From: Hymenobacter norwichensis DSM 15439
GTDB taxonomy: Bacteria > Bacteroidota > Bacteroidia > Cytophagales > Hymenobacteraceae
Direction of reading: 5' to 3'
DNA: 64,000 bases
Assembly (NCBI RefSeq): GCF_000420705.1
Contig: NZ_ATVL01000011.1
Location: 186,001 to 250,000, forward strand
Position 1 is the stretch's first letter. Each line of letters opens with the position of its first letter. A model generated the notes under the pieces. That model did not search any database, had not been told where the DNA came from, and saw only the letters and a program-made list of their open reading frames with translations. Shown piece by piece: positions 1 through 64,000 of this stretch. The position numbers were made by a program, and so were the translations under genes.

Positions 1-1332
1 TCAGTTCGCGAAAACCCCCTCGACCCCAAAGAGCAAATCACCTACGCTCGCCTCAACGACAAAGGCGAGTTTCAGATGGCCATTAAACTGGATGGTCCCG
101 CCCGCGCTGATCTAGTGCACGGCGACGACGTGACGGACCTATTTCTGGAGCCTGGCGACGCCATGGATATTCGCTTCAAAGGCAGCGACTTGGCTACTAG
201 CGTTAAGTATAAGGGCCGCGGCGCCGAAGCCAATACCTACCTCAATGAGGTAGACGAGCAGTTTGTGGAAAACGACGGGTTTCAGGTGCTGCCCGAAAAC
301 ATCATGCTCTATGAGCCCGCCTTTCTGTCGTTTCTCGATTACCGCCGTAAGCAGGAAAAAAAGTTTCTGGCTAATGCCATTGAAGACGGCCATTTCAGTG
401 AGGCGTTTAAGCGTTACGCCCAGGCCGAAATCGACTACACCTACGCCAACGACCGACTCACCTTTCAGGATTTGCGCGAACAGGTGGTAGCCACTGAGGG
501 CCGGCTGAAAATGACGCCGACTTACTACGACTTTCTGAACGATAAAAGCCTCATCAGCAACGAGGCCGCCATGAAAAGCGAAACGTATCAGGAGTTTCTG
601 CTGAACTACGTGCACTACTCAGCCGTGGCAGCGGGCAAGCAGCGCAACCACCCCGATTTCTACCAAGTCTGCTACGACATTGCCAAAACGCAGCTTAGCG
701 GCACAGTACGGCCTGTCATTATGGGTCGCGTGTTGCAGGAGTCGTTCCGGTTTGGGCACGTGAAGCAGTCGGCGGCTATGCTAGCTGATTTTCAGGCCAT
801 TGACACGCAGAACCGTTACTTCCCGGTTTTACAGCAGGATTTTGAAACGCACAAATCCTTTGCTATTGGGGCGCCCGCACCCGATTTCGAACTGACCTCC
901 GCTAATGGGGAAACCGTGCGGCTCCAGGATTTCCGGGGCAAGCTGGTGTACCTTAACTTCTGGCGCACCACTAGCGGCCTATGCCTGCGCGACCTACCCT
1001 ACGCCGCCGAACTGGCCAAGAAGTTTGAAGGCAAAAACATCGTGTTCATCAACATTGCCATCGACGACAACGAAGGCGCCTGGAAGCAACTGGTAGTTGG
1101 CAAAAAACTGCCGGGTGTGCAGGTACACGCTAATGGCCTTCGCTCACCCATTGCCCGCGCCTACGCATTACAAGACGTGCCCGCGTATTTCCTGCTGGCC
1201 GAAGACGGTACCTTCCTCAACACCAAGCCCAAGCGCCTGAGTAGCCACGCCGCAGTTGATGAAATCAAAGAGTCATTCGGCAAAGCTAGCACCTACACCA
1301 GCCTGATGCCCTCCGAGGCCATTGCTAAATAG
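1..1332 (+). CDS. TlpA-like thioredoxin-fold protein, 5' end missing
   Basis: The reading frame is open from the first base, so the gene starts before the window; 443 residues are visible. The C-terminal ~150 residues are a TlpA/AhpC-type thioredoxin fold, opening with GAPAPDFELTSANG and continuing with DFRGKLVYLNFW. The preceding part is helical and resembles the N-terminal region of Bacteroidetes DUF4369/TlpA proteins, which are exported. At the active site the usual FWATWCGPC reads FWRTTSGLC (958-984): the nucleophilic cysteine is serine and only the second cysteine remains, so ordinary disulfide reductase chemistry is unlikely. The function is therefore uncertain; it could be a redox-inactive or binding relative. 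A strong terminator follows the stop codon. Confidence 0.8.
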   Translation, partial: SVRENPLDPKEQITYARLNDKGEFQMAIKLDGPARADLVHGDDVTDLFLEPGDAMDIRFKGSDLATSVKYKGRGAEANTYLNEVDEQFVENDGFQVLPENIMLYEPAFLSFLDYRRKQEKKFLANAIEDGHFSEAFKRYAQAEIDYTYANDRLTFQDLREQVVATEGRLKMTPTYYDFLNDKSLISNEAAMKSETYQEFLLNYVHYSAVAAGKQRNHPDFYQVCYDIAKTQLSGTVRPVIMGRVLQESFRFGHVKQSAAMLADFQAIDTQNRYFPVLQQDFETHKSFAIGAPAPDFELTSANGETVRLQDFRGKLVYLNFWRTTSGLCLRDLPYAAELAKKFEGKNIVFINIAIDDNEGAWKQLVVGKKLPGVQVHANGLRSPIARAYALQDVPAYFLLAEDGTFLNTKPKRLSSHAAVDEIKESFGKASTYTSLMPSEAIAK

Positions 1333-1351
1333 GAGCAAAATCTTAAAACCG

Positions 1352-1387
1352 AAAAAGCGCCGCCCAATCCATTGGGTGGCGCTTTTT
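1352..1387 (+). terminator. Rho-independent terminator of the thioredoxin-fold gene
   Basis: Near-perfect 16-bp hairpin arms (AAAAAGCGCCGCCCAA paired with TTGGGTGGCGCTTTTT, one G-U pair) closed by a short loop, ending in a T-run. It lies 20 bases after the stop codon at 1332. The A/T flanks would let it work on both strands. Confidence 0.85.
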
Positions 1388-1497
1388 AGTTAGGCGAGAC
1401 TATACTTAATCCGCTCCGGGCTAAAGGCTTTTCGGCTGGCAGAACGTTGGAGTTGTTCACGCACCTATTAGGCGTTTTGCTTCTCAGCTACTTGCCC

Positions 1498-1860
1498 TTA
1501 CGCGGTGCGGAAGCCGGAAGCCTGCTTGATGCTCCGGTCGTTGCCGGAGGCTGGGTCAGCGTAGCTGTGCTCACCTACCTCAATGGATACTTTCTTGCCG
1601 AGTAGCTGCTTGGTATCGAGGTCTTTACCAGCTTCCGGATGGATGCCTACGGCCGAGTAAAGCGACAGGAGAATGGGCATGGCATTAGGGGACGTGTAAA
1701 AGCGCTGAGTGATGAACCCGTCTTCGTTTTCCATGCGGGCCGCAAAGAACGGCACGTTCTGGTGTTCACTGGTACCTTCCTGAATGTCAGTTATTTCAAC
1801 GGTGTGGCGGCCGTCGGGGAGGAAGCCTTTGTCTTGTCCTTCTTCAACTTGAATTTTCAT
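1498..1860 (-). CDS. Conserved hypothetical protein, 120 aa
   Basis: I chose the start MKIQVEEG at 1860; the frame remains open upstream to another ATG at 1926, but that extension (rich in Gln and basic residues) looks non-coding. The protein is soluble and acidic, with no signal peptide or membrane segment. Its pattern (short N-terminal strand, LPDGRHTVEITDI, a region ending in YSAVGIHP, then LLGKKVSIEVGEH) recalls the DUF669-type proteins often found next to phage single-strand DNA annealing genes, but no such neighbours are present here, so I do not assign a function. It is transcribed away from the radical SAM gene at 2008, leaving a 147-base shared upstream region. Confidence 0.65.
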   Translation of the reverse strand: MKIQVEEGQDKGFLPDGRHTVEITDIQEGTSEHQNVPFFAARMENEDGFITQRFYTSPNAMPILLSLYSAVGIHPEAGKDLDTKQLLGKKVSIEVGEHSYADPASGNDRSIKQASGFRTA

Positions 1861-1938
1861 AGCTGTTTGCTGCTGGATGGAGTTCTTTAAACGGCGGCCA
1901 ATACTGTTAGGTTTCTGCCAATTCAATTAGCCATGCAG

Positions 1939-1950
1939 GTTGAATTCAAC
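1939..1950. promoter_or_regulatory. 12-bp perfect palindrome in a divergent promoter region
   Basis: GTTGAATTCAAC lies between the divergent genes starting at 1860 and 2008. CAACTA and AGTTGA words recur in the next 40 bases. A dimeric regulator operator is possible. A weak -7 box (TACCTTTA, 1994-2001) sits just before the start at 2008, with no TTG at the right distance. Chance occurrence cannot be excluded. Confidence 0.25.
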
Positions 1951-2007
1951 TATTGACTACAGTTGATGGTTCATGCTACTCAACTATAGGGTCTACCTTT
2001 ACATCTG

Positions 2008-3030
2008 ATGGCCTCACTGCTTACTGACTCGCTCAACTTCCTCTCGAAAGCTACGCCGCGCCGCGTCTGGAACACAACGCAGGTAGTGGGCGGCTACGCG
2101 CTGAGCAAGCTGACTGGCAAAGCCCGGCACTGGGGCCTACCAGTGGCGCTGAGTTTTGAGCCCACCACCAGCTGCAACCTACGCTGCCCGGAGTGCCCTA
2201 GCGGCTTGCGGTCCTTCACGCGCCCCACCGGCATGCTGCCCGACGACCTGTTTCGCAAGACGATAGACGAGGTAGCGTCGCGGCTGTGGTACCTGATTTT
2301 CTATTTCCAGGGTGAGCCGTATCTGCACCCCAACTTCCTAGAGTTGGTGAAGTACGCTTCCGACAAAGGCATCTACACGGCCACCAGTACCAACGCCCAC
2401 TACCTCAACGATACCAACGCCCGGCGCACAGTGGAAAGTGGGCTGGACCGGCTGATTATTTCCTTGGACGGCACCACCCAGGAAGTGTACCAGCAATACC
2501 GAGTGGGCGGCAAGATTGACAAGGTGCTGGAAGGTACGCGCAACCTGCTGCGCTGGCGTAAAGAGCTGAAATCGAGCACGCCGCGGGTGGTGTTTCAGTT
2601 TCTGGTGGTGCGGCCCAACGAGCACCAGATGGACGAAGCCCGACAGTTAGCCAAGGAAATGGGCGTGGATGACGTGTGGTTTAAAACCGCCCAGATCTAC
2701 GACTACCAGAACGGCTCCCCGCTCATCCCCACCATCGATTACTACTCGCGCTACGAGAACACGGGCAACGGTAACTGGCAAATCAAGAACCGGCTGCTCA
2801 ACCACTGCTGGAAGATGTGGCACAGCTGCGTTATCACTTGGGACGGCCTGGTAGTGCCCTGCTGCTTCGACAAAGACGCCGAATACCGCCTCGGCGACCT
2901 GCAAACCCAAACTTTCCGCCAGCTCTGGCACGGCCCAAAGTACCGCGGCTTCCGCGCCTCCCTGCTCAAAGGCCGCGACCAGATAGAAATGTGCCGCAAC
3001 TGCACTGAAGGCACCAAGGTGTGGGGATAA
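2008..3030 (+). CDS. Radical SAM/SPASM domain protein
   Basis: 340 aa. The radical SAM signature CNLRCPEC places three cysteines at 56, 60 and 63 (CX3CX2C) to bind the [4Fe-4S] cluster that cleaves S-adenosylmethionine. The middle part keeps the expected barrel elements (EPYLHP, STNAHYLND, LIISLDG). The C-terminal ~75 residues form a SPASM-type region with HC, CC and a final CRNC (C329, C332) for auxiliary clusters. SPASM enzymes modify peptides, proteins or small molecules. No precursor peptide, transporter or maturase lies beside it, so the substrate is unknown. The first ~45 residues are an amphipathic extension before the barrel. The gene stands alone; its stop codon touches a long inverted repeat. 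Confidence 0.9.
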   Translation: MASLLTDSLNFLSKATPRRVWNTTQVVGGYALSKLTGKARHWGLPVALSFEPTTSCNLRCPECPSGLRSFTRPTGMLPDDLFRKTIDEVASRLWYLIFYFQGEPYLHPNFLELVKYASDKGIYTATSTNAHYLNDTNARRTVESGLDRLIISLDGTTQEVYQQYRVGGKIDKVLEGTRNLLRWRKELKSSTPRVVFQFLVVRPNEHQMDEARQLAKEMGVDDVWFKTAQIYDYQNGSPLIPTIDYYSRYENTGNGNWQIKNRLLNHCWKMWHSCVITWDGLVVPCCFDKDAEYRLGDLQTQTFRQLWHGPKYRGFRASLLKGRDQIEMCRNCTEGTKVWG

Positions 3031-3133
3031 GTGAGTTGGTGAGATAGTGAAATGGTGAGTTTGATGTTCTAACTGCACAAGTGGCGCAAATAGAACATCA
3101 AGCTCACCATTTCACTATCTCACAATTTCACTT
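3030..3133. repeat. Long inverted repeat between convergent genes
   Basis: About 41-base arms (3030-3070 and 3092-3132) with only a few mismatches around a ~21-base loop. The left arm reads GTGAGATAGTGAAATGG followed by TGAGTTTGATGTTCT. It fills the gap between the stop codon at 3030 and the stop at 3132-3134, so transcripts from either side would fold into a long hairpin. There is no T-run. It probably acts as a two-way transcription end or 3' stabiliser. A degenerate relative lies at 20478-20550, sharing the GTGAG start and TTTGATGTTC core. Confidence 0.75.
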
Positions 3134-3473
3134 ACTGGTGTCCCTTCGTGAGGTTTTTGCCCAAGTCTTCTACTTGCTTGAGGAATTCGTCGGTGTCGGT
3201 GTCGGCGTACACGCCGTAAGCCGAGGAGATGGTGCCTTTGATGCCATCGTTGGCTTCGATGGCGTAGAGGATGGACATATCATCCGGGTCACTTTCGCCT
3301 TCGAAACGATAGAAGTCTACGATGGATACCTCGCTGGCGGCGTAGCTTTTGCTGCGCTCGTTGCTGATAGTGTGCAACCGGCCTCCCTCTACACGAAAGT
3401 CAGCGGTGAAACCGTCTTTGCTGAGCTTCTGCTCCACTTTTACGAGCGAGCGTTCTTCTTCTTTGTCTTGCAT
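3132..3473 (-). CDS. Small conserved Bacteroidetes protein, 113 aa
   Basis: Soluble acidic protein with no signal peptide. The pattern GFTADFRVEGGRL, then VDFYRFEGESDPDDMSILYAI and GIKGTISSAYGVYAD, matches a small Bacteroidetes family that databases often label phosphoribosylpyrophosphate synthetase. Nothing of that enzyme is present (no PRPP-binding loop, about one third of its length), so I treat the label as a misnomer. The role is unknown. The gene converges on the radical SAM gene and ends inside the long inverted repeat. Confidence 0.8.
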   Translation of the reverse strand: MQDKEEERSLVKVEQKLSKDGFTADFRVEGGRLHTISNERSKSYAASEVSIVDFYRFEGESDPDDMSILYAIEANDGIKGTISSAYGVYADTDTDEFLKQVEDLGKNLTKGHQ

Positions 3474-3534
3474 GATAGTAGGAGTTCGGTATGGGAAAGG
3501 AAAGCAGAATCGTTAAAGTAGGGTTAAAACAAAA

Positions 3535-3568
3535 CCCCCGTGCCAGCTATACGGAGCCGGTACGGGGG
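3535..3568 (-). terminator. Terminator after the FeoB-associated protein gene
   Basis: Arms CCCCCGTGCC and GGTACGGGGG (one G-U pair) around a 14-base loop. Read on the minus strand the hairpin is followed by a T-rich run (complement of 3523-3534). It lies 36 bases after the stop of the minus-strand gene ending at 3604. Confidence 0.75.
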
Positions 3569-3603
3569 CAGGTTGCCGAAAATAGGAAATGCTGAATGCC
3601 GCG

Positions 3604-3798
3604 CTACTGCGGAGCCCGGGTGGCCGCCGCTTCAATGCTGCGTTGCAGCCGGTCCACGTCGATGGTGCCGCACGCACCGCCGCAGCCTTTGGCGCAGCCC
3701 GCCGAGGATTTGTCGAAGAATGCCCGCCAGAAAATGCGGCCCACATAGAACGAGGCCCCGGCGAACAACAATACGATGATGAGTGTCTGAATCCACAT
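3604..3798 (-). CDS. FeoB-associated Cys-rich membrane protein
   Basis: 64 aa: one N-terminal transmembrane helix (residues ~4-23), then the Cys/Gly-rich motif GCAKGCGGACG and a short polar tail. This matches the small Bacteroidetes membrane proteins usually encoded after the ferrous iron transporter feoB. No feoA or feoB is within reach, so here it is an orphan. A role in iron handling comes only from the family. It has its own terminator at 3535-3568. Confidence 0.75.
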   Translation of the reverse strand: MWIQTLIIVLLFAGASFYVGRIFWRAFFDKSSAGCAKGCGGACGTIDVDRLQRSIEAAATRAPQ

Positions 3799-3939
3799 GA
3801 TGCCTGCAAAACTACCAAGTTTCCATTTTGGTTGCCCGGATTTGATTTTTTGTTGCGCTGGTCTATGGTTCTAAACTGCGTGAACAGCAGACGGTTTAGG
3901 ATGCCAGCATCTATGTAAATGACCGTCATGGTAAAAGGT

Positions 3940-4033
3940 CGTCATGCAGAGCGCAGCGAAGCATCTCGCTCGAATCGTTGAATTGGCTCTGCAACGTCAG
4001 CACGCGAGATGCTTCGCTCCGCTCTGCATGACG
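3940..4033. repeat. REP-like palindrome, copy 1
   Basis: 30-bp arms starting CGTCATGCAGAGC and ending GCTCTGCATGACG, with one mismatch, around a 34-base centre. The centre matches copy 2 (8873-8970) in inverted orientation, and copy 3 at 55261-55357 shares the outer GTCATGC and AAGCATCTC words. It lies in the 460-base gap between genes at 3798 and 4259; apart from the promoter near 4169-4203, I see nothing else in that gap. No transposase is nearby. Confidence 0.85.
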
Positions 4034-4168
4034 TTCCTCTTTCATGTGAAGTTTGCATAATACACACCCTTGTTACTCGTGCAGCTGGAAGCTGAAATTT
4101 CAATCAGGCGGCTTCCGGGTTGAGTAACTTGTAATATTTAAGCTTTTAGTTGAGAATTTGGTAGATAC

Positions 4169-4203
4169 TTGTGGGTAAGCCTACGCTTGATGTCCTACAT
4201 TTG
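4169..4203 (+). promoter_or_regulatory. Bacteroidetes-type promoter of the amidohydrolase operon
   Basis: TACATTTG (4196-4203) fits the TAnnTTTG -7 box. A TTG lies 24 bases upstream (4169-4171), slightly beyond the usual 17-23 spacing. The start codon at 4259 would be ~50 bases downstream of transcription start. Confidence 0.45.
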
Positions 4204-4258
4204 ACCATATGCCTGCATCCTAGCCGGCGTGTTCTGCTTCCAAATAACTCCAATCTGA

Positions 4259-7200
4259 ATGCAAACTTTTACTCTTCGCAACAAGCTGGCGGGCGGGCTG
4301 CTGCTGCTGGGTGTAGGTGCCTACGCGCAGCCCAGCACGTACCCACGCAACGGCGTGTACGACAAGCGGCCAGGCCTGTACGCCTTCACCCACGCTACCA
4401 TTTTCACCGATTACAAAACCAAGCTAACCGACGCCACGCTGCTAGTGCGCGACGGCAAAGTGGAAGCTGTAGGCCCGAACCTAAAGATTCCGGCCGGGGC
4501 CGTGGTGCAGGATTTGAAAGGCAAGTACATCTACCCTGGCTTTGTGGACCTGGCCGCCAACTACGGTTTGCCGGAGGTGAAAGCGCCCGAACGAACCGGC
4601 CGCCGCCCGCCCCCGCAGTTCGAGAGCAAGAAGGCCGGAGCCTACGACTGGAACCAGGCCATCCACCCAGAAACGCAGGCTGCCAACGAGTTCAAAGTGA
4701 ACGACGAGCAGGCCGACGTGTACCGCCGCCTGGGTTTCGGGGCGGTGCTCACCCAGCAGCCCGATGGCATTGCCCGCGGCACGGCGGCGCTGGTGACGCT
4801 GGCCACCGTTGGCCACCGCGAAAACGAGGTGCTGCTGGTAGAGCGGGCCGCTGCCGGTTTCTCCTTCGATAAAGGCACCAGCACCCAGAACTACCCCGGC
4901 TCCTTGATGGGCAGCATTGCGCTGCTGCGCCAAACGTTTCTGGATGCCGACTGGAACCAGCGCAGCTCCAATAAAGAGCAAAACCTGTCGCTGAAGGCTT
5001 GGCAGGAGCAGCGCAGCTTGCCGCAGCTCTTCGAGGTGACCGATAAGCTGAACGCGCTGCGGGCCGACAAACTGGGCGACGAGTTTAAGACCCAGTACAT
5101 CATCAAGGGCCGCGGCGACGAGTACCAGCGCGTAGCCGACATCAAAGCCACCGGTGCGCCGTTCGTTGTCAGCCTCAACTTCCCCGATGCTTACAACGTG
5201 GACGACGTGTATGACGCCTCGCGCATTTCGCTGGAAGAGCTGAAGCACTGGGAAATGGCGCCCGCCAACGCGGCGTTGCTTTCCAAAGCCGGGGTGACTA
5301 TTGCGCTGTCGGCGGCTGACCTCAAGGACAAGAAGAAGTTCCTGCCCAACGTGCGCAAAGCCATTCAGTACGGCCTAACCGAGGAGCAGGCCTTGCGGGC
5401 CCTCACCGCTACGCCCGCCGAACTCATCAAAGCCCAAGACAAAGTTGGCAGCCTCCGGCCCGGCCTGACCGCCAACTTTCTGGTGTGCTCCAGCCGGTTG
5501 TTCGCCGAAGACAACGTGCTGCTCGACAACTGGATACAGGGCGAGCGGTACCAGCTCAGCAACCTGCCCGCCGACTACCGCGGCGTGTATAAGCTCAACT
5601 TGGTTACCACGGAGAAGGTAAAAGACAATCAGTTCAAGATTGGAGCGGATATGGCTATGATCATTGATGGAAAGCCAGAGTCTCCCCAATTGAAGATAGC
5701 ACTAGCGCCGGGTGACACTCTGAAAGGAAGGATTGCCGTAAATGGAGAGCTAGCTACCATTGTTTTTCCTTTTAGTAAAGCTAAAAACGCAGAGCTAGCA
5801 CGCCTCACTGGCTACTACACCCCCGAAACGCGCGTTTTTCAAGGCGACGGCCAATTGCCGGAGAACTTTCAAGTAAAGTGGAGCGCAAAGCGCCAGGAGG
5901 CCGCCAGCCAGGCCGCCAAGCGCGACTCCGCTAAAGCGCCTGAGCCAGTGCAGTTTGGGGCGGTGCTCTACCCGTTTGCGGCGTACGGGCGCAGCGCCAT
6001 ACCGCAGCAGGAAACCGTACTCATTCGCAATGCCACCGTCTGGACCAGTGAAGCCGCGGGCAAGCTGGAGAATACCGACGTGCTGCTAGTAGGCGGCAAA
6101 ATCTCGAAAATTGGGAAGAGCCTAGCCGCCAAAGACGCCCGCGTAGTGGACGGCACTGGCAAGCACGTAACGCCCGGAATTATTGATGAGCACTCGCACA
6201 TCGGCATCATTGGTGGCGTGAACGAGGGCACCCAGGCCGTAACGTCGGAAGTGCGCATCGGCGACGTGCTCGACCCCGAGGATGTGGACCTGTACCGCGA
6301 CCTGGCCGGCGGTGTGACGGCGGCACAGCTGCTACACGGCTCAGCCAACCCCATTGGGGGCCAGTCGCAGCTGATTAAGATGCGCTGGGGTGCCGCGCCC
6401 GAAGACCTGAAAGTGGCCGGCGCCGACCCGTTCATCAAGTTTGCGCTGGGCGAAAACGTGAAGCAGTCGAATGCCGGCGAAGCCAACGTGCTGCGCTTTC
6501 CCCAGTCGCGCATGGGCGTGGAGCAGGTGTTTGTGGATGCCTTCACGCGGGCCAAGGAGTACGAAAAGGAGTGGGCTGCCTACAACAAGTTGGGCAAAGG
6601 CAAGCAGAAGAAAACCGACGCCCCGCGGCGCGACCTGGAACTGGAGGCGCTGGTGGAAATCCTGAACAACAAGCGCTTCATCACCTGCCACAGTTACGTG
6701 CAGAGCGAAATCAACATGCTGCTGAGCGTGGCCGACCGGATGAACTTCAAGGTGAACACCCTCACCCACATTCTGGAAGGCTACAAAGTGGCCGACAAAA
6801 TGAAGGCCCACGGAGTAGCGGCCAGCACCTTCGCCGACTGGTGGGGATACAAAAACGAGGTGCGCGACGCCATTCCTTACAACGCCGCCATCATGCACGA
6901 CGCCGGCCTGAATGTGGCCATCAACTCCGACGATGCCGAAATGAGCCGCCGCCTCAACCAGGAAGCCGCCAAAACTATCAAATATGGCGGCCTATCAGAG
7001 GAGGAAGCCCTGAAGCTAGTCACTATCAATCCGGCTAAGATGCTGCACATCGACAACCGCATGGGCAGCCTCAAGGAAGGTAAAGATGCCGATGTGGTGG
7101 TGTGGAGCGGCCACCCGCTGAGCGTGTACTCGCGCGCTGAGCGCACCTTCGTGGACGGTCGGCAGTTCTTCGACCTTGAATCCGACAAGGTGCTGCGCCA

Positions 7201-7345
7201 GGAAATGGAGCGGGAGCGGCTGCGGATTGTGCAGAAAATGCTGGCCGCCAAGAAAGGCGGCGCGCCCACCCAAACGCCAACGGCCAAAGCAACCGGCCAC
7301 TTCCATTGCGACACTGAGGGCGAGGGCAAAGAACTAGACCAATAG
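4259..7345 (+). CDS. Exported tandem amidohydrolase, second unit metal-competent
   Basis: 1028 aa with a signal peptide (basic start, LAGGLLLLGVGAYAQ). It holds two amidohydrolase-superfamily units. Residues ~40-440 have the family frame (YIYPGFVDLAANYGL, then LTEEQALRALTATPAELI and SLRPGLTANFLV), but the metal-binding HxH is absent. Residues ~580-990 are complete: H645-S-H647 in DEHSHIG, H811, H837 and D891 (INSDDAE), then the returning beta-sandwich NPAKMLHIDNRMGSL. Related imidazolonepropionase- or dipeptidase-like proteins hydrolyse cyclic amides or peptides; the substrate here is unknown. The linker (~5610-5810) is AT-richer than the rest. A second metal-less homologue follows at 7544, probably co-transcribed. 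The C-terminus ends in a polar, His-containing tail. Confidence 0.9.
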   Translation: MQTFTLRNKLAGGLLLLGVGAYAQPSTYPRNGVYDKRPGLYAFTHATIFTDYKTKLTDATLLVRDGKVEAVGPNLKIPAGAVVQDLKGKYIYPGFVDLAANYGLPEVKAPERTGRRPPPQFESKKAGAYDWNQAIHPETQAANEFKVNDEQADVYRRLGFGAVLTQQPDGIARGTAALVTLATVGHRENEVLLVERAAAGFSFDKGTSTQNYPGSLMGSIALLRQTFLDADWNQRSSNKEQNLSLKAWQEQRSLPQLFEVTDKLNALRADKLGDEFKTQYIIKGRGDEYQRVADIKATGAPFVVSLNFPDAYNVDDVYDASRISLEELKHWEMAPANAALLSKAGVTIALSAADLKDKKKFLPNVRKAIQYGLTEEQALRALTATPAELIKAQDKVGSLRPGLTANFLVCSSRLFAEDNVLLDNWIQGERYQLSNLPADYRGVYKLNLVTTEKVKDNQFKIGADMAMIIDGKPESPQLKIALAPGDTLKGRIAVNGELATIVFPFSKAKNAELARLTGYYTPETRVFQGDGQLPENFQVKWSAKRQEAASQAAKRDSAKAPEPVQFGAVLYPFAAYGRSAIPQQETVLIRNATVWTSEAAGKLENTDVLLVGGKISKIGKSLAAKDARVVDGTGKHVTPGIIDEHSHIGIIGGVNEGTQAVTSEVRIGDVLDPEDVDLYRDLAGGVTAAQLLHGSANPIGGQSQLIKMRWGAAPEDLKVAGADPFIKFALGENVKQSNAGEANVLRFPQSRMGVEQVFVDAFTRAKEYEKEWAAYNKLGKGKQKKTDAPRRDLELEALVEILNNKRFITCHSYVQSEINMLLSVADRMNFKVNTLTHILEGYKVADKMKAHGVAASTFADWWGYKNEVRDAIPYNAAIMHDAGLNVAINSDDAEMSRRLNQEAAKTIKYGGLSEEEALKLVTINPAKMLHIDNRMGSLKEGKDADVVVWSGHPLSVYSRAERTFVDGRQFFDLESDKVLRQEMERERLRIVQKMLAAKKGGAPTQTPTAKATGHFHCDTEGEGKELDQ

Positions 7346-7360
7346 TAAAGAACGACCAAC

Positions 7361-7518
7361 TCCCCTCCTCAGCTGAGGAGGGGACGCGGCGCCGCAGGCG
7401 ACGCTGGGGTGGTTGGCCTCGTTGCTGACGTTGCTAAACTCAGCAGAAGACCCGGCAGACGTAGCCAACGAGTAAACCACCCCGCCCTTCGGGCACCCCT
7501 CCTTTCAACAAGGAGGGG
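7361..7518. repeat. Nested GC-rich palindrome between amidohydrolase genes
   Basis: Two small hairpins (TCCCCTCCTCAGCTGAGGAGG at 7361-7381 and CCCCTCCTTTCAACAAGGAGGGG at 7496-7518) sit inside a larger inverted repeat whose inner arms are GGGGTGGTTGGCCTCGTTG and CAACGAGTAAACCACCCC. It also contains CCGCCCTTCGGG. It fills almost the whole gap and ends 25 bases before the next start. It looks like a mobile palindromic repeat that may also stabilise or end the upstream mRNA. Confidence 0.7.
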
Positions 7519-7543
7519 AACCATCCTTCTTATGAACTCAACT

Positions 7544-8845
7544 ATGAAACAGTTTCTTCTCTCTTTGCCTTTGCTAGCGGCTTTCACGGCGGCGGCGCAG
7601 GTGCCCGTGCCGGCTCCTGCCCAAAGCAAACCTATTTTGCTGGTGGGTGGCAACCTCCACGTCGGCAATGGCACGGTAGTACCCGATGCCGCCGTGGCGT
7701 TTGATAAAGGCCGTATTACGTATGCCGGAACCCAAGGCGGATTCACACAGCGCACTGGCTACGAGGTGATTGACGTAAAAGGGCAGGAGGTGTATCCGGG
7801 CCTGATTCTGCCTAACACCACGCTGGGACTCACCGAAGTGGAATCCATCCGGGCGACGGTGGACGAGCAGGAAGTGGGCACCATGAACCCCCACGTCCGC
7901 TCCCTGATTGCCTACAACACCGACTCCGACATCATCCCGACGGTACGCACCAACGGCGTGCTGCTGGCCCAGATTACGCCCCGCGGCGGCCTGCTTTCCG
8001 GCCAAAGCAGCATCGTGCAGCTGGATGCGTGGAACTGGCAGGACGCCGCCGTGCGCCCCGATGACGGCCTGCACCTGAACTGGCCGGCCATGGTGCTCAA
8101 GCTCAGTGCCGCCGAAGACGAAAAAGCCCTGGAGCGCCGCAACAAGGACCGCCAAACCCAGCTGCGCGACCTGGAAGCCATGCTCACGGAAGCCGCCGCC
8201 TACAAACAGCTACCAGCCGGCCACCGCGAAAACCTGCTCTTGTCTTCGCTAAGCGGCTTGTTCGATGGCTCCAAAACCCTGTTCATTCACGCTGATTACG
8301 GCAAGGAAATCGTGGAAGCCGTGAGCTTTGCCAAGCGCCTGGGAGTGCAGAAAGTAGCCGTGGTAGGCGCCCGCGACGCCTGGATGATGCTGGACTTCCT
8401 CAAGCAGCACGACATTGCTGTAGTACTGTCGCGCACGCACGCCCTACCCCGCCGCCCCGGCGACGACTACGACCTGCCCTACAAACTGCCCAACATCTTG
8501 CAGCAGGCCGGTGTCCGCTACTGCCTTGATTATGAGGGTAGCATGGAAACGGCCGGCTCCCGCAACCTAGCCTTTATTGCGGGCACTTCTGCCGGCTACG
8601 GCCTCACCAAGGAGCAAGCCCTCACCGCCGTAACACTCAGCCCCGCCCGCATCCTGGGCATCGACAAAGACTACGGCAGCCTGGAAGCCGGCAAAAGCGC
8701 CACCCTGGTCGTGAGTAGCGGCGACTTACTCGACATGCGCACCAACAACATCACCCGCGCCTACATCGACGGCCGCGCGTTCAGCTCCGAGAACAAGCAA
8801 CTCTACTTAAACCGCAAGTTTAAGAGTAAATACAGCCTGAAATAG
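7544..8845 (+). CDS. Exported amidohydrolase-like protein lacking metal ligands
   Basis: 433 aa from MKQFLLSLPLLAAF, which begins a signal peptide; an ATG four codons upstream (7532) is an alternative. It has the amidohydrolase frame: N-terminal beta-sandwich (ILLVGGNLHVGNGTVV), VYPGLILPNTTLGLTEVES, a middle TIM-barrel part, and the C-terminal LTKEQALTAVTLSPARILGIDKDYGSL. HxH is missing at the expected place (LILPNTTLG), and later positions have isolated His (FIHADYG, SRTHALP) rather than a metal set. It is shorter than the upstream two-unit protein and resembles its inactive half. I infer a non-catalytic partner of the upstream enzyme, or a protein that binds rather than cleaves its ligand. 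Confidence 0.85.
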   Translation: MKQFLLSLPLLAAFTAAAQVPVPAPAQSKPILLVGGNLHVGNGTVVPDAAVAFDKGRITYAGTQGGFTQRTGYEVIDVKGQEVYPGLILPNTTLGLTEVESIRATVDEQEVGTMNPHVRSLIAYNTDSDIIPTVRTNGVLLAQITPRGGLLSGQSSIVQLDAWNWQDAAVRPDDGLHLNWPAMVLKLSAAEDEKALERRNKDRQTQLRDLEAMLTEAAAYKQLPAGHRENLLLSSLSGLFDGSKTLFIHADYGKEIVEAVSFAKRLGVQKVAVVGARDAWMMLDFLKQHDIAVVLSRTHALPRRPGDDYDLPYKLPNILQQAGVRYCLDYEGSMETAGSRNLAFIAGTSAGYGLTKEQALTAVTLSPARILGIDKDYGSLEAGKSATLVVSSGDLLDMRTNNITRAYIDGRAFSSENKQLYLNRKFKSKYSLK

Positions 8846-8872
8846 AAGCCCACCTGAACAGGCAAAATAGCC

Positions 8873-8970
8873 CGTCATGCAGAGGCGCAGCCGAAGCGTC
8901 TCGCGTGCTGACGCTAAATTACTAATTCAACGATTCGAGCGAGATGCTTCGGCTGCGCCTCTGCATGACG
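8873..8970. repeat. REP-like palindrome, copy 2
   Basis: 32-bp arms beginning CGTCATGCAGAGGCGCAG and ending with the complement; one mismatch. The centre (GTGCTGACG...AATTCAACGATTCGA) is the reverse complement of the centre of copy 1, so the two are inverted copies ~4.9 kb apart, flanking the amidohydrolase pair. Confidence 0.85.
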
Positions 8971-9003
8971 TTCATTAATATGGTGTAATGCTAGCAGGCC
9001 AAT

Positions 9004-9039
9004 AAAAAGGCCCGACTCTATATAGAGTTGGGCCTTTTT
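9004..9039. terminator. Two-way terminator between convergent genes
   Basis: AAAAAGGCCCGACTCTA and its near-exact complement form a 17-bp stem with A-run and T-run flanks. It lies between the amidohydrolase-like gene (ends 8845) and the minus-strand phosphatase gene (ends 9062) and can serve both. Confidence 0.85.
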
Positions 9040-9061
9040 AAATTCGTGGACTGTCAGGCTA

Positions 9062-9856
9062 TTACTTCCAGTGCTGCCGAATGGTTTCCTGCATCTTCTC
9101 GTGGATGTGGCCGTTGCTGGCTACCACTTCGCGGCCGAAAATAGGGTCGCCATCCTCGGTGAACTGCGTGACGCGGCCGCCGGCTTCGCGTACCAGCAGG
9201 ATGCCAGCGGCTACATCGTAAGAGTTGATGTTGAACTCGAAGTAAGCGTCGAAGCGGCCGGCGGCTACGTAGGCCAAATCCAGCGCGGCGGAACCCACGC
9301 GGCGCAGGCCGTGGGTGTTCTGCATGAATAAGCTCAAGATAGCCAGATATTGGTCGAGCCGGTCGAACTTGTAGTAGGGGAAGCCAGTGGCCAGCAGCGT
9401 GTCGTGCAGGTCGTCGGCGGTGGATACGCGCAGGGGCCGCTCGTTGCAGAAGGCGCCGCCACCCAGCGCCGCCCGGAAGCATTCGTCCTGGTTGATTTCA
9501 TACACCACGCCTACCACTAGCTCTTGGCGCTGCATCAGGGCCACGCTCACGCAATAAGCCGGCTGGCCGTGGATGAAGTTGGTAGTGCCATCGAGCGGGT
9601 CGATAATCCAGTTGAATTCCTCGGCCCGGCCCACGGTGGTGGTACCTTCTTCGGTGATGAAACCAGCTTCGGGCAATAAAGCGCTTAGCTCGGCTACTAA
9701 CTGCCGCTCACTCTGCTGGTCCACATACGATACCATGTCGTGCAAGCCTTTATTCTCCACGCGGCCGCGGTCGAAGTTCTGGGCTTCCTGCCGAATAAAC
9801 TGGCCAGCGCGGCGGGCAATGTCGGCCACTTGGTGGCTGAGTTGGTTGAAATCCAT
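9062..9856 (-). CDS. Inositol monophosphatase family protein
   Basis: 264 aa from MDFNQLSHQVADIARRAG; an upstream in-frame ATG at 9874 adds only six residues. The metal-dependent phosphatase motifs are all present: the glutamate pair in GFITEEGT, WIIDPLDGTTNFIHG, and the late GSAALDLAYVAAGRFDAYFE followed by SYDVAAGILLVREAGG. These bind Mg2+ and hydrolyse sugar-alcohol or nucleotide monophosphates (SuhB/ImpA/CysQ superfamily); the sequence resembles SuhB-type inositol-1-monophosphatase most, but the substrate cannot be fixed. Cytoplasmic. It is followed by a two-way terminator and preceded by a small gene at 9925 on the same strand. Confidence 0.93.
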   Translation of the reverse strand: MDFNQLSHQVADIARRAGQFIRQEAQNFDRGRVENKGLHDMVSYVDQQSERQLVAELSALLPEAGFITEEGTTTVGRAEEFNWIIDPLDGTTNFIHGQPAYCVSVALMQRQELVVGVVYEINQDECFRAALGGGAFCNERPLRVSTADDLHDTLLATGFPYYKFDRLDQYLAILSLFMQNTHGLRRVGSAALDLAYVAAGRFDAYFEFNINSYDVAAGILLVREAGGRVTQFTEDGDPIFGREVVASNGHIHEKMQETIRQHWK

Positions 9857-9924
9857 GAGGTAAGAATATGGCACAAGCTACCGCTTATGCCGTGTGCAAT
9901 TGAATGTCGAGCGTGTAACTACAA

Positions 9925-10260
9925 TCATGAGGTAAGTGGGAGCCACTGGCCATCAACCAGCTTCTCGAAACTGCTCTTTTGGAGTTGACTATCAGTGTGA
10001 CCTTTTACGCGCACTGGAGTAATCCAGTCCTGTTGGCAACCTTCCAAAGGGTCTGGCACTACCTGCCAATCAGTGGGGGCAACTCCATACTCCTCACCGG
10101 CGGATTCTGCCTCAGCCACCGAGTCATACCACTCATCCCATAAGCAGCTTGCATCCTCGATTTTGTTGTAGCCAAATAGGTACACGCCACCATCTGTCTC
10201 GTGCATCATCAGGCGCTTCAACTCAGATACAGGCTGAGTGATGAAAGCTGTTTTCCTCAT
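9925..10260 (-). CDS. Hypothetical protein, 111 aa
   Basis: Starts at the ATG whose first base is 10260, directly after the lnt stop codon (10263-10265), so the two are probably translationally coupled. Soluble, acidic, rich in Trp and Glu (DEWYDSVAEAESAGEEYG, TDWQVVPDP). No signal peptide or domain that I recognise; the YLFGYNKIEDASCLWDEW stretch resembles small immunity- or stress-type proteins, but this is only an impression. A longer open frame upstream in the same phase overlaps lnt and is not used. Confidence 0.65.
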   Translation of the reverse strand: MRKTAFITQPVSELKRLMMHETDGGVYLFGYNKIEDASCLWDEWYDSVAEAESAGEEYGVAPTDWQVVPDPLEGCQQDWITPVRVKGHTDSQLQKSSFEKLVDGQWLPLTS

Positions 10261-10262
10261 CG

Positions 10263-11981
10263 TTAGCCAACCTTTTGTCGGCCACGGGCAGCTTGTACCA
10301 CCACAAAGCCCAGCAGCAATACCGCCAGCACCTGCGTGGTAGGGCCTAGTAGCTCGCCGTGCTGCACGTAGAAGGTTTTTTCCTCGTTTAGGTGCACGGT
10401 GCCGCGCTGGGAGGCTTGCACCCACCAGTTGGTTTGCTGCGTGATTTCGCCTTTCTGGTTGATGAAACCTGAAATGCCGGTGTTGGCTGAGCGAGCAATG
10501 TCGCGGCGGGTTTCGATGGCGCGCAGGGTGGCGTATTGGATGTGCTGCAAATGGCCCGGCGAGTCGCTCCACCAGCCGTCGTTGGTGATGATGCCGATGA
10601 GCGTGGCGCCGTTTTTCACGTATTGCGCCATGAAGTCGCCGTACACTGACTCGTAGCAGATGCTTGGTCCGAGGCGCAGGTTGGGGTCAGTGGTGTTGAA
10701 CACGGTGCGTTCTTCCTGGCTGCCGTAGGAGCCTACCACGCCGCCCAAGTCAATGTTGGCAATGAGCTTGGTGAGCACCACTGGTACCTTCTCCACGCCC
10801 GGCACCAGCCGCGACTTATGGTAGAACGTAACTGCGCCGGTAGCGCCCGGAAAATGCGCGGCCGTATTGAAGATGTCGTAGTACCCTAGGTCGTCGCGGA
10901 AGCGGGCGGTGGGCGTGGCCGTTTCCTTAGTTGGGCCGTACATTTTGATGCTGGTGATGCCCGTAATAAGCTCCACGCCAGGGTGCGCGGCTAACCACTG
11001 GCGCAGGCGCATCACCTTGGGGTTCATCTCGAAAGCGGCTTCGGAATACACTTCCTCCAAGGCCGTTTCGGGCCAGAGCACCAGCTTGGTTTGGGGCGTG
11101 AGCTGCTGCTCGGTCAGGCTGATGAGGCGGCTAAGCTGCTGGTCGTACGGAATGAAATTGGGGTTGCTGCTGAACTTCTCTAGGAATGGGTCTACGTTGG
11201 GCTGTACCACCACTACCTCGGCAGTTTTGCCCTTTTCCTGGTAGGTAGCCCCAATGCCATACGACAGCGCAACCGGCAGCAAGATAGCCAGCAACGGCGC
11301 CAGCCAGCGGGTAGCTAACGGCCGGCCCAGCGGTGCGGTTCCGGGCTGGTGCACAACGCCGGCTTGGCTGGTGCGAGGAGCGTTGCTAGAGAAACCGAAC
11401 CACGCCCGGAACACCAGAATATTCACCACCCACATCCAGAGCGAGCCGCCCAGGAAGCCAGTGTACTCGTACCACTGCACCCACTGGTTGGCTTGCGCGA
11501 AGCCGTTGCCGAGCGTGAGCCAGGGCCAGGTCAGGTCCCAGTGCAGGTGTAGCTGCTCGAAAGCAATCCAGTAAATGGGCAACGAAATGTAGCCCAGCTT
11601 GGGGCCCGCCAGCCGCTTGGTGTGGTAGAAGGCCATGGTGGGAATGCACATCAGCAGGGCATTGAGCACCACCGCCGCAATGCCGCCGCCCAAGGTGCTG
11701 AAACTCACCCACCACGTAGTGAAGGCGTTCCAGAGCACCAGGGACAGATAGGTGTAGCGGAACACTTTCCAGCCGCTGGCGCCGCGCTGCGTCAGGAGTT
11801 GCTCCATGCGCAGGTACGGCACCCAGGCCACCAGCAGCACTGCCGCCAGTGGGGCCGGATGCACCGGCCAGCCCAGCCACAGCAATGCGGCACCGAGCAC
11901 GGCCAGCAAACTGGGCTGCCAATATGCCAGGCCAGTAGCCGGGGCGGTGGCCTGCACTTCGAGAGTTGATTTAGTCGTCAC
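10263..11981 (-). CDS. lnt: Apolipoprotein N-acyltransferase
   Basis: Transfers a third acyl chain to the N-terminal cysteine of mature lipoproteins in the inner membrane; this window encodes many such lipoproteins. About six N-terminal transmembrane helices are followed by the periplasmic nitrilase-type domain with the catalytic Glu (VLWPETALEE), Lys (FYHKSRLVPGVEK) and Cys (GPSICYESVYGDF), and the NDGWW and HLQ motifs. I place the start at a GTG (11981), giving 572 aa: no ATG lies between the far-upstream one at 12050, deep inside rsmI, and an internal Met within the membrane part. The GTG overlaps the rsmI stop by 11 bases, which suggests coupling. Confidence 0.93.
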   Translation of the reverse strand: MTTKSTLEVQATAPATGLAYWQPSLLAVLGAALLWLGWPVHPAPLAAVLLVAWVPYLRMEQLLTQRGASGWKVFRYTYLSLVLWNAFTTWWVSFSTLGGGIAAVVLNALLMCIPTMAFYHTKRLAGPKLGYISLPIYWIAFEQLHLHWDLTWPWLTLGNGFAQANQWVQWYEYTGFLGGSLWMWVVNILVFRAWFGFSSNAPRTSQAGVVHQPGTAPLGRPLATRWLAPLLAILLPVALSYGIGATYQEKGKTAEVVVVQPNVDPFLEKFSSNPNFIPYDQQLSRLISLTEQQLTPQTKLVLWPETALEEVYSEAAFEMNPKVMRLRQWLAAHPGVELITGITSIKMYGPTKETATPTARFRDDLGYYDIFNTAAHFPGATGAVTFYHKSRLVPGVEKVPVVLTKLIANIDLGGVVGSYGSQEERTVFNTTDPNLRLGPSICYESVYGDFMAQYVKNGATLIGIITNDGWWSDSPGHLQHIQYATLRAIETRRDIARSANTGISGFINQKGEITQQTNWWVQASQRGTVHLNEEKTFYVQHGELLGPTTQVLAVLLLGFVVVQAARGRQKVG

Positions 11982-12711
11982 TTTCTTCTTCGGTAGCGTA
12001 ACGGTCTTCTTTAATACGTTCTTCTTTGCGGCCCTGCACCACCAGCACAATCTCGCCTTTGATGGCGGCCCGGGCGGCGAAGTTGGCGGCCAGTTCGGAG
12101 AGCGGGGCCGTTACGGTTTCTTCAAACAGCTTGGTTAGTTCCCGGCTCACCGACGCGGGCCGGTCGGCACCCAGTACCTCGGCCAGCTGCTCCAGCGTTT
12201 TTACAATGCGGTGCGGCGACTCGTAGAAAATCATGGTGCGGTGCTCATGCGCCAGTTCTTTGAGGCGCGTCTGGCGGCCTTTCTTCACCGGCAGAAACCC
12301 CTCGAACGTGAACCGCTCGGCCCCAAAGCCCGACTTCAGCAAGGCCGGCACAAAGGCGGTGGCGCCCGGCAGGCACTCCACTTTCAGGCCCCGCGCCAAG
12401 CACTCCCGTACCAACAAAAAGCCCGGGTCGGAAATTCCGGGCGTGCCCGCATCCGATACCAGGGCCATGGTTTCGCCGCGTTCCAAGCGTTCCAGCAGGC
12501 GCTGCACTTGCTGGTGCTCGTTGTGAAGGTGGTAGCTGAGCATAGGCTTCTTCAACCCCAGGTGCTGTAGCAGCCGGCCGCTGGTGCGGGTATCCTCAGC
12601 CAACACGGTATCCACTTCGCCCAAAATCCGGATGGCCCGCAGGGTAATGTCCTCCAGGTTGCCAATGGGCGTGGGCACGAGGTAAAGCAGCGTCGGGGTG
12701 GTTTCTGACAT
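11971..12711 (-). CDS. rsmI: 16S rRNA (cytidine(1402)-2'-O)-methyltransferase
   Basis: 246 aa tetrapyrrole-methylase-fold enzyme. Motifs: LYLVPTPIGNLEDITLRA, VLAEDTRTSGRLLQHLG, the AdoMet-binding LVSDAGTPGISDPG, and LPGATAFVPALLKSG. It 2'-O-methylates C1402 of 16S rRNA in the decoding centre. The C-terminal tail is acidic (ATEEESDD) and overlaps the lnt start by 11 bases, so rsmI-lnt-9925 forms a compact minus-strand operon. Confidence 0.95.
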   Translation of the reverse strand: MSETTPTLLYLVPTPIGNLEDITLRAIRILGEVDTVLAEDTRTSGRLLQHLGLKKPMLSYHLHNEHQQVQRLLERLERGETMALVSDAGTPGISDPGFLLVRECLARGLKVECLPGATAFVPALLKSGFGAERFTFEGFLPVKKGRQTRLKELAHEHRTMIFYESPHRIVKTLEQLAEVLGADRPASVSRELTKLFEETVTAPLSELAANFAARAAIKGEIVLVVQGRKEERIKEDRYATEEESDD

Positions 12712-12743
12712 GGCGCAAAGGTAGGCAGGGAACAGGTGAGGAG

Positions 12744-12834
12744 GTAATGAGGGTAGGAGGGTAAGCGTTGTGGGTGAGAAGGTGGCACGATAAATTCTTT
12801 CCCCTGTTGCCTTCTTACCCTCCTGCCCACCTAC
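12744..12834. repeat. Imperfect inverted repeat upstream of rsmI
   Basis: GGGTAGGAGGGTAAG and CTTACCCTCCTGCCC form the core of a ~21-base stem with a ~48-base loop. It occupies the gap between the rsmI start and the end of the next minus-strand gene, whose stop codon it touches. It is similar in placement and purine/pyrimidine bias to the repeats at 3030-3133 and 32501-32598. Confidence 0.5.
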
Positions 12835-13085
12835 CCCCTCGCACCCCCGTGCTGGGCGGCCATCTCATCAATGGCGGCGGCCAGCCGATGGTCGCGCTGC
12901 GTGACGGTGTTGCCCGCGTCGTGGGTGCGCAGCCGGAACTCCACGGTACTGTATTCGTTGGCCCACCACGGGTGATGGTCGAGGCGCTCCGCCGCGGCGG
13001 CCACGTCGGTCATGAAGGCAAAGGCCGCCTTGAAATCGGGGAAGCGGAAGGTGCAAGTCAGGGCGTTGTCGTGTTCAATCCACAT
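12831..13085 (-). CDS. 4a-hydroxytetrahydrobiopterin dehydratase (PCD/DCoH family)
   Basis: 84 aa, close to the family norm (~95). The PCD signature is clear: FKAAFAFMTDVAAAAERLDHHP, WANEYSTVEFRLRTHDAG, with the catalytic histidine pair HHP and the later THDAG. It dehydrates pterin-4a-carbinolamine to recycle tetrahydrobiopterin after aromatic amino acid hydroxylation. No hydroxylase is adjacent. Cytoplasmic. It is 11 bases downstream of the NADAR gene on the same strand and probably co-transcribed. Confidence 0.92.
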   Translation of the reverse strand: MWIEHDNALTCTFRFPDFKAAFAFMTDVAAAAERLDHHPWWANEYSTVEFRLRTHDAGNTVTQRDHRLAAAIDEMAAQHGGARG

Positions 13086-13096
13086 AACGGGTCAGG

Positions 13097-13651
13097 TTAA
13101 GAAAGCTGGTCGCGTACTTCCATCAAAGCAAAGCCGAGCAGGTTGAGGCCGCGCCACTCGCTGGGGGTAGCGGCGTGCGGACTATCCTGCGCCAGCCCAA
13201 TGCCCCAGATGGCATCCACGGGGCTGGCTTCCACTAGCACGCGCGACTCGGTTTGCATCAGATACTCCCGCAGTTCCGGATGCTGGCTGAACTTGGCCGC
13301 GTTGCCCCGCACCACCACCTCGAAACGGGCGTCATTCCAGCGGGCTTCATCGAAGTTCTGCACCCGGCGCCCTAGCTTTTTGGCTTGGTCAGGGTGGGTG
13401 GCTTGCAGGATAAGCGTACGAGTGGCTTCGTCGTTGAACAGGCGGGCTTTTTCGGCCATCATGTAGTGCTCGGCGGTGGCGTAGGTGTCGCCCTCCACAG
13501 TAAAAGACGCCGGGTGCCATTGGCTGAAACACTCTTTGCCTAGTGCGGCTTCCGCCGGGCGGGTATGGCCCCAAAAGAAGAGATACTTCACTGGCTGACT
13601 AGCGTCAAGGTGTTGGAGCAGGCTGGTAACGGAGCGGATAGGAGGGAGCAT
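13097..13651 (-). CDS. NADAR (YbiA-like) family protein
   Basis: 184 aa from MLPPIRSVTSLL; an upstream in-frame ATG at 13726 would add 25 unlikely residues. NADAR features: FFWGHTRPAEAALGKECFSQWHPASF, YATAEHYMMAEKARLF, the Trp/Asn-rich middle, and the late VEASPVDAIWGIGLAQDS. Members act on N-glycosidic bonds in riboflavin intermediates (YbiA) or reverse ADP-ribosylation of nucleic acid. With the pterin dehydratase next door, a housekeeping damage-clearing role is plausible; I see no toxin partner (DarT-like) nearby. Confidence 0.88.
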   Translation of the reverse strand: MLPPIRSVTSLLQHLDASQPVKYLFFWGHTRPAEAALGKECFSQWHPASFTVEGDTYATAEHYMMAEKARLFNDEATRTLILQATHPDQAKKLGRRVQNFDEARWNDARFEVVVRGNAAKFSQHPELREYLMQTESRVLVEASPVDAIWGIGLAQDSPHAATPSEWRGLNLLGFALMEVRDQLS

Positions 13652-13707
13652 AGTAGAAGTAGTACCGTTGAGAAAGGAGGAGCGAATAAAACGCAGAGGT
13701 GAACAGC

Positions 13708-14151
13708 CTAATGTTGGGCTACCCAACTCCGCAATAGGCGGTCATCTGGCGTAAGCGCAACAGTCAGAAAATTAGGGTCTATAGTAGACCATCCAACGGG
13801 GTATTCCAGCAGCCTAACGGGACGGCCATTTACCGGGTAGAAATGCTGAATTCTGATACTATGTTGTAGCAGTTGTTTTTTAGTCAGCTTTGCCGAGCCC
13901 GGTAAGTTTAGGGAATCGGGCAATGACATAGGAGTAGGCAAGATATAAGTAGTTTGCTCCTGGTACGGTGGCCCAAGTAGCTGCATGACTTGCTGGCGCG
14001 ACATGCCTACGTGTAGTTGCTGATTCATCACTTCCTCTACCATATGACGCCTGGGATTATACCTGTCTGTCATATCTGCGTTTCTTAGCCATACCTGCTG
14101 ATCAAAAGCCGTTGAGGGTTGGCATCCGCTAACTATAGCTGTTATAACCAC
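13708..14151 (-). CDS. Putative BamE/SmpA-like lipoprotein
   Basis: 147 aa if it starts at the GTG (14149-14151). A lipobox (AIVSGC) then puts the cysteine at residue 10, a very short signal with no basic residue. The frame is open ~45 codons upstream (to a TAG near 14296) and encodes further hydrophobic sequence, but there is no ATG, GTG or TTG in it, so the true start is uncertain. The core HVGMSRQQVMQLLGPPYQE is the SmpA/BamE-type motif, followed by a C-terminal part ending in DDRLLRSWVAQH. Likely a periplasm-facing lipoprotein of unknown role. No clear promoter. Confidence 0.7.
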   Translation of the reverse strand: MVITAIVSGCQPSTAFDQQVWLRNADMTDRYNPRRHMVEEVMNQQLHVGMSRQQVMQLLGPPYQEQTTYILPTPMSLPDSLNLPGSAKLTKKQLLQHSIRIQHFYPVNGRPVRLLEYPVGWSTIDPNFLTVALTPDDRLLRSWVAQH

Positions 14152-14362
14152 GCCCCAATAACACGGATAATTTAAGGCAATAGTAGAAGCTAGATGCCGT
14201 AACAGTATCTCAACAAGACGGCTGGTGAAAAGGGTAGGAGTAGGTATAGCGAACCAGATAAACGGCAGGAATATTTTAGGGAACTGAAGCCACCAAAGCT
14301 AAACCCAAATCCGCACGCCTCAGTACACATACATAATCACCCACCACGAACTCACTTCTGCT

Positions 14363-14887
14363 ATGGCTATTGACCCCAATGACCGTCCCGTCCGCGTCAT
14401 CAACCTCGACGACACCACTGAGCAAGAAATGGCTGCCGGCCATATCACCCCCGGCGGCGACCCACCCAAAAAAGAAGCGGCCCGCGGTGGTTTTGGCAAC
14501 CGGGAAGGCAAAGAAGGCTACGGCACCGACAGTGGCACCGGCATAACGGCAGTAGCCGTAAACGAAGACGCTGACCGGACCGAGCACCCCGCCGATAATA
14601 TTCGCTCCGACGACGAAGGCCGCCCAATGCAGCCCAATGAGGATATTCCCAATCCCGACCTCATCAACGACGACGATGACGACGCCCCAATAGAAGCGCG
14701 CCGCCCGGTAGATGAATTGGACGCCGATGATGCCCGTTCCGGCCCCGACGAAATGGAAGACCCAGATTCCGGTGTCGGCATGGGCCAGATGGAGCAGCGC
14801 CAGCCCACCAACGCCGACCTCGCCCGCCAAGGCACCAACGCCGACCTCACCGACCCCGACGCCACCGATACAGCCATCGACCAGTAG
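14363..14887 (+). CDS. Acidic low-complexity hypothetical protein
   Basis: 174 aa, very rich in Asp, Glu, Pro and Gly, with a DDDDDD-like run and no hydrophobic core, so it is probably disordered. There is no signal peptide or known domain. The C-terminus has a short repeat (TNADLARQG / TNADLTDPD). Upstream is a spaced ~211-base gap with no clear promoter. A second small acidic protein follows at 14983. These two resemble stress-related or desiccation-type hydrophilic proteins in composition only; that is inference. Confidence 0.7.
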   Translation: MAIDPNDRPVRVINLDDTTEQEMAAGHITPGGDPPKKEAARGGFGNREGKEGYGTDSGTGITAVAVNEDADRTEHPADNIRSDDEGRPMQPNEDIPNPDLINDDDDDAPIEARRPVDELDADDARSGPDEMEDPDSGVGMGQMEQRQPTNADLARQGTNADLTDPDATDTAIDQ

Positions 14888-14982
14888 TAGTTTGTGTGTT
14901 ACCAGTGGTTAGCTGCTAGGTTATAGACACTGGTAACTAGTCACTATTGATCAATATTTCTCACCCTTTAATTTTCACTGCC

Positions 14983-15198
14983 ATGTCTGACCACAGCAAT
15001 AACACCAACCAGCAGTCGAAAGAAAACCACGGCAGCCCTACTCAAAGCGAACAGCCCAAAGGCGCTGGCAACTTGCCCGTAAACGACCTGGACGAGCAGA
15101 CCGAGGAGAGGTTGCAGCAGGAAGCTGACGATGCCGGCCTCCGTCATCCCAACCGCAACCTCGATAAGCCGGACCTTGACAAGCCCGCTTACAACTAA
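14983..15198 (+). CDS. Small hydrophilic acidic protein, 71 aa
   Basis: Start at MSDHSNNTNQQSKE; an in-frame ATG 12 codons upstream adds hydrophobic residues and is less likely. Polar and charged throughout (Asn, Gln, Glu, Asp), no membrane segment. The sequence NDLDEQTEERLQQEADDAGLRHPNRNLDKPD suggests a helical middle. Similar small proteins are common in this group; function unknown. It shares composition and direction with 14363 and is closed by its own terminator. Confidence 0.7.
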   Translation: MSDHSNNTNQQSKENHGSPTQSEQPKGAGNLPVNDLDEQTEERLQQEADDAGLRHPNRNLDKPDLDKPAYN

Positions 15199-15214
15199 TA
15201 AGCACCGAGTAACG

Positions 15215-15248
15215 AAAAGCACTTGCCGCAACAGGCAGGTGCTTTTTT
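15215..15248 (+). terminator. Terminator of the small acidic gene pair
   Basis: AAAAGCACTTGCC pairs with GGCAGGTGCTTTTTT around CGCAACA, ending in a T-run. 17 bases after the stop at 15198. Confidence 0.85.
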
Positions 15249-15341
15249 CATTTCCTGTATTGCTCAAACGAAATCCAAGCGGAATCATCTAGCCGCCACC
15301 TGCTCGTTCCATATTCCTCACCTGTTCTTGCTGCCTGACCT

Positions 15342-16040
15342 ATGGCCCGCTACGTCACCACCGATTTGCATGGCTGTCTGCAAACCTTCCGGCAGCTGCT
15401 AGAGCACGAGTTGCACCTGACGCCGGACGACGAGCTATTTGTGCTGGGTGACTACGTAAACAAAGGCCCCGATAGCCGCGGCGTGCTTGACTACCTGATG
15501 GCCCTGCCGCAGCGTGGGTTTCGGGTGCACTGCCTGCGCGGCAACCACGACCAGGAGTTACTGGATGCCGCCAAGGGCCTGCACCACCTCACCTGGGCCT
15601 CTGCCGCCGACCGGCAGCTCACCCTAGAAAGCTTTGGCGTGACGCGCTCCGAAGACATTCCGGATGTATATCTGCGCTGGCTCGACGAACTGCCGTACCA
15701 GCTCGATACGGAAGGCTTTGCGCTGGTACACGCGGGCTACAACTTCCGGCTGCCCCCCAACCAGTTGCGCACCGATTGGCACACCATGCTTAACATCAAG
15801 CAATTCACCTATGACGCCTCCCGCCTCCAAGGGCGCCACCTGATACACGGCCACGTACCCACGCCCACTGCTGAAGTGCAGCGCCAAGTCCGCGTGAAGG
15901 CCGGCGCTATCAGCCTCGACACAGGTTGCGTGTACCGGCATAACCCAGAGCTAGCTCACATGGCTGCCCTCAACCTCGATTCTTTCGACCTGACGCTACT
16001 GCGTAACCTAGAAGCACCTTATGGCATAGCCCGCCGCTGA
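15342..16040 (+). CDS. PPP-type serine/threonine phosphatase (metallophosphoesterase)
   Basis: 232 aa cytosolic calcineurin-fold enzyme. Metal-binding motifs in order: TDLHGCLQTF (D-x-H), LGDYVNKGPDSRGVLDYL (GDxxxRG type), LRGNHDQEL, and a late IHGHVPTP, then GAISLDTGCVYR. The core matches bacterial PrpA/ApaH-like protein phosphatases, which dephosphorylate Ser/Thr or cleave diadenosine polyphosphates. Substrate unknown; single gene, own upstream gap. Mn2+/Fe2+ are the usual metals. Confidence 0.92.
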   Translation: MARYVTTDLHGCLQTFRQLLEHELHLTPDDELFVLGDYVNKGPDSRGVLDYLMALPQRGFRVHCLRGNHDQELLDAAKGLHHLTWASAADRQLTLESFGVTRSEDIPDVYLRWLDELPYQLDTEGFALVHAGYNFRLPPNQLRTDWHTMLNIKQFTYDASRLQGRHLIHGHVPTPTAEVQRQVRVKAGAISLDTGCVYRHNPELAHMAALNLDSFDLTLLRNLEAPYGIARR

Positions 16041-16611
16041 GGCCACCGCCTGCTATAGCCCACTGCACCTCACTCTATGCTATTATATGGAGTGGGTCTT
16101 TTGTGCTTGTGCTATCACTTATCTAGGATTCGTTTTCAGTAAATATGAATTTATAATATGAGAACCAAAATATTTTCAAAAACCAACTGGTATAATTACA
16201 AAACAAGTATTGTTATTATGAGTCTGATTGGTTCTTTGTGGAATCATTCTATGTTGATAAAAGACAGTTTTAAAGATGCTTATACATAGCTTTGATAGTG
16301 TTGTGAATTGCGTTCATCTACAAAAAGTCAGTGTTTATCGAGAATTGCTGGATGCTTAATACAGATTAAATCTAAAATTTACTTGTGATTTGGTTTTTGC
16401 ACTTATATTTGATGAGTGATACAAAGGGCAATGTCACTGGGTTGTTTAAAATTTGAACTATACGGTTTTCGAAAGTCCGTTTAGTTACGACTCTAACCCA
16501 ATGCCACTCGGTGCACCTGCCACGCACGGTGTTATAATCATCTCAAGAGGCTGTTGGATTGTGGCGGCAGCGCGCCCGCTTTTTTAACTGTAACTACACG
16601 ACCAAATCAGA
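16041..16611. other. AT-rich intergenic region, 571 bases
   Basis: Markedly lower GC than the flanking genes, most strongly 16130-16480, with runs such as ATATGAATTTATAATATG and TATTTTCAAAAACC. No convincing open reading frame or RNA gene. It holds a good promoter (16383-16411) 200 bases before the T9SS cargo gene, which therefore would have a long leader. Just after the previous gene, an imperfect hairpin around 16068-16100 may act as a terminator. It may be the remains of transferred DNA or a regulatory/curved region. Confidence 0.6.
16383..16411 (+). promoter_or_regulatory. Bacteroidetes promoter of the T9SS cargo gene
   Basis: TTG (16383-16385), an 18-base spacer and TATATTTG (16404-16411) fit TTG-N17-23-TAnnTTTG exactly. 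The start codon at 16612 is 200 bases downstream, so the 5' leader would be long. Confidence 0.5.
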
Positions 16612-19128
16612 ATGAAAACACAACTACTTCGTTCGACCTTTTCCGCTGCCACTGAGGGCAATCCCGTGCGCGGACTGCTGGCTGGATCTTTTCTGCTGCT
16701 AGCCTCATCGGGCTGGGCGGCACCCATCGTGAAAACGGTTGGGGCCGGCGGCAACTATCCCACTATTAGTGATGCCTTAGCTTCAATCGTTGGGGTGCCT
16801 TCCGACGCAGTTAGCATTCAACTGCTGGATGCCAACTACACCGAAAACGTGCGCATCACGCAGGCGGGTACAGCCCTCAACCCTATTACCATCCGGCCCG
16901 CTGCCGGAGTAACCACTGTTATTGAAGGCACGCTTACCTTCGATACGGGTAGCCGCTACGTAACGGTGAGTGGCAACAATGGCACCGTTAACCGGGCGCT
17001 TACTCTCAAGCAAACCGACGACCTAGTGACAACCGTTCTGTTTCAGAACGACGCGCAAAACAATGCCGTGGTGAATGCCCAAGTGTTGGGCAGCTGCCGG
17101 CAGCCAGGCTTCGGGGTAATAACTATTGGTAACGCGGCCAGCGGCGGCACCGGCAACGACCACAATACGTTGCGCGGCAACCGGATTGCCAACGCTTCGA
17201 ACTCCTTGCTGCCCAGCACCCTAATTTATGCCCTGAACCTGCGCAATGGCGTTGCCAACGATGCGGTTACCGTAGTGGACAACGAGCTAGTGAATTTCGA
17301 GCGCAATGGCTTGCAAGTATTGGGCGGCAACGGCCTGAACTGGAACGTATCCAACAACAGCATCTATTATGATGCGGCCATCGTGCCCACCGCCGCCCAA
17401 ACGGCCATCGACTTCGAGCCAGGCGTGGCCTCTACCAACAACACCATCAGCGGTAACAAGATTGGCGGCCGCAATGCCCAGAGCGGCGGCGGTTCTTGGT
17501 TGAACGATGGCGCTTCGTTCCGTGGCATTGTGGTTACCTGCGGTATGGGCGTTAGCAGCACACTCTCCGGCAATTCGGTGAGCAACGTGAGCATGACCAA
17601 CACCTTCCAGCCACTCACGGCCATGAGCCTGGAGAGCGGCCAGACGGCGGTGGCCAATATCACTGTAACGAATGTGAGCAGCGGCCAAGGTGGCGTAGTT
17701 AGCCTTAACTCCAGCGCGGCCACCGAAGTAACCAGCTTCACGGTAGCCAGCGGCCAGATTGTAAATGTGGAAGCCGGTGGCCGCCTGAACGTAACGGGTA
17801 CGCTCCGCAACAACGGCCTACTGAAAAACGCCGGTAACGTGCTGGTAGTAGGTGACTTCATTAATGCCAATACGGGTACTTACAACCAAACCCAGGGTAC
17901 GCTCGAAATTACGGGCAACATGACCAGCCAGGGGGGCTTGTTCACCAGCGTTGGGGGCTTGGTGAAGCTCACCGGCAACGGGACGCAAACCGTAAGCGGC
18001 GGGGTATATTTTAACCTGGAAGTGAACGGCACCGGCACCAAAACCATTACCGCCGATGCCGACATCATCAGCCAGCTCACGCTGACTAACGGCGTGCTAG
18101 CTACTGGCTCCAACACCCTCAAACTACTGGAGCAGGCCAGCATGACCGAAACCGATAACAGCTATGTGCTGGGTAAGGTGCTGGCCACCCGCAACGTGCA
18201 AGCTGCTACCACCCAGCGTTTTGGCGGTATCGGCCTGGAAATGACGCCGAATAGTGGTTCGGTACTGCCTGGCACTACCGACGTGCTGCGCGTAACTGGC
18301 ACGGCACCCATTGCATCCAACGGCAACCAGGGCATTCTGCGCTATTACGACGTAAACGCTGCCACTTCCAGCGGCCTCGACCTGAGTTTGAAGTTCTCTT
18401 ACCTCGACCACGAACTGAACAGCGTTACGCCCGCCAACCTGCGCTTCTTCAAATCGGTTGATGGTGGTGCGAACTGGATGCCACGCGGCATCACTAGCCG
18501 CGGCACCGGCTACGCTCAGTTGAACAACGTAGATGGCTTCTCGCGCTGGACCTTGGGTGACGTGCAGCGTCCGCTACCAGTGGGCATCACGGCCTTCCGC
18601 GCCGTGCGTCGCGACCGGCAAGCTCTCGTAACCTGGACTACCGCTACCGAAACCAACAACCGCGGCTTTGGGGTGGAAGTAAGCACTGATGGTCGGCAAT
18701 TCCGTCCGCTAGGCTTCGTGCTGGCGCAGGAAGGTTCTGCTACCACTACCCGCTCGTATCAGTTCATCGATCAGGAAGACAACAAGAAAGGTGTGCGCTA
18801 CTACCGCCTGCGCCAAGAAGACCGGGACGGCCGCACCACCTATTTCGGGCCGGTTACCGTATCGTTCGACCAAGCCGTGGCCGCACAGTTTGCCGCCTAC
18901 CCCACCGCCTTCAGCCAGAGCCTAACGGTGGAGCTAACCGCCGCCGCCGCCGCTCCGGCCGCCTTCACCCTCACTGACGCCTTGGGCCGCGTAGTGTGGC
19001 AGCACACCCAATCGGTAGCTGCCGGCTTCAACCAAACCCAGCTGACGCCAGAGTGCCCGGCCGGCAACTACATCCTGACCGCCAAGCTCAACGGTACCGT
19101 GCTGCGCCAGCGCGTGGTGCGCCAGTAG
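16612..19128 (+). CDS. T9SS type A cargo protein with parallel beta-helix
   Basis: 838 aa. Signal peptide (GLLAGSFLLLASSGWAAP), then a parallel beta-helix/right-handed repeat start (GGNYPTISDALASI) typical of secreted surface proteins, with many Asn-rich turns. Residues ~650-750 are an Fn/LamG-like strand-rich module. The final ~75 residues are a type A sorting domain (AYPTAFSQSLTVEL ... AGNYILTAKLNG), which directs export by the type IX system and removal or anchoring at the surface. PorP and GldJ of the same system are encoded at 40-42 kb. No catalytic residues seen; a structural or adhesive role is inferred. Long 5' leader. Confidence 0.88.
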   Translation: MKTQLLRSTFSAATEGNPVRGLLAGSFLLLASSGWAAPIVKTVGAGGNYPTISDALASIVGVPSDAVSIQLLDANYTENVRITQAGTALNPITIRPAAGVTTVIEGTLTFDTGSRYVTVSGNNGTVNRALTLKQTDDLVTTVLFQNDAQNNAVVNAQVLGSCRQPGFGVITIGNAASGGTGNDHNTLRGNRIANASNSLLPSTLIYALNLRNGVANDAVTVVDNELVNFERNGLQVLGGNGLNWNVSNNSIYYDAAIVPTAAQTAIDFEPGVASTNNTISGNKIGGRNAQSGGGSWLNDGASFRGIVVTCGMGVSSTLSGNSVSNVSMTNTFQPLTAMSLESGQTAVANITVTNVSSGQGGVVSLNSSAATEVTSFTVASGQIVNVEAGGRLNVTGTLRNNGLLKNAGNVLVVGDFINANTGTYNQTQGTLEITGNMTSQGGLFTSVGGLVKLTGNGTQTVSGGVYFNLEVNGTGTKTITADADIISQLTLTNGVLATGSNTLKLLEQASMTETDNSYVLGKVLATRNVQAATTQRFGGIGLEMTPNSGSVLPGTTDVLRVTGTAPIASNGNQGILRYYDVNAATSSGLDLSLKFSYLDHELNSVTPANLRFFKSVDGGANWMPRGITSRGTGYAQLNNVDGFSRWTLGDVQRPLPVGITAFRAVRRDRQALVTWTTATETNNRGFGVEVSTDGRQFRPLGFVLAQEGSATTTRSYQFIDQEDNKKGVRYYRLRQEDRDGRTTYFGPVTVSFDQAVAAQFAAYPTAFSQSLTVELTAAAAAPAAFTLTDALGRVVWQHTQSVAAGFNQTQLTPECPAGNYILTAKLNGTVLRQRVVRQ

Positions 19129-19225
19129 AAAGTTTATTAAACGTAACCCAAGGTGACCTATCGTTATCCAGGCATTCGACAGAGCTAAAATACTTTCTGT
19201 GGCCAGCGCCAATTATTAGCAAGAG

Positions 19226-19256
19226 AAAAGCGCCACTCCTTTGGGGTGGCGCTTTT
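19226..19256 (+). terminator. Terminator of the T9SS cargo gene
   Basis: AAAAGCGCCACTCC pairs with GGGGTGGCGCTTTT around TTT, ending in a T-rich run. ~97 bases after the stop at 19128. Confidence 0.8.
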
Positions 19257-19404
19257 ATTTCACCTAACCCAAGGCCGCTACATACTGAACGCCCTATCTT
19301 GTTCGTGTAGCGTTAGGCGCTGATACCTAGTGGACTGGCGCTAGGCAGGCTATTTCAGTACGAGCCGTTGTTTACTACATTCCTTATCCTCTACTTAATT
19401 ACAC

Positions 19405-20481
19405 ATGACGAAGCCCCACGCCAATGAACTGCCGGCCGCCACTGCAGTGCCCGCCTTGCCCGTACCGCACATGCGCCACGTAGCCACGGCTCCGGCGCAA
19501 CTCCGGAAGCGGGCCTGGGTGAAAGAGCGGGCGTTTCTGCTCCAGAATATCGTGCGCGGCAACCTGGTGCATAATACGGGTGGGGCCCTGAACGTCATGC
19601 GGCTGCTCACGCTGCATAAGATGCCCGCCGGGCTACTGTCGGCGGAGCACCCGTGGGTGACTGGCCAAATGCCAGATGCCCAAGGTGCCGTCTGGCCCCG
19701 CAATGTGGTGTTCCGGACGGCCGTGGGCTCCGAGTGGGCTGTGGCGGACTACGTGCCGGAAGCCGACGAAATTATTGCCAGCAAAGTGGGTAAGTTCCTG
19801 GCTGCCATGGTGGGTAAGTCGGTGCCGACACCGGAGATTCCGCATGGCACACGCCGCCGGATGCCGCACGCCATCAACTACTTGCACGGGGCAGTGCACT
19901 ACAACGGCCTTACGCTGCTGTTCAACAACTTTGCGGAGGCGCTGGAATACCTGGCCGATACTCGTTTCCGTAAGGAGCTGCGCCGGCTTATTCGGATGGA
20001 GCGGCGGGAGGTGACGTTGGTGTTTCGGGAGCGGAACTACAACCCAGTGGAGTACGCCTATTTTTCGGCCTTCGTGATGTCGCACTTGCCATGGTTTGCC
20101 AACGTGAACGGCGCGCAGCGGCGGGTTATGTGGGGCAACCCCTCGCCGTATCCGGCCGTGAACATTATCAATGGCAAGTGGGTGGCCGATACCGAGCGCC
20201 TGCGCCGCGGCGACACCGCCAGCATTGTGCGGCCCCCTGTGGAGCTAGGCCAGTATTTCCAGGGGGAGTATGGTGTAGCCACGCGCGGCGCCAACAAGCT
20301 GGAAAAGACGCACGCTTTCCTGATCAATAATTGGGTGCGGCGCCGAGGCTTCCGGGGTGGGCTGTATTTCGTGGACCGCCGCAAAATAGAAGCGGAGCGG
20401 TATCAGCAGTACCAGGCTACCAACGGCCAGAGCTTCATCGGCAACGAGACAATCCAGAATCCGCTGCGGCGGAAGAAGTGA
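19405..20481 (+). CDS. Conserved hypothetical protein, 358 aa
   Basis: Cytosolic, no signal peptide, ~15% basic residues. Distinctive stretches: NIVRGNLVHNTGGALNVMRLL, HGTRRRMPHAINYLHGAVHYNG, and RLIRMERREVTLVFRERNYNP. I do not recognise a domain, and there is no obvious catalytic motif. Start chosen at the ATG at 19405, which follows an ACTTAATTACAC leader. It is a single gene preceded by a 149-base gap after the upstream terminator and followed by a degenerate palindrome shared with the next minus-strand gene. Confidence 0.75.
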   Translation: MTKPHANELPAATAVPALPVPHMRHVATAPAQLRKRAWVKERAFLLQNIVRGNLVHNTGGALNVMRLLTLHKMPAGLLSAEHPWVTGQMPDAQGAVWPRNVVFRTAVGSEWAVADYVPEADEIIASKVGKFLAAMVGKSVPTPEIPHGTRRRMPHAINYLHGAVHYNGLTLLFNNFAEALEYLADTRFRKELRRLIRMERREVTLVFRERNYNPVEYAYFSAFVMSHLPWFANVNGAQRRVMWGNPSPYPAVNIINGKWVADTERLRRGDTASIVRPPVELGQYFQGEYGVATRGANKLEKTHAFLINNWVRRRGFRGGLYFVDRRKIEAERYQQYQATNGQSFIGNETIQNPLRRKK

Positions 20482-20550
20482 GTGAGGAGGTTAGTTTTAT
20501 GTTCGGTTTGCACCAGCTACGTAGTTGAAACATCAAACCCACTCAGTCAC
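20478..20550. repeat. Degenerate inverted repeat at a convergent gene junction
   Basis: GTGAGTGAGGAGG...TTTTATGTTC on the left and GAAACATCAAACCCACTCAGTCAC on the right form an imperfect stem around a ~21-base loop. It touches the stop codons of both convergent genes (20481 and 20547) and resembles the repeat at 3030-3133. Confidence 0.55.
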
Positions 20551-21293
20551 ACCTTGTCCTGCCGAATAAGGCGGCGGTACACGTCCACCATTTTTTGCTG
20601 CGACAGGCCTAGCTGGTACATAGCCGTAATGAGGTAGTAAATGCCTTGAAGTCGCCAGACGCCATTGTCGCGGTACTTGCGGGCCGACGTGACGATAGGA
20701 CCGGGCAGCACCCGAAACGGAGCAAGCCTTTTCAGCCGGCGCGCAACGTCCTGGTCTTCAAACACTAACATGTCTTCGCGGTAGCCGCCAGCCTGCTCAA
20801 AGACGTCTTGGCGTACAAACAGGCTTTGGTCGCCGAAGCGAAACACGTTCAGGCCAAAGCGCGTGAACCAGGCATTGGCTTTCAGGAACCAGCTCGGGTG
20901 GTCGAAGGCCAGGCGGTAGCAGCCGGCCCCAGCTCCCTGCGCCACGGCCTGCCTGATTTCGGCAGTGAATCCGGCGGGCGGATAGGTGTCGGCGTGCAGG
21001 AAATACAGGATGCGGCCAGTGGCCTGAGCAGCACCGAAGTTGAGTTGCACGGCGCGCCCCTTGCGGGAGCATAGTACCACCCGCGCACCCGCCTGCCGGG
21101 CTTCGGCGGCCGTGTCGTCGGGGCTGTGGGCGTCTACCACCAGCAACTCCAAATCGGCATCCGGTCCGGTAACTAGGCGCAGGTGGTGCAGCAGCCGCCC
21201 AATGCTCCCGGCTTCCTTGTAAGTGGGAATGATGATGCTGATGGAAGCCGCCCCGTCGGAAGCGGTGGGCCAAGGAACAGAGCGCATCTTCAC
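20547..21293 (-). CDS. Family 2 glycosyltransferase, TIGR04283-like
   Basis: 248 aa GT-A fold enzyme. Motifs: SISIIIPTYKEAGSIGRLL, LELLVVDAHSPDDT, FLHADTYPPAGF (DxD-type), and the late RFGDQSLFVRQDVFEQAGGY followed by DMLVFEDQDVARRLKR. This arrangement, with GDQ and VFEDQD, matches the TIGR04283 glycosyltransferases that are tied to arsenosugar or other small-molecule glycosylation. No signal peptide; probably a peripheral membrane enzyme. Donor and acceptor unknown. Next to the sigma module on the same strand but 67 bases away. Confidence 0.85.
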   Translation of the reverse strand: MKMRSVPWPTASDGAASISIIIPTYKEAGSIGRLLHHLRLVTGPDADLELLVVDAHSPDDTAAEARQAGARVVLCSRKGRAVQLNFGAAQATGRILYFLHADTYPPAGFTAEIRQAVAQGAGAGCYRLAFDHPSWFLKANAWFTRFGLNVFRFGDQSLFVRQDVFEQAGGYREDMLVFEDQDVARRLKRLAPFRVLPGPIVTSARKYRDNGVWRLQGIYYLITAMYQLGLSQQKMVDVYRRLIRQDKV

Positions 21294-21360
21294 CGAGACG
21301 AGAAAAGGGCTTTTGCGGTTGCTACTGTTCCGGCTGCTCGCCGCCGAACAGATTTCCGCG

Positions 21361-22149
21361 CTACAGGTCGTGCGGGAAAAGCTCAGGGGCCCGCAATGCC
21401 GCCTGCGCTTCGGCCCAATAAGGGTTTTGGGTGTTCTGGGATATGCTGTATAAGGTAACGCGCGCTTGTTCGCGCTGGCCGGTGCGCAGCTGGGCCATAG
21501 CCAAATGATAGCGCGCTTTCCCTGCCAGCTCCGACGCCGGCAGTTGAGCGGCGCGGGTCAGGTAAGAACGGGCCGCCCCGGCCTCATCTTGGCGCAGCAG
21601 CATAACCCCCGTATAGTAAAGCAGCGTATCGTCGCCGAGGGTGGAGGCCGGAATCCGCCGCAAGGAGTGCAGCGCTGCTGAGTAGTGCCCGTCGCGGTAC
21701 TGGCGCATGGCCTTGATTAACAACGGATTGTTGGTGCGTTGAGCAGTTGCTTCCGGTAGGCCAGGGTCGGGCACGTAATAATGGGCCCAGGCACGTTCGG
21801 CATCGAGCGGGCGTGCCCGAAACAGAAACCAGGCTCCTAGGCCAAGCGCCAGCACGAGGCCGACTACCAGCAAACTCCAGCGTATGCGGGCTGCTTGGGT
21901 GCGTGTTTCAAGGTTGGTTAGTGCTGTTTGCCGTTCGTCGAGGCGCTTATCCAGATTGCGTAGGCGTAGGCGCAAAGTTTCGTGGCCGGCCACCCAGCGC
22001 AAATCGGCGGTGAACTGCTCGTATGCTTGAAAGGCAGCGCTTAGGTTTTCGTCCTGCGCCAGCCGTTGTTCAAACGCTTCCTGCTCTGCTTCCGACAGTT
22101 GCCCGTCGGCGAATCGTTCTAGTTCATCCAGATAAGGGCGCAGATCCAT
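21361..22149 (-). CDS. Membrane TPR protein paired with a sigma factor
   Basis: 262 aa. The N-terminal ~75 residues (MDLRPYLDELERFADGQLSEAEQEAFEQRL) resemble anti-sigma factor heads of this phylum but lack the HxxxCxxC zinc motif. One transmembrane helix (RWSLLVVGLVLALGLGAWFLF, ~93-113) is followed by a predicted periplasmic TPR region (LLIKAMRQYRDGHYSAALHSL, DTLLYYTGVMLLRQDEAGAA, KARYHLAMAQLRTGQREQA). I infer a sensor/anti-sigma-type partner of the sigma factor encoded just upstream at 22258-22746, in the same orientation. Confidence 0.8.
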   Translation of the reverse strand: MDLRPYLDELERFADGQLSEAEQEAFEQRLAQDENLSAAFQAYEQFTADLRWVAGHETLRLRLRNLDKRLDERQTALTNLETRTQAARIRWSLLVVGLVLALGLGAWFLFRARPLDAERAWAHYYVPDPGLPEATAQRTNNPLLIKAMRQYRDGHYSAALHSLRRIPASTLGDDTLLYYTGVMLLRQDEAGAARSYLTRAAQLPASELAGKARYHLAMAQLRTGQREQARVTLYSISQNTQNPYWAEAQAALRAPELFPHDL

Positions 22150-22257
22150 TTAATAGTTGATTGGTAAATAGTTGACTTTTTGGGCGTTGCTAGAAAAAGA
22201 GTCATATGCTGGTCGTTCAACAATCAACAATGCAGCAACCAGCTGGTAAACCTTCCC

Positions 22258-22746
22258 TTATTCACCCCGCAGGTGTAGCTCATAGAGGCGGCGCAGGCAA
22301 CTAGCTTTTTGTAACCGCCCAACAGTGGCGTTGGCAAAGCCCATTTTACCAGCCAGCTTCTTGAAATTATAGCCTCGGAAATAAAAGAACATGAGCACTT
22401 GCTGACAGTCGGAACCAAGCTGCCCGAACTGCTCTAGTAAGCGGCTGCGGCGGCTGGCTTCGGCTACTGGCAGCGCCGCGGAGGTGGCTTTGAGTTGCTG
22501 TGCAGCCATGTGGTACATGTGTTCGAGTACGTCGTCAGGCAGCTTGGTCAGGCGGCCATCGGCCACTTGGTCGTAGAACTCCAGCAAAACCGACCGAAAT
22601 AACTCGTGCGCGGCGGCTGGGGCCAACTGGTGCTGCTGGCGGGCCCAGGCGGCAAATATGTCCCGGTGCTCCTGATAGAAGGTGGTCAGGAACGTCTGGT
22701 TGCCCACGCGTAGGTGGGTTAGCGTAGCGGCAAGAGGCTGTGGCAT
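22258..22746 (-). CDS. ECF-type RNA polymerase sigma factor
   Basis: 162 aa. The sigma-2 part is YQEHRDIFAAWARQ and AHELFRSVLLEFYDQVADGRLTKL. The sigma-4 helix-turn-helix part is LGSDCQQVLMFFYFRGYNFKKLAGKMGFANATVGRLQKASCLRRL, in the style of Cytophagales sigma-70-family factors (about 160-190 aa). It directs polymerase to stress or envelope promoters. It lies upstream of the TPR membrane protein at 21361 on the same strand (108-base gap) and is divergent from the second sigma factor at 23018. The 271-base gap between them holds a near-match AATCTTTG box for the plus-strand gene but no strong box for this one. Confidence 0.85.
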   Translation of the reverse strand: MPQPLAATLTHLRVGNQTFLTTFYQEHRDIFAAWARQQHQLAPAAAHELFRSVLLEFYDQVADGRLTKLPDDVLEHMYHMAAQQLKATSAALPVAEASRRSRLLEQFGQLGSDCQQVLMFFYFRGYNFKKLAGKMGFANATVGRLQKASCLRRLYELHLRGE

Positions 22747-23017
22747 AGCACCAGAAATTAGAAAAAACGACGGCTTTACTGAGTGGTATCCGCTCGAATA
22801 TCAAACAAGATAACGTGTAATTCCGGGTTGAAGATTAGCAGCAAGGCCCGTTTTTAGGTTTCCACTCCGATAAATAAGCAGGTTCGTGCCAGCAGACAAT
22901 CGAATACAATCTTTGTGCAATTGCCGCTGCCAGTCGTTCAACCGCCCCAACTGCCGTATCTTGGCACTGCCCGCAGCTAGCCGAACGAGCGGTACCGCAT
23001 CGGGGTTGTAGTGCTGC

Positions 23018-23665
23018 ATGTTTTTCAAACGCCGTCCGAAGTTGCCCGCCGAGCTGTCCGATGCCGAGCTGCTGACGCGCTACCGCCAGCACGGCGAAGT
23101 GGCCGACTTGGGCGTACTCTACGAGCGGCACATGCCCGAGGTATTTGCCATCTGCCGGCGCTACTTGGGCCCCGGTGATGCTGATGCCCAGGATGCGGTA
23201 ATGCAGCTCTTCGAGCAGCTAGTAGATAAGCTGCGGGTGCACGAGGTGGAAAACTTTCCGGCGTGGCTGCACGCTACGGCCCGCAACCACTGCCTGATGG
23301 TGCTGCGGGCCCGCCAGCGGCCGGGGCCCGACCGTGGCGGGGCATTGGTGCTGCATTTTCCTGATGCGGCCGATATGGAATCGGTGGTGGCCGAGCATCT
23401 GGAACCTGATGACCCCGACGAAGCCACCTTCACCGAAGCTCGCCTGCAAGCCCTGGAGCACGCGCTGGCTGCCCTACCCGCCGGCCAACGACGATGTTTG
23501 GAGTTATTTTTTCTGGAAAAGAAATGCTACCGCGACATCAGCCAGGAAACTGGTTTCGACCTGAATTCAGTTAAAAGTCATCTGCAAAACGGCAAGCGCA
23601 ACCTTCGGCGCTACCTCGAATCAGCTCCGCCCACCACGTCTTTCACTTCCGATGCGGCCCGATAA
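23018..23665 (+). CDS. ECF-type RNA polymerase sigma factor
   Basis: 215 aa with full sigma-70 regions: sigma-2 (LLTRYRQHGEVADLGVLYERHMPEVFAICRR then DAQDAVMQLFEQLVD) and sigma-4 (LPAGQRRCLELFFLEKKCYRDISQETGFDLNSVKSHLQNGKRNLRRYL). Between them is a long acidic linker (EPDDPDEATFTEARL). Its stop overlaps the start of the anti-sigma fusion protein by 14 bases, so the two are translationally coupled: a classic sigma/anti-sigma operon. No autoregulatory promoter is obvious, but a near -7 box (AATCTTTG) lies ~100 bases upstream. Confidence 0.93.
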   Translation: MFFKRRPKLPAELSDAELLTRYRQHGEVADLGVLYERHMPEVFAICRRYLGPGDADAQDAVMQLFEQLVDKLRVHEVENFPAWLHATARNHCLMVLRARQRPGPDRGGALVLHFPDAADMESVVAEHLEPDDPDEATFTEARLQALEHALAALPAGQRRCLELFFLEKKCYRDISQETGFDLNSVKSHLQNGKRNLRRYLESAPPTTSFTSDAAR

Positions 23666-25103
23666 TCAGTCCCCTGCTTCCTTCCTGTCTGCCGGCTTAC
23701 CGGCGGGGCAGCACTTGCCGATGGCAGTGCTGCGGCAGTACGTGGCCGGGACGCTGTCGGCGGCCGAGCAGCACAGCGTGGAAGCACATACACTGGCTTG
23801 TGCCCGGTGTGCCGATATCCTCGAAGGCCTTTCACAAACCAGCCTATCTACCACCGACCAGTCCCTAACCGACTTACAAGCTAGGCTGCGTACCCGCGTC
23901 GCCGAAGAAAAGATAGAGCCCACGCCGGTAGTGCCGCTGTGGCCCTTCCGGCAGATAGCGGCAGCTGTGCTGGTGCTGCTGGCGGCAGCAGCTTTGTGGC
24001 TGGGTGTGCGCCGTACCACCGAAGGCCCGGCTTCTGCTCCGCAAATAGCTATGCAGCGGCCCGCCCGTTCATCGGATGCAGTACCGCCCCCGGCGCCCAT
24101 GTCGGTTCCCGAAGCGGCTGGCGCAATGGCAGCTGCTACCGCGCCAGCAGACCAGCAAACCTCTGCCCGCCGTCCATCGGCGAGCCCGCCGGTAGCCTTG
24201 CGGCGGGCACACCGGCAGCCAATTGTTTTGCCTGATGATGAGCAGGGAAACCGTGACGTAGCGGTCCTGATGGAACCCAGCGGCGCAGGCAACCAAGCCA
24301 CTGGTGTGGCGGATAGCAAAGAACTTGTTGTAACGGATTCTGGTGGTGTGGCCCGAACGGATAAGCAGGCTGCTTCAGAAGGATACGCGTTGAATAATTA
24401 CAGAAAATTGGAGCCAGAGCCTATGGCACCAAGGGCTGCAAAAAAGAAATCTTCGGATGGTACAAGAGCTCTAGCGGGTAGTATCATGTCGGCAACGGCC
24501 GCGCCGGCTGGTATGCGGCTGGTACGCGGCCAAGTAACCGACCAAACCAACGGAGCCGTTTTGCCGGGTGTAACGGTGCTGGCCAAAGGCACAGCCATCG
24601 GGGCCAGCACGGCAGCTGACGGTTCGTTTGCGCTACTAGTACCGGACTCAGTGAAAGCCCTGACGTTCCATTACATAGGATATACTGTGTCGGAGAAAAC
24701 CCTGAAAGCTGCTGATAGCACCGTGGCCCTGGCCCTGGCGCCCGACACCAAACAGCTCAGCGAGGTAGTGGTAGTGCGGCGGGAGCGGCCCCCAGCGCCA
24801 ATGTCTGTTGGGGCATTGCCGGCTGGCGGCTACAAAGCTTTCCGGGAGTACCTAAAGAAAAATTTGGAGTACCCCGAGAAAGCGCTGAAAGACAATAAAG
24901 AAGGTACTGTGAAGCTCCGCTTTACAGTGGACGTAGATGGCAGCTTACAGGATATCAAAGTGATGAGTAGCCTGTCAGAAGAGTGCGACGCGGAAGCTAT
25001 TCGGTTGTTGAAAGAAGGTCCCCGGTGGTATCCCGCCATTAGCAAAGGCCGCCGCACAGCCCGCTCCGTTGATATTAGCGTACCGTTTAGAGTAACTGAG
25101 TAG
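23652..25103 (+). CDS. Anti-sigma factor fused to regulatory and TonB-C domains
   Basis: 483 aa. Residues 46-53 (HTLACARC) are the H-x3-C-x2-C zinc anti-sigma motif. A transmembrane helix follows (~102-120), then a ~170-residue Pro/Ala-rich periplasmic linker. Residues ~290-355 are a CarboxypepD_reg-like beta-sandwich (RGQVTDQTNGAVLPGVTVLAKG), and ~392-482 are a TonB C-terminal domain (GTVKLRFTVDVDGSLQDIKV ... WYPAISKGRR). The cytosolic zinc head would hold the sigma factor at 23018; the outer part could bind a TonB-dependent partner or cell-wall ligand. Starts 14 bases inside the sigma gene. A long, perfect terminator hairpin follows. Confidence 0.88.
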   Translation: MRPDNQSPASFLSAGLPAGQHLPMAVLRQYVAGTLSAAEQHSVEAHTLACARCADILEGLSQTSLSTTDQSLTDLQARLRTRVAEEKIEPTPVVPLWPFRQIAAAVLVLLAAAALWLGVRRTTEGPASAPQIAMQRPARSSDAVPPPAPMSVPEAAGAMAAATAPADQQTSARRPSASPPVALRRAHRQPIVLPDDEQGNRDVAVLMEPSGAGNQATGVADSKELVVTDSGGVARTDKQAASEGYALNNYRKLEPEPMAPRAAKKKSSDGTRALAGSIMSATAAPAGMRLVRGQVTDQTNGAVLPGVTVLAKGTAIGASTAADGSFALLVPDSVKALTFHYIGYTVSEKTLKAADSTVALALAPDTKQLSEVVVVRRERPPAPMSVGALPAGGYKAFREYLKKNLEYPEKALKDNKEGTVKLRFTVDVDGSLQDIKVMSSLSEECDAEAIRLLKEGPRWYPAISKGRRTARSVDISVPFRVTE

Positions 25104-25149
25104 CGGAGTGATTATAAACACGGCGCTACGCAGCAGTAGGTTAAATTCC

Positions 25150-25200
25150 AACAAAGCAAAAGCCCTTGGCGCGTGGTTCGCCAAGGGCTTTTGCTTTGTT
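25150..25200. terminator. Strong two-way terminator
   Basis: AACAAAGCAAAAGCCCTTGG and its perfect complement (22-bp stem, CGTGGTT loop) between the anti-sigma gene and the minus-strand gene ending at 25256. A and T flanks allow action on both strands. Confidence 0.9.
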
Positions 25201-25255
25201 ATGAGCTGCTCTTAGAGTGTTCATAGCTACAACCACTCAGTTGTTTTGCTATGCT

Positions 25256-25501
25256 CTAGCCGCTGTAGCCGCCGCCGCTTTCGGGTTCAGTGGCACTGCC
25301 GCCGGCTTTATCGGGAGTAGGAAGTTCGGGCTCTGTTTTTACTTCCACTTGGCTGTAATCGGGTGCGCCGTTACCGGCAACGGGTACGGGCGCTTCTTGG
25401 TTTTCGTCGTTGGGGGGAGTAGTAGCAGGAGCTTGGGCAGTGGTTGGGGTGTTGCCGGGTACAGCCAGAGCGTCGGACTCAGATTCGAAGGTCGTTTTCA
25501 T
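25256..25501 (-). CDS. Small hydrophilic hypothetical protein, 81 aa
   Basis: Pro/Thr/Glu-rich, acidic, with a Gly-rich end (SGGGYSG). No signal peptide or membrane segment; probably disordered. It starts at the ATG beginning at 25501 and ends 55 bases from the shared terminator. A plus-strand open frame over the same DNA (25217-25519) has much less natural composition. Small proteins with this composition recur in the genus; no function. Confidence 0.55.
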   Translation of the reverse strand: MKTTFESESDALAVPGNTPTTAQAPATTPPNDENQEAPVPVAGNGAPDYSQVEVKTEPELPTPDKAGGSATEPESGGGYSG

Positions 25502-25716
25502 GGGGTGGCGTTAAGCTAGTGAGTGTACGTGTACGCAGCCGGGCCGCGTAAAGCTGTACTGAGGCTACGCAGAATTATGGGGTGATACACTACCGAATGC
25601 CACCCGGCGAAACCCACCAGGTTTTCCCACCTGAAAAGCCCGGCAAATACTAGCAAGTGCACTGCCGATTTAGGTATTTTACAGTCTGTCTTACTCCCAC
25701 TCTATTCTTAGTTTTT

Positions 25717-28700
25717 ATGTTCTTGTCTACCCGATGGCTACGGCCGGTATTGGGCATGTTAGGCGTGGCCGGCAGTGTAGCAGCGCAAGCTGCTGCCGGT
25801 CCTCAATTCGTTGAAAACAAAAGCCAGTGGGCCGCGCCAGTGCGGTTCCGGGCCGAGGTGCCGGGCGGCAGCGTATTCCTAACTGCCACTGGCTTGGTGT
25901 ACGACTGGCGCAGTGCCGCCGACCAGCAACGTGCCCACCATGCTGCGGAGGTGGCAACCCGCACCCACCAGCCAGCCGCCGAGGTAGCTATGCACGGCCA
26001 CGCAGTATTCGTTGATTTTGTGGGCGCAACGGCCGCCGCGCAATCGGTAGGGCAGCAGCCACTACCAGCGTATCACAACTATTTTATCGGTAGTGACCCT
26101 AGCCGCTGGGCCAGCCACGTGACGCTGTTCGAGGAAGTGCGCTACCAGAGCCTCTATCCCGGCACCGATTTGCGCGTGTATGGCACCGACAACGGCAGCC
26201 TCAAGTATGATTTCATTGTGCAGCCGGGTGGGCAGCCTGCTGCCATTGCCCTGCGCTACCGCGGCACCGATGGCCTTAAGCTGCAGGCCGATGGTACGCT
26301 ACTAGTGCACACTTCCGTAACCGATGTGGTGGAGCAGCGCCCGTATGCCTACCAACTGATGCGCGGGCAGCGCCGGCCGGTATCCTGCCGCTACCAACTC
26401 ACCAACAATGTGTTGCGCTACAATTTTCCGCAGGGCTACGACCATAGCCAGCCTCTGGTAATCGACCCGGTGGTGGTAGCGGCTACGTATTCGGGTAGTA
26501 CTGGCCAGGTGTGGGGCGCCGCCACCGGCTACGACAACGCCGGCAACATCTATACGGCCGGTTTCGGGCAAAGCAATGGGTACCCGGTTACGCCCGGCGC
26601 CTATCAGGTATCGTACCAGGGCAGTACCGATGTAGCCATCAGCAAGCTCAACCCAACCGGCTCTCAGCTCTTGTACGCTACCTATCTGGGCGGAACCGGC
26701 GCCGACGAAGTCCGGGCCTTGCGTACCAACAGCGCCGGCGAGCTGTACGTGCTGACTAGCACCTTCTCGGCAGACTTCCCGCGCACGGCTGGCTGCTACG
26801 ATGCCAGCGCCAACGGCTTAGCCGATGTGGCTGTTACGCACCTGAATGCCACTAGTACGGCCTTGCTGGGTTCAACGTATGTGGGTGGTAACACGGTGGA
26901 TACCCCCATAGAATTAGCCGTAACCAATACTGGAGTTGTAGTGGTGGGAACTACTGCGTCGTCTAACTTTCCTACCACTTCTGGCGCTTACGACCGGACT
27001 ATTGGAGGCACCGACTCATTTGTAATCAGCCTGAATTCCTCCATGACCACGCTACAGTGGAGCACCTTTCTGGGCGGTGCTTTAGGAACGGAAACCAGCA
27101 CAGCAATACAGTTGGAGCCCAATGGCAACGTGCTGGTGACGGGTACTACCGGTTCTGCCGATTTTCCGGTGACACCCGGCGCGTTGCGCACCACATACGC
27201 TGGTTTCAACGACGGTTTCGTGGCTCGTTTGCGAGCCGATGGCGGCGCGTTGCTGGCTTCTACGTTCTTTGGCTCGGCAAACGGAGCCAACGCCGTAACG
27301 CACCTGGACGCCGATGCCGCCGGCAACATAGTGATATGTGGCACGGCCGCCGGCACTCTGGCTACCACACCAGGCGCCCTCGCCGCTCCCAATGGTCGGG
27401 TTTTCGTGGCGGGCTTGAACAATGCGCTTACCACCCAACGATTTCTGGCTAAGCCGTTCAATAGCTTCTCTATTGCCATTCAGTCGTTTAAGCTCGATAA
27501 CTGCGGCAACATACACTTGGCCGGTTTCGATAGTGGCTCCGGACTGCCTGTAGTAAACTCTTTGCCCAATGGGGTTTCGGGTGGGTTTTATACCACCACG
27601 CTGGATGGCGCTGGCACCACTCGGCTGTTCGGCTCCTACTTCGGCCCGGTCGGGCAGCACACGCATACTTCCTCGCACCGCATTGATGAGCAGGGCCGGC
27701 TGTACCAAAGTATTTGCACGGGTAGCGGCTTCCCTACCACCAGTACGGCGTATGGTCGTACGTCGCGCACCAATGGGCTCGATGTACTGGTGTTCAAGCT
27801 CGACCAGAACTCCGGTGCTGGAACTTCGGTGCGGGCCGCCGTGGCCCCTATCGATTCGGCTTGTGCGCCGCTACGGGCAGCATTTGTAAACAACACCATG
27901 GGCAGCACCCGTTTCCGCTGGAACTTTGCCGATGGCTCCGCTCCGGATACCACCCAGGCGCCGGTGCACCTGTTTCAGAACCCAGGCACGTACCGGGTGC
28001 GGCTGGTAGCACTGGGTACCGGGCTGGCCTGTTCCCGCAACGATACCACCTACGTAACCGTGCGCGTGAAAGCTAAGCCCACGGTAGCCTTGCCCCGTAA
28101 CCTCACTATATGCCCCGGCGGCTCGCTCACGCTGAATGCCAGCAACCCTGGCACCACGTACCGGTGGAGCACAGGCGCCACCACAGCCAGCATTGTAGTG
28201 CGGCAGCCCGGCAAGTATTCGGTGCTCGTAGATAATGGCCGCTGCTCTACTCGCGACAGTACCACGGTTCGGTTGGTAGCTTCGCCCACTCTCTCGGCCG
28301 ATACCACGGGCTGTATTGTAGGTGGAGTGGTGCTGAAAACCACAGCCGAGCCGGGCAGTGCTTACCTCTGGTCGACGCTGGCTACTACGCCCAACATTGT
28401 GGCTACCACCTCCGGCCGCTACACGGTGCGCATCACTCAGGGCACCTGCATCGAGGAAAAAGAGGTGAATGTAACGCTGCTGCGGCCGGTGTCGCCACCC
28501 AACGTCATTACGCCCAACGGCGACGGCAAGAACGATACCTTCCGGCCCTCCGAAGCCACCACCATTGAGCCTGGTACGCGCCTGCGCCTCTACAACCGCT
28601 GGGGCCGGCAAGTGTACACCACCGACGAGTACCGCAACGACTGGGGCCCCGGCCAGCCCGCCGGCGTGTATTACTACACGCTGGAAAACCTGCACTTCTG

Positions 28701-28740
28701 CACGCCCTACGTGAAAGGCTGGCTGGAAGTAGTGAAGTAG
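25717..28740 (+). CDS. Gliding-motility-type surface protein with T9SS type B tail
   Basis: 1007 aa from MFLSTRWLRPVLG, which starts a signal peptide; an ATG at 25657 would add 20 hydrophobic residues. After the signal comes a DUF7948-like start (FVENKSQWAAPVRFRAEVPGG), then SBBP-type beta-propeller repeats at ~255-600 (TDVAISKLNPTGSQLLYATY), a PKD domain at ~711-768 (RFRWNFADGSAPDTTQAPVHLF), an Ig-like region (LTICPGGSLTLNA), and a C-terminal gliding-motility (CHU_C/type B) domain (NVITPNGDGKNDTF ... PAGVYYYTLENL). Export by the type IX system; adhesion or matrix role inferred. No terminator seen after it. Confidence 0.9.
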   Translation: MFLSTRWLRPVLGMLGVAGSVAAQAAAGPQFVENKSQWAAPVRFRAEVPGGSVFLTATGLVYDWRSAADQQRAHHAAEVATRTHQPAAEVAMHGHAVFVDFVGATAAAQSVGQQPLPAYHNYFIGSDPSRWASHVTLFEEVRYQSLYPGTDLRVYGTDNGSLKYDFIVQPGGQPAAIALRYRGTDGLKLQADGTLLVHTSVTDVVEQRPYAYQLMRGQRRPVSCRYQLTNNVLRYNFPQGYDHSQPLVIDPVVVAATYSGSTGQVWGAATGYDNAGNIYTAGFGQSNGYPVTPGAYQVSYQGSTDVAISKLNPTGSQLLYATYLGGTGADEVRALRTNSAGELYVLTSTFSADFPRTAGCYDASANGLADVAVTHLNATSTALLGSTYVGGNTVDTPIELAVTNTGVVVVGTTASSNFPTTSGAYDRTIGGTDSFVISLNSSMTTLQWSTFLGGALGTETSTAIQLEPNGNVLVTGTTGSADFPVTPGALRTTYAGFNDGFVARLRADGGALLASTFFGSANGANAVTHLDADAAGNIVICGTAAGTLATTPGALAAPNGRVFVAGLNNALTTQRFLAKPFNSFSIAIQSFKLDNCGNIHLAGFDSGSGLPVVNSLPNGVSGGFYTTTLDGAGTTRLFGSYFGPVGQHTHTSSHRIDEQGRLYQSICTGSGFPTTSTAYGRTSRTNGLDVLVFKLDQNSGAGTSVRAAVAPIDSACAPLRAAFVNNTMGSTRFRWNFADGSAPDTTQAPVHLFQNPGTYRVRLVALGTGLACSRNDTTYVTVRVKAKPTVALPRNLTICPGGSLTLNASNPGTTYRWSTGATTASIVVRQPGKYSVLVDNGRCSTRDSTTVRLVASPTLSADTTGCIVGGVVLKTTAEPGSAYLWSTLATTPNIVATTSGRYTVRITQGTCIEEKEVNVTLLRPVSPPNVITPNGDGKNDTFRPSEATTIEPGTRLRLYNRWGRQVYTTDEYRNDWGPGQPAGVYYYTLENLHFCTPYVKGWLEVVK

Positions 28741-28858
28741 CGCGGCGCCTTCCGCGTGCCTTCCGTACTTTCGCAGCGGGTAGCGTTGCCGGTTGCCATT
28801 TCAAGGCCGTCGGCGCTGGTCACCTGAATCTTGTTACTTCCTCACTTCATTCCCTAGT

Positions 28859-30262
28859 ATGCAGTTCCGTACCGAGAAAGACACCATGGGCACCGTGCAG
28901 GTGCCGGCCGACGCCTACTTTGGCGCCCAGACCCAGCGCTCCATCGACAACTTCCAGATTGCGCAGGACATCAACCGGATGCCCAAAGAAATCATCCGGG
29001 CATTTGCCTACCTCAAGAAGGCTGCCGCCCTCACCAACCGCGACGCCGGGGTACTGGATGCCGACAAAGCTGAACTGATTGGCCGCGTGTGCGACGAAAT
29101 TCTGGAAGGCAAGCTCGACAAGGAATTCCCATTGGTGGTGTGGCAAACCGGCTCGGGTACGCAAAGCAACATGAACGTGAACGAGGTGGTAGCCTACCGC
29201 GGCCACGTGCTGCAAGGCGGTAGCCTCTCGGACGAGAAGAAGGTGCTGGCCCCCAACGACGACGTGAATAAGTCGCAGTCGAGCAACGACACCTTCCCGA
29301 CGGCCATGCACATTGCGGCCTACAAGATTCTGGTGGAAACCACCATTCCCGGCATCGAGAAGCTGCGCGATACGCTGAAGAGCAAGAGCGAGCAGTTCAT
29401 GCACATCGTAAAGATTGGCCGCACCCACCTCATGGATGCCACCCCGCTAACAGTAGGGCAGGAGTTTTCGGGCTACGTGTCGCAGCTCGACCACGGCTTG
29501 CGCGCCATTAAGAACACGCTGGCGCACCTGAGCGAACTGGCGCTGGGCGGCACAGCCGTAGGCACGGGCATCAATACGCCTAAAGGCTACTCTGAAAATG
29601 TAGCCAAGCACATTGCCGACCTCACCGGCCTGCCTTTCATCACGGCTGAAAACAAGTTTGAAGCCCTGGCCGCTCACGATGCTATTGTGGAAGCCCACGG
29701 TGCTCTGAAAACGGTAGCGGCTTCGCTGATGAAAATTGGCAACGACATCCGCCTGCTAGCCTCGGGCCCCCGCGCTGGTATCGGCGAGCTGCACATTCCG
29801 GATAACGAGCCCGGCTCCAGCATCATGCCCGGCAAGGTGAACCCCACCCAGTGCGAAGCCATGACCATGGTAGCGGCGCAGGTAATGGGCAACGACGTGG
29901 CCATCAACATTGGCGGCATGAACGGCCACTTCGAGCTGAACGTGTTCAAGCCGGTGATGATTTACAACTTCCTGCACTCGGCCCGCCTGATTGGCGACGT
30001 GTGCGTGAGCTTCAACGATAAGTGCGCCGTGGGCATCGAGCCTTTGGAAGTGAATATCAAGAAGCACGTGGATTCGTCGTTGATGCTGGTAACGGCCCTC
30101 AACCCACACATTGGCTACTACAAAGCCGCCGAAATAGCCCAAACTGCCCACAAAAACGGCTCAACCTTAAAGGAAACCGCCCTGCAACTCGGCTACCTCA
30201 CCGAGGAGCAGTTCGACGAGTGGCTGAAGCCCGAGGATATGGTGGGCGAAATCAAGAAGTAG
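28859..30262 (+). CDS. fumC: Fumarate hydratase class II
   Basis: 467 aa from [16 protein letters not shown]; an in-frame ATG 22 codons upstream (28793) is inside non-coding sequence. Class II signatures: [14 protein letters not shown], the substrate-site [11 protein letters not shown], and the family motif [11 protein letters not shown]. It interconverts fumarate and malate in the TCA cycle as a cytosolic homotetramer without an iron-sulfur cluster. A weak TACTTTCG box lies ~90 bases upstream. It ends in a hairpin that overlaps the next gene's start region. Confidence 0.97.
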
Positions 30263-30337
30263 TAAGCTAAGACAGGCAGGGTAGAGCTAGCCTATTCCAG
30301 CCACTAGCTACAACCTTCCGAGTATAGTTCACGAACA

Positions 30338-30371
30338 ACGGGCAGTCTGCTACCATGCAGGCTGCCCGTTT
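30338..30371 (+). terminator. Terminator of fumC
   Basis: ACGGGCAGTCTGC pairs with GCAGGCTGCCCGT (one G-T mismatch) around TACCAT, followed by TTTT. It ends two bases before the start codon of the next gene, so a transcript starting upstream of it would hide that start. Confidence 0.7.
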
Positions 30372-30373
30372 TC

Positions 30374-31438
30374 ATGCCTGCTTACCCGCAATTTGTAGCG
30401 CCTTTCCGGGCCTTTCTCGACGTAATTCCCTGCAACGGCCGGGTGGTAGTGTATTGCCATTTTGATGCCGATGGGTTGGCGGCCGGGGCCTTGTTTGGGC
30501 GCGGCTTGCGCCGAATTAATTCAACTTGGGAAGTAATAGTGCTACCGTCGGGCAAAGGCGAAAATGCTTTCCTGACGCCATCTGTGCAAGACAAGCTGCT
30601 GGCGCACAAGCCTGATGCGCTGCTAGTTACCGATCTGGGAGTGCACGCGCACGGTACGCTGGAAACGGCCGGCGTGCCTGTGCTCTACGTCGACCACCAT
30701 ATCCCGGAAGGCATGCCCCCCGCGGGTAGCACCGTACTTACCGGCTATGGCTTGCCCGACCCCGTGCCGTGTTCGGCGTGGCTGGCGTATGAGCTGCTGG
30801 CCGCCGAAACCGATATAACCGACCTGCGCTGGGTGGCGGCCATCGGTATCCTTTCCGACCTCGGCGACCAGGCCGCGTGGCCGCCTCTGGCTGAAGCGAA
30901 AAAGCAGTTCACCGCCAAGTGGCTGAAAGAGGCCGTGGCTATGTGCAATGCCGCCCGGCGGGCCGGTGCCTTCGACCTCGACCTACCCCTGCGCTACCTA
31001 ATGCACGACGAAAATCCGCGGGGCTTGGCGCAAGATGCTACCCTAGCAGGCTACCGCGCCGAAGTAGCCGCCGCCCTGGCCGTGGCGCGCAAAATGCCGC
31101 CTAAGTTTCCGCCGGCCGGCCCTAATGCTTCACCCGTAGCCCTTATCACCATCAACTCGCCCTGCCAGATACATCCGTTGGTGGCGCAGCAATGGATTCA
31201 GCGCCTACCCGACCGGGCAGTGCTGTGTGCCAACCTCGGTTACCTGCCCGACGGGACTATTGCGGTGGCTGGCCGTGCTGCCAGCCGCAACATTCATATT
31301 CCCGATCTGCTGCGCGAAGCTTTTGCCCGAACTGGTGCCGAGCCCCCTGCCAATTTCGCGCATGGGCATCCGCAGGCCAGTGGCGGGCACTTACCACCTG
31401 CGCAGTACGAGTTGCTTTTGCAGGGTTTGGGCTTTTGA
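30374..31438 (+). CDS. DHH-family phosphoesterase
   Basis: 354 aa. N-terminal DHH domain: VVVYCHFDADGLAAGAL (H29, D31, D33 for metal binding), LLVTDLGVH, and YVDHHIPEG, which gives the family its name. C-terminal DHHA1-type domain with RAASRNIHIPDLL and HGHPQASGGHL. Members are RecJ-like nucleases, nanoRNases or cyclic-dinucleotide phosphodiesterases; the single-domain length fits a nanoRNase/oligonucleotide phosphatase better than RecJ (>550 aa). Cytosolic, Mn2+-dependent by family. It starts immediately after the fumC terminator and is followed by a promoter-less 69-base gap before the acetyltransferase. Confidence 0.9.
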   Translation: MPAYPQFVAPFRAFLDVIPCNGRVVVYCHFDADGLAAGALFGRGLRRINSTWEVIVLPSGKGENAFLTPSVQDKLLAHKPDALLVTDLGVHAHGTLETAGVPVLYVDHHIPEGMPPAGSTVLTGYGLPDPVPCSAWLAYELLAAETDITDLRWVAAIGILSDLGDQAAWPPLAEAKKQFTAKWLKEAVAMCNAARRAGAFDLDLPLRYLMHDENPRGLAQDATLAGYRAEVAAALAVARKMPPKFPPAGPNASPVALITINSPCQIHPLVAQQWIQRLPDRAVLCANLGYLPDGTIAVAGRAASRNIHIPDLLREAFARTGAEPPANFAHGHPQASGGHLPPAQYELLLQGLGF

Positions 31439-31507
31439 AACAAAGCACTGCTACCATCTTCTTTTTTTCGGGCATCTTTAGTGGTTCATCCTCACGCACT
31501 ATTTCGT

Positions 31508-32107
31508 ATGGATTTCTCGCAGGACATCATTCTCGAAAATAACCGGGCCCTGTTGCGCCCTCTGGCTACCACCGATTTCGAGGCGCTGCAAGCCGTAGCC
31601 TTCGACCCCGAACTGTGGCAGTTTACCCTCACCCGCGCCGACGACAAGATTAGTCTAGCCGGCTACATTGCGGCGGCCATGCAGGGCCGGGAAGCCCACC
31701 TCCGGTATCCGTTTGTAATTATCGATAAGGAAACCAACCGGGTGGCGGGCAGCACCAGCTACTACAACATAGCCGCCGAGGATGCCCGGCTATCCATCGG
31801 CTATACCTGGCTGGGTACTGATTTCCAGCGCACTGGCTTGAACCGGGCCGTGAAGTATTTGCTGTTCCGGTACGCGTTTGAGGGGCTGGGCTGCGAGCGG
31901 GTGGAGCTGGAAACCGATTCGCACAATCAGAAATCGAAGGAGGCTATGCGCCGAATGGGAGCCGTGGAGGAAGGTACGTTGCGCAGCCACCGATACACGC
32001 AAAACGGCCGCCGCCGCGACACCGTGATTTTCAGCGTCATCAAGCCCGAGTGGAACGTGCTGCGCCAAGGTACTTTCCACGAATTCGACGCCCGTGAATC
32101 CTCCTAG
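31508..32107 (+). CDS. GNAT-family acetyltransferase, RimJ/RimL-like
   Basis: 199 aa from MDFSQDIILENNRALLRPL; nine residues can be added from an upstream ATG at 31481. GNAT features: ALLRPLATTDFEAL at the start, NRVAGSTSYYNI, SIGYTWLGTDFQRTGLNRAVKY (acetyl-CoA site), and RVELETDSHNQKSKEAMRRMGA. Acetylates an amino group, perhaps a ribosomal protein N-terminus or small molecule. The end overlaps the dgkA start by 14 bases, so co-translation is likely. Confidence 0.9.
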   Translation: MDFSQDIILENNRALLRPLATTDFEALQAVAFDPELWQFTLTRADDKISLAGYIAAAMQGREAHLRYPFVIIDKETNRVAGSTSYYNIAAEDARLSIGYTWLGTDFQRTGLNRAVKYLLFRYAFEGLGCERVELETDSHNQKSKEAMRRMGAVEEGTLRSHRYTQNGRRRDTVIFSVIKPEWNVLRQGTFHEFDARESS

Positions 32108-32501
32108 CCCTAATCTTCAACCCCGGCGGTTTCCGGCGGTGCTGCGCCAGCGGGCGGCCAGCTTTGGCTACGCGTTCCGAGGCGTGGCTGCGGCGTTGCG
32201 CTCCGAGGTGCATTTGCAGTTTCATGCCGTAGCTACGGTGGTGGTAATAGGGTTGGGGTTCTACTTCCAACTGGGCCCGACGGAATGGGCATTGGTAGCC
32301 TTGGCCGTCGGGCTAGTTTGGGGGCTGGAACTGGCCAATACAGCTATAGAGGCTGTAGTGAACCTGGTGTCGCCAGAGTATCACCTGTTGGCCGGGCGGG
32401 CTAAGGATGTGGCCGCTGGTGCGGTACTGGTAGGTGCCGTGGCGGCGCTGATTGTGGGGCTGTTGGTATTCGGTCCGCGGCTATGGGCGTTGATGAATTA
32501 G
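32094..32501 (+). CDS. dgkA: Diacylglycerol/undecaprenol kinase family protein
   Basis: 135 aa with three transmembrane helices. The DgkA signature is clear: ALRSEVHLQFHAVATV, WGLELANTAIEAVVNLVSPEYH, and AGRAKDVAAGAVLVGAVAAL. In Gram-negatives it phosphorylates diacylglycerol from lipid turnover; Gram-positive and Bacteroidetes relatives prefer undecaprenol. Membrane-embedded in the inner membrane. Coupled to the acetyltransferase by a 14-base overlap. The N-terminus (NPPSPNLQPRRFPAVLRQ) is polar. Followed by a junction palindrome. Confidence 0.93.
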   Translation: MNPPSPNLQPRRFPAVLRQRAASFGYAFRGVAAALRSEVHLQFHAVATVVVIGLGFYFQLGPTEWALVALAVGLVWGLELANTAIEAVVNLVSPEYHLLAGRAKDVAAGAVLVGAVAALIVGLLVFGPRLWALMN

Positions 32502-32598
32502 GGTGTGCGAATGAGAGGATAAGAGGAGCCCAGGCATAATAGGTTGATCTATTTCTGTTCGTTTCCACTTGTCTTTATAACCTCTTACCCGCACACCC
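32501..32598. repeat. Inverted repeat after dgkA
   Basis: GGGTGTGCG and TAAGAGG on the left pair with CCTCTTA and CGCACACCC on the right; the left arm carries a 10-base insert and the loop is ~54 bases. The stem starts at the last base of the dgkA stop codon. Same placement as the repeats at 3030 and 20478. Confidence 0.5.
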
Positions 32599-32711
32599 AC
32601 TTACACTCCTACCCTAATAACAGAACCCTGCGCTCCGGCGGGCGTAAGCTGAACGTCAGGCTACGCTAGTGGCAGGCCTGACTAGTTTTCGCGCCTACTT
32701 TCTCTCGCCTT

Positions 32712-33191
32712 ATGCGCCCCTTTACGTTCGTTTCGTTGCCCGCTGTGGCCTTGCTGCTACTTAGTGCGGCCTGCCAGAAAAATGTGGTGGTTACCACGCC
32801 TACCGACACGCCTTCTGCGGGTACTACCGGCATCATTTCCACACCTGCACCTGTTGCCAAGAACACCACAACTCCTGTGCCCGACGGGGGCGTGGCCCAG
32901 TTTGATACTACGGCCCGGCCTGGTTGGCTGGAAAAACGAATTCAGCAGATAACCGCCGAACCCCCGCAAAATCCAGCGGCGCGCATTATGCGCTATCGGT
33001 ACGAAGGCCAGGTGGTATACTACGAAACCCTAGGCTGCTGCGACCAGTTTACCAGCCTCTACGACCAAAACGGTAAGCTGATTTGCCATCCCGAAGGCGG
33101 TATCACGGGTAAGGGTGACGGTAACAGTGCCTGCCGCTATTTTGCAAAACGCCGTACCGAAGAGCGTCTGGTTTGGCAGGACTCGCGGTAA
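32712..33191 (+). CDS. DUF6970-family lipoprotein
   Basis: 159 aa. SPII signal with lipobox (LLLSAACQ, cysteine ~21), then a Thr/Pro-rich linker, then the compact domain WLEKRIQQITAEPPQNPAAR, RYEGQVVYYETLGCCDQFTSLYDQNGKLICHPEGGITGKGDG. The CC pair and GGxTGxGDG pattern match a small Bacteroidetes domain of unknown function (DUF6970). Anchored in an outer envelope membrane. Preceded by an imperfect TACTTTCT box 10 bases before the ATG. Confidence 0.82.
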   Translation: MRPFTFVSLPAVALLLLSAACQKNVVVTTPTDTPSAGTTGIISTPAPVAKNTTTPVPDGGVAQFDTTARPGWLEKRIQQITAEPPQNPAARIMRYRYEGQVVYYETLGCCDQFTSLYDQNGKLICHPEGGITGKGDGNSACRYFAKRRTEERLVWQDSR

Positions 33192-33355
33192 GAGGGTTGC
33201 CTAGATGGCAGCAAAACTGCTATCCGCTTGGTAATATTGCAGCGCAGCTACAAAAGCTGTACACATTTCATAAACCATTGCTACGCATCTGTAATTAAGG
33301 GCTCTGGCTAAATGCAGCCATTGTTCTTGCAGAACGCTGTACTTACATTACTGCC

Positions 33356-33859
33356 ATGATCAACACCAACGAAAAGCTGGGGGCCTACAACGTGTGGGCC
33401 AATGCCACCCTGCTCGGTCACCTCGATAAACTAGTAGCTGGCGGAGCCACACTCCCGGCCGGAGGACTTCGCATATTCAGCCACGTACTCAATGCCCAAG
33501 CCATCTGGCTGGGCCGCCTGACTGCTACGCCTAGCCCCGTAAAAGTGTGGCAAGAGCATGATTTGGCTGGTTTACACCACTGGCATGAGCAAACTTCGGA
33601 GCGGTTTCAGCAGTATGTGAACAGCGCCGATGATGCCGAATTGCAGCGCCTGATTTCGTACACCAACTCCATCGGGGAAACCTACACCAGCCAGGTGTCC
33701 GACATTTTCACCCACGTGCCGGTGCACGCCAACTATCACCGCGCCCAAGTGGCCAAAGAGCTGCGGGCGGCGGGCCTCGAACCCATCAATACCGACTTTA
33801 TTACCTACTGCCGTGAACTGTCGGCTAAAGAGGCCCTGGCCGACGTGCCCAGCCTGTAG
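33356..33859 (+). CDS. DinB-family four-helix protein
   Basis: 167 aa all-alpha protein: NEKLGAYNVWANATLLGHLDKL, FSHVLNAQAIWLGRL, and the C-terminal FTHVPVHANYHRAQVAKELRAAGLEP. The spaced histidines (in FSHV, THVPVHANYH) fit the metal site of DinB/YfiT proteins, which are thiol- or damage-related hydrolase-like folds with mostly unknown substrates. Cytosolic. An A/T-rich leader with CTTACATTACTGCC precedes the ATG but no clean -7 box. Followed by its own terminator. Confidence 0.85.
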   Translation: MINTNEKLGAYNVWANATLLGHLDKLVAGGATLPAGGLRIFSHVLNAQAIWLGRLTATPSPVKVWQEHDLAGLHHWHEQTSERFQQYVNSADDAELQRLISYTNSIGETYTSQVSDIFTHVPVHANYHRAQVAKELRAAGLEPINTDFITYCRELSAKEALADVPSL

Positions 33860-33878
33860 CCAGTAGGGTAGGTAAGAT

Positions 33879-33926
33879 AAAAAGCCTGTTTTGGGGTTGT
33901 CTTCGGCTACCGAAACAGGCTTTTTT
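33879..33926 (+). terminator. Terminator of the DinB-like gene
   Basis: AAAAAGCCTGTTTT pairs with GAAACAGGCTTTTTT around a 20-base loop, ending in a T-run. 20 bases after the stop at 33859. Confidence 0.8.
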
Positions 33927-33967
33927 CTGTTGTATCAGCATCCGTACCCGACTCATCTTCTCCCATT

Positions 33968-34588
33968 ATGCCCGACTCGTTGGTTGTTCCCGTCCTGACC
34001 ACAGAGCGCCTCGCCTCTGCCTACACGTACCCTGCTTACCGTCAGCTGATTGATGCCGCGCTGGCCGACGACAAAACCACCGGCCCCGAGCAGTCGGAAG
34101 CCCTGACGGCCTATACCCGCCTCAACGTGCAGCGCATGCAGCGCCTCGATAAAACCACACGGGTACTGCCCGAACTGACTGCGGCGGTAGCTAACCTGCG
34201 CCAGAGCTACATCTGGCTGATTATCACTGAAGGATGGTGCGGCGACGCGGCTCAGATTGTACCCGTGCTGGAAGCTGTGGCGCAGGCCTCAAGCGGGCGT
34301 CTCACCACGCGCTACGTACTGCGCGACGAGCACCTCGACATCATGGACCGGTACCTCACCAACGGCAGCCGCTCCATCCCGAAGTTGGTAGTGCTGAACC
34401 CTGACACCCTAACGGAGGTGGCTCACTGGGGCCCCCGCCCGGCAGCAGCCCAAAAGCTCTTACTCGAACTGAAAGCCCAAGGTGCCACCCACGAAGAGTA
34501 CGCCGAGAAAATACACGCTTGGTATGCGCAAGACAAAACCCAAGCTACCCAGCAGGAAATTCTAGCGCTGGTGCAAGGGTTGGAATAA
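33968..34588 (+). CDS. Thioredoxin-family protein with CGDA active site
   Basis: 206 aa, cytosolic. Thioredoxin fold with helical N-terminal extension (ALTAYTRLNVQRMQRLDKTTR), then YIWLIITEGWCGDAAQIVPVLEAVAQ. The usual CxxC is WCGDA: only the first cysteine remains. IPKLVVLNP is the cis-proline motif. A family of such CGD-type proteins is known in Bacteroidetes; they may be monothiol redox carriers or non-redox. It has an extended C-terminal helix (THEEYAEKIHAWYAQDKTQATQQ). Single gene, with a hairpin downstream. Confidence 0.85.
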   Translation: MPDSLVVPVLTTERLASAYTYPAYRQLIDAALADDKTTGPEQSEALTAYTRLNVQRMQRLDKTTRVLPELTAAVANLRQSYIWLIITEGWCGDAAQIVPVLEAVAQASSGRLTTRYVLRDEHLDIMDRYLTNGSRSIPKLVVLNPDTLTEVAHWGPRPAAAQKLLLELKAQGATHEEYAEKIHAWYAQDKTQATQQEILALVQGLE

Positions 34589-34606
34589 GTAGTAGCTGAC
34601 ACGAAA

Positions 34607-34646
34607 CAGAAGCGTCCTTCAGCAGAATAGCTGAAGGGCACTTCTG
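34607..34646. terminator. Two-way terminator
   Basis: CAGAAGCGTCCTTCAGC pairs with GCTGAAGGGCACTTCTG (mismatches in the stem) around AGAATA, between the thioredoxin-like gene and the minus-strand lipoprotein gene ending at 34664. Confidence 0.65.
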
Positions 34647-34663
34647 TTTGAAAACAACGGTGC

Positions 34664-35377
34664 TTACGGCTGAGGCTTTTTAGAAACGTAGAGCACCCCG
34701 TTCTGCTCGCCGCAGAAAGAAAAGTCTTTGCCACGGCCACACAGCGGTGCCGAACCAGTTACATACAGCCGGGATGAAGCATCAAAATAAACGCTCGTTA
34801 ATTGGTGCTCTTGGGGCAAACTCAGTTGCTTTCCCATTGAAGTCCTGATGCCTACCGTTTCAATGTATGAGCTGCTGGATTGTGGCGAAACTGGAGTGAC
34901 CAGGAAGTCGATGGAGTATTCCATACCCGAAGCGGAAGTAGCTCGGTTGCGCGCTACTTTGGGCTCAAAATCGTTGCGGCGCCTCCAATCAGTATAGGGC
35001 TTCCAGGTCATGCCTTGGTCTAAGCTGAAATAGGACGGATAAATGGCATAGGCAGTGGCGTTGTTAGACGCTGACCCGAGTTGCGCATTGAGGATGAGCA
35101 ACGTGTCCTGTAGCTGTAAAAAGCCTAATAAACTACTATTGCTCCTGTAATCGGCGGTACGCCAGGTCCGGCCCCGGTCAGTTGTCCGGTATATCTTGTA
35201 ACCAGTTGTGATAAGCAAGGTGCCGTCGATGTCGCCGTGCACAGCTTCAATTGCTCGGTCGTCGGGTGCCCGCAGAGCGTACCAGTCGGCGTACTCGGGC
35301 TGGACTTCATCCTCCGCATCTTTCTGGCAGGCTCCCAGTGAGAGAAGTAATAGGCAAGAGATAAGTGGCAGTTTCAT
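34664..35377 (-). CDS. Lipoprotein with Asp-box (BNR-like) repeats
   Basis: 237 aa from MKLPLISCLLLLSLGACQK (lipobox LSLGAC, cysteine 17); an in-frame ATG at 35425 adds 16 hydrophobic residues and is less likely. After an acidic linker come beta-propeller-type Asp-box motifs: TTDRGRTWRTADY and SLDQGMTWKPYTDW. Such repeats occur in sialidases and photosystem-stability-type proteins, but no catalytic residues are evident and two boxes are too few for a full propeller by eye. Exported and lipid-anchored. It is followed by the shared terminator at 34607-34646. Confidence 0.75.
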   Translation of the reverse strand: MKLPLISCLLLLSLGACQKDAEDEVQPEYADWYALRAPDDRAIEAVHGDIDGTLLITTGYKIYRTTDRGRTWRTADYRSNSSLLGFLQLQDTLLILNAQLGSASNNATAYAIYPSYFSLDQGMTWKPYTDWRRRNDFEPKVARNRATSASGMEYSIDFLVTPVSPQSSSSYIETVGIRTSMGKQLSLPQEHQLTSVYFDASSRLYVTGSAPLCGRGKDFSFCGEQNGVLYVSKKPQP

Positions 35378-35533
35378 AAGTAAATAGAAATTGAGGATAG
35401 AGCTAAAGGTAAACAAGCAGCCCATAGCGGCCGCCTCTTTGAGGTTAAGTTCTCGAAAATAAAAAAAGATATGCGGGGCACTCGATAGAATCTGCCAGCG
35501 CTAAGGCAAGGGTTATAGTAAGTAGTGATACCT

Positions 35534-35575
35534 AAACAAAAGCCGCTTCCTCGAACAAGGAAGCGGCTTTTGTTT
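35534..35575 (-). terminator. Terminator of the DUF4382 gene
   Basis: AAACAAAAGCCGCTTCC pairs with GGAAGCGGCTTTTGTTT (17-bp perfect stem, TCGAACAA loop). It lies 19 bases after the minus-strand stop (35595) and has T-runs on that strand. Confidence 0.9.
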
Positions 35576-35594
35576 ATCAGCTGAACCAGTGAGT

Positions 35595-36428
35595 TTAGTT
35601 CAGTTGAATCTGGCCCAGGTCGGTGGTTTGGTCGTTTACGACGCTGACGTTGGAGCGTACCACGTTGCGGTAAGTGGGCTGGCCGCTAGGGGCCGTAGTG
35701 GTCGGGAACAGCTCTACCCGGTAGGTACCAGCAGGTAGACCACTCAACTGGAAAGCCCCGGCCGCATCAGCCGCTGTGCTGAAAGTATCGGGTACGGTGA
35801 TGGACGACCGGATGGCTAGTACCTGCGGCAGGGCCGCCACTGGCGTAACTGTGCCGCGGAGGCTAGCCTGCAAGTTCTGCGCTACCACCCGGATAACAGG
35901 CTTCAGCAGGTACCGCTCTTTTCGGTCGTTGCCGGGGCGCCAGTTGCCACGCTCCACAATGGACTTCGCCACATCGAAATCCAGCAGCAGTTGAAAGGTC
36001 TGGCGAGCCTGCAATGACGCTTTATTTAGCTTGAGCTTCACGCCGGAGGTCTGGCCGCTGGGCGTTTTAAGGTCGTAGCGCTGCCCATCCCGGCCCACAA
36101 CATAGCTATCAGGACCCAGCAGCAGGCGGACTTCTTTCAAGTCACCGGGCTCGAAATCGGTGCTGACCAACAGGGCTGAACGGCCGTTTACATACTCCAA
36201 TACGTTGATAGTTTGGGCTTGGAAGGGGAGTAGTTTCCAGCCTTCGGGGTCGTTTTCCTCTTTGAGGTGCACTTCCAGCTTCAGTACGTCCAGCACCACC
36301 CGTTGAAAATCACCTGGGCCATCCATCAGCCGGACTTCCAGCTTGGAGTTACTGGATTCGGCTTTGCTGCAACTAGCAAAGGCAGAGGCACTTAGCAGGG
36401 CCAGCGGAAGGAGGTGGCGTAATTTCAT
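35595..36428 (-). CDS. DUF4382-family lipoprotein
   Basis: 277 aa from MKLRHLLPLALLSASAFASCSK (lipobox FASC); an in-frame ATG at 36509 would add 27 residues through non-coding sequence that includes a terminator. The DUF4382 region follows: LEVRLMDGPGDFQRVVLDVLKLEVHL, TINVLEYVNGRSALLVSTDFEPGDLKEVRLLLGP. The C-terminal ~90 residues are a carboxypeptidase-regulatory-like sandwich (LRGTVTPVAALPQVL, AAGAFQLSGLPAGTYRVELFP). Function unknown; family members are lipoproteins in Bacteroidetes and archaea. Exported, lipid-anchored. Confidence 0.88.
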   Translation of the reverse strand: MKLRHLLPLALLSASAFASCSKAESSNSKLEVRLMDGPGDFQRVVLDVLKLEVHLKEENDPEGWKLLPFQAQTINVLEYVNGRSALLVSTDFEPGDLKEVRLLLGPDSYVVGRDGQRYDLKTPSGQTSGVKLKLNKASLQARQTFQLLLDFDVAKSIVERGNWRPGNDRKERYLLKPVIRVVAQNLQASLRGTVTPVAALPQVLAIRSSITVPDTFSTAADAAGAFQLSGLPAGTYRVELFPTTTAPSGQPTYRNVVRSNVSVVNDQTTDLGQIQLN

Positions 36429-36459
36429 AGAGAGGCAACAGGAAATGTAGAAAACGAAA

Positions 36460-36498
36460 GAAGCAGCTCGGTACGTCATCTGACCGCCAAGCTGCTTC
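36460..36498 (-). terminator. Terminator of the AsmA-like gene
   Basis: GAAGCAGCT and AGCTGCTTC form a 9-bp stem around a ~21-base loop. On the minus strand it is followed by TTTCGTTTT. 51 bases after the stop of the AsmA-like gene. Confidence 0.6.
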
Positions 36499-36548
36499 GC
36501 TGGAGGCAACGAGCATGCCGGCTCGTGCCTCTAAAGTACAATAAAATT

Positions 36549-39500
36549 CTATTGACCGGTTTTTGTACTATCCTTAGTAGCCGGCTCCGTTGGTTTCGGT
36601 GGGTCTTGTGGCGTAGGAGCAGGCGTGGCCTTTTTCGGCTTGCCAAATAGCAGGTTGTTGAGGCCCTGCTTGGCTTTCGATTCCAACTCTAGGCGCTTCT
36701 TCTCTACCTCCTGCTGGGCCTTGGCCTGTAGCTCCTGCTGGCGGCGCTGCAACTCGCGCTGCACGCTGTCTTGCGCCACTTTGGCCTGAGCTTGTAGCTT
36801 GAGCTTCGCGTCGTCTACTTTGGCTTGCACCACGCTCGTTACAATGTCTTTGGCTTGGGCCTTCACGCTACCGGTGGTCAGTTTCACCTGTGGGCTGCTT
36901 ACGGTACCGCCAATGTTGAGGCCTAGTGTTACTCGCTTGGTGCCCTTGATGTCGGTGACGCCGGTAAGACGCGTTAGCTGGCCAGTGAGCTGGCTGCCGA
37001 GCTTGCCAGTGGGTACGTTCAGGGCCGTTACGTATTCTAGGCCGCCGTTGCTGATGTTGTTGGAGCCGCCCACCGTCATCTTGATCTGGCCCACGGTGAG
37101 GTCGAAGGGCTTCACAATAAAGTTGCCGTTGATGATTTCGGCGGCCACGTCCTTATTGTTCACCGCGAAGCTTTTAAGCTCCTGAAGCTGCGTGAGGCTG
37201 CTGATTTTGGTGAGTACCGGCGAGCCGCTTACTGCCGCCCGCACCACTTCAAACAGGCCCTTGCCAGTAAGCGTGCTGTAATTCGGCATCATGTCGGGGC
37301 CCATTTCGCCGCTCACCTTGAAGTTGGTGGAGAAGATACCTTCCAGATTGTCGGCCAGCGGTATCATGGCCTTCACCGAGTTGAAAGCGTTGAAGGCATT
37401 CTGGAAGTTCAGGTTCTTGATGTTCAGCCCGAAGTCGAATTTTGGGTGCGCCAGGTTCTTGCTGCTATACGAGCCATTGGTAGCAAAATTACCGCCCAGT
37501 GTGTTGAATGTAAGGCCATTGAGGATAGCGGCTTCGTCGCGCACGGTCACGGTGCCCTTCACGTTGTCGAGCTTGAGGTTGTCGTACACCACTTGCCCCA
37601 CCGTCGAGTTCAGCACCAAATCGAAGTACTTCGGAATCTGCAACACACCGTCGGCCTTGGTAGCAGTAGCCGGGGCTTTGGTGGCGGCCGTAGCCCCCGC
37701 CGTCGGCTTGGCCGATACCTCGTCCACCATCCACTCGTTCACGTTGAAGCGCGAACTACTTACGTTTAGGTTGCCGCGCAACGGCTGGCCGGGCGTAAAC
37801 AAGTAGCCCATGTAGTTGCTGATGGTACCCGACGCCGCAATGTCCGACGAGCCCACGAAGCCGCTCATGTTTTGCAGCACAATCTTGTCGTTGTTGAAGC
37901 TGGCTGTGGCTTTGGTTACCTTCATGCCCTGCGGCAGGTCGGGGCTCTTGTAGGTTACGTTTTGGGCATTCACCGTACCCGAAGCCACCACCGTCTGATA
38001 GCGCCCGGCTTCAATGTCGGCCATGTTGCCTTTGGCGGCAATGTTTCCGTTGAGGCGGCCCGTTACGGTCATGCCTTCCAGCGGGAAGATTTTGGTGATT
38101 TTGGTTAAGTCCACCACGCCTTTCACATCGGCATCGAAGCGCAGCTTGTCCACGCCCTGGGTGGCCACCCGGCCTTCGAGTGGCTCGCCATCAAGCAGCA
38201 TCCGGAAGTTGCTGATGTCCACCCGCGTATCGTTGAGCTGGCCGGTGGGATTGAGCACAGTGCCCGTTACGGTGAGGTTCTGAATGGGCGCCGGGAACTG
38301 CTTGCTTTTCACGTAGCCATTGCTCAGGTTCATTTTGGCCTGCACCACCGGCATCTGCTTATCGGAGTACGTGCCTTTGGCCGTGCCATCCACGAACAGT
38401 TTGCCCCGCAGCACTAAGTCCTGCACGGGGTACACCTTCATCATTTCGGCCAGGTCCACGTTGGCTTTCACGCGGCCGTCCACCTTCATGGGCTCCAGTC
38501 CGTCGATGGCTACGTTACCGTCAATGGGGTTGGCGCCCAGGTCCAGGTGGAACTGCTTCACGTTCACCTTCACGTTGTTGGTGAAACCCGAGGGGTTGTC
38601 CACCACCATATCCACATTAATGTTCTTGGCCGCCTGTGGCAGTTGCGGGTAGTGGAACGTGCCGTTTTTCACTTGCAGATTCACGCCGTAGCCAGGCATC
38701 TTCACTTCGTTCTGCACACCCTTGAAGTAGCCATCAAACGCCACCTTGCCGCCGGCTTCCACATCCTTAAACTGCTCGGTATATACGCCCGGCACCAAGC
38801 TCAGAATATTCTTAAAGTCGGTTTCTAAGGCCTTGAACGTTAGGTCGTAGGTGATATCCGTAGCGTTGGGCAGTCCAATAGAGCCCGCAAATTGCGCTGG
38901 GAAGTCGTTGAGCTGCACCTTATTATCTTTGAAAGTGAACAGCATCTTGTCCAGGTCCATGGCCATCGTCACGTCGGCGGTCAGCTTCTTCTTGCTCACG
39001 TATTCGGTGCCGTCGTAGGTCATCGAGAACTGCTCGGCGCTAGTCTGGCTTTCCATGTCGAACACGTTGCGGGCGAAGTCGCCGGAGCCGGTGTGGTTGA
39101 GGCCGCGCAGTTCCATCCCGAATGGAATGGTGCGGTCCTCATAGCGCAGTCGTCCGTTTTTCACCTCCCAGCCTTTAATAGCAAGGCTCACTTGGCTGGT
39201 ATCCTGGCCCTTGGCCGCAGCCGCCGAGTCGGAAACCATGATGTCGTAGTTGGCTAGGCCACTTTTCAGCACTTTCACGCTGATGTCGGGCCGGTCAAGG
39301 GTCACGCTGTTTATCTTGATTTCGTTGCCGCTTACCACGCTCATCAAATCCAGCCCCACCCGAAAAGAGGGTAAGTAGGCCAGCGTGTCGCGCGCAAACG
39401 AGTCCTGCCCAATCACGCGCAGTTCATCAATGCCCAGCGCTAAGTCAGGAAAGCTGCTGAACAAGCTCAGACTCACATTCTTGGGGTCATACTGCACCTT

Positions 39501-39632
39501 GGCATTCACCCGCTCGGCCAACTGCTTATCAAGCGCCTGCTTGATTTTGTCCTTGAACAGAATGGGGGTGAGGGCCACGCCCGCCACCAGTACCACCAGA
39601 AAAATCAGTAAGCCAATCCAGAATTTACGCAT
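36549..39632 (-). CDS. AsmA-like membrane/periplasmic protein
   Basis: 1027 aa. N-terminal transmembrane helix (FWIGLLIFLVVLVAGVALTPIL) precedes a long beta-rich periplasmic part. AsmA-type start: LADKQLAERVNAKVQYDPKNV-like region, SSFPDLALGIDELRVIG, ISVKVLKSGLANYDIM. The C-terminal AsmA_2-like part contains VTALNVPTGKLGSQL and GTKRVTLGLNIGG, then a coiled-coil tail rich in Gln/Ala/Glu (residues ~930-1000) and a Pro/Lys tail. Relatives (AsmA, TamB, YhdP) are bridge-like lipid carriers between the two membranes. A role in outer-membrane assembly or phospholipid transport is inferred. Single long gene. Its start is 5 kb from any transport partner. Confidence 0.85.
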   Translation of the reverse strand: MRKFWIGLLIFLVVLVAGVALTPILFKDKIKQALDKQLAERVNAKVQYDPKNVSLSLFSSFPDLALGIDELRVIGQDSFARDTLAYLPSFRVGLDLMSVVSGNEIKINSVTLDRPDISVKVLKSGLANYDIMVSDSAAAAKGQDTSQVSLAIKGWEVKNGRLRYEDRTIPFGMELRGLNHTGSGDFARNVFDMESQTSAEQFSMTYDGTEYVSKKKLTADVTMAMDLDKMLFTFKDNKVQLNDFPAQFAGSIGLPNATDITYDLTFKALETDFKNILSLVPGVYTEQFKDVEAGGKVAFDGYFKGVQNEVKMPGYGVNLQVKNGTFHYPQLPQAAKNINVDMVVDNPSGFTNNVKVNVKQFHLDLGANPIDGNVAIDGLEPMKVDGRVKANVDLAEMMKVYPVQDLVLRGKLFVDGTAKGTYSDKQMPVVQAKMNLSNGYVKSKQFPAPIQNLTVTGTVLNPTGQLNDTRVDISNFRMLLDGEPLEGRVATQGVDKLRFDADVKGVVDLTKITKIFPLEGMTVTGRLNGNIAAKGNMADIEAGRYQTVVASGTVNAQNVTYKSPDLPQGMKVTKATASFNNDKIVLQNMSGFVGSSDIAASGTISNYMGYLFTPGQPLRGNLNVSSSRFNVNEWMVDEVSAKPTAGATAATKAPATATKADGVLQIPKYFDLVLNSTVGQVVYDNLKLDNVKGTVTVRDEAAILNGLTFNTLGGNFATNGSYSSKNLAHPKFDFGLNIKNLNFQNAFNAFNSVKAMIPLADNLEGIFSTNFKVSGEMGPDMMPNYSTLTGKGLFEVVRAAVSGSPVLTKISSLTQLQELKSFAVNNKDVAAEIINGNFIVKPFDLTVGQIKMTVGGSNNISNGGLEYVTALNVPTGKLGSQLTGQLTRLTGVTDIKGTKRVTLGLNIGGTVSSPQVKLTTGSVKAQAKDIVTSVVQAKVDDAKLKLQAQAKVAQDSVQRELQRRQQELQAKAQQEVEKKRLELESKAKQGLNNLLFGKPKKATPAPTPQDPPKPTEPATKDSTKTGQ

Positions 39633-40035
39633 ATTGTTTTTTGCTTAATACTTGGTTGTCAATAGCTAAAAGGTGAAGCTGGGCACATTGAGCACGCCAG
39701 AAAAGTCGCGCCTGCTTCTGTTAGCAAAACAAGCACCACTTACCAGGAACCGCCACTCAGAATTGCCGGGGCAACGTTTGAGTGCCGACCAGCTTCCTCT
39801 CCCTTACGCACGGAAGGGCAGCTGTTTCGGACTGCCGCAAAAATAGCAGCCCTATCTTGTGGGCTCGGGGTGCTGGGCCAGAAAACGAGGCCACTCATCG
39901 ATTTATGGCCCCGATATTCTACTAATGAGCAAGAAATTCAGCAATTTAGTTTCGGCAAAGAACCTCGACCGGGCACTAGGAGCCGTTGGTCGCTCGTTTA
40001 TTACGTTGAGAATGGGGCAGATTGGATGCAGAACT
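39633..40035. other. Gap between divergent AsmA-like and porP genes
   Basis: 403 bases shared by divergent genes. An open frame in phase with porP begins at 39859, but it lacks a signal peptide until MGTRTLRQPLLAG at 40036, so I treat it as non-coding leader. A possible -7-like TATCTTGT lies at 39852-39859. I see no RNA gene or strong hairpin. Confidence 0.4.
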
Positions 40036-41055
40036 ATGGGGACTCGCACGCTACGGCAGCCGTTGTTGGCCGGGGCTTTGGCGCTGGCATTGCCAGCCGC
40101 CGCGCAGGACCTGTATTTCGCGCAGCCATACGCTTCGCGCTTGCACCAGAACCCCGCTTTTGCCGGCTTCCTCGACGATGCCAGCATTACGCTGAGCTAC
40201 CGCAACCAGTTTCCAACGCTGGCCGGTACGTTTCAAACCAGCCAGCTAGCTGCCGACTATCGGTTTGAGGATCAGCATAATGCCGTGGGCCTGCTCATCA
40301 ACCACGACCGGACCGGTGGCCTCGGCTACACCCGGTTTGAGGTGGGCGGCATCTACGCCTACCACACCCGGCTTACCAAAACCTTGGCGTTCAGCGGGGG
40401 GCTGCGGGCCAGCTACGGCAACCAGCGCATCAGTTACGGAAACCTCGTTTTCGGCGACCAGCTTTCCGAAGATGGATCCACCGACATGCCTACGCGGGAG
40501 CCAATTGACTTCAAGCCGGTTAATTATGCCAGCGTGGGCGTAGGCATGCTACTCTACTCCGAGAACTTCTGGGTATCATTGGCAGGGCAGCATCTCAACC
40601 AGCCTGATATAGGTTTTCGGACCCAGGCCAGCTTGCCGTTGCGCTATGAGTTGAGCACGGGCTACAAACACTACTTTGTGCGCCGCACCGAGAAGCAGCA
40701 GTACCGTGAAATCAGCTTGACGCCCACTGCGCACTATGTGCGCCAAGGCGGTTCCGAGCGGGCTGAGTTGGGATTGTACGGTACGGTTACGCCACTCACG
40801 CTCGGGCTGGTGTATCGAGGTGTGCCATTGCCGGGCGCGCCTAAGCCACAGCAAATCCTAACGGCTATTGCAGGGCTCACCGTTGGAGCCTTTCGGGTGG
40901 GATATGCTTACGATATAGGCCTCAGCGCGTTGAGCGCCGAATTGGGTGGGGCGCACGAAATATCTTTGTCACTTCGCGCGTTTGATTCATTTGATGCTGC
41001 TTGGCGCCGACTAAAACGACAGAATTACCCGGCGGCACCTTGTCCGGCCTTTTGA
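40036..41055 (+). CDS. porP: Type IX secretion membrane protein PorP/SprF
   Basis: 339 aa from MGTRTLRQPLLAGALALALPAAAQ, a good signal peptide; an ATG at 40012 would add eight residues. The PorP/SprF family pattern is clear: AQDLYFAQPYASRLHQNPAFAGF, SITLSYRNQFPTLAGTFQTS, and repeated outer-membrane strands (RFEVGGIYAYHTRL, LRYELSTGYKHYF, GLVYRGVPLPG). It is an outer-membrane barrel needed for secretion or assembly of surface adhesins by the type IX system. It precedes gldJ (68-base gap), so the two probably form a T9SS/gliding operon. Confidence 0.92.
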   Translation: MGTRTLRQPLLAGALALALPAAAQDLYFAQPYASRLHQNPAFAGFLDDASITLSYRNQFPTLAGTFQTSQLAADYRFEDQHNAVGLLINHDRTGGLGYTRFEVGGIYAYHTRLTKTLAFSGGLRASYGNQRISYGNLVFGDQLSEDGSTDMPTREPIDFKPVNYASVGVGMLLYSENFWVSLAGQHLNQPDIGFRTQASLPLRYELSTGYKHYFVRRTEKQQYREISLTPTAHYVRQGGSERAELGLYGTVTPLTLGLVYRGVPLPGAPKPQQILTAIAGLTVGAFRVGYAYDIGLSALSAELGGAHEISLSLRAFDSFDAAWRRLKRQNYPAAPCPAF

Positions 41056-41123
41056 ATTTTTGTATTATTGCAGCAGTTTGCCTCTTCTAAAGTCTTTTCT
41101 AACAGGTAGTTTAATACTAAATC

Positions 41124-42365
41124 ATGAATTTTTCCAAGTACCTGCATTTTGCGGTTCTAGGGGCCTGCGTCCTGGCTTCCTGTAGCAAAGACGGCCATGG
41201 CACCGCTACCAAGCCCGGTAAGTACAGTTCCACCACGGGCATGGAGTACAACACCGAGGAGGGCATGAAGGTGGCCGACTACAAAGGCATTCCTGAAGGC
41301 CCCGGCCTGATTTTCATTGAAGGTGGCCGCACGGTGCTCGGCTCACAGGAAGAAGACGTAACCATGACCCACGACAACGTGGAGCGTACAGTTACTATTG
41401 CTTCCTTTTATATGGACGAAGCTGAAGTGGCCAACATCCACTGGTTGGAATACTTGCACTTCATCCGCAAAGACTCTTCCGAAGAATTCTACCAGTCGGC
41501 TTTGCCTGACACCACCGTGTGGGCCCGCGAACTGTCGTTCAACGACCCGTACGTAGACTATTATCTACGTTATCCCGGCTTCCGCTACTTTCCAGTAGTA
41601 GGGGTAAGCTGGTTGCAGGCCAACGATTATTGCACCTGGCGTACTTCTAAAGTAAACGAAACGCTCGCGGCTAATGCTGACGGCGGCGGTGGCGGTGGCG
41701 GCTTGTTCAAGAAAAAGAACAAAGGCGGCGACGCAGCCGAAGGTACTTCGGAAGGTGGTGCTAAAATCGCCATCGAGAACGGCAACACCCTGCCGAACTA
41801 CCGTCTGCCCACCGAGGCAGAATGGGAATACGCTGCACAGGCTCTCGTAGGCACGCAGGAAACCGGCAACGAAAACCAGGAGAACAAGCGTATCTACCCC
41901 TGGGATGGTCGCCAAGTGCGGAACCCATACGGCGGCAAGATGGGCCAGTTCCTAGCTAACTTCAAGCGTGGCCGCGGTGACTACGCTGGTATTGCTGGCT
42001 CCTTGAACGACGGCGCTATGATTACCGAGTATGTGTACGCTTACCCACCAAACGACTACGGCTTGTACAACATGGCCGGCAACGTAAATGAATGGGTACA
42101 GGACATCTACCGTCCGCTCTCGTTTGAAGACGTGGAAGATTTGAACCCCTTCCGCCGCAACGGCTTCCTTGACCCCGCTGAGAAATACGACAAGAAAGGA
42201 TATCAGTCACTCATCGACGACCACGTGCGCGTGTACAAAGGTGGTTCGTGGCGCGACGTAGCCTACTGGCTCTCGCCCGGCACTCGCCGCTTCATGGGTG
42301 AAGACTCGGCCACGGCTACTATCGGTTTCCGTTGCGCTATGATCAACGCCGGTTCCAACAAGTAA
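41124..42365 (+). CDS. gldJ: Gliding motility / T9SS lipoprotein GldJ
   Basis: 413 aa. Lipobox LASCSK (cysteine ~20), then TTGMEYNTEEGM, EGPGLIFIEGGRTVLG and a SUMF1/FGE-sulfatase-type domain (NYRLPTEAEWEYAA, NMAGNVNEWVQDIYRPLS, VYKGGSWRDVAYWLSPGTRRFM, IGFRCAMINA). The STTGxEYN start and PDTTVWARELSFNDPYVDYYLRYP segment fit GldJ rather than GldK. A Gly/Lys-rich insertion (~186-215) interrupts the domain. GldJ forms the periplasmic/outer-membrane ring with GldK and PorV and is needed for GldK stability. Part of the porP pair; terminator follows. Confidence 0.9.
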   Translation: MNFSKYLHFAVLGACVLASCSKDGHGTATKPGKYSSTTGMEYNTEEGMKVADYKGIPEGPGLIFIEGGRTVLGSQEEDVTMTHDNVERTVTIASFYMDEAEVANIHWLEYLHFIRKDSSEEFYQSALPDTTVWARELSFNDPYVDYYLRYPGFRYFPVVGVSWLQANDYCTWRTSKVNETLAANADGGGGGGGLFKKKNKGGDAAEGTSEGGAKIAIENGNTLPNYRLPTEAEWEYAAQALVGTQETGNENQENKRIYPWDGRQVRNPYGGKMGQFLANFKRGRGDYAGIAGSLNDGAMITEYVYAYPPNDYGLYNMAGNVNEWVQDIYRPLSFEDVEDLNPFRRNGFLDPAEKYDKKGYQSLIDDHVRVYKGGSWRDVAYWLSPGTRRFMGEDSATATIGFRCAMINAGSNK

Positions 42366-42391
42366 GCTTCACGTATTTCGTGGACGACTAC

Positions 42392-42423
42392 GAAAAGGCC
42401 ACCTCACATGAGGTGGCCTTTTC
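42392..42423. terminator. Two-way terminator between gldJ and comF
   Basis: GAAAAGGCCACCTCA and its perfect complement around CATG, with A/T flanks on both sides. It lies between convergent genes ending at 42365 and 42498. Confidence 0.9.
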
Positions 42424-42497
42424 AACTTTATACTGTGTCAGTCAATAAGTTGCCTTAAACAAGCACAGCAGCTTTACGCCGGATATAACATCCGTGA

Positions 42498-43196
42498 TTA
42501 TCGGTCAGCGCTGGCAATGGTGGCTATGCTGACCTCGGCGGCGCCCGCGGCTAATAAGGCAGCGGCGCAGGCTTCGAGCGTAGCGCCGGTGGTCAACACG
42601 TCGTCTACTATAAGTACGTGCTTGCCCTGGATGGCTGCCACATCAGCGGCTTCAAAAACTGCGGCTACGTTCTGCCACCGTTCAAGGCGGTTTTTGCGGG
42701 TTTGCGAATCGGTGTGCTCTAGGCGGCGGAGGGCATCGGCGTGCCACGGAATCCCCAAACTTTCGGCGAGGCCCGCGGCAAACGGGTCGGATTGGTTGTA
42801 GCCGCGCTTAGCCAGCTTGCGGGTATGCAGCGGCACTGGTACTACTGCATCAAACTGGTAACCTTGCCGAGCAAGGTCGTGGCCGTACCAGCGGCCGAGT
42901 ACCAATCCAATGTCGCGCTGGCCACGGTATTTGAGCTGATGAAGCAAGTGCTGTACTCGGCCTCGCCGCAGGAAGCGCAAATAGCTGAGGGCGTAGCGTA
43001 CGGGTACGCGGCCCCAGAAGCGGCGCGCCAGCGGATTAGCGTCGGCAGGCAGCAGGTGGTAGTCAGTGTAAGGAAGTTGGGCCCGGCAGATGGTACATAG
43101 GTGGTCTTCGCCACGACTTAGCGGTTCCTCACAGGCCAGACATACTTTAGGAAAGATCAGGCCAACGAAATCGGCAATGATAACTGGAAGAGGCAT
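42498..43196 (-). CDS. comF: ComF-family phosphoribosyltransferase-like protein
   Basis: 232 aa. N-terminal zinc-finger cysteines (LACEEPLSRGEDHLCTIC), then a type I phosphoribosyltransferase domain: VVPVPLHTRKLAKRGYNQS, TDSQTRKNRLERWQN, and the PRPP loop VLIVDDVLTTGATLEA. ComF helps internalise single-stranded DNA during natural competence and links uptake with recombination. No other competence gene is in the window. Its end is shared with gldJ through a two-way terminator. Confidence 0.92.
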   Translation of the reverse strand: MPLPVIIADFVGLIFPKVCLACEEPLSRGEDHLCTICRAQLPYTDYHLLPADANPLARRFWGRVPVRYALSYLRFLRRGRVQHLLHQLKYRGQRDIGLVLGRWYGHDLARQGYQFDAVVPVPLHTRKLAKRGYNQSDPFAAGLAESLGIPWHADALRRLEHTDSQTRKNRLERWQNVAAVFEAADVAAIQGKHVLIVDDVLTTGATLEACAAALLAAGAAEVSIATIASADR

Positions 43197-43296
43197 AGCT
43201 GATTACTGATAGATGGTAGTGAATAGCGAATGAATAAGTCGCTGCGGCGGTTTATTGCAGCAGCCAAGCGGAAAAAGACGGCCTCTTAAACTTAAC

Positions 43297-43304
43297 TAAG
43301 TTTG
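43297..43304 (+). promoter_or_regulatory. -7 box upstream of the AhpD-like pair
   Basis: TAAGTTTG fits TAnnTTTG; no TTG at 17-23 bases upstream. The gene starts at 43398, ~94 bases downstream. Confidence 0.35.
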
Positions 43305-43397
43305 TAGTGCAAAGCAGATAATATAATAGCTCTTTCGCAGAGCGTATGTCTGTTGCCAACGCCTTTGGAAGGCACACACTTAACTCAGCAACCACAC

Positions 43398-43775
43398 ATG
43401 TCACAAGTAACTGAATTCAACGAGTATCGCCAGCGCATGAACGAGAAAATCATGGCGGCTGATAACAAAGTCATCAAGCGGTTTTTCAACCTCGATACCA
43501 ACACCTACCAGGCCGGCGCCTTGGACGTGAAAACCAAGGAAATGCTGGGGCTGGCGTGCAGTATGGTGCTGCGTTGCGACGACTGTATCAAGTACCACCT
43601 CGGCAAATGCTACGAGGAGAAGCTGACCGACGAGGAAATCTACGAGGTGTTTGCCATTGCCAACCTCATTGGTGGCAGCATTGTGATTCCGCACTTCCGG
43701 CGGGCGGTGGAGTACTGGGAAATCCTGAAGGAAGAGGCCACTGAGCCCGCGCCGCTGCATTCCCACGACGCATGA
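43398..43775 (+). CDS. Carboxymuconolactone decarboxylase (AhpD-like) family protein
   Basis: 125 aa from MSQVTEFNEYRQRM; an upstream ATG at 43353 would add 15 residues but is inside the leader. All-alpha AhpD fold with the CxxC pair in LRCDDCIKYHLGKC, and ANLIGGSIVIPHFRRAVEYWE. AhpD-type proteins reduce lipoyl/peroxide partners or act as decarboxylases; here the vicinal cysteines suggest a thiol reductase. Cytosolic. Its stop overlaps the next start by four bases (ATGA), so the two are coupled. Confidence 0.9.
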   Translation: MSQVTEFNEYRQRMNEKIMAADNKVIKRFFNLDTNTYQAGALDVKTKEMLGLACSMVLRCDDCIKYHLGKCYEEKLTDEEIYEVFAIANLIGGSIVIPHFRRAVEYWEILKEEATEPAPLHSHDA

Positions 43776-44131
43776 GCTACCTAGATCCGCAGGAAACGGA
43801 AGCCGAGTTTGAGGCGCGCTGGTGGCAGCTGATGAACGACATGCGCGAGCGGTTCGGCAAGAAGCCCGACCTGAACGCGCTGCTGTTGCTCATTGGAGTG
43901 CAGGAGCTGGGCCAGGGGGCCGGGCCATTCACCAAAGAGCAGAAACAGGACCTAATGCACATTGCCACCTGTAAGCTGTTCAGCCTTTCGGGCCATTATG
44001 AGCGAGAATACGTGGACGAGGAAGGCTGGCCTCACTACCGCCTCCTGCAACCAGTGCCTTTCGCCAGTTTGAAAGAGCAAGAGCGCCTACTTAAGTGGCA
44101 CATATTAGAGTATTTTGACTTGGAAGAATAG
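43772..44131 (+). CDS. Conserved hypothetical protein coupled to the AhpD-like gene
   Basis: 119 aa. Helical, soluble, acidic: EAEFEARWWQLMNDMRERFGKKPDLNALLLLIGVQELGQG, then KQDLMHIATCKLFSLSGHYE and QERLLKWHILEYFDLEE. No motif I can name. The 4-base ATGA overlap with the AhpD-like gene and conserved feel suggest a fixed partner, perhaps the protein that the thiol enzyme serves. Followed by an A/T-rich leader repeat before xth, with no terminator. Confidence 0.75.
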   Translation: MSYLDPQETEAEFEARWWQLMNDMRERFGKKPDLNALLLLIGVQELGQGAGPFTKEQKQDLMHIATCKLFSLSGHYEREYVDEEGWPHYRLLQPVPFASLKEQERLLKWHILEYFDLEE

Positions 44132-44221
44132 ATAGTTGTTGAGGGTTGCATGGCTGGTAGTCAGTCTAATAGCAGCGCAACAACGCACAAATCAACTAGT
44201 TAGTAATCAATAATTCAACTG

Positions 44222-44983
44222 ATGAACATCGTCAGCTACAACGTGAACGGTTTGCGTTCGGCGCTGAGCAAGGGGCTGCTGGATTGGGTGCGGGAGGCGC
44301 AACCCGACGTGCTGTGTGTGCAGGAAATCAAGGCCGGACGGGAGGCGCTGGACGTATCGGGCTTCACTGAACTGGGCTACCATGCGTATCTGCATCCTGC
44401 GGAAAAGCCCGGCTACAGCGGCGTAGCTACGTTCGCGAAGCAGCTACCCACTCATGTGGAAACGGGTTGCGGTACGCCGCTCTACGATACGGAAGGCCGG
44501 GTGCTGCGCCTTGATTTCGACGATTTTTCGGTGTTAAACGTGTATATGCCTTCGGGTACCAGCGGGCCGGAGCGGCAGGCATTCAAGGTGGAGTGGCTGC
44601 ACTTTTTCCGGCGCTACGTGCACCAATTGCGGGTTGAGGGTCGGCACTTGGTGGTGGGTGGCGACTTCAATTGCTGCCAGACGGCCATCGACCTGCACAA
44701 TCCCAAAGCCAACCAAAACAGCCCCGGTTACACACCCGAAGAGCGGCAGTGGTTCAAGGATTTGCTGGCCGACGGCTTCACCGATTCGTTTCGCCACCAC
44801 CACGGCGATGCTACCGGGCATTACTCTTGGTGGAGCTACCGGGCAGGCTCGCGCAAGCGCAACGTCGGCTGGCGCCTCGACCACCTGTTGGTAGACAAAA
44901 CCCTGGAGCCTCGCATCAAAGACGCCGGCCTGCTCCCCGATGTGGTGTACTCCGACCATTGCCCAGCCTACCTAACTTTCTAA
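44222..44983 (+). CDS. xth: Exodeoxyribonuclease III (AP endonuclease)
   Basis: 253 aa EEP-fold nuclease. Motifs in order: MNIVSYNVNGLRSAL, LCVQEIKAG, KPGYSGVATF, LNVYMPSGT, VVGGDFNCC, the catalytic GHYSWWSYRAGSRKRNVGWRLDH, and VYSDHCPAYL. It cleaves DNA at abasic sites and removes 3' blocks in base-excision repair. Cytosolic, Mg2+-dependent. It starts after a TCAA-rich leader. Its stop overlaps the stop of the convergent FAD enzyme by four bases (TAG read on the other strand). Confidence 0.96.
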   Translation: MNIVSYNVNGLRSALSKGLLDWVREAQPDVLCVQEIKAGREALDVSGFTELGYHAYLHPAEKPGYSGVATFAKQLPTHVETGCGTPLYDTEGRVLRLDFDDFSVLNVYMPSGTSGPERQAFKVEWLHFFRRYVHQLRVEGRHLVVGGDFNCCQTAIDLHNPKANQNSPGYTPEERQWFKDLLADGFTDSFRHHHGDATGHYSWWSYRAGSRKRNVGWRLDHLLVDKTLEPRIKDAGLLPDVVYSDHCPAYLTF

Positions 44984-46248
44984 GAACCTAAAATCAACTC
45001 AGCTACTTGCCGGCCCGAGGCCATAGCGGCATTAAGTGAGGGGTAGGCAGTGTAGTCGCCGCAACGGTAGAGGGTGGGGTTGAGCTTTAGCTCCTGGTGC
45101 TGTGCCGGTCCGTTGGCGTATATAGGCAATGCGTGCGGAATGTGATAAGTGCGCAAGTGCTTCCATTGCGCTACTTCGTCGCCAAACCAGAGCATGAGCT
45201 CGGCGTGCAGCATAGCTACGAGAGTGGTTTCTGGTAGATGATGCTCGCCGTGAGTGCTCACCGAAACTAGCGTTTTACCTGGCGGTGCATAATCCGGAGA
45301 AACATCAGAAGGAAAGCAGACGTTGTGGGCCATGTGGCCGGGCGCCGCATTGAGGCGCAGCAGCTTATCCTGACGGCCAGGGGAGGTAGGAGCCGCAAAA
45401 TACGTGCAGGTGGTACGCCGCCAGGCCGTAGCGTGTAGCTGCGGGAGGTGTGGCAGCAAGCGGGCAGTAGTGTCGCCATCTGTGGCTACTACTATGGCCG
45501 CGGCGGCTAGGGCTTCGCCACCGCGCAGGCGCACGGTGGTACCTTCTACAGTTTCCACGGGTGAGTTGAGGCGTACGGTGCCAGCAGGCAGGCGCTGGGC
45601 CAGCTGTTCGGGAATCTGCTGTATGCCTAGCGCTGGTACTGTGGCTTCGCCTTCTACGAACTGCTTGAACACAAACTCGAAGAAATTGCTGGCGGTGGTC
45701 AGGCTTCGGTCGAGAAATACGCCGCCGAAAAACGGGCGGAAGAAGGTGTCAATTATTTGCTCGCTCCAGCCGTAGCGCCGCAGGAAAGTAAGTGTATCAG
45801 TGGCGGGATGGGCCAACAGTTCCTCACTGGTGCGGCTGCGGACGTGCTGCACTAAGCTGAGAATCCGAAGCTTATCAGCAAGGGTGCCGATGGGCGAAGT
45901 CAGGGCCGGGAAAGCGGCCAGCGGGTTTTGCAGCGGATTTTGCAGCGTGGTTTCGCGCCCGTCGGGCAGGCGAATAACAGCTCCCGAGCGAAAGGCTTTC
46001 AGGTCGAGGGCACCGTAGTCCATCATGCGCTGCACTTCAGGATACTTGGTGAGGAGTACCTGAAAGCCATGGTCGAGGCGGAAGCCGTCGGCCGTAACAT
46101 CGGTGCGGACTCGGCCGCCTACGGCCTCGGTGGCTTCGAGTACCACTACGGGCACGCCCGCGCGATGCAGGTAGTTAGCGCAGGTCAGGCCGGCCATACC
46201 GGCCCCAATCACGACGACGGGGAGTTGTGCAGAAGCTGGAACGTTCAT
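44980..46248 (-). CDS. FAD-dependent amine oxidase-like protein
   Basis: 422 aa. N-terminal FAD-binding Rossmann motif VVVIGAGMAGLTCANYL (GxGxxG) with LEATEAVGGRVRT, then a substrate domain with an FLRRYGWSEQII helix, and a C-terminal FAD motif YRCGDYTAYPSLNAAMASGRQVAELI. The layout is that of protoporphyrinogen/phytoene oxidase-type flavoproteins; in Hymenobacter such genes can belong to carotenoid metabolism, but no crt genes are beside it. Substrate unknown. Its last four bases overlap xth, a tail-to-tail arrangement. Confidence 0.9.
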   Translation of the reverse strand: MNVPASAQLPVVVIGAGMAGLTCANYLHRAGVPVVVLEATEAVGGRVRTDVTADGFRLDHGFQVLLTKYPEVQRMMDYGALDLKAFRSGAVIRLPDGRETTLQNPLQNPLAAFPALTSPIGTLADKLRILSLVQHVRSRTSEELLAHPATDTLTFLRRYGWSEQIIDTFFRPFFGGVFLDRSLTTASNFFEFVFKQFVEGEATVPALGIQQIPEQLAQRLPAGTVRLNSPVETVEGTTVRLRGGEALAAAAIVVATDGDTTARLLPHLPQLHATAWRRTTCTYFAAPTSPGRQDKLLRLNAAPGHMAHNVCFPSDVSPDYAPPGKTLVSVSTHGEHHLPETTLVAMLHAELMLWFGDEVAQWKHLRTYHIPHALPIYANGPAQHQELKLNPTLYRCGDYTAYPSLNAAMASGRQVAELILGS

Positions 46249-46307
46249 ATATCAACCCGAAACTGAAAAATGGGCGCTAAGGTTGGGGTAGCCCGATAAG
46301 GAAGCCG

Positions 46308-47087
46308 CTAATTGGTGCCGGAGCAAGCCAAACTAAGCTTGTATTCGTCGGCCATAAGATATCCCTGCCAGTCGGTGACGGAAAGGCGTGGCTGATCCTG
46401 GTAGCCCTCCAACTGGTCAATAAGGAAACCGCCGCGGAACCTCCCTTTAACAAAAGTTTCCCGTGCTACCACAGCCCCATTTTGCTGGCGGCGCAGAAAC
46501 CATTTGCCATCCTGCACGCCACTCACCACGGCACCTTGCAGCCGCATACCATCTTCGTCGCGGTACCAGGTGCCGGTGCCGTTCTTGACGGTCTGCTGGC
46601 CGGCTTCGTTCCAGAATTGCTGAATGAGTGGGTACTGGCCGTTGCGGAAGCTGAGTACCTGCCGGTGTTGGCCCGACGGGTACCAGTAGCCCCAGTCACC
46701 GACCTGCTGGCCTTGGAGATAACGGCCGCGCGCCGCCAGTTCGCCGGTTGGGTGGTACAACTCCAACTGCCCCTCTAGCTTGCCCTCTCGGTACGCGGCT
46801 TGTAGTAGCAATTGGTTGTTGCTGAGCTGGTAGTCGCGCACGTAGCCAAAGAACCGGCCAGCGCTGTCGAGGCGGACGTGGCGACGGATGGCCGCACAGC
46901 CGGGCGGCGTGAGCTTGTATTCCAGCGAGTAGAAGAACACGACGCTGTCTTTGCCCACTACGCGGTAGCACTCGTCTAGCTTGGCAAATGCGGGTAGCTG
47001 CTCACGGGTTTGCGCGTACGCGGCGTTGCCAAGCAGAATAAATAGTAGGCCGAGTAGTCGCCTGTAGGCAGGAAAGAAATGTCGCAC
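46308..47087 (-). CDS. Exported MORN-like repeat protein
   Basis: 259 aa with signal peptide (LLGLLFILLGNAAYAQ). The middle has MORN-type repeats: GKLEGQLELYHPTGELAARGRY, QQVGDWGYWYPSGQ, GTGTWYRDEDGMRLQGAVVSGVQDGKW. Such repeats often take part in Bacteroidetes toxin-antitoxin-like or envelope proteins; no activity can be read. 28 bases after the haem-domain lipoprotein on the same strand, so probably co-transcribed with it. Confidence 0.75.
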   Translation of the reverse strand: MRHFFPAYRRLLGLLFILLGNAAYAQTREQLPAFAKLDECYRVVGKDSVVFFYSLEYKLTPPGCAAIRRHVRLDSAGRFFGYVRDYQLSNNQLLLQAAYREGKLEGQLELYHPTGELAARGRYLQGQQVGDWGYWYPSGQHRQVLSFRNGQYPLIQQFWNEAGQQTVKNGTGTWYRDEDGMRLQGAVVSGVQDGKWFLRRQQNGAVVARETFVKGRFRGGFLIDQLEGYQDQPRLSVTDWQGYLMADEYKLSLACSGTN

Positions 47088-47115
47088 AAGGAATAAACGG
47101 TTAATAGCTAGGGGC

Positions 47116-47805
47116 TTAAAACAGCTTCTTGCGAGGCTTCATTATTTTGCGTGTTTTCATGGTATAGAACTCCGCCACACCGGTTCGTTGCATAGAAACT
47201 TGCCACACGCCCATTGCCTGGCCTATCTGGTAGCCTGTGGCTTTGTCCTGCGGGAATTGCTTGGTAATAAGTGCGTAATCGGCCGGCGCAATATCTTTCC
47301 CTACTTCGCCGTGGCAGCGTAAGCACAGCGCATCATTCAGCACGATGGGCCGCTGGTAGCTGAAGACGTCGGTGCCGATGCGGGCCACTTGGCGGGTAGT
47401 ATCGGGCGCGAGGTCGGTGGGCGAGAGGGTGGCTTGGTTGGCCGGGTTGCGGGGGCGTGCACTGCGGCGCCGGACAGTAGCCTCCAGCACCCGCGCTACC
47501 GAGTCGACGGAAGCAAAGGTTTCGGGGCGGCAGTAGGGTAGGGCCCCCGCTACGCCGCTAGCTTGGAGCTTTTCAGCTAGCACGCGGCGCAACTCCCGGT
47601 CGGCGTGGTGGGTGAGCGAGTCACCGGCCCAGCGCGTGGCGCGCAGCAAATCGGCGGGTAGAATGCGCTTCACGGTCATATTTTCCAGGTCGCGCGCTAT
47701 CTTCTTGCCGTTTTTGATGTGCTCAATTTGGTCGGAGCTACAGGCGGTCAGCAACCCGGTGAGTAGCAGCGCAGTAGCGGTAAGTCGGCGGAAAACGAGA
47801 GGCAT
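47116..47805 (-). CDS. DUF3365/Tll0287-like haem-domain lipoprotein
   Basis: 229 aa from MPLVFRRLTATALLLTGLLTACSS (lipobox LLTAC). An upstream in-frame ATG at 47859 would add 18 residues. The domain holds a single c-type haem motif CLRCHGE, with IGTDVFSYQRPIVLNDALC and a C-terminal GVWQVSMQRTGVAEF. DUF3365 proteins bind one haem c in the periplasm and may sense redox state or carry electrons. Exported and lipid-anchored. The MORN-like gene lies downstream at a 28-base gap. Confidence 0.87.
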   Translation of the reverse strand: MPLVFRRLTATALLLTGLLTACSSDQIEHIKNGKKIARDLENMTVKRILPADLLRATRWAGDSLTHHADRELRRVLAEKLQASGVAGALPYCRPETFASVDSVARVLEATVRRRSARPRNPANQATLSPTDLAPDTTRQVARIGTDVFSYQRPIVLNDALCLRCHGEVGKDIAPADYALITKQFPQDKATGYQIGQAMGVWQVSMQRTGVAEFYTMKTRKIMKPRKKLF

Positions 47806-47908
47806 GGCAGGAGGGAAAAGCAGCACCGCAAAGAGACAACAACGGCCGCACTTCCCCAACTACCCGCCAAAGGCCGTTCTGGTTTCGGCAACAGCCAGCA
47901 GCCGGCAT

Positions 47909-49201
47909 TTACCGCAGCAAAAACTCCTGCAACGCCGCATAGTCTGGCTCGAGCAGCACGCTTTGCTTGGTGCGCGACAACAGGCCCCGCACCGCCACAG
48001 GTACCGGCACCTCGGTCCCGATAACCGGCTCTACCACCTCCGGGAATTTCACGGGGTGTGCCGTTTCCAAGAAGATGCCGTGCGCTTCGGGGTGCTCTGT
48101 CAGGTAGTCTTCCAGCGCCCGGAAGGCTACGGCGCCGTGTGGGTCGAGGAGGTAGCCGGTTTGCTGATGCACGCGCCCAATGGTAGCCGTAGTTTCCGCA
48201 TCCGACACTACCGCGCCGCTGACCAGCCGGCTTACTGCTGCGTGCTGCTGCTCAAACAGCTCCAGAATCCGCCCGAAGTTGCTGGGGTTGCCCACGTCCA
48301 TGGCGTTGGAGAGCGTAACCACCGCTGGCCGCGCCGCAAACATGCCGGTACGCAAGTAGTCGGCCACGGCCGAGTTGGCGTTGCAGGCGGCCACAAAGTG
48401 CCCAATGGGTAAGCCCGAGGCGTGGGCCATGAGCCCGGCGCAGATGTTGCCGAAGTTGCCGCTGGGCACGGCTACCACTGGCGCCGTATCGTGCGCCCAT
48501 TGTTGCAGGGCGTAGCAGTAATAGAACTGCTGCGGCAGCCAGCGGGCCACGTTGATGGAGTTGGCCGACGTGAGTTGCCGATGCGCCAACACCTGCGGGT
48601 CGAGGAAAGCCTGCTTCACCAGCCGCTGGCAGTCGTCGAAGTTGCCGCGCACTTCCAGGGCCGTAATGTTCTGGCCCAGGGTGGTCAGCTGCAACTCCTG
48701 CAAAGGGCTGACCTTGCCCGATGGGTACAGAATAACCACTTCCACGCCTTCCACTCCCAGAAATCCGTCGGCTACGGCGCCGCCCGTGTCGCCGGAGGTG
48801 GCTACCAGCACCGTGACGGGAGCCGTTTGCTGCTGCGAGAAATACCCCAGGCAGCGGCTCATAAACCGGGCGCCCACATCCTTGAACGCCAGCGTGGGGC
48901 CGTGGAACAGTTCCAGCGCGCTTATCTGCCCGGTTACCGGCACCAGCGGAAACTCGAAATCCACGGTTTCCGCACAGATGCTGCGTAGCACATCCGTTGG
49001 AATAGCGTCGCCCACGTAAGGCTGAATCACCTCGAAGGCCAGCTCGGCCCGCGTCATGGTTTTCAGGTTGGCTAGTACTTCGGGCGAGAATTGCGGAATC
49101 CGCTCGGGGAAATACAGGCCACCATCAGGCGCTTGGCCGGCAATGGTAGCGGCCCGGAAGTCAACGGTTGGAGCTTGCTGGTTGAGGCTGTAGTAGCGCA
49201 T
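47909..49201 (-). CDS. thrC: Threonine synthase
   Basis: 430 aa PLP enzyme. FHGPTLAFKDVGARFMSR carries the PLP-binding lysine; VLVATSGDTGGAVADGF and VVAVPSGNFGNICAG are the phosphate-binding and substrate loops. It converts O-phosphohomoserine to threonine. The final ~40 residues (EHPEAHGIFLETAHPVKFPEVV) fit bacterial class 1 ThrC. Third gene of thrA-thrB-thrC, 38 bases after thrB, under the attenuator at 52740-52932. Confidence 0.97.
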   Translation of the reverse strand: MRYYSLNQQAPTVDFRAATIAGQAPDGGLYFPERIPQFSPEVLANLKTMTRAELAFEVIQPYVGDAIPTDVLRSICAETVDFEFPLVPVTGQISALELFHGPTLAFKDVGARFMSRCLGYFSQQQTAPVTVLVATSGDTGGAVADGFLGVEGVEVVILYPSGKVSPLQELQLTTLGQNITALEVRGNFDDCQRLVKQAFLDPQVLAHRQLTSANSINVARWLPQQFYYCYALQQWAHDTAPVVAVPSGNFGNICAGLMAHASGLPIGHFVAACNANSAVADYLRTGMFAARPAVVTLSNAMDVGNPSNFGRILELFEQQHAAVSRLVSGAVVSDAETTATIGRVHQQTGYLLDPHGAVAFRALEDYLTEHPEAHGIFLETAHPVKFPEVVEPVIGTEVPVPVAVRGLLSRTKQSVLLEPDYAALQEFLLR

Positions 49202-49239
49202 AGTGAAGGTGTTAAGGGCTTGCTGTAGCGGCGGCGCTA

Positions 49240-50166
49240 CTATTTGAACCGGACGCCGGTGGTATTAATCGTGCTGACGTGGATGTGGAAATCGACGCCG
49301 AGCTGCTGGTACACTTCCCGCATGGCGTCGGCCACGGCCTGCGCGGTGGCTTGGGTTTCGCTGAGCATGAAAATAGACGGTCCCGAACCCGAAATGCCTC
49401 CGCCCAAAGCTCCCGCTTCCAGGCTGCGTGCTTTCACGGCGGCAAAACCCGGAATGAGGATGCTGCGCACCGGCTCTACAATACCGTCTTCCAGAGAGCG
49501 GCCAATCAGCTGGTAGTCTGACTTCAACAAACCGGCCACCAGCCCGGCCACGTTGCCCCACTGCCGGATGGCAGCTTTCAGCGGGACTTGCTGCTTGAGG
49601 ATCTGGCGGGCATCGGCGGTGCGCACTTCAATTTGGGGGTGCACCACCGTGACGTGCAGCGGCGGCGCTTGCAGCGGCACCACGTCCAGTGGTTCGGCTG
49701 AGCGGATGAGCGTAACGCCGCCGTAAATGGCAGGTGCAATGTTGTCGGCGTGCTGGGCGCCGGAAGCCACTTCTTCGCCAAACATGGCAAAACGCACCAG
49801 TTCTTCCTTCGTGAAGATGTTGCCCAACAGCTGATTAGCGCCCACCACGGCTCCGGCCGCACTGGCGGCACTGCTGCCAATGCCGCTGCCCGGCAGAATA
49901 GCCTTGTTGATGCGCATCTCGAAGCCGGTACCCGCCGGGGCCGCACGGAGCAGCGCCAGCAGGGCCGCCCCGGCCACGTTGCGCGCCGGTTCGGTGGGCA
50001 GGTCGAAGGCGTCTTCGTGGGTGATGGTCACGCCGGGCTGCTCGGTGAGGCGCAGGTGCATGGTGTCGTAGGGCGCTTCCAGGGCAAACCCCAGCACATC
50101 GAACCCGCACACCATGTTGGCCACGGTAGCCGGCGAGTACAGCGTCAGAAAATCAGAATCAGGCAT
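49240..50166 (-). CDS. thrB: Homoserine kinase
   Basis: 308 aa from MPDSDFLTLYSPATVANMVCG; an ATG at 50325 is upstream in thrA sequence and would add an unlikely extension. GHMP motifs: YSPATVANMVCGFDVLGFAL, the ATP loop LPGSGIGSSAASAAGAV, and late GGGISGSGPSIFML. It phosphorylates homoserine to O-phosphohomoserine for thrC. Between thrA and thrB is a 100-base gap with a small hairpin (50182-50201). Member of the attenuated thr operon. Confidence 0.97.
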   Translation of the reverse strand: MPDSDFLTLYSPATVANMVCGFDVLGFALEAPYDTMHLRLTEQPGVTITHEDAFDLPTEPARNVAGAALLALLRAAPAGTGFEMRINKAILPGSGIGSSAASAAGAVVGANQLLGNIFTKEELVRFAMFGEEVASGAQHADNIAPAIYGGVTLIRSAEPLDVVPLQAPPLHVTVVHPQIEVRTADARQILKQQVPLKAAIRQWGNVAGLVAGLLKSDYQLIGRSLEDGIVEPVRSILIPGFAAVKARSLEAGALGGGISGSGPSIFMLSETQATAQAVADAMREVYQQLGVDFHIHVSTINTTGVRFK

Positions 50167-50181
50167 GAGGTAAAGCAGTAG

Positions 50182-50201
50182 CGCGAAGCCGTTGCTTCGC
50201 G
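50182..50201 (-). other. Small hairpin between thrA and thrB
   Basis: CGCGAAGC and GCTTCGCG form an 8-bp GC-rich stem with a 4-base loop (CGTT), just before thrB. No T-run follows, so it may be an mRNA processing or translation-control site rather than a terminator. Confidence 0.35.
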
Positions 50202-50266
50202 TGTCGGAACACGATAAGTGGCTCTTTGGAAGGCTGTTAGGCGAGAAGCAAGGGCTTGGTACTACC

Positions 50267-52714
50267 CTACGCCCGGGCGGCCCGGATGATGTCGGCGAAG
50301 ACGCCGGAGGCCGTAACGTCGGCACCCGCGCCGGCCCCTTTCACCACCAGCGGCTGCTCAGGATAGCGGTTCGTGAAGAAGAGCACGGCGTTGTCTTTGC
50401 CTTGCAACACGTAGAAATCGTGGCCCGGTGCCACGCTTTGCAGCCCCACGCTGGCTTGGCCGTCGGCGTAGCGCGCCACAAACTTCAGCCGTTTGCCTTG
50501 CGCTGCGGCTGCATCATACAGGCTGCGGAAATGCGCTTCGTGCACCGCCAGTTGCCCGTAAAACGCATCCACGTCGCCTTCCAGGCACGATGCCGGCAGG
50601 AAGGACTCGTTGTGAATATCGGCCAGCTCCATTTCCTGGCCGGCTTCACGGGCCAGAATCAGAATCTTACGGGCCACGTCGGTGCCGCTCAGGTCCAGGC
50701 GCGGGTCGGGTTCGGTGTAGCCTTCGGCCTGGGCCTGGCGCACCACTTCGGCAAACGGCACGGTGCCGTCGTAGTGGTTGAATACGAAGTTGAGTGTACC
50801 CGACAGCACGGCTTCAATCCGGTGCACCTGGTCGCCGCTGCGTATTAGGTCGTTGAGCGAGCCGATAACGGGCAGGCCGGCCCCCACGTTAGTTTCAAAC
50901 AGAAACTCGGTATTGAACTCGCGCACCAAGGATTTCAGGCGGGCATAATTCGCGTATTCCGACGAGCAAGCCACCTTGTTGCAAGCCACTACCGCCATGC
51001 TTTTCTCCAGCAACGATGCGTAGATGGTAGCCACGTCGGCGCTGGCCGTTACATCCACGAACACCGTGTTGCGCAGGTTGCGGACGCGAAGCTGAGTTAC
51101 CACTTCCTGAAGGTCGAGCGGCTGACCTTTTTCCAAGGCTGCCTGCCAGTTGCCAAGGTCGAGGCTGCCTTCTTCGGCCAGCACAAACTGGCGGCTGTTG
51201 GCCAGCCCGACCACCCGCAGGTTCAGGCGCAGTTTCTCGCGCAGCCACAGCTGCTGCCGGGCTAGCTGTTCGAGAAGCTTGCTGCCCACGTTGCCCACGC
51301 CCGCCACAAACAGGTTCACTTGCTTGGTAGTCTCCTCGAAAAACTCTTCGTGCAATACGTTGATGGCCTTGCGCACATCAGCGGTGCGGATAACTGCCGA
51401 AATATTCCGCTCCGACGAGCCCTGCGCAATGGCCCGGATATTCACGCCGTTCTGGCCCAGGGCCCCAAACATTCGGCCGCTGATGCCGGGGTGGTTGCGC
51501 ATTTGCTCGCCCACCAGCGCCACAATGGCCAAGTCGGTTTCGCAACGCAGCGGCTCCACTTTACCGGCGGCTATTTCGGTGCTGAATTCCTCGTTAACCA
51601 CTGTTTGGGCCACGGCTGCATCGGCGGCCCGCACGGCCACGCAGATGGAGTGCTCCGACGAGCTTTGGGTGATGAGAATCACGTTGATGCGCTGCTGGGC
51701 CAGCGCCCCAAACAGCCGCCGCGAGAAGCCCGGAATACCCACCATGCCGCTGCCTTCCAGGTTTAGCAAGGCTAGTTGCGAGATACTCGACAAGCCCCGC
51801 ACCACATCCTGGTTGGCGGGCGGGCTTACTTCTACCAGCGTGCCTTCGTCTTCTGGCGCGAAGGTGTTTTTGATCCACAGCGGGATGCCCTGGCTCATGA
51901 CCGGCTGAATGGTAGGCGGATACAGCACCTTCGCGCCGAAGTGTGACAGTTCCATAGCCTCCTGATAGGAGATACGTGGAATCGGGCGGGCCAGAGTCAC
52001 GAGGCGAGGGTCGGCCGTCATCATGCCGCTCACGTCGGTCCAGATTTCCAGCCGCGTTGCTGCCAAAGCGCCAGCGAAAATAGCCGCCGTGTAGTCGGAG
52101 CCGCCGCGACCGAGGGTGGTAGTAACGCCCTGCGCATCGCTGCCAATAAAGCCGGGTACCACGTACACCGCGCTGGGCTGCGCGGCCACAAATTCCTGAA
52201 TCTGCTGGTTGGTAACGGCGGTGTCAACGGCTGCAAACCCGTAGTTGGAGTTGGTGCGGATGAGTTGCCGGCTGTCCTGCCACAAGTGCGCCGTGTCTTG
52301 CGCTTTCAAACAAGCCGCCAGCAGCCGCGACGACAGCAACTCGCCGTAACTCACCAGCCGGTCCAGCGTCCGGTTCGACAGTTCGCCCAACGAAAATACC
52401 CCGTCGCAGATGCTGTCCAGCTCGTTGCAGTACGTCTTCACTAGGCTCAGAACCGCGCTTTGGTCGGGGATGGGCAGTAGGCCTCGCACGGCTTCCAAGT
52501 GGCGCTCTTCCAGCAGCTTGAGGGTGGTGCGGTACTCTTCCGACCCCGTGGCGGCCAACCGGCCGGCTTCAATCAGGGCGTCGGTAGTGCCCCCGAGGGC
52601 CGATACAACTACCACAGTAGGTGCTTGCTGCCCAGCCGCGGCTACGAGCCGGGCTACGCGCTGGAGATTGGGCGCCGTAGCCACCGACGAACCACCGAAT
52701 TTCAGAACCTGCAT
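50267..52714 (-). CDS. thrA: Bifunctional aspartokinase/homoserine dehydrogenase I
   Basis: 815 aa from MQVLKFGGSSVATAPNLQRV; an upstream in-frame ATG (52741) falls in the attenuator. The N-terminal aspartokinase has VLKFGGSSVA, then TTLGRGGSDYTAAI and two ACT domains (VILITQSSSEHSICVAVRA, IRAIAQGSSERNISAVI). The C-terminal homoserine dehydrogenase has the NAD(P) site LFVAGVGNVGSKLLEQL, then FLFETNVGAGLPVIGSLND and DLSGTDVARKI. It makes aspartyl phosphate and later homoserine, opening the threonine branch. ACT domains allow threonine feedback. Transcription passes through the attenuator at 52740-52932. Confidence 0.97.
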   Translation of the reverse strand: MQVLKFGGSSVATAPNLQRVARLVAAAGQQAPTVVVVSALGGTTDALIEAGRLAATGSEEYRTTLKLLEERHLEAVRGLLPIPDQSAVLSLVKTYCNELDSICDGVFSLGELSNRTLDRLVSYGELLSSRLLAACLKAQDTAHLWQDSRQLIRTNSNYGFAAVDTAVTNQQIQEFVAAQPSAVYVVPGFIGSDAQGVTTTLGRGGSDYTAAIFAGALAATRLEIWTDVSGMMTADPRLVTLARPIPRISYQEAMELSHFGAKVLYPPTIQPVMSQGIPLWIKNTFAPEDEGTLVEVSPPANQDVVRGLSSISQLALLNLEGSGMVGIPGFSRRLFGALAQQRINVILITQSSSEHSICVAVRAADAAVAQTVVNEEFSTEIAAGKVEPLRCETDLAIVALVGEQMRNHPGISGRMFGALGQNGVNIRAIAQGSSERNISAVIRTADVRKAINVLHEEFFEETTKQVNLFVAGVGNVGSKLLEQLARQQLWLREKLRLNLRVVGLANSRQFVLAEEGSLDLGNWQAALEKGQPLDLQEVVTQLRVRNLRNTVFVDVTASADVATIYASLLEKSMAVVACNKVACSSEYANYARLKSLVREFNTEFLFETNVGAGLPVIGSLNDLIRSGDQVHRIEAVLSGTLNFVFNHYDGTVPFAEVVRQAQAEGYTEPDPRLDLSGTDVARKILILAREAGQEMELADIHNESFLPASCLEGDVDAFYGQLAVHEAHFRSLYDAAAAQGKRLKFVARYADGQASVGLQSVAPGHDFYVLQGKDNAVLFFTNRYPEQPLVVKGAGAGADVTASGVFADIIRAARA

Positions 52715-52746
52715 ACAGAAATAAGACGTGAAAGGACACAAAAAAA

Positions 52747-52794
52747 CCCGTCGGTTCCGGCTTGGCTTCTGGTTAGGAAGCGGCCGGCGACGGG
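52747..52794 (-). terminator. thr attenuator terminator
   Basis: CCCGTCG (52747-52753) pairs with CGACGGG (52788-52794); CCGG/CCGG and CTTC/GAAG extend the stem after a small bulge. On the minus strand it ends in a run of seven T (complement of 52740-52746), 26 bases before thrA. Its upstream arm (minus strand) overlaps the downstream half of the antiterminator pairing. Confidence 0.85.
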
Positions 52795-52834
52795 CTGCGA
52801 AACATCAAAGGGAGGAGAGGTAGCGCAGCCCGTC
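52789..52834 (-). promoter_or_regulatory. thr attenuator antiterminator pairing
   Basis: CGCAGCCCGTC (52824-52834) and GACGGGCTGCG (52789-52799) are perfect 11-base complements. The first overlaps the leader stop codon; the second includes the 5' arm of the terminator (minus strand). A ribosome stalled at Thr codons would leave the first strand free, form this pairing and block the terminator; a ribosome that reaches the stop would cover it and allow termination. Confidence 0.8.
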
Positions 52835-52932
52835 TAGCGGGTTGTAATACCTGTAATAATGCCGGTGCCGGTCGTCAGAGAGACGCCGGTGCAAGCAGAA
52901 ATAGTGGACGTTGAGAAGGAAAGGAAGGCCAT
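52834..52932 (-). CDS. thrL: thr operon leader peptide
   Basis: 32 codons from ATG (52930-52932) to TAG (52834-52836). It encodes nine Thr (residues 8, 10, 15, 20, 21, 23, 27, 30, 31) and four Ile (11, 25, 26, 29), with the ending ITGITTR just before the stop. This is far above chance and matches the amino acids made by the downstream pathway and its isoleucine branch. The stop codon lies in the first strand of the antiterminator. It has no other coding look: no domain, no neighbours. The gene was too short to appear in routine gene lists but fits a thr-type leader. Upstream of its ATG no clear SD site is seen, as usual for this phylum. Confidence 0.85.
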   Translation of the reverse strand: MAFLSFSTSTISACTGVSLTTGTGIITGITTR

Positions 52933-52995
52933 GAGTGCGTACTTCTGGCCGTAAAGTAGTGAATATTCGGAAAGCTGCTACAACTGGCTCGCGAA

Positions 52996-53889
52996 TTACT
53001 GCAAGAAATATACCGCCGCTACGCTCACGGCGTGTTGCTTCACTTGGTAGGGAGTTGCTCGTTTCTGCCAGTTGCTAGCAGAGAACACACCCGAGAGAGC
53101 AGGCCGCAAGCTCAGCGTGCAGGCAAGGCGGGAGGTAAGCTGATATTCAGTTTCGGCCACCAACCGCCAGTTAATTAGCCGCAGGGCTGGGTCGTCCTGT
53201 TTCTTGCGGGTGGTAGCCACTTTCGGCTGGCCATTGGGCTGCGCTTCCGGGTAAGAGGTTTCGATGCGTACTTGCCTGTCTAGGAGTAGGCTAGTAGCCA
53301 CGCCAACTTGCAAGTGCCACCGCTCTGCCACTTTGTAGCGGGCGTACAATGGTAGCTCCAGAGACGCCATAGAGTAACGGTAAACCGTTGGTAAATCAGC
53401 TTCGCTGATAGCATTGGCAACGCGTGGCCGCCCGTTTGCATCCAATAGGATGTTGCCATTCTGGTCCCTAACAAACCCGATTCCATTTATCACAAAGCTA
53501 CCATTCGGGTTCTGCACCATTCCGCTACCCGTGGAAACATACCGTTCGTAGCCAGCTTTTTCCGGCGAAAAGCGCTGTTCTATGGCAAAAGGCTGGTATT
53601 GAAGCAATAATTCAGCTCCATAGCTCCAACGGCCGGCAGCGGAGTAGCGCGCCATCAGGCCAGCCGTGAAGCCGGATTTAGCTTGAAAGGTGTGGTCGTA
53701 GGAAGTAGGCTGCGACAATACGAAGCCACCCGCGCTACCCGATACGGACACCGCCCTTGCGTAAGTGGGCATATACTTGCCGGTAGGCAACGAGCACCCG
53801 GCGGCGGCTTTCACGGCAAACTGTATTTGCTGGGCCTGCGCGGTAACAGCTAGGGCTAGCACACTAATAGGAAGTAGGAGTAGCTTCAT
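52996..53889 (-). CDS. Outer-membrane beta-barrel protein
   Basis: 297 aa with signal peptide MKLLLLPISVLALAVTAQAQ. The rest is strand-rich with aromatic ends (FAVKAAAGCSLPTGKYM, YGAELLLQYQPFAIEQRF, LELPLYARYKVAERWHLQVGVA, NWRLVAETEYQL) and closes with VSVAAVYFLQ, a typical C-terminal barrel strand with aromatic residues. PorT/OmpA-like barrel of unknown role. It lies upstream of the thr leader in the same direction (63-base gap), with no terminator between, so read-through into the thr attenuator is possible. Confidence 0.8.
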   Translation of the reverse strand: MKLLLLPISVLALAVTAQAQQIQFAVKAAAGCSLPTGKYMPTYARAVSVSGSAGGFVLSQPTSYDHTFQAKSGFTAGLMARYSAAGRWSYGAELLLQYQPFAIEQRFSPEKAGYERYVSTGSGMVQNPNGSFVINGIGFVRDQNGNILLDANGRPRVANAISEADLPTVYRYSMASLELPLYARYKVAERWHLQVGVATSLLLDRQVRIETSYPEAQPNGQPKVATTRKKQDDPALRLINWRLVAETEYQLTSRLACTLSLRPALSGVFSASNWQKRATPYQVKQHAVSVAAVYFLQ

Positions 53890-54091
53890 AAAAAGATAAA
53901 AGGTGCAGGAAATGGATAACGTGTTGCAAGATAGATATAGGCGCGCTGCGCACTATTTGAGTGCCCAAAAGTGTTCGTAAAAAAGTTGCAAAAGGAAGAA
54001 ACGCAACCGCTGAGCATAGGCAGCGGAAGGCGGCCGCAACCCACTGGAACGCACGCAATGTGGTGGCCTTTCGGGACGGGTTCGTTTTCAG

Positions 54092-54099
54092 TACCTTTG
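54092..54099 (+). promoter_or_regulatory. -7 box of prfA
   Basis: TACCTTTG fits TAnnTTTG, 29 bases before the prfA ATG. The -33 position shows only TTTCG (54069-54073), a weak match. Confidence 0.5.
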
Positions 54100-54128
54100 C
54101 ATTCCTACTATAATTCTCTGAAGGCAAG

Positions 54129-55199
54129 ATGCTAGATAAACTGGAGGCCATCCAACAGCGGTTCAACGACGTGGCGGAGCAGCTCACGCAGCCCGACGCC
54201 ATGAGCGACATGAAGCGCTACAAGACGCTCAATAAAGAATATAAAGACCTGAACAAGATTGTTGTTGAGTACAAGGCCTACCAGAACGTGTTGGCCAACA
54301 TCGACAACGCCAAGGAGGTCATTGCCAACGAAAAAGACGAGGACTTCCGCCAGATGGCGAAAGACGAGCTAGAAACGCTCTACCCCGAGCAGGAGCGCCT
54401 CGAAGTGCTGATTAAAGACCTGCTGCTGCCCAAGGACCCCAACGACTCGAAAGACGTCATCATGGAAATCCGGGCCGGTGCGGGCGGCGACGAGGCGGCT
54501 ATTTTTGCCGGCGACTTGCAGCGCATGTACATGCGCTACGCCGAACGGCACGGTCTGAAAATGGACTTGATTGACGCCACCGAAGGTACTTCGGGTGGCT
54601 ACAAGGAAATTATCCTGGCCGTGAAAGGCGAGGATGTGTACGGCAAGCTGAAGTTCGAATCGGGGGTGCACCGCGTGCAGCGCGTGCCAGCCACCGAAAC
54701 CCAGGGCCGCATTCACACCTCGGTGGCTTCTATTGTGGTGATGCCGGAAGCCGAGGAACTGGACGTGCAGATTGACATGAATGATGTGCGCAAGGACCTC
54801 TTCATGTCGTCGGGCCCTGGTGGGCAGTCGGTAAACACCACGTACTCGGCCGTGCGCCTCACCCACTTGCCTACGGGCTTGGTGGCGCAGTGCCAGGACC
54901 AGAAGTCGCAGCTCAAAAACTTCGACAAGGCGTTGCAAGTGCTTCGTTCGCGCATCTACGAAATCGAACTGGCCAAGAAGAACGAGGTGGAAGGTGCCGC
55001 CCGCAAGAGCATGATTGGTGGTGGCGACCGGTCCGACAAAATCCGGACCTACAACTACCCCCAAGGCCGCGTAACTGACCACCGCATTGGCTTCACGGTG
55101 TACAACCTGGCCAGCGTGATGGAAGGTAACATCGACGACTTTGTGGAGCAGCTCCGCCTCGCTGAAAGCGCTGAGCGCCTGAAAGAAGGCGTGTCGTAA
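54129..55199 (+). CDS. prfA: Peptide chain release factor 1
   Basis: 356 aa, the usual RF1 length. Domain 1 coiled coil (MLDKLEAIQQRFNDVAEQL), the peptidyl-tRNA hydrolysis motif GPGGQSVNTTYSAVRLTH with GGQ at residues 231-233, and the C-terminal VTDHRIGFTVYNLASVMEG. It ends translation at UAA and UAG. RF1 rather than RF2 is supported by colinearity across the whole length and by the absence of the RF2 frameshift site. A -7 box lies upstream; REP-like copy 3 follows the gene. Confidence 0.97.
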   Translation: MLDKLEAIQQRFNDVAEQLTQPDAMSDMKRYKTLNKEYKDLNKIVVEYKAYQNVLANIDNAKEVIANEKDEDFRQMAKDELETLYPEQERLEVLIKDLLLPKDPNDSKDVIMEIRAGAGGDEAAIFAGDLQRMYMRYAERHGLKMDLIDATEGTSGGYKEIILAVKGEDVYGKLKFESGVHRVQRVPATETQGRIHTSVASIVVMPEAEELDVQIDMNDVRKDLFMSSGPGGQSVNTTYSAVRLTHLPTGLVAQCQDQKSQLKNFDKALQVLRSRIYEIELAKKNEVEGAARKSMIGGGDRSDKIRTYNYPQGRVTDHRIGFTVYNLASVMEGNIDDFVEQLRLAESAERLKEGVS

Positions 55200-55260
55200 T
55201 ACGTACTAAGCCCAGCCGAAATTCGTTTGTCGTGCTGATAAAGTGAAGTAGTATTCTATA

Positions 55261-55357
55261 CCGTCATGCTGAGCTTGCCGAAGCATCTCTGCCGCTAAAC
55301 TAATTCCTAATGTAAGGACGAAGCGGTAGAGATGCTTCGGCAAGCTCAGCATGACGG
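55261..55357. repeat. REP-like palindrome, copy 3
   Basis: 30-bp perfect arms (CCGTCATGCTGAGCTTGCCG ... and complement) that extend to 40 bp with one mismatch. Shares GTCATGC, GAAGCATCTC and the terminal GCATGAC with copies 1 and 2, but the centre differs. It lies between prfA and the beta-helix lipoprotein. Confidence 0.85.
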
Positions 55358-55379
55358 TTTATTTTAGTCCCACTCATCT

Positions 55380-56894
55380 ATGCGCTTTCTACTCCCGTTG
55401 CTGCTTGTTTTTTCGGCGTTGCTGTGCTTGCTGCCGGGTTGCGAGCCGAAGGAAGACATTCTCACCACCGATGGTAGCGCCCAGCTGGAATTTTCGGCCG
55501 ATACGGTGCTATTCGATACCGTTTTCGCGCAGGTGGGCACCGTCAGCAAGCGCTTGTGGGTGTACAACCGCAACAACCGCGCAGTGCGGGTAGAGCAAAT
55601 TCAACTGTCGAATACCAACCCTGGCACCTACTCGCTCATCGTGAACGGCGACGAAACAAACGCCGCTAGTAACCTTGAAATCAGGGGCAAGGACAGCCTG
55701 TTGATTCTGGTGAAAGCCGTGCTTGGCCCTAGCGCCACCGTCAATAAGCCGTTTTTGGTGGATGATGAGGTGCGGTTTCGTACCAACGGCAACGACCAGC
55801 AAGTGAAGTTGGTAGCTTACGGACAGAATGCCTATTTCCATGGTATCGAAGAGCATATCACCCGCAACACCACCTGGCCCAAGAACCGCCCTCACGTTAT
55901 CTACGGCTTTGTGGTCGTGGACCCCGGCGTGACATTGCGCATTCAGCCGGGCACGCGCATTTACTCGCACGCGGGGTCGGGTATGCTGGTGCAGGGGCGG
56001 CTGAGCATCAACGAAGGCATCAACCCCGCCACGGAGCTGGCACCCAACGACACGGCCACGTTCGTGCGTTTTCAGGGCGACCGGCTGGAGGCAGGCTACA
56101 GTGATACACCGGGGCAGTGGCGAGGCATTCAGTTTGCGGCCGGCAGCAGTACCAACAACGTGGTACGCTTCACGGAAATCAAGAATGCCGGCTTTGGCTT
56201 GCTGATTTATAACCCGCTGAATGGCCCGCACCCCAAGGTAACAGCCGAGCACACCATTCTGCGCAACATTTCCGGGGCAGCCCTCACCTTCGCCAGCGGC
56301 GGCCAGGGGTTCGACGGAGCCGGCGTTTTGAGCTTCTCCGGCGACTTTGATTTGCGCAATTGCCTGTTTACCAACTGCGGTGAGTACGCTATAGCGGCCT
56401 ATGGGGGTACATATGACTTGAATTATTGCACCATTGCCAACTACACGCCGCAGTTTCAGCGTAAATCGGCCGCGCTAAGCCTCACCAACGAAATAGTGGA
56501 TACGCGGGCGGCGCAACCGAACATCACCCGCATTACCATCAACAATTCCATCGTGTGGGGCTCGATTGTCGATGAGCTGTTTTTCAAGAACGGCGACCAA
56601 TACCGCCCTAACCTGATTATCCGCAACAGCATCCTGCGGACCGAAGAATACAAGGCTGCCACCGATGCGGGTAGCAAGCTGGGCCTCAACAACAACAGCA
56701 ACCAGATCAACACCACTCCCAAGTTCAAACACTCCCCCGAGAACTTCGGCGACCGGTACGACTACCGCCTCGACACGCTTTCCCCAGCCAGCAACAAAGG
56801 CATCTACAACGCCCAAATACCACGCGACTTGCTGTATAAGGTGCGAAACACGACCGCGCCAGATTTGGGCGCGTATGAGCGGGTAAACCCTTAG
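55380..56894 (+). CDS. Lipoprotein with parallel beta-helix
   Basis: 504 aa. SPII signal with lipobox LLPGCEP (cysteine ~21). Then a beta-sandwich-like start (LEFSADTVLFDTVFAQVGTV), and from ~165 a right-handed parallel beta-helix (VTLRIQPGTRIYSHAGSGMLVQGRLSI, VVRFTEIKNAGFGLLIY, LRNCLFTNCGEYAIAAYGG, LNYCTIANYTPQF) ending with the late DYRLDTLSPASNKGIYNAQI. Found in Bacteroidetes envelopes; a polysaccharide-binding role is possible, but no catalytic set is seen. Four bases separate it from yjbQ, so they are co-transcribed. Confidence 0.8.
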   Translation: MRFLLPLLLVFSALLCLLPGCEPKEDILTTDGSAQLEFSADTVLFDTVFAQVGTVSKRLWVYNRNNRAVRVEQIQLSNTNPGTYSLIVNGDETNAASNLEIRGKDSLLILVKAVLGPSATVNKPFLVDDEVRFRTNGNDQQVKLVAYGQNAYFHGIEEHITRNTTWPKNRPHVIYGFVVVDPGVTLRIQPGTRIYSHAGSGMLVQGRLSINEGINPATELAPNDTATFVRFQGDRLEAGYSDTPGQWRGIQFAAGSSTNNVVRFTEIKNAGFGLLIYNPLNGPHPKVTAEHTILRNISGAALTFASGGQGFDGAGVLSFSGDFDLRNCLFTNCGEYAIAAYGGTYDLNYCTIANYTPQFQRKSAALSLTNEIVDTRAAQPNITRITINNSIVWGSIVDELFFKNGDQYRPNLIIRNSILRTEEYKAATDAGSKLGLNNNSNQINTTPKFKHSPENFGDRYDYRLDTLSPASNKGIYNAQIPRDLLYKVRNTTAPDLGAYERVNP

Positions 56895-56898
56895 GCGA

Positions 56899-57324
56899 AT
56901 GATCTACTTTCAGAAACGTTTGCGCCTGCCGGCCGTGCGGCGGGGCTTCCACCTGGTTACCGACTTGCTGGTGGCCGAACTGCCAGAACTAGAGCAGATT
57001 CGGATTGGAACGGCGCACTTTTTCATCCAGCATACTTCGGCAAGCCTGAGCGTCAACGAAAACGCCGATCCTACCGTGCGTGTTGATTTCGAGAGCTATT
57101 TCAACCGGGCAGTACCCGAAAACGCGCCATATTTTCGCCACACGCTGGAAGGTCCCGATGATATGCCGGCTCATTTGAAGGCGGCTATGTTGGGCCACGC
57201 AGTGAGCTTGCCTATCATAAAGGGTGAGTTGGCACTAGGTACTTGGCAAGGAATTTATCTGGGGGAGCACCGCAACGATGGTGGGCGCCGCTGGGTGGTA
57301 GCTACCCTAATGGGCACGGAATAG
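56899..57324 (+). CDS. yjbQ: YjbQ (UPF0047) family protein
   Basis: 141 aa. Family motifs: FFIQHTSASLSVNENADPTVRVDFESYFNRAV, LEGPDDMPAHLKAAMLGHA, and ALGTWQGIYLGEHRN. The conserved His/Asp/Glu cluster matches YjbQ proteins, which show secondary thiamine-phosphate synthase activity in some bacteria; the physiological role is unsettled. Small, cytosolic. It follows the beta-helix lipoprotein by four bases. Confidence 0.94.
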   Translation: MIYFQKRLRLPAVRRGFHLVTDLLVAELPELEQIRIGTAHFFIQHTSASLSVNENADPTVRVDFESYFNRAVPENAPYFRHTLEGPDDMPAHLKAAMLGHAVSLPIIKGELALGTWQGIYLGEHRNDGGRRWVVATLMGTE

Positions 57325-57365
57325 CGCCAAGAATATATCTTTAGCTGGCTGGTATAAATTTTCGG

Positions 57366-57393
57366 TTGACAAGCCCAACGGCAGCTACTTTCC
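57366..57393 (+). promoter_or_regulatory. Candidate promoter of the 57427 lipoprotein
   Basis: TTG (57366-57368), 17-base spacer, and TACTTTCC (57386-57393), which differs from TAnnTTTG at the last two bases. Start codon 33 bases downstream. Confidence 0.35.
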
Positions 57394-57426
57394 GTATGAA
57401 AGGCTGATTTCCTTACTTTCACACTC

Positions 57427-57999
57427 ATGGGTACAGTTCTGTCGCCTTCCTATAACTTCTTGTCCATCCTGTTGCTATGTGGTGCACTAGGCTTGGCGAG
57501 TTGTGAGGCCAAGCAGCCACCCGTTGCTACTACTAAGCCTAAAAATACCCCGGCGCCAACCCCCGCGGCTCCTGCTCGTCCGGAAGCTCCCAAAGCTGCC
57601 TGCACGCTCATCAACGATACGTTGGCCGGTCAGCCATTTGGTGAGGAGCCTACAGTAGCAGAGTTAATGCGCACCGGAGCCAAAGTGCTGAGTCGTAAGC
57701 CGTTTGCCAACCTACACGAAACCGGGCAGATGGATACCATCCTGATGGTCAGGCACCAGGGAAACTCGTTTGAGTTCTACCGCACTCCCGATAAGGATCT
57801 GCTTCGGCAAGCCGTTATTACCAACTTCCGGCCTGCTTACGGCCAACGCTTGCGTGCTACCCTCAACGAATCGGCGCGGCAAAGTGGTGGCCCATGTGGG
57901 GAGCTACGCCTCCGCGACACCGAGCGGGCCAATACTATATCGGCCACCTTTACGGCCGGGCAACCCAGCCAAGCTCGTGTGCAACCCTATTGGGACTAG
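57427..57999 (+). CDS. Hypothetical lipoprotein, 190 aa
   Basis: SPII signal with lipobox LGLASCEA (cysteine ~26), then a Pro/Ala/Thr-rich linker (residues ~30-60) and a soluble domain (CTLINDTLAGQPFGEEPTVAEL, QMDTILMVRHQGNSFEFYRTPDKD, ESARQSGGPCGELRLRDTE). Two cysteines (~58 and ~159) could form a disulfide. I do not recognise the fold. Exported; own candidate promoter. Confidence 0.7.
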   Translation: MGTVLSPSYNFLSILLLCGALGLASCEAKQPPVATTKPKNTPAPTPAAPARPEAPKAACTLINDTLAGQPFGEEPTVAELMRTGAKVLSRKPFANLHETGQMDTILMVRHQGNSFEFYRTPDKDLLRQAVITNFRPAYGQRLRATLNESARQSGGPCGELRLRDTERANTISATFTAGQPSQARVQPYWD

Positions 58000-58003
58000 C
58001 AAC

Positions 58004-58498
58004 TTATGGCAGAAAATAGGGTAGCCAATAGGCTATCGGCCGACTAGAGGGCAGGTAGCCGTTATGGGCCAACTGCCATACTATGGTAAAGCCTGAAGCC
58101 AACCAGCTAAATAGGAGTAGAACAGACAGCCGCCAACTGTTACGCCAGCGCCACACCCAAAACAGTTGGGCCAGGGTCATTAGAATTTCAAACCGCCAAG
58201 TTGCCCACCAGTAAGTTGCAGGGTAGCTATTGATGTATGCAAACTGCACGAATTCACCTTGTGCTTACCAGGCATGAACAAATTCAGCAGTAGTGAAGAC
58301 TATCCAAAGTAGGGCGCTACTCGTGAGTAGCAGATTGATAGGTGCCAGCCACTTTCGGCCAAAATTCGCATACCTGGGCCACAGTGCTACCACCAGCGCT
58401 GCCGGACTAAGCAACACCCAAGTAGTAGCTAAGGTCAGCCAGACAAGCATAGCATAATGAGGTAGCCAGTAAGTCCAGAAAAGCTCAGTGGAAAGCAC
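58004..58498 (-). pseudogene. Membrane protein interrupted by an in-frame stop
   Basis: Two open frames on the minus strand (58265-58498 and 58004-58249) lie in the same phase, separated only by a TAA at 58265-58267 and five sense codons. Read through, they give one ~164-residue protein with about four to five transmembrane helices; the junction is AEFVHAW*AQGEFVQFAYINS and continues SYPATYWWATWRFEILM, an aromatic pattern typical of Cytophagales small membrane proteins. I infer that TAC or TAT (Tyr) became TAA. The second half would need a GTG at 58247-58249 to be separate. Either a recent pseudogene, a read-through gene, or a sequencing error. Confidence 0.7.
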
Positions 58499-58506
58499 TA
58501 AGTATC

Positions 58507-59097
58507 TTAGTCTAGCACCCGTGTTCGTACCGTGTAATATACCGTATCGAACATAATCAGCTTCTGCACTCCTTGCACTTCGTATTCCTTTAAAGCGCCT
58601 CCTTGCGTACGCAAACGCAGGCGCTTTTCGCTGTAGAACAACGGGTTGTCTTGCCTAATAGTAGCGGCCAACTCCTGTCCTGTACTTGGAGTATCCCCCA
58701 AGGTACCAACTACCAGCGAAACTACTGGCGCTTTGGTGTCGGCAGCAATTAGTTTGTATGACTTTGCGTTAGTAAGCTCACCAGAAGGACCAGCTACTGT
58801 TTCTGAATATGCGCCGCGTAGGGCGGGCTTGTTGATGTCGGCTTGGTAGAAAACCTGTAGCTCTTTGCTCCAGTCGGTTTTCACTACGCGGGTGGTTTCC
58901 ACTTTGCCGTCGCGCAGGCGCACCTGCTTTTCCACCACGGGCTGCTGGCGGTTGAGTTCCGCTATCTGCGTATCCAGTAGGCCCTTTACATCAAAGTAGT
59001 TGGGCTTGCGGTTAGCCGCGGGGCGCACTGAAGCATCTTCCAACCCGCAGGCCGCAAGCATCAGCAATGCTGGTAATAGCCAGTGGCCCTTACGCAT
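58507..59097 (-). CDS. Hypothetical lipoprotein, 196 aa
   Basis: SPII signal with lipobox LMLAACGL (cysteine ~17). The soluble part is rich in Lys/Glu/Gln and beta-type runs (VVEKQVRLRDGKVETTRVVKTDW, SKELQVFYQADINKPA, LIMFDTVYYTVRTRVLD). No domain I recognise. It starts inside gpmI's last eight bases (59090-59097), so it is translationally coupled to gpmI. Exported, lipid-anchored. Confidence 0.75.
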   Translation of the reverse strand: MRKGHWLLPALLMLAACGLEDASVRPAANRKPNYFDVKGLLDTQIAELNRQQPVVEKQVRLRDGKVETTRVVKTDWSKELQVFYQADINKPALRGAYSETVAGPSGELTNAKSYKLIAADTKAPVVSLVVGTLGDTPSTGQELAATIRQDNPLFYSEKRLRLRTQGGALKEYEVQGVQKLIMFDTVYYTVRTRVLD

Positions 59098-60637
59098 TCG
59101 GAGGGGTTGCCGGTTGCAGCAAGCTCACGCCAGTCATATCGGCGGGCTTGGGCAAGCCCATTAGCGCTAATACCGTAGGTGCAATGTCGCCGAGCTTGCC
59201 ATCGGTGAGAGTGCCGCGGTAGTCGTTGTCGGCCAGGATGCAAGGTACCAAGTTGGTGGTGTGCGCCGTGTTAGGCGAGCCATCCGGGTTGACCATGAAC
59301 TCGGCGTTGCCGTGGTCGGCAATGATGATGCAGGCGTAGTTGCTAGCGAGGGCGGCTTCCACTACTACTTTAGCGCAGGCGTCTACCGTTTCCACGGCTT
59401 TCACTACGGCCTCAAACACGCCAGTATGGCCCACCATATCGGGGTTGGCAAAGTTGAGCACCACAAAATCAGCCGACTTGGCTTGCAACTCCGGCACTAG
59501 AGCGTCGCGCAAGTCGGCGGCACTCATTTCGGGTTGCAGGTCGTAGGTGGCTACTTTTGGAGAAGGGCGCATCAGGCGGGTTTCGCCCTCAAACTCCTTT
59601 TCGCGCCCGCCCGAGAAAAAGAACGTTACGTGCGGGTACTTCTCGGTTTCGGCAATGCGAATCTGCTTTTTGTGGTTGGCTTCCAGCACCGCGCCCAAGG
59701 TGTTTTCAAGGTTGTCTTTCTCGAAAATCGGGGTGACGCCCACAAACGTGGCGTCGTAGTTGGTCATGGTGAGGTAATGCAGGTTCAGCCGGTGCATCTG
59801 GAAGGCGTGGAAATCCTGCTGCGTGAGGGCCTGCGTGATTTCGCGGCCCCGGTCGGTGCGGAAGTTAAAGCACAGTACCACGTCGCCTTCCTGAATGGTA
59901 GCCAGCGGCAAGCCGTCGGCGCCTACTTTCACAATGGGCTTCAGAAATTCATCCGTGACTCCTTCTTTGTAGGAGTCCTGCATGCTCTGAATTAGGTTCT
60001 GGGAGGGCGTGCCTTTGCCATTCACCAACAAGTCGTAGGCCACTTTTACCCGTTCCCATCGGTTGTCGCGGTCCATGGCGTAATAGCGGCCCACAATGGA
60101 GGCAATCTTGCCGCTGGCGCCGCGCTGTAGGTGCTGTTCCAGGTCGTTCACATATGCTACGCCTCCTTTGGGGTCGGTGTCGCGGCCATCGGTGAAAGCA
60201 TGAATGAACACCTTATGCACATCGGCGTCGTGGGCCAGCGTGCACAGGGCTTTCAGGTGTTCGATGTGGGAGTGCACGCCGCCATCGGATAACAGGCCCA
60301 TAAAATGCACGTTTTTACCGCTGGTGCGGGCGTACTCGAAGGCTTTTTCCAGCGCCGGGATAGAACCCAGCTTCCGCTCCCGAATAGCTTTGTTGATGCG
60401 CACCAGCTCCTGATACACCACGCGGCCGGCCCCAATATTCATGTGGCCCACCTCGGAGTTGCCCATCTGCCCATCGGGGAGGCCTACGGCTTCGCCCGAA
60501 GCTTGGAGCTTGCTGTGCGGAAAGCGCTGAAACAATGAATCAACGAAAGGGGTCTGGGCTTTGTCAACCGCCGAAACTTCCTTGTTTCTGGCCAATCCCC
60601 AGCCATCCAGAATCACCAACAGTACCTGCTTATTCAT
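59090..60637 (-). CDS. gpmI: 2,3-bisphosphoglycerate-independent phosphoglycerate mutase
   Basis: 515 aa from MNKQVLLVILDGWGLARN; an upstream in-frame ATG (60676) lies before the promoter box and is not used. Alkaline-phosphatase superfamily: the catalytic Ser in MGNSEVGHMNIGAGRVVYQ, the metal site HTGVFEAVVKAVETVD, and NADHGNAEFM-type end (IIADHGNAEFMVNPDGSPNTAHT). It interconverts 2- and 3-phosphoglycerate in glycolysis using Mn2+. A perfect promoter lies so close that the mRNA should begin at the ATG. Overlaps the next lipoprotein gene by eight bases. Confidence 0.97.
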   Translation of the reverse strand: MNKQVLLVILDGWGLARNKEVSAVDKAQTPFVDSLFQRFPHSKLQASGEAVGLPDGQMGNSEVGHMNIGAGRVVYQELVRINKAIRERKLGSIPALEKAFEYARTSGKNVHFMGLLSDGGVHSHIEHLKALCTLAHDADVHKVFIHAFTDGRDTDPKGGVAYVNDLEQHLQRGASGKIASIVGRYYAMDRDNRWERVKVAYDLLVNGKGTPSQNLIQSMQDSYKEGVTDEFLKPIVKVGADGLPLATIQEGDVVLCFNFRTDRGREITQALTQQDFHAFQMHRLNLHYLTMTNYDATFVGVTPIFEKDNLENTLGAVLEANHKKQIRIAETEKYPHVTFFFSGGREKEFEGETRLMRPSPKVATYDLQPEMSAADLRDALVPELQAKSADFVVLNFANPDMVGHTGVFEAVVKAVETVDACAKVVVEAALASNYACIIIADHGNAEFMVNPDGSPNTAHTTNLVPCILADNDYRGTLTDGKLGDIAPTVLALMGLPKPADMTGVSLLQPATPPNA

Positions 60638-60642
60638 GCCCG

Positions 60643-60670
60643 CAAAGATAGGCGGCTTGCACCGGACCAA
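60643..60670 (-). promoter_or_regulatory. Promoter of gpmI (leaderless)
   Basis: On the minus strand TTG (60668-60670), a 17-base spacer and TATCTTTG (60643-60650) fit the Bacteroidetes consensus. Only five bases lie between the -7 box and the ATG (60635-60637), so transcription is expected to start at or next to the start codon. Confidence 0.65.
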
Positions 60671-60782
60671 CCGCATTTTCTTATCTTGGCTGTCTTCGTT
60701 GAAAATAACCTCGGGCCTTTCCGCTACGTAGGCATGGTTGGCATAATTTTAGCTCGCTGCATGACGCACTCTATACTCTGAG

Positions 60783-61181
60783 ATGAAACGCATTTTTTTC
60801 AAGGCCTTCGTATTCGTGTGGCTCTTATTTTCGGTGGCGGCGGCGCAGGCGCAGGGCGATGCCTTTGGCTCGGTGAGCAATGCGCTTCGTAACTCTTCTT
60901 CCCGCGAATTGTCGCAGTATTTCGGTCCTACCGTTGAAATCAGCATTGATGGCGACCGGCAGAGCTACAGTGCCACGCAGGCTGAGTTTGTGATGAAGGA
61001 CTTTTTTGCCAAGACTTCTCCTGCCAACTTCGAGATAGTGCATCAAGGCGCTAGCCCCGGTGGTATTCCGTATGCCGTAGGTAAGTACCGCAGCAAAGCC
61101 GGCTCGTATCGGGTGTTTGTGAAAATGAAAAGCACAAATGGCACCTTGCGCATCGACAATATGGAGTTCACCAAAGAGTAA
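60783..61181 (+). CDS. DUF4783-family exported protein
   Basis: 132 aa: signal peptide (FVFVWLLFSVAAAQAQ), then DAFGSVSNALRNSSSRELSQYFG, YSATQAEFVMKDFFAKT, YAVGKYRSKAGSYRVFVKMK. This is the small Bacteroidetes DUF4783 fold, often found just upstream of nadC; here nadC follows after a terminator. Periplasmic by prediction. Function unknown. An imperfect TAATTTTA box lies ~36 bases upstream. Confidence 0.82.
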   Translation: MKRIFFKAFVFVWLLFSVAAAQAQGDAFGSVSNALRNSSSRELSQYFGPTVEISIDGDRQSYSATQAEFVMKDFFAKTSPANFEIVHQGASPGGIPYAVGKYRSKAGSYRVFVKMKSTNGTLRIDNMEFTKE

Positions 61182-61218
61182 ACAAGGGGTTACTCTCCTT
61201 CCATATTTCCCTTAGTTG

Positions 61219-61250
61219 AAACCCTGACGGTAAGCCGGCAGGGTTTTTTT
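61219..61250 (+). terminator. Terminator between the DUF4783 gene and nadC
   Basis: AACCCTG and CAGGGTT arms with CGG/CCG inside form a hairpin closed by TAAG, followed by TTTTTTT. 37 bases after the stop at 61181. This separates the two genes, so nadC needs its own promoter (61341). Confidence 0.8.
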
Positions 61251-61340
61251 GTGTTGTACGGCGCTGCCGCTACCACTTACTGGCCTAGCCGAGGGCATAC
61301 TACTGCTAGTGAGTTGAACCGAAGAAGGGGCTTTTTTCAC

Positions 61341-61348
61341 TACTTTTG
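61341..61348 (+). promoter_or_regulatory. -7 box of nadC (leaderless)
   Basis: TACTTTTG fits TAnnTTTG exactly; only four bases (CACC) lie before the GTG start at 61353. A TTG 24 bases upstream (61314-61316) is just beyond the usual range. Confidence 0.55.
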
Positions 61349-61352
61349 CACC

Positions 61353-62213
61353 GTGCAAACCACCTCCTACCTCACTCCCGAAGCTCTATCGACTTTCATC
61401 CGCACAGCGCTAGCTGAAGATGTAGGCGACGGCGACCATTCTTCCTTGGCTTCTGTGCCCGCCGACGCGCAAAACAGAGCCCGGCTGCTAGTGAAAGATG
61501 AAGGCGTGCTGGCAGGAGTGGAGCTGGCACATCTGATTTTCCGGGAAGTTGATGCCAGCTTACAAGTAGAGCAGATCTTGGCCGACGGGGCCCGCGTAAA
61601 GCACGGCGACATTGTGCTGAACGTGGAAGGCCGGGCGCAAAGCATTCTGACGGCTGAGCGGCTGGTACTCAACTGCATGCAGCGCATGAGCGGTATTGCC
61701 ACTCACACAGCCTACCTGAACACGCTACTCGCTGGCACCAAGGCCCGCCTGCTCGACACCCGCAAAACCACGCCCAATTTCCGGATTTGCGAGAAGTGGG
61801 CCGTGCTAATTGGTGGTGGCGTAAATCACCGCTACGGCCTCTTCGACCAAATTATCCTCAAAGACAACCACGTTGATTACGCCGGCGGCATCCGGGCGGC
61901 CATTGAAGCCACGCAGGCTTACCTGAAGCAAACGGGCCGGCAACTACCCATTGAAGTGGAAACCCGTAGCCTGGCTGAAGTGCAGGAAGCGCTGGATACG
62001 GGCGGGATCCAACGCATCATGCTCGACAATATGGCCCCCAGCTTGCTACGCGAGGCGGTAAAGCTTATCAATGGGCGTTTCTCTACCGAAGCCAGCGGCG
62101 GCATCACCGAACATACCATTGCCGAAGTAGCCGCTACCGGTGTCGATTTTATTTCCGTTGGAGCTCTTACACATTCCACGAAGAGCCTCGATTTAAGTTT
62201 GAAAGCGTATTAA
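61353..62213 (+). CDS. nadC: Nicotinate-nucleotide pyrophosphorylase (carboxylating)
   Basis: 286 aa from a GTG start (VQTTSYLTPEALSTF), chosen because the longer frame to 61251 lies in the terminator and promoter region. Motifs: ALAEDVGDGDHSSLASV, RLLDTRKTTPNFRICEKWAVLIGGGVNHR, YGLFDQIILKDNHVDYAGG, and IEVETRSLAEVQEAL. It makes nicotinate mononucleotide from quinolinate and PRPP in NAD synthesis. A -7 box four bases before GTG implies a leaderless mRNA. A hairpin at 62212-62255 follows. Confidence 0.95.
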   Translation: MQTTSYLTPEALSTFIRTALAEDVGDGDHSSLASVPADAQNRARLLVKDEGVLAGVELAHLIFREVDASLQVEQILADGARVKHGDIVLNVEGRAQSILTAERLVLNCMQRMSGIATHTAYLNTLLAGTKARLLDTRKTTPNFRICEKWAVLIGGGVNHRYGLFDQIILKDNHVDYAGGIRAAIEATQAYLKQTGRQLPIEVETRSLAEVQEALDTGGIQRIMLDNMAPSLLREAVKLINGRFSTEASGGITEHTIAEVAATGVDFISVGALTHSTKSLDLSLKAY

Positions 62214-62255
62214 ATGGTTGACCGTTCAGTAAACTGATAGAACAATCAACCATTT
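62212..62255. repeat. Hairpin between nadC and the YcxB-like gene
   Basis: AAATGGTTGA (62212-62221) pairs perfectly with TCAACCATTT (62246-62255) around a 24-base loop. The stem starts inside the nadC stop codon. No T-run follows; it may end or stabilise the nadC message. The ATCAACC words recur in the next two gene leaders. Confidence 0.5.
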
Positions 62256-62277
62256 AACCATTCAGCAATTCAAGAAA

Positions 62278-62892
62278 ATGCAACAACCTAATCAGCGGGG
62301 CGGCTACCGGCAGCAACAGCAGGCCCAGGCCGGTTCGCCGCTCGCCATTCGCACCAAGAAACACCAGCTCGATTCCAACCTTTACACCCGCGTGGCCATG
62401 AGCTACGTGTGGCGCAAGGAATGGTGGTTTGCTATTATTCCGTTTGTAATAGGAGTACTACCCGCCGCCATCTGGCCGTCGTGGTGGTGGCTGGCTTCCG
62501 GGCTAGTGCTCACTATACTGTACGTGCTGCTGCGCTCCTCGCAGATTACGGCCGTAACGCAGGTGGAGCAAACCAAGCCGCTGTTTGAGCGCATGAGCTA
62601 CGTAATTGACCAGCGCCAGATTGGGCTGATGCAGAACGAGAAAGAAGGCCGCGGCATGGGCGTTAATTGGGAAATGATTGGCCGCGTACAGCGCCAGCCC
62701 GATGGCTACTTGTTGTGGTTCCGCAACCAAGACGTGCCCGCCGAAGTAACTGGCTGGAAAGCTTGGGTAGCTCGTACCTTCGAAACGCCCATGTTTTTGC
62801 ACGTACCATTTAAGGTGTTCAACTCGCCCAACGACCAGAAGCTGTTCGAGTCGATGCTGCGCCGCAAAAGCCTACTGCCTGCGGAAGCGTAG
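62278..62892 (+). CDS. YcxB-like membrane protein
   Basis: 204 aa. Two transmembrane helices (~residues 45-80: WWFAIIPFVIGVLPAAIW, WWWLASGLVLTILYVLL) between a Gln/Arg-rich N-terminus and a cytosolic C-terminal domain (YVIDQRQIGLMQNEKEGRGMGVNWEMIGRV, YLLWFRNQDVPAEV). The membrane-helix pair plus compact C-terminal domain is the YcxB pattern, often linked to proteins whose role is unknown. Preceded by a CAATTCAAGAAA leader typical of this strain. Confidence 0.75.
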   Translation: MQQPNQRGGYRQQQQAQAGSPLAIRTKKHQLDSNLYTRVAMSYVWRKEWWFAIIPFVIGVLPAAIWPSWWWLASGLVLTILYVLLRSSQITAVTQVEQTKPLFERMSYVIDQRQIGLMQNEKEGRGMGVNWEMIGRVQRQPDGYLLWFRNQDVPAEVTGWKAWVARTFETPMFLHVPFKVFNSPNDQKLFESMLRRKSLLPAEA

Positions 62893-63037
62893 TCAACAGC
62901 TGCATTGGTGGCTTCTTTGGGTGGTTGACTTTTATAGGTTTAGGTTGTTTAAACAATCAGCACCTTCTCGCCAATCATACAAGAGGTCAACATTCAGCCA
63001 GGCAACAATCAACCATAACAATCAACTCTTCAATACA

Positions 63038-63400
63038 ATGACCAAGCAACTCGTGCTTTCTGCTTTGGCTGTGGCCGCGCTTTCTCTAGCTTCTTGCAGC
63101 AACGAACCTTCCGACTGGCGTCCCGACAAAAAAGTATCGTTGGATATGGTAGAGCCCGGCTCCCGTTCTTCCGACAACTTCGACCAGCATACTGCTGCGG
63201 CTGCCGACCAGCACAAAGGAGCGGCCATTGAGCGTCCGGTTAGCTCGCAAGTGATTCTAGATGGCAAAGCTAAGCCTAGTGCTACCTCTAACGTTTCGGC
63301 CGATGCCCAGGAAGCAGAAGTAACCAAGAAGGCTGCTGACCGGGTGAAAGCAGGTGCAAAGCCCGTGAAAGCGGAAGATGAGCCGGCGAAGGCAGAATAA
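63038..63400 (+). CDS. Small hypothetical lipoprotein
   Basis: 120 aa from MTKQLVLSALAVAALSLASCSN (lipobox SLASC); an in-frame ATG at 62921 adds 39 residues read from a repeat-rich leader and is rejected. After the cysteine the chain is polar, rich in Ala, Lys, Asp and Glu, with low-complexity AKAEDEPAKAE-type runs at the end. No fold recognised. It precedes the HMBD lipoprotein by 12 bases, so they are co-transcribed. Confidence 0.72.
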   Translation: MTKQLVLSALAVAALSLASCSNEPSDWRPDKKVSLDMVEPGSRSSDNFDQHTAAAADQHKGAAIERPVSSQVILDGKAKPSATSNVSADAQEAEVTKKAADRVKAGAKPVKAEDEPAKAE

Positions 63401-63412
63401 GGCTTGAATCGT

Positions 63413-63679
63413 ATGAGGAAATCATTGCTGAAGCACGTAGCTTCTGTTTTTTTACTTGGTACCAGCCTCGTGGTATCAACGGCTTGCGACCATAAACCGG
63501 CAACTACCACTGCTGCCACTACTACTGCACCAGCCGCCGACAGTACGCACGCAGCAGTAGCCATGGCCTACGTTTGCCCAATGGGCTGTGAGGGCAGTGC
63601 CAGCAACTCACCGGGCAAATGCCCTGTGTGCGAAATGGATTTAGAGCCTAATCCGGATTTCAAGCCAGTAGCTCAGTAA
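63413..63679 (+). CDS. Lipoprotein with heavy-metal-binding domain
   Basis: 88 aa from MRKSLLKHVASVFLLGTS; a TTG three codons upstream (63404) could add three residues. Lipobox region VVSTACDH. The C-terminal YVCPMGCEGSASNSPGKCPVCEMDLEPNP is the short heavy-metal-binding domain (YxCPMxxx...PGKCPxCxMDL), seen at the N-terminus of copper P-type ATPases and efflux proteins. Here it is a stand-alone exported protein, perhaps binding Cu or Zn. It is followed by a terminator and then a possible metal transporter gene at 63901. Confidence 0.88.
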   Translation: MRKSLLKHVASVFLLGTSLVVSTACDHKPATTTAATTTAPAADSTHAAVAMAYVCPMGCEGSASNSPGKCPVCEMDLEPNPDFKPVAQ

Positions 63680-63706
63680 AAACCACTAAGTGGTTGGCTG
63701 ATAAGG

Positions 63707-63745
63707 GGAAGCCGAGTTGTCTGCCAGACGCTCGGCTTCCTCTTT
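63707..63745 (+). terminator. Terminator of the HMBD lipoprotein gene
   Basis: GGAAGCCGAG pairs perfectly with CTCGGCTTCC around a 14-base loop, followed by TCTTTC. 27 bases after the stop codon. Confidence 0.75.
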
Positions 63746-63900
63746 CTATTCCATCCAAACGAGGATAGAAACAATTTTGTAACATTGTTGCATAAATAGC
63801 GTGTTGCCCTCGGTTGGCCTACGCTAATTGTGTTGCGGAAAGAAGGCCATTGCTAGCGCAGGTTCTCTTTTTCGATTCCTTTTTATTTTACCCACTGCAT

Positions 63901-64000
63901 ATGTGGTTTGCTGTACTGCTGTTGTTTTCTACTGTGCTGGGAGCTGGTTGGGCCACCCAATTAGTGCCCACAGCTAGTACCACTTGGATGAAGCCTTTGC
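63901..64000 (+). CDS. N-terminus of a membrane protein, possibly ZIP-like, partial
   Basis: 33 codons from ATG to the window end without a stop, starting with a hydrophobic helix (MWFAVLLLFSTVLGAGWATQ) and followed by LVPTASTTWMKPL. The composition fits the first transmembrane helix of a transporter; the length and the neighbouring heavy-metal-binding lipoprotein make a ZIP-type metal permease plausible, but this rests on very little sequence. Confidence 0.45.
   Translation, partial: MWFAVLLLFSTVLGAGWATQLVPTASTTWMKPL

Follow-up and report, generated by a model that had tools for sequence, protein, structure and literature searches.

A predicted ribosome-mediated attenuator of the threonine operon in Hymenobacter norwichensis, with related threonine leaders in other Bacteroidota

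RESULTS

The thrABC locus

The window analyzed here is a 64,000-nucleotide stretch of contig NZ_ATVL01000011.1 of Hymenobacter norwichensis DSM 15439. It encodes, on the minus strand, the following genes of threonine biosynthesis.

50267..52714 (-), thrA, bifunctional aspartate kinase/homoserine dehydrogenase (Pfam domains AA_kinase, two copies of ACT_9, NAD_binding_3, and Homoserine_dh)
49240..50166 (-), thrB, homoserine kinase by reading of the open reading frame list, with the start taken at MPDSDF
47909..49201 (-), thrC, threonine synthase by reading of the same list

These genes, assigned from Pfam for thrA and by reading for thrB and thrC, are predicted to synthesize the very amino acid whose codons enrich the short leader frame described below. 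Named close matches include H. telluris and Hymenobacter sp. YC55. On the same strand, an outer-membrane gene (52996-53889) ends 63 bases before the ATG of the leader; within the 3' end of this beta-barrel gene there is a terminator-like inverted repeat (53014-53032, minus strand).

Leader frame and alternative RNA structures

The region between the outer-membrane gene and thrA contains the following elements.

52952..52958 (-), promoter-like box TACTTTA of the Bacteroidota -7 type (TAnnTTTG-like), located 19 nt upstream of the leader start codon
52834..52932 (-), frame of the leader peptide, of whose 32 codons 9 encode Thr and 4 Ile, closed by TAG; in relatives the peptide mostly ends with TTR
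52838..52841 (-), strand 1, CCCG of the Thr31-Arg32 codons, pairing with 52829-52832 and leaving the stop codon in the loop
52824..52834 (-), strand 2, 5' arm of the antiterminator, a perfect 11-bp complement of strand 3
52789..52799 (-), strand 3, predicted to fold either as the 3' arm of the antiterminator or as the 5' arm of the terminator, with the conserved GC(A/C)GCCCG
52745..52796 (-), predicted intrinsic terminator hairpin of strands 3 and 4, -29.9 kcal/mol, z -4.4
52740..52746 (-), run of seven U behind the terminator hairpin; T-rich at the same place in aligned Hymenobacter

The leader frame (52932-52834, minus strand) reads MAFLSFSTSTISACTGVSLTTGTGIITGITTR, followed by the stop codon, and represents a predicted translatable frame rich in the product amino acid of the operon. 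The original prediction of a 32-codon frame with nine Thr and four Ile codons was borne out base for base, in its coordinates as well as in its counts. Among 5,000 dinucleotide-shuffled versions of the 250-nt region preceding thrA, none contained an ATG frame of up to 40 codons with at least 9 Thr, and just 2 of the 358 short ATG frames in the window have a higher Thr fraction; both of these are only 18 codons long, and one of them sits within a 413-aa gene. The TAG stop codon overlaps the start of strand 2 by one base (52834), a position from which a terminating ribosome would be expected to mask the antiterminator strand.

Strand 2, GACGGGCUGCG (52834-52824), is the exact complement of strand 3, CGCAGCCCGUC (52799-52789), so the perfect 11-base pairing proposed originally holds on the minus strand. 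Structure prediction for both folds, suggested as a check at that time, gives -26.3 kcal/mol for the antiterminator 2:3 folded alone (z between -6.4 and -7.1), as well as the terminator energy listed above, and it places strand 3 in the 5' arm of a strong terminator with a seven-U run, again as predicted. The antiterminator and the intrinsic terminator share strand 3; the claim that these folds are mutually exclusive stands, with the correction that the design comprises four strands, including a 1:2 hairpin absent from the earlier description. In the window, this hairpin is weak (-6.4 kcal/mol, z -0.3) and no better than its shuffles. The entire 221-nt leader is far more stable than shuffled versions of itself (z -5.2). 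The U-run is separated from the ATG of thrA (52714-52712) by 25 nt. When the genome was searched for further copies of the stop-codon hairpin, two matches with 2 to 3 mismatches were obtained, no more than in the reversed-pattern control.

Conservation within Hymenobacter

The compared set consisted of thrA upstream regions from the genus Hymenobacter, with 65 thrA loci, and from the named genomes. Lack of conservation of the Thr-rich frame or of the alternative pairing in relatives had been given as grounds for abandoning the original prediction; both turned out to be conserved. Of the 65 Hymenobacter loci, 39 have a Thr-rich leader in which strands 2 and 3 recur and a U-run terminator follows, with stems that are 90 to 95% paired, and this conservation rules out a chance origin of the arrangement. 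The leaders mostly end with ACA ACC CGN and a stop codon, followed by CGGGC(U/C)GC, then GC(A/C)GCCCG, and then the U-run terminator; the GC(A/C)GCCCG of strand 3 is present in all aligned relatives except one.

Stem statistics were derived from an alignment of 25 distinct sequences (A2), with the stems slid by 1 to 3 columns serving as controls. The fractions of paired cells are 95.2% for 1:2, 92.4% for 2:3, and 90.0% for 3:4, compared to 21 to 61% in the slid controls, and the 1:2 pairing of the 25 sequences was matched by none of 500 shuffles. The innermost pair of 1:2 is C-G in 15 sequences and G-C in 4, a compensatory change, and 2:3 shows a compensatory change from G-C to A-U in two sequences; 10 of the 25 sequences carry a U/C-C mismatch within 2:3. 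The terminator core (columns 75-80 and 125-130 of A2) is 90% paired, with zero double changes. Most core pairs are invariant across A2, covariation is limited, and the idea of rich covariation in the Hymenobacter stems was rejected, the double changes being few.

The codons of the 39 distinct leaders fall into two kinds. The second codon before the stop (-2) is ACC in all 39, and codon -3 is solely ACA or ATT; these codons lie in or next to strand 1, so that a constraint on the RNA would account for their fixation. Codons -4, -6, and -7, in turn, are mostly Thr, with ACA, ACC, ACT, and ACG interchanged, and codon -4 specifies Thr in 25 leaders and Ile in 12, that is, one or the other in 37 of the 39. 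Such synonymous and Thr/Ile exchanges point to constraint at the level of the peptide. Isoleucine swaps with threonine at several leader positions and is missing altogether from some leaders. Accordingly, the view that both amino acids serve as signals needs amending: its threonine part stood, but Ile is dispensable in some leaders, so that, judging from the codons, the signal common to all leaders would be Thr, with Ile as an optional addition.

Upstream of the leader, 37 of the 39 Hymenobacter sequences carry a TACTTTR-type box, compared to 50 of 351 control windows. Because this promoter-like box is conserved, we infer a transcription start close upstream of the leader, with thrABC transcription beginning a few bases before it. 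A candidate sequestration of the leader start codon by a GGCC..GGCC pairing, present in the minimum free energy fold, was set aside, since the putative start site would fall within or after the first arm.

Proposed mechanism

What is observed directly is the sequence itself, its codon content, the complementarity that makes the folds mutually exclusive, the form of the terminator, the conservation, and the operon. We are highly confident that these features are best explained by a ribosome-mediated (Yanofsky) transcription attenuator of thrABC; in this model, coupling, signal, and promoter, as well as the direction of control, are inferred from the sequence. When Thr-tRNA (and perhaps also Ile-tRNA) is scarce, the ribosome would stall at Thr/Ile codons before reaching the stop, leaving strand 2 free to pair with strand 3, which would block the terminator and allow thrABC to be transcribed. 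With ample Thr-tRNA, the ribosome would proceed to the stop codon and, because that codon shares its last base with the start of strand 2, would cover this strand; strands 3 and 4 could then pair and transcription would end at the run of U residues that lies 25 nt upstream of thrA. Very probably, the switch shuts down the threonine biosynthesis genes under an ample supply of threonine. The difference between -6.4 kcal/mol for 1:2 and -26.3 kcal/mol for 2:3 suggests that an untranslated leader would favor readthrough and terminate poorly.

The hairpin could instead be a plain terminator of the upstream outer-membrane gene, with an accidental Thr frame and with the promoter of thrA located after the terminator. 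The end of that same-strand gene only 63 bases before the leader ATG fits this picture, and the sequence between 52740 and 52714 is compatible with a second promoter. However, a plain terminator needs neither a frame nor a stop position nor strand 2, and all three are conserved, with synonymous changes, in the 39 loci; moreover, the 25 nt between the U-run and the ATG are scant room for a promoter, and a conserved promoter box precedes the leader. We consider this explanation very unlikely.

Terminator/antiterminator pairs are also carried by elements that sense a metabolite or a protein, such as riboswitches or T-box-like switches, in which case the short frame would be incidental. Searches against Rfam detected no family at the gathering score anywhere in the window. 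Specifically, neither Thr_leader (RF00506) nor Bacteroid-trp (RF01692) was matched up to an E value of 5 in the region 52000-53500 or at the gathering score in the window, and the just three sub-threshold matches obtained in 52000-53500 up to E=5 are neither thr- nor T-box-like. Apart from the peptide frame and the pairing strands, nothing resembling a conserved aptamer domain is evident, and the leader codons vary synonymously, all of which makes a switch of this kind extremely improbable.

Distribution in the genus and the history of thrA

No leader was recognized in 26 of the 65 Hymenobacter thrA rows (about 40%). The suggestion that this lineage controls thrABC by attenuation is therefore supported for the part of the genus represented by the 39 loci, the regulation itself being a reading of their sequences. 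The Hymenobacter rows form one cluster in the thrA tree; the leader is present on the basal branch (L123) and across most of the remaining rows, and is absent from two subclades, in which thrA has a different sequence context. Several leaderless copies (L047, L052, L053, L062, and others) apparently lie beside a divergent gene. In another of the 26 rows (L007), the attenuator strands are intact and the Thr frame is apparently shifted by a one-base difference in a G/T-run relative to L008, which appears to reflect either a sequencing error or decay.

The thrA of Hymenobacter is 60 to 66% identical to the Chitinophagaceae-type proteins, compared to 44 to 51% for those of other genera of its own family. 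This closer similarity hints at horizontal transfer of Hymenobacter thrA. Other genera of the same family (L135-L148) and another family of the same class (L203, L204) have Thr-rich leaders of a different build, also followed by strong intrinsic terminators.

Threonine leaders mostly without an intrinsic terminator elsewhere in Bacteroidota

In Chitinophagaceae and in two further groups, Flavobacteriaceae-like (f6) and f21, whose names are guesses from kinship labels, the region before thrA encodes a Thr/Ile peptide that ends with TT(R/L/P) and whose stop codon lies in a hairpin loop. Behind this stop-codon hairpin lies a module that combines the conserved sequence CAUAYYRYC with a small hairpin, GGC..GCU.

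CAUAYYRYC-type leaders, upstream of thrA in L055-L113, L173-L188, and L221-L233; for example, L061:1398-1449

In these lineages, the stop-codon hairpin shows double changes at three pairs, in an alignment fitted to the model, and the GGC..GCU hairpin has an anchored score of 6.5, compared to 3.7 +/- 0.4 in shuffles, none of which (0 of 300) reached it. A covariance model of these leader elements (R1) gives one strong match (E<=1e-5) in each of 13 of 21 genomes, located before thrA; the L229 match was so placed by its downstream frame. The same model retrieved no attenuators of other Chitinophagaceae operons, the weaker matches examined being no leaders, and a pattern search for the CATAT module returned zero useful matches. 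By eye, CATATCA(T/C) is also seen near the start of many of the frames (L071, L081, L097, L106, and others), where it encodes the residues HI, so that a motif of this type flanks the stop-codon hairpin on both sides.

Most leaders of the CAUAYYRYC type have no U-run directly behind the small hairpin and no intrinsic terminator. As the peptide and the stop-codon hairpin are retained in these leaders, the wider family seems to have another kind of output, which would fit leader-peptide control acting mainly via Rho or via coupling to translation. For Hymenobacter, we give this explanation very little weight: the aligned sequences have a strong U-run terminator that is mutually exclusive with the antiterminator. 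By its thrA, Hymenobacter groups with the Chitinophagaceae, the Flavobacteriaceae-like, and the other lineages that carry the CAUAYYRYC module. A tentative reading, which we hold possible but do not favor, is that Bacteroidota have an ancient thr leader, with a Thr/Ile peptide and a stop-codon hairpin, whose output in those lineages is the CAUAYYRYC module, and that Hymenobacter kept the sensor and swapped the output for a canonical terminator/antiterminator pair.

DISCUSSION

By its predicted design, the Hymenobacter element is a classic attenuator of the E. coli type, in a phylum with hardly any earlier descriptions of one. Like the E. coli thrL attenuator (RF00506), it combines a Thr/Ile leader peptide with an antiterminator that excludes an intrinsic terminator in front of thrABC. 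It differs from thrL in the length of the leader (32 codons versus 21 in E. coli), in its Bacteroidota-type promoter box, in a strand 2 that starts at the stop codon, and in its short and weak 1:2 hairpin. In the E. coli trp attenuator, the leader stop codon lies within the 1:2 region, as it does in the Hymenobacter thr leader. The 1:2, 2:3, and 3:4 arrangement likewise corresponds to the four-strand model of that attenuator (PMC1183508), but the amino acid sensed is a different one and the 2:3 pairing of Hymenobacter is much stronger than its 1:2. In the thr operon of E. coli, specificity is set by the Thr and Ile codons of the leader, according to Lynn et al. 1987 as cited in PMC7041290.

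In Bacteroidota, the Bacteroid-trp RNA (RF01692) is a putative trp attenuator, which differs from the Hymenobacter thr leader in its amino acid and operon. It figures among the RNA motifs of Bacteroidetes with a probable cis-regulatory role (PMC2864571). Leader-peptide attenuation has been proposed from transcript data upstream of amino-acid operons in Flavobacterium psychrophilum (PMC9723704); those elements precede pheA, hisG, and others, and threonine does not figure in the main text of that paper. Short frames within long 5' UTRs have been described in B. thetaiotaomicron (PMC7366714). A survey of attenuation in Bacteroidetes exists (Lopatovskaya et al. 2010, as cited in PMC4833913). The openly readable papers searched touch on leader-peptide attenuation in Bacteroidota just briefly and contained no report of thr-operon attenuation in this phylum; subscription surveys may predict such leaders. 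A His-rich leader before hisG was not found in the genome of H. norwichensis, so this search gave no evidence of attenuation at another operon of this genome.

The analysis adds a well-supported thr attenuator to Bacteroidota, in which leader-peptide attenuation is thinly documented, and the coordinates of its putative promoter, start, and end make it testable. The more novel lead is the CAUAYYRYC module, which poses the question of how a leader halts transcription in the absence of a U-run terminator and which, if the ancestral-leader reading is true, would be an undescribed kind of attenuation output. Together, these sequences suggest that control of thrA by Thr leaders is widespread in Bacteroidota, in several builds.
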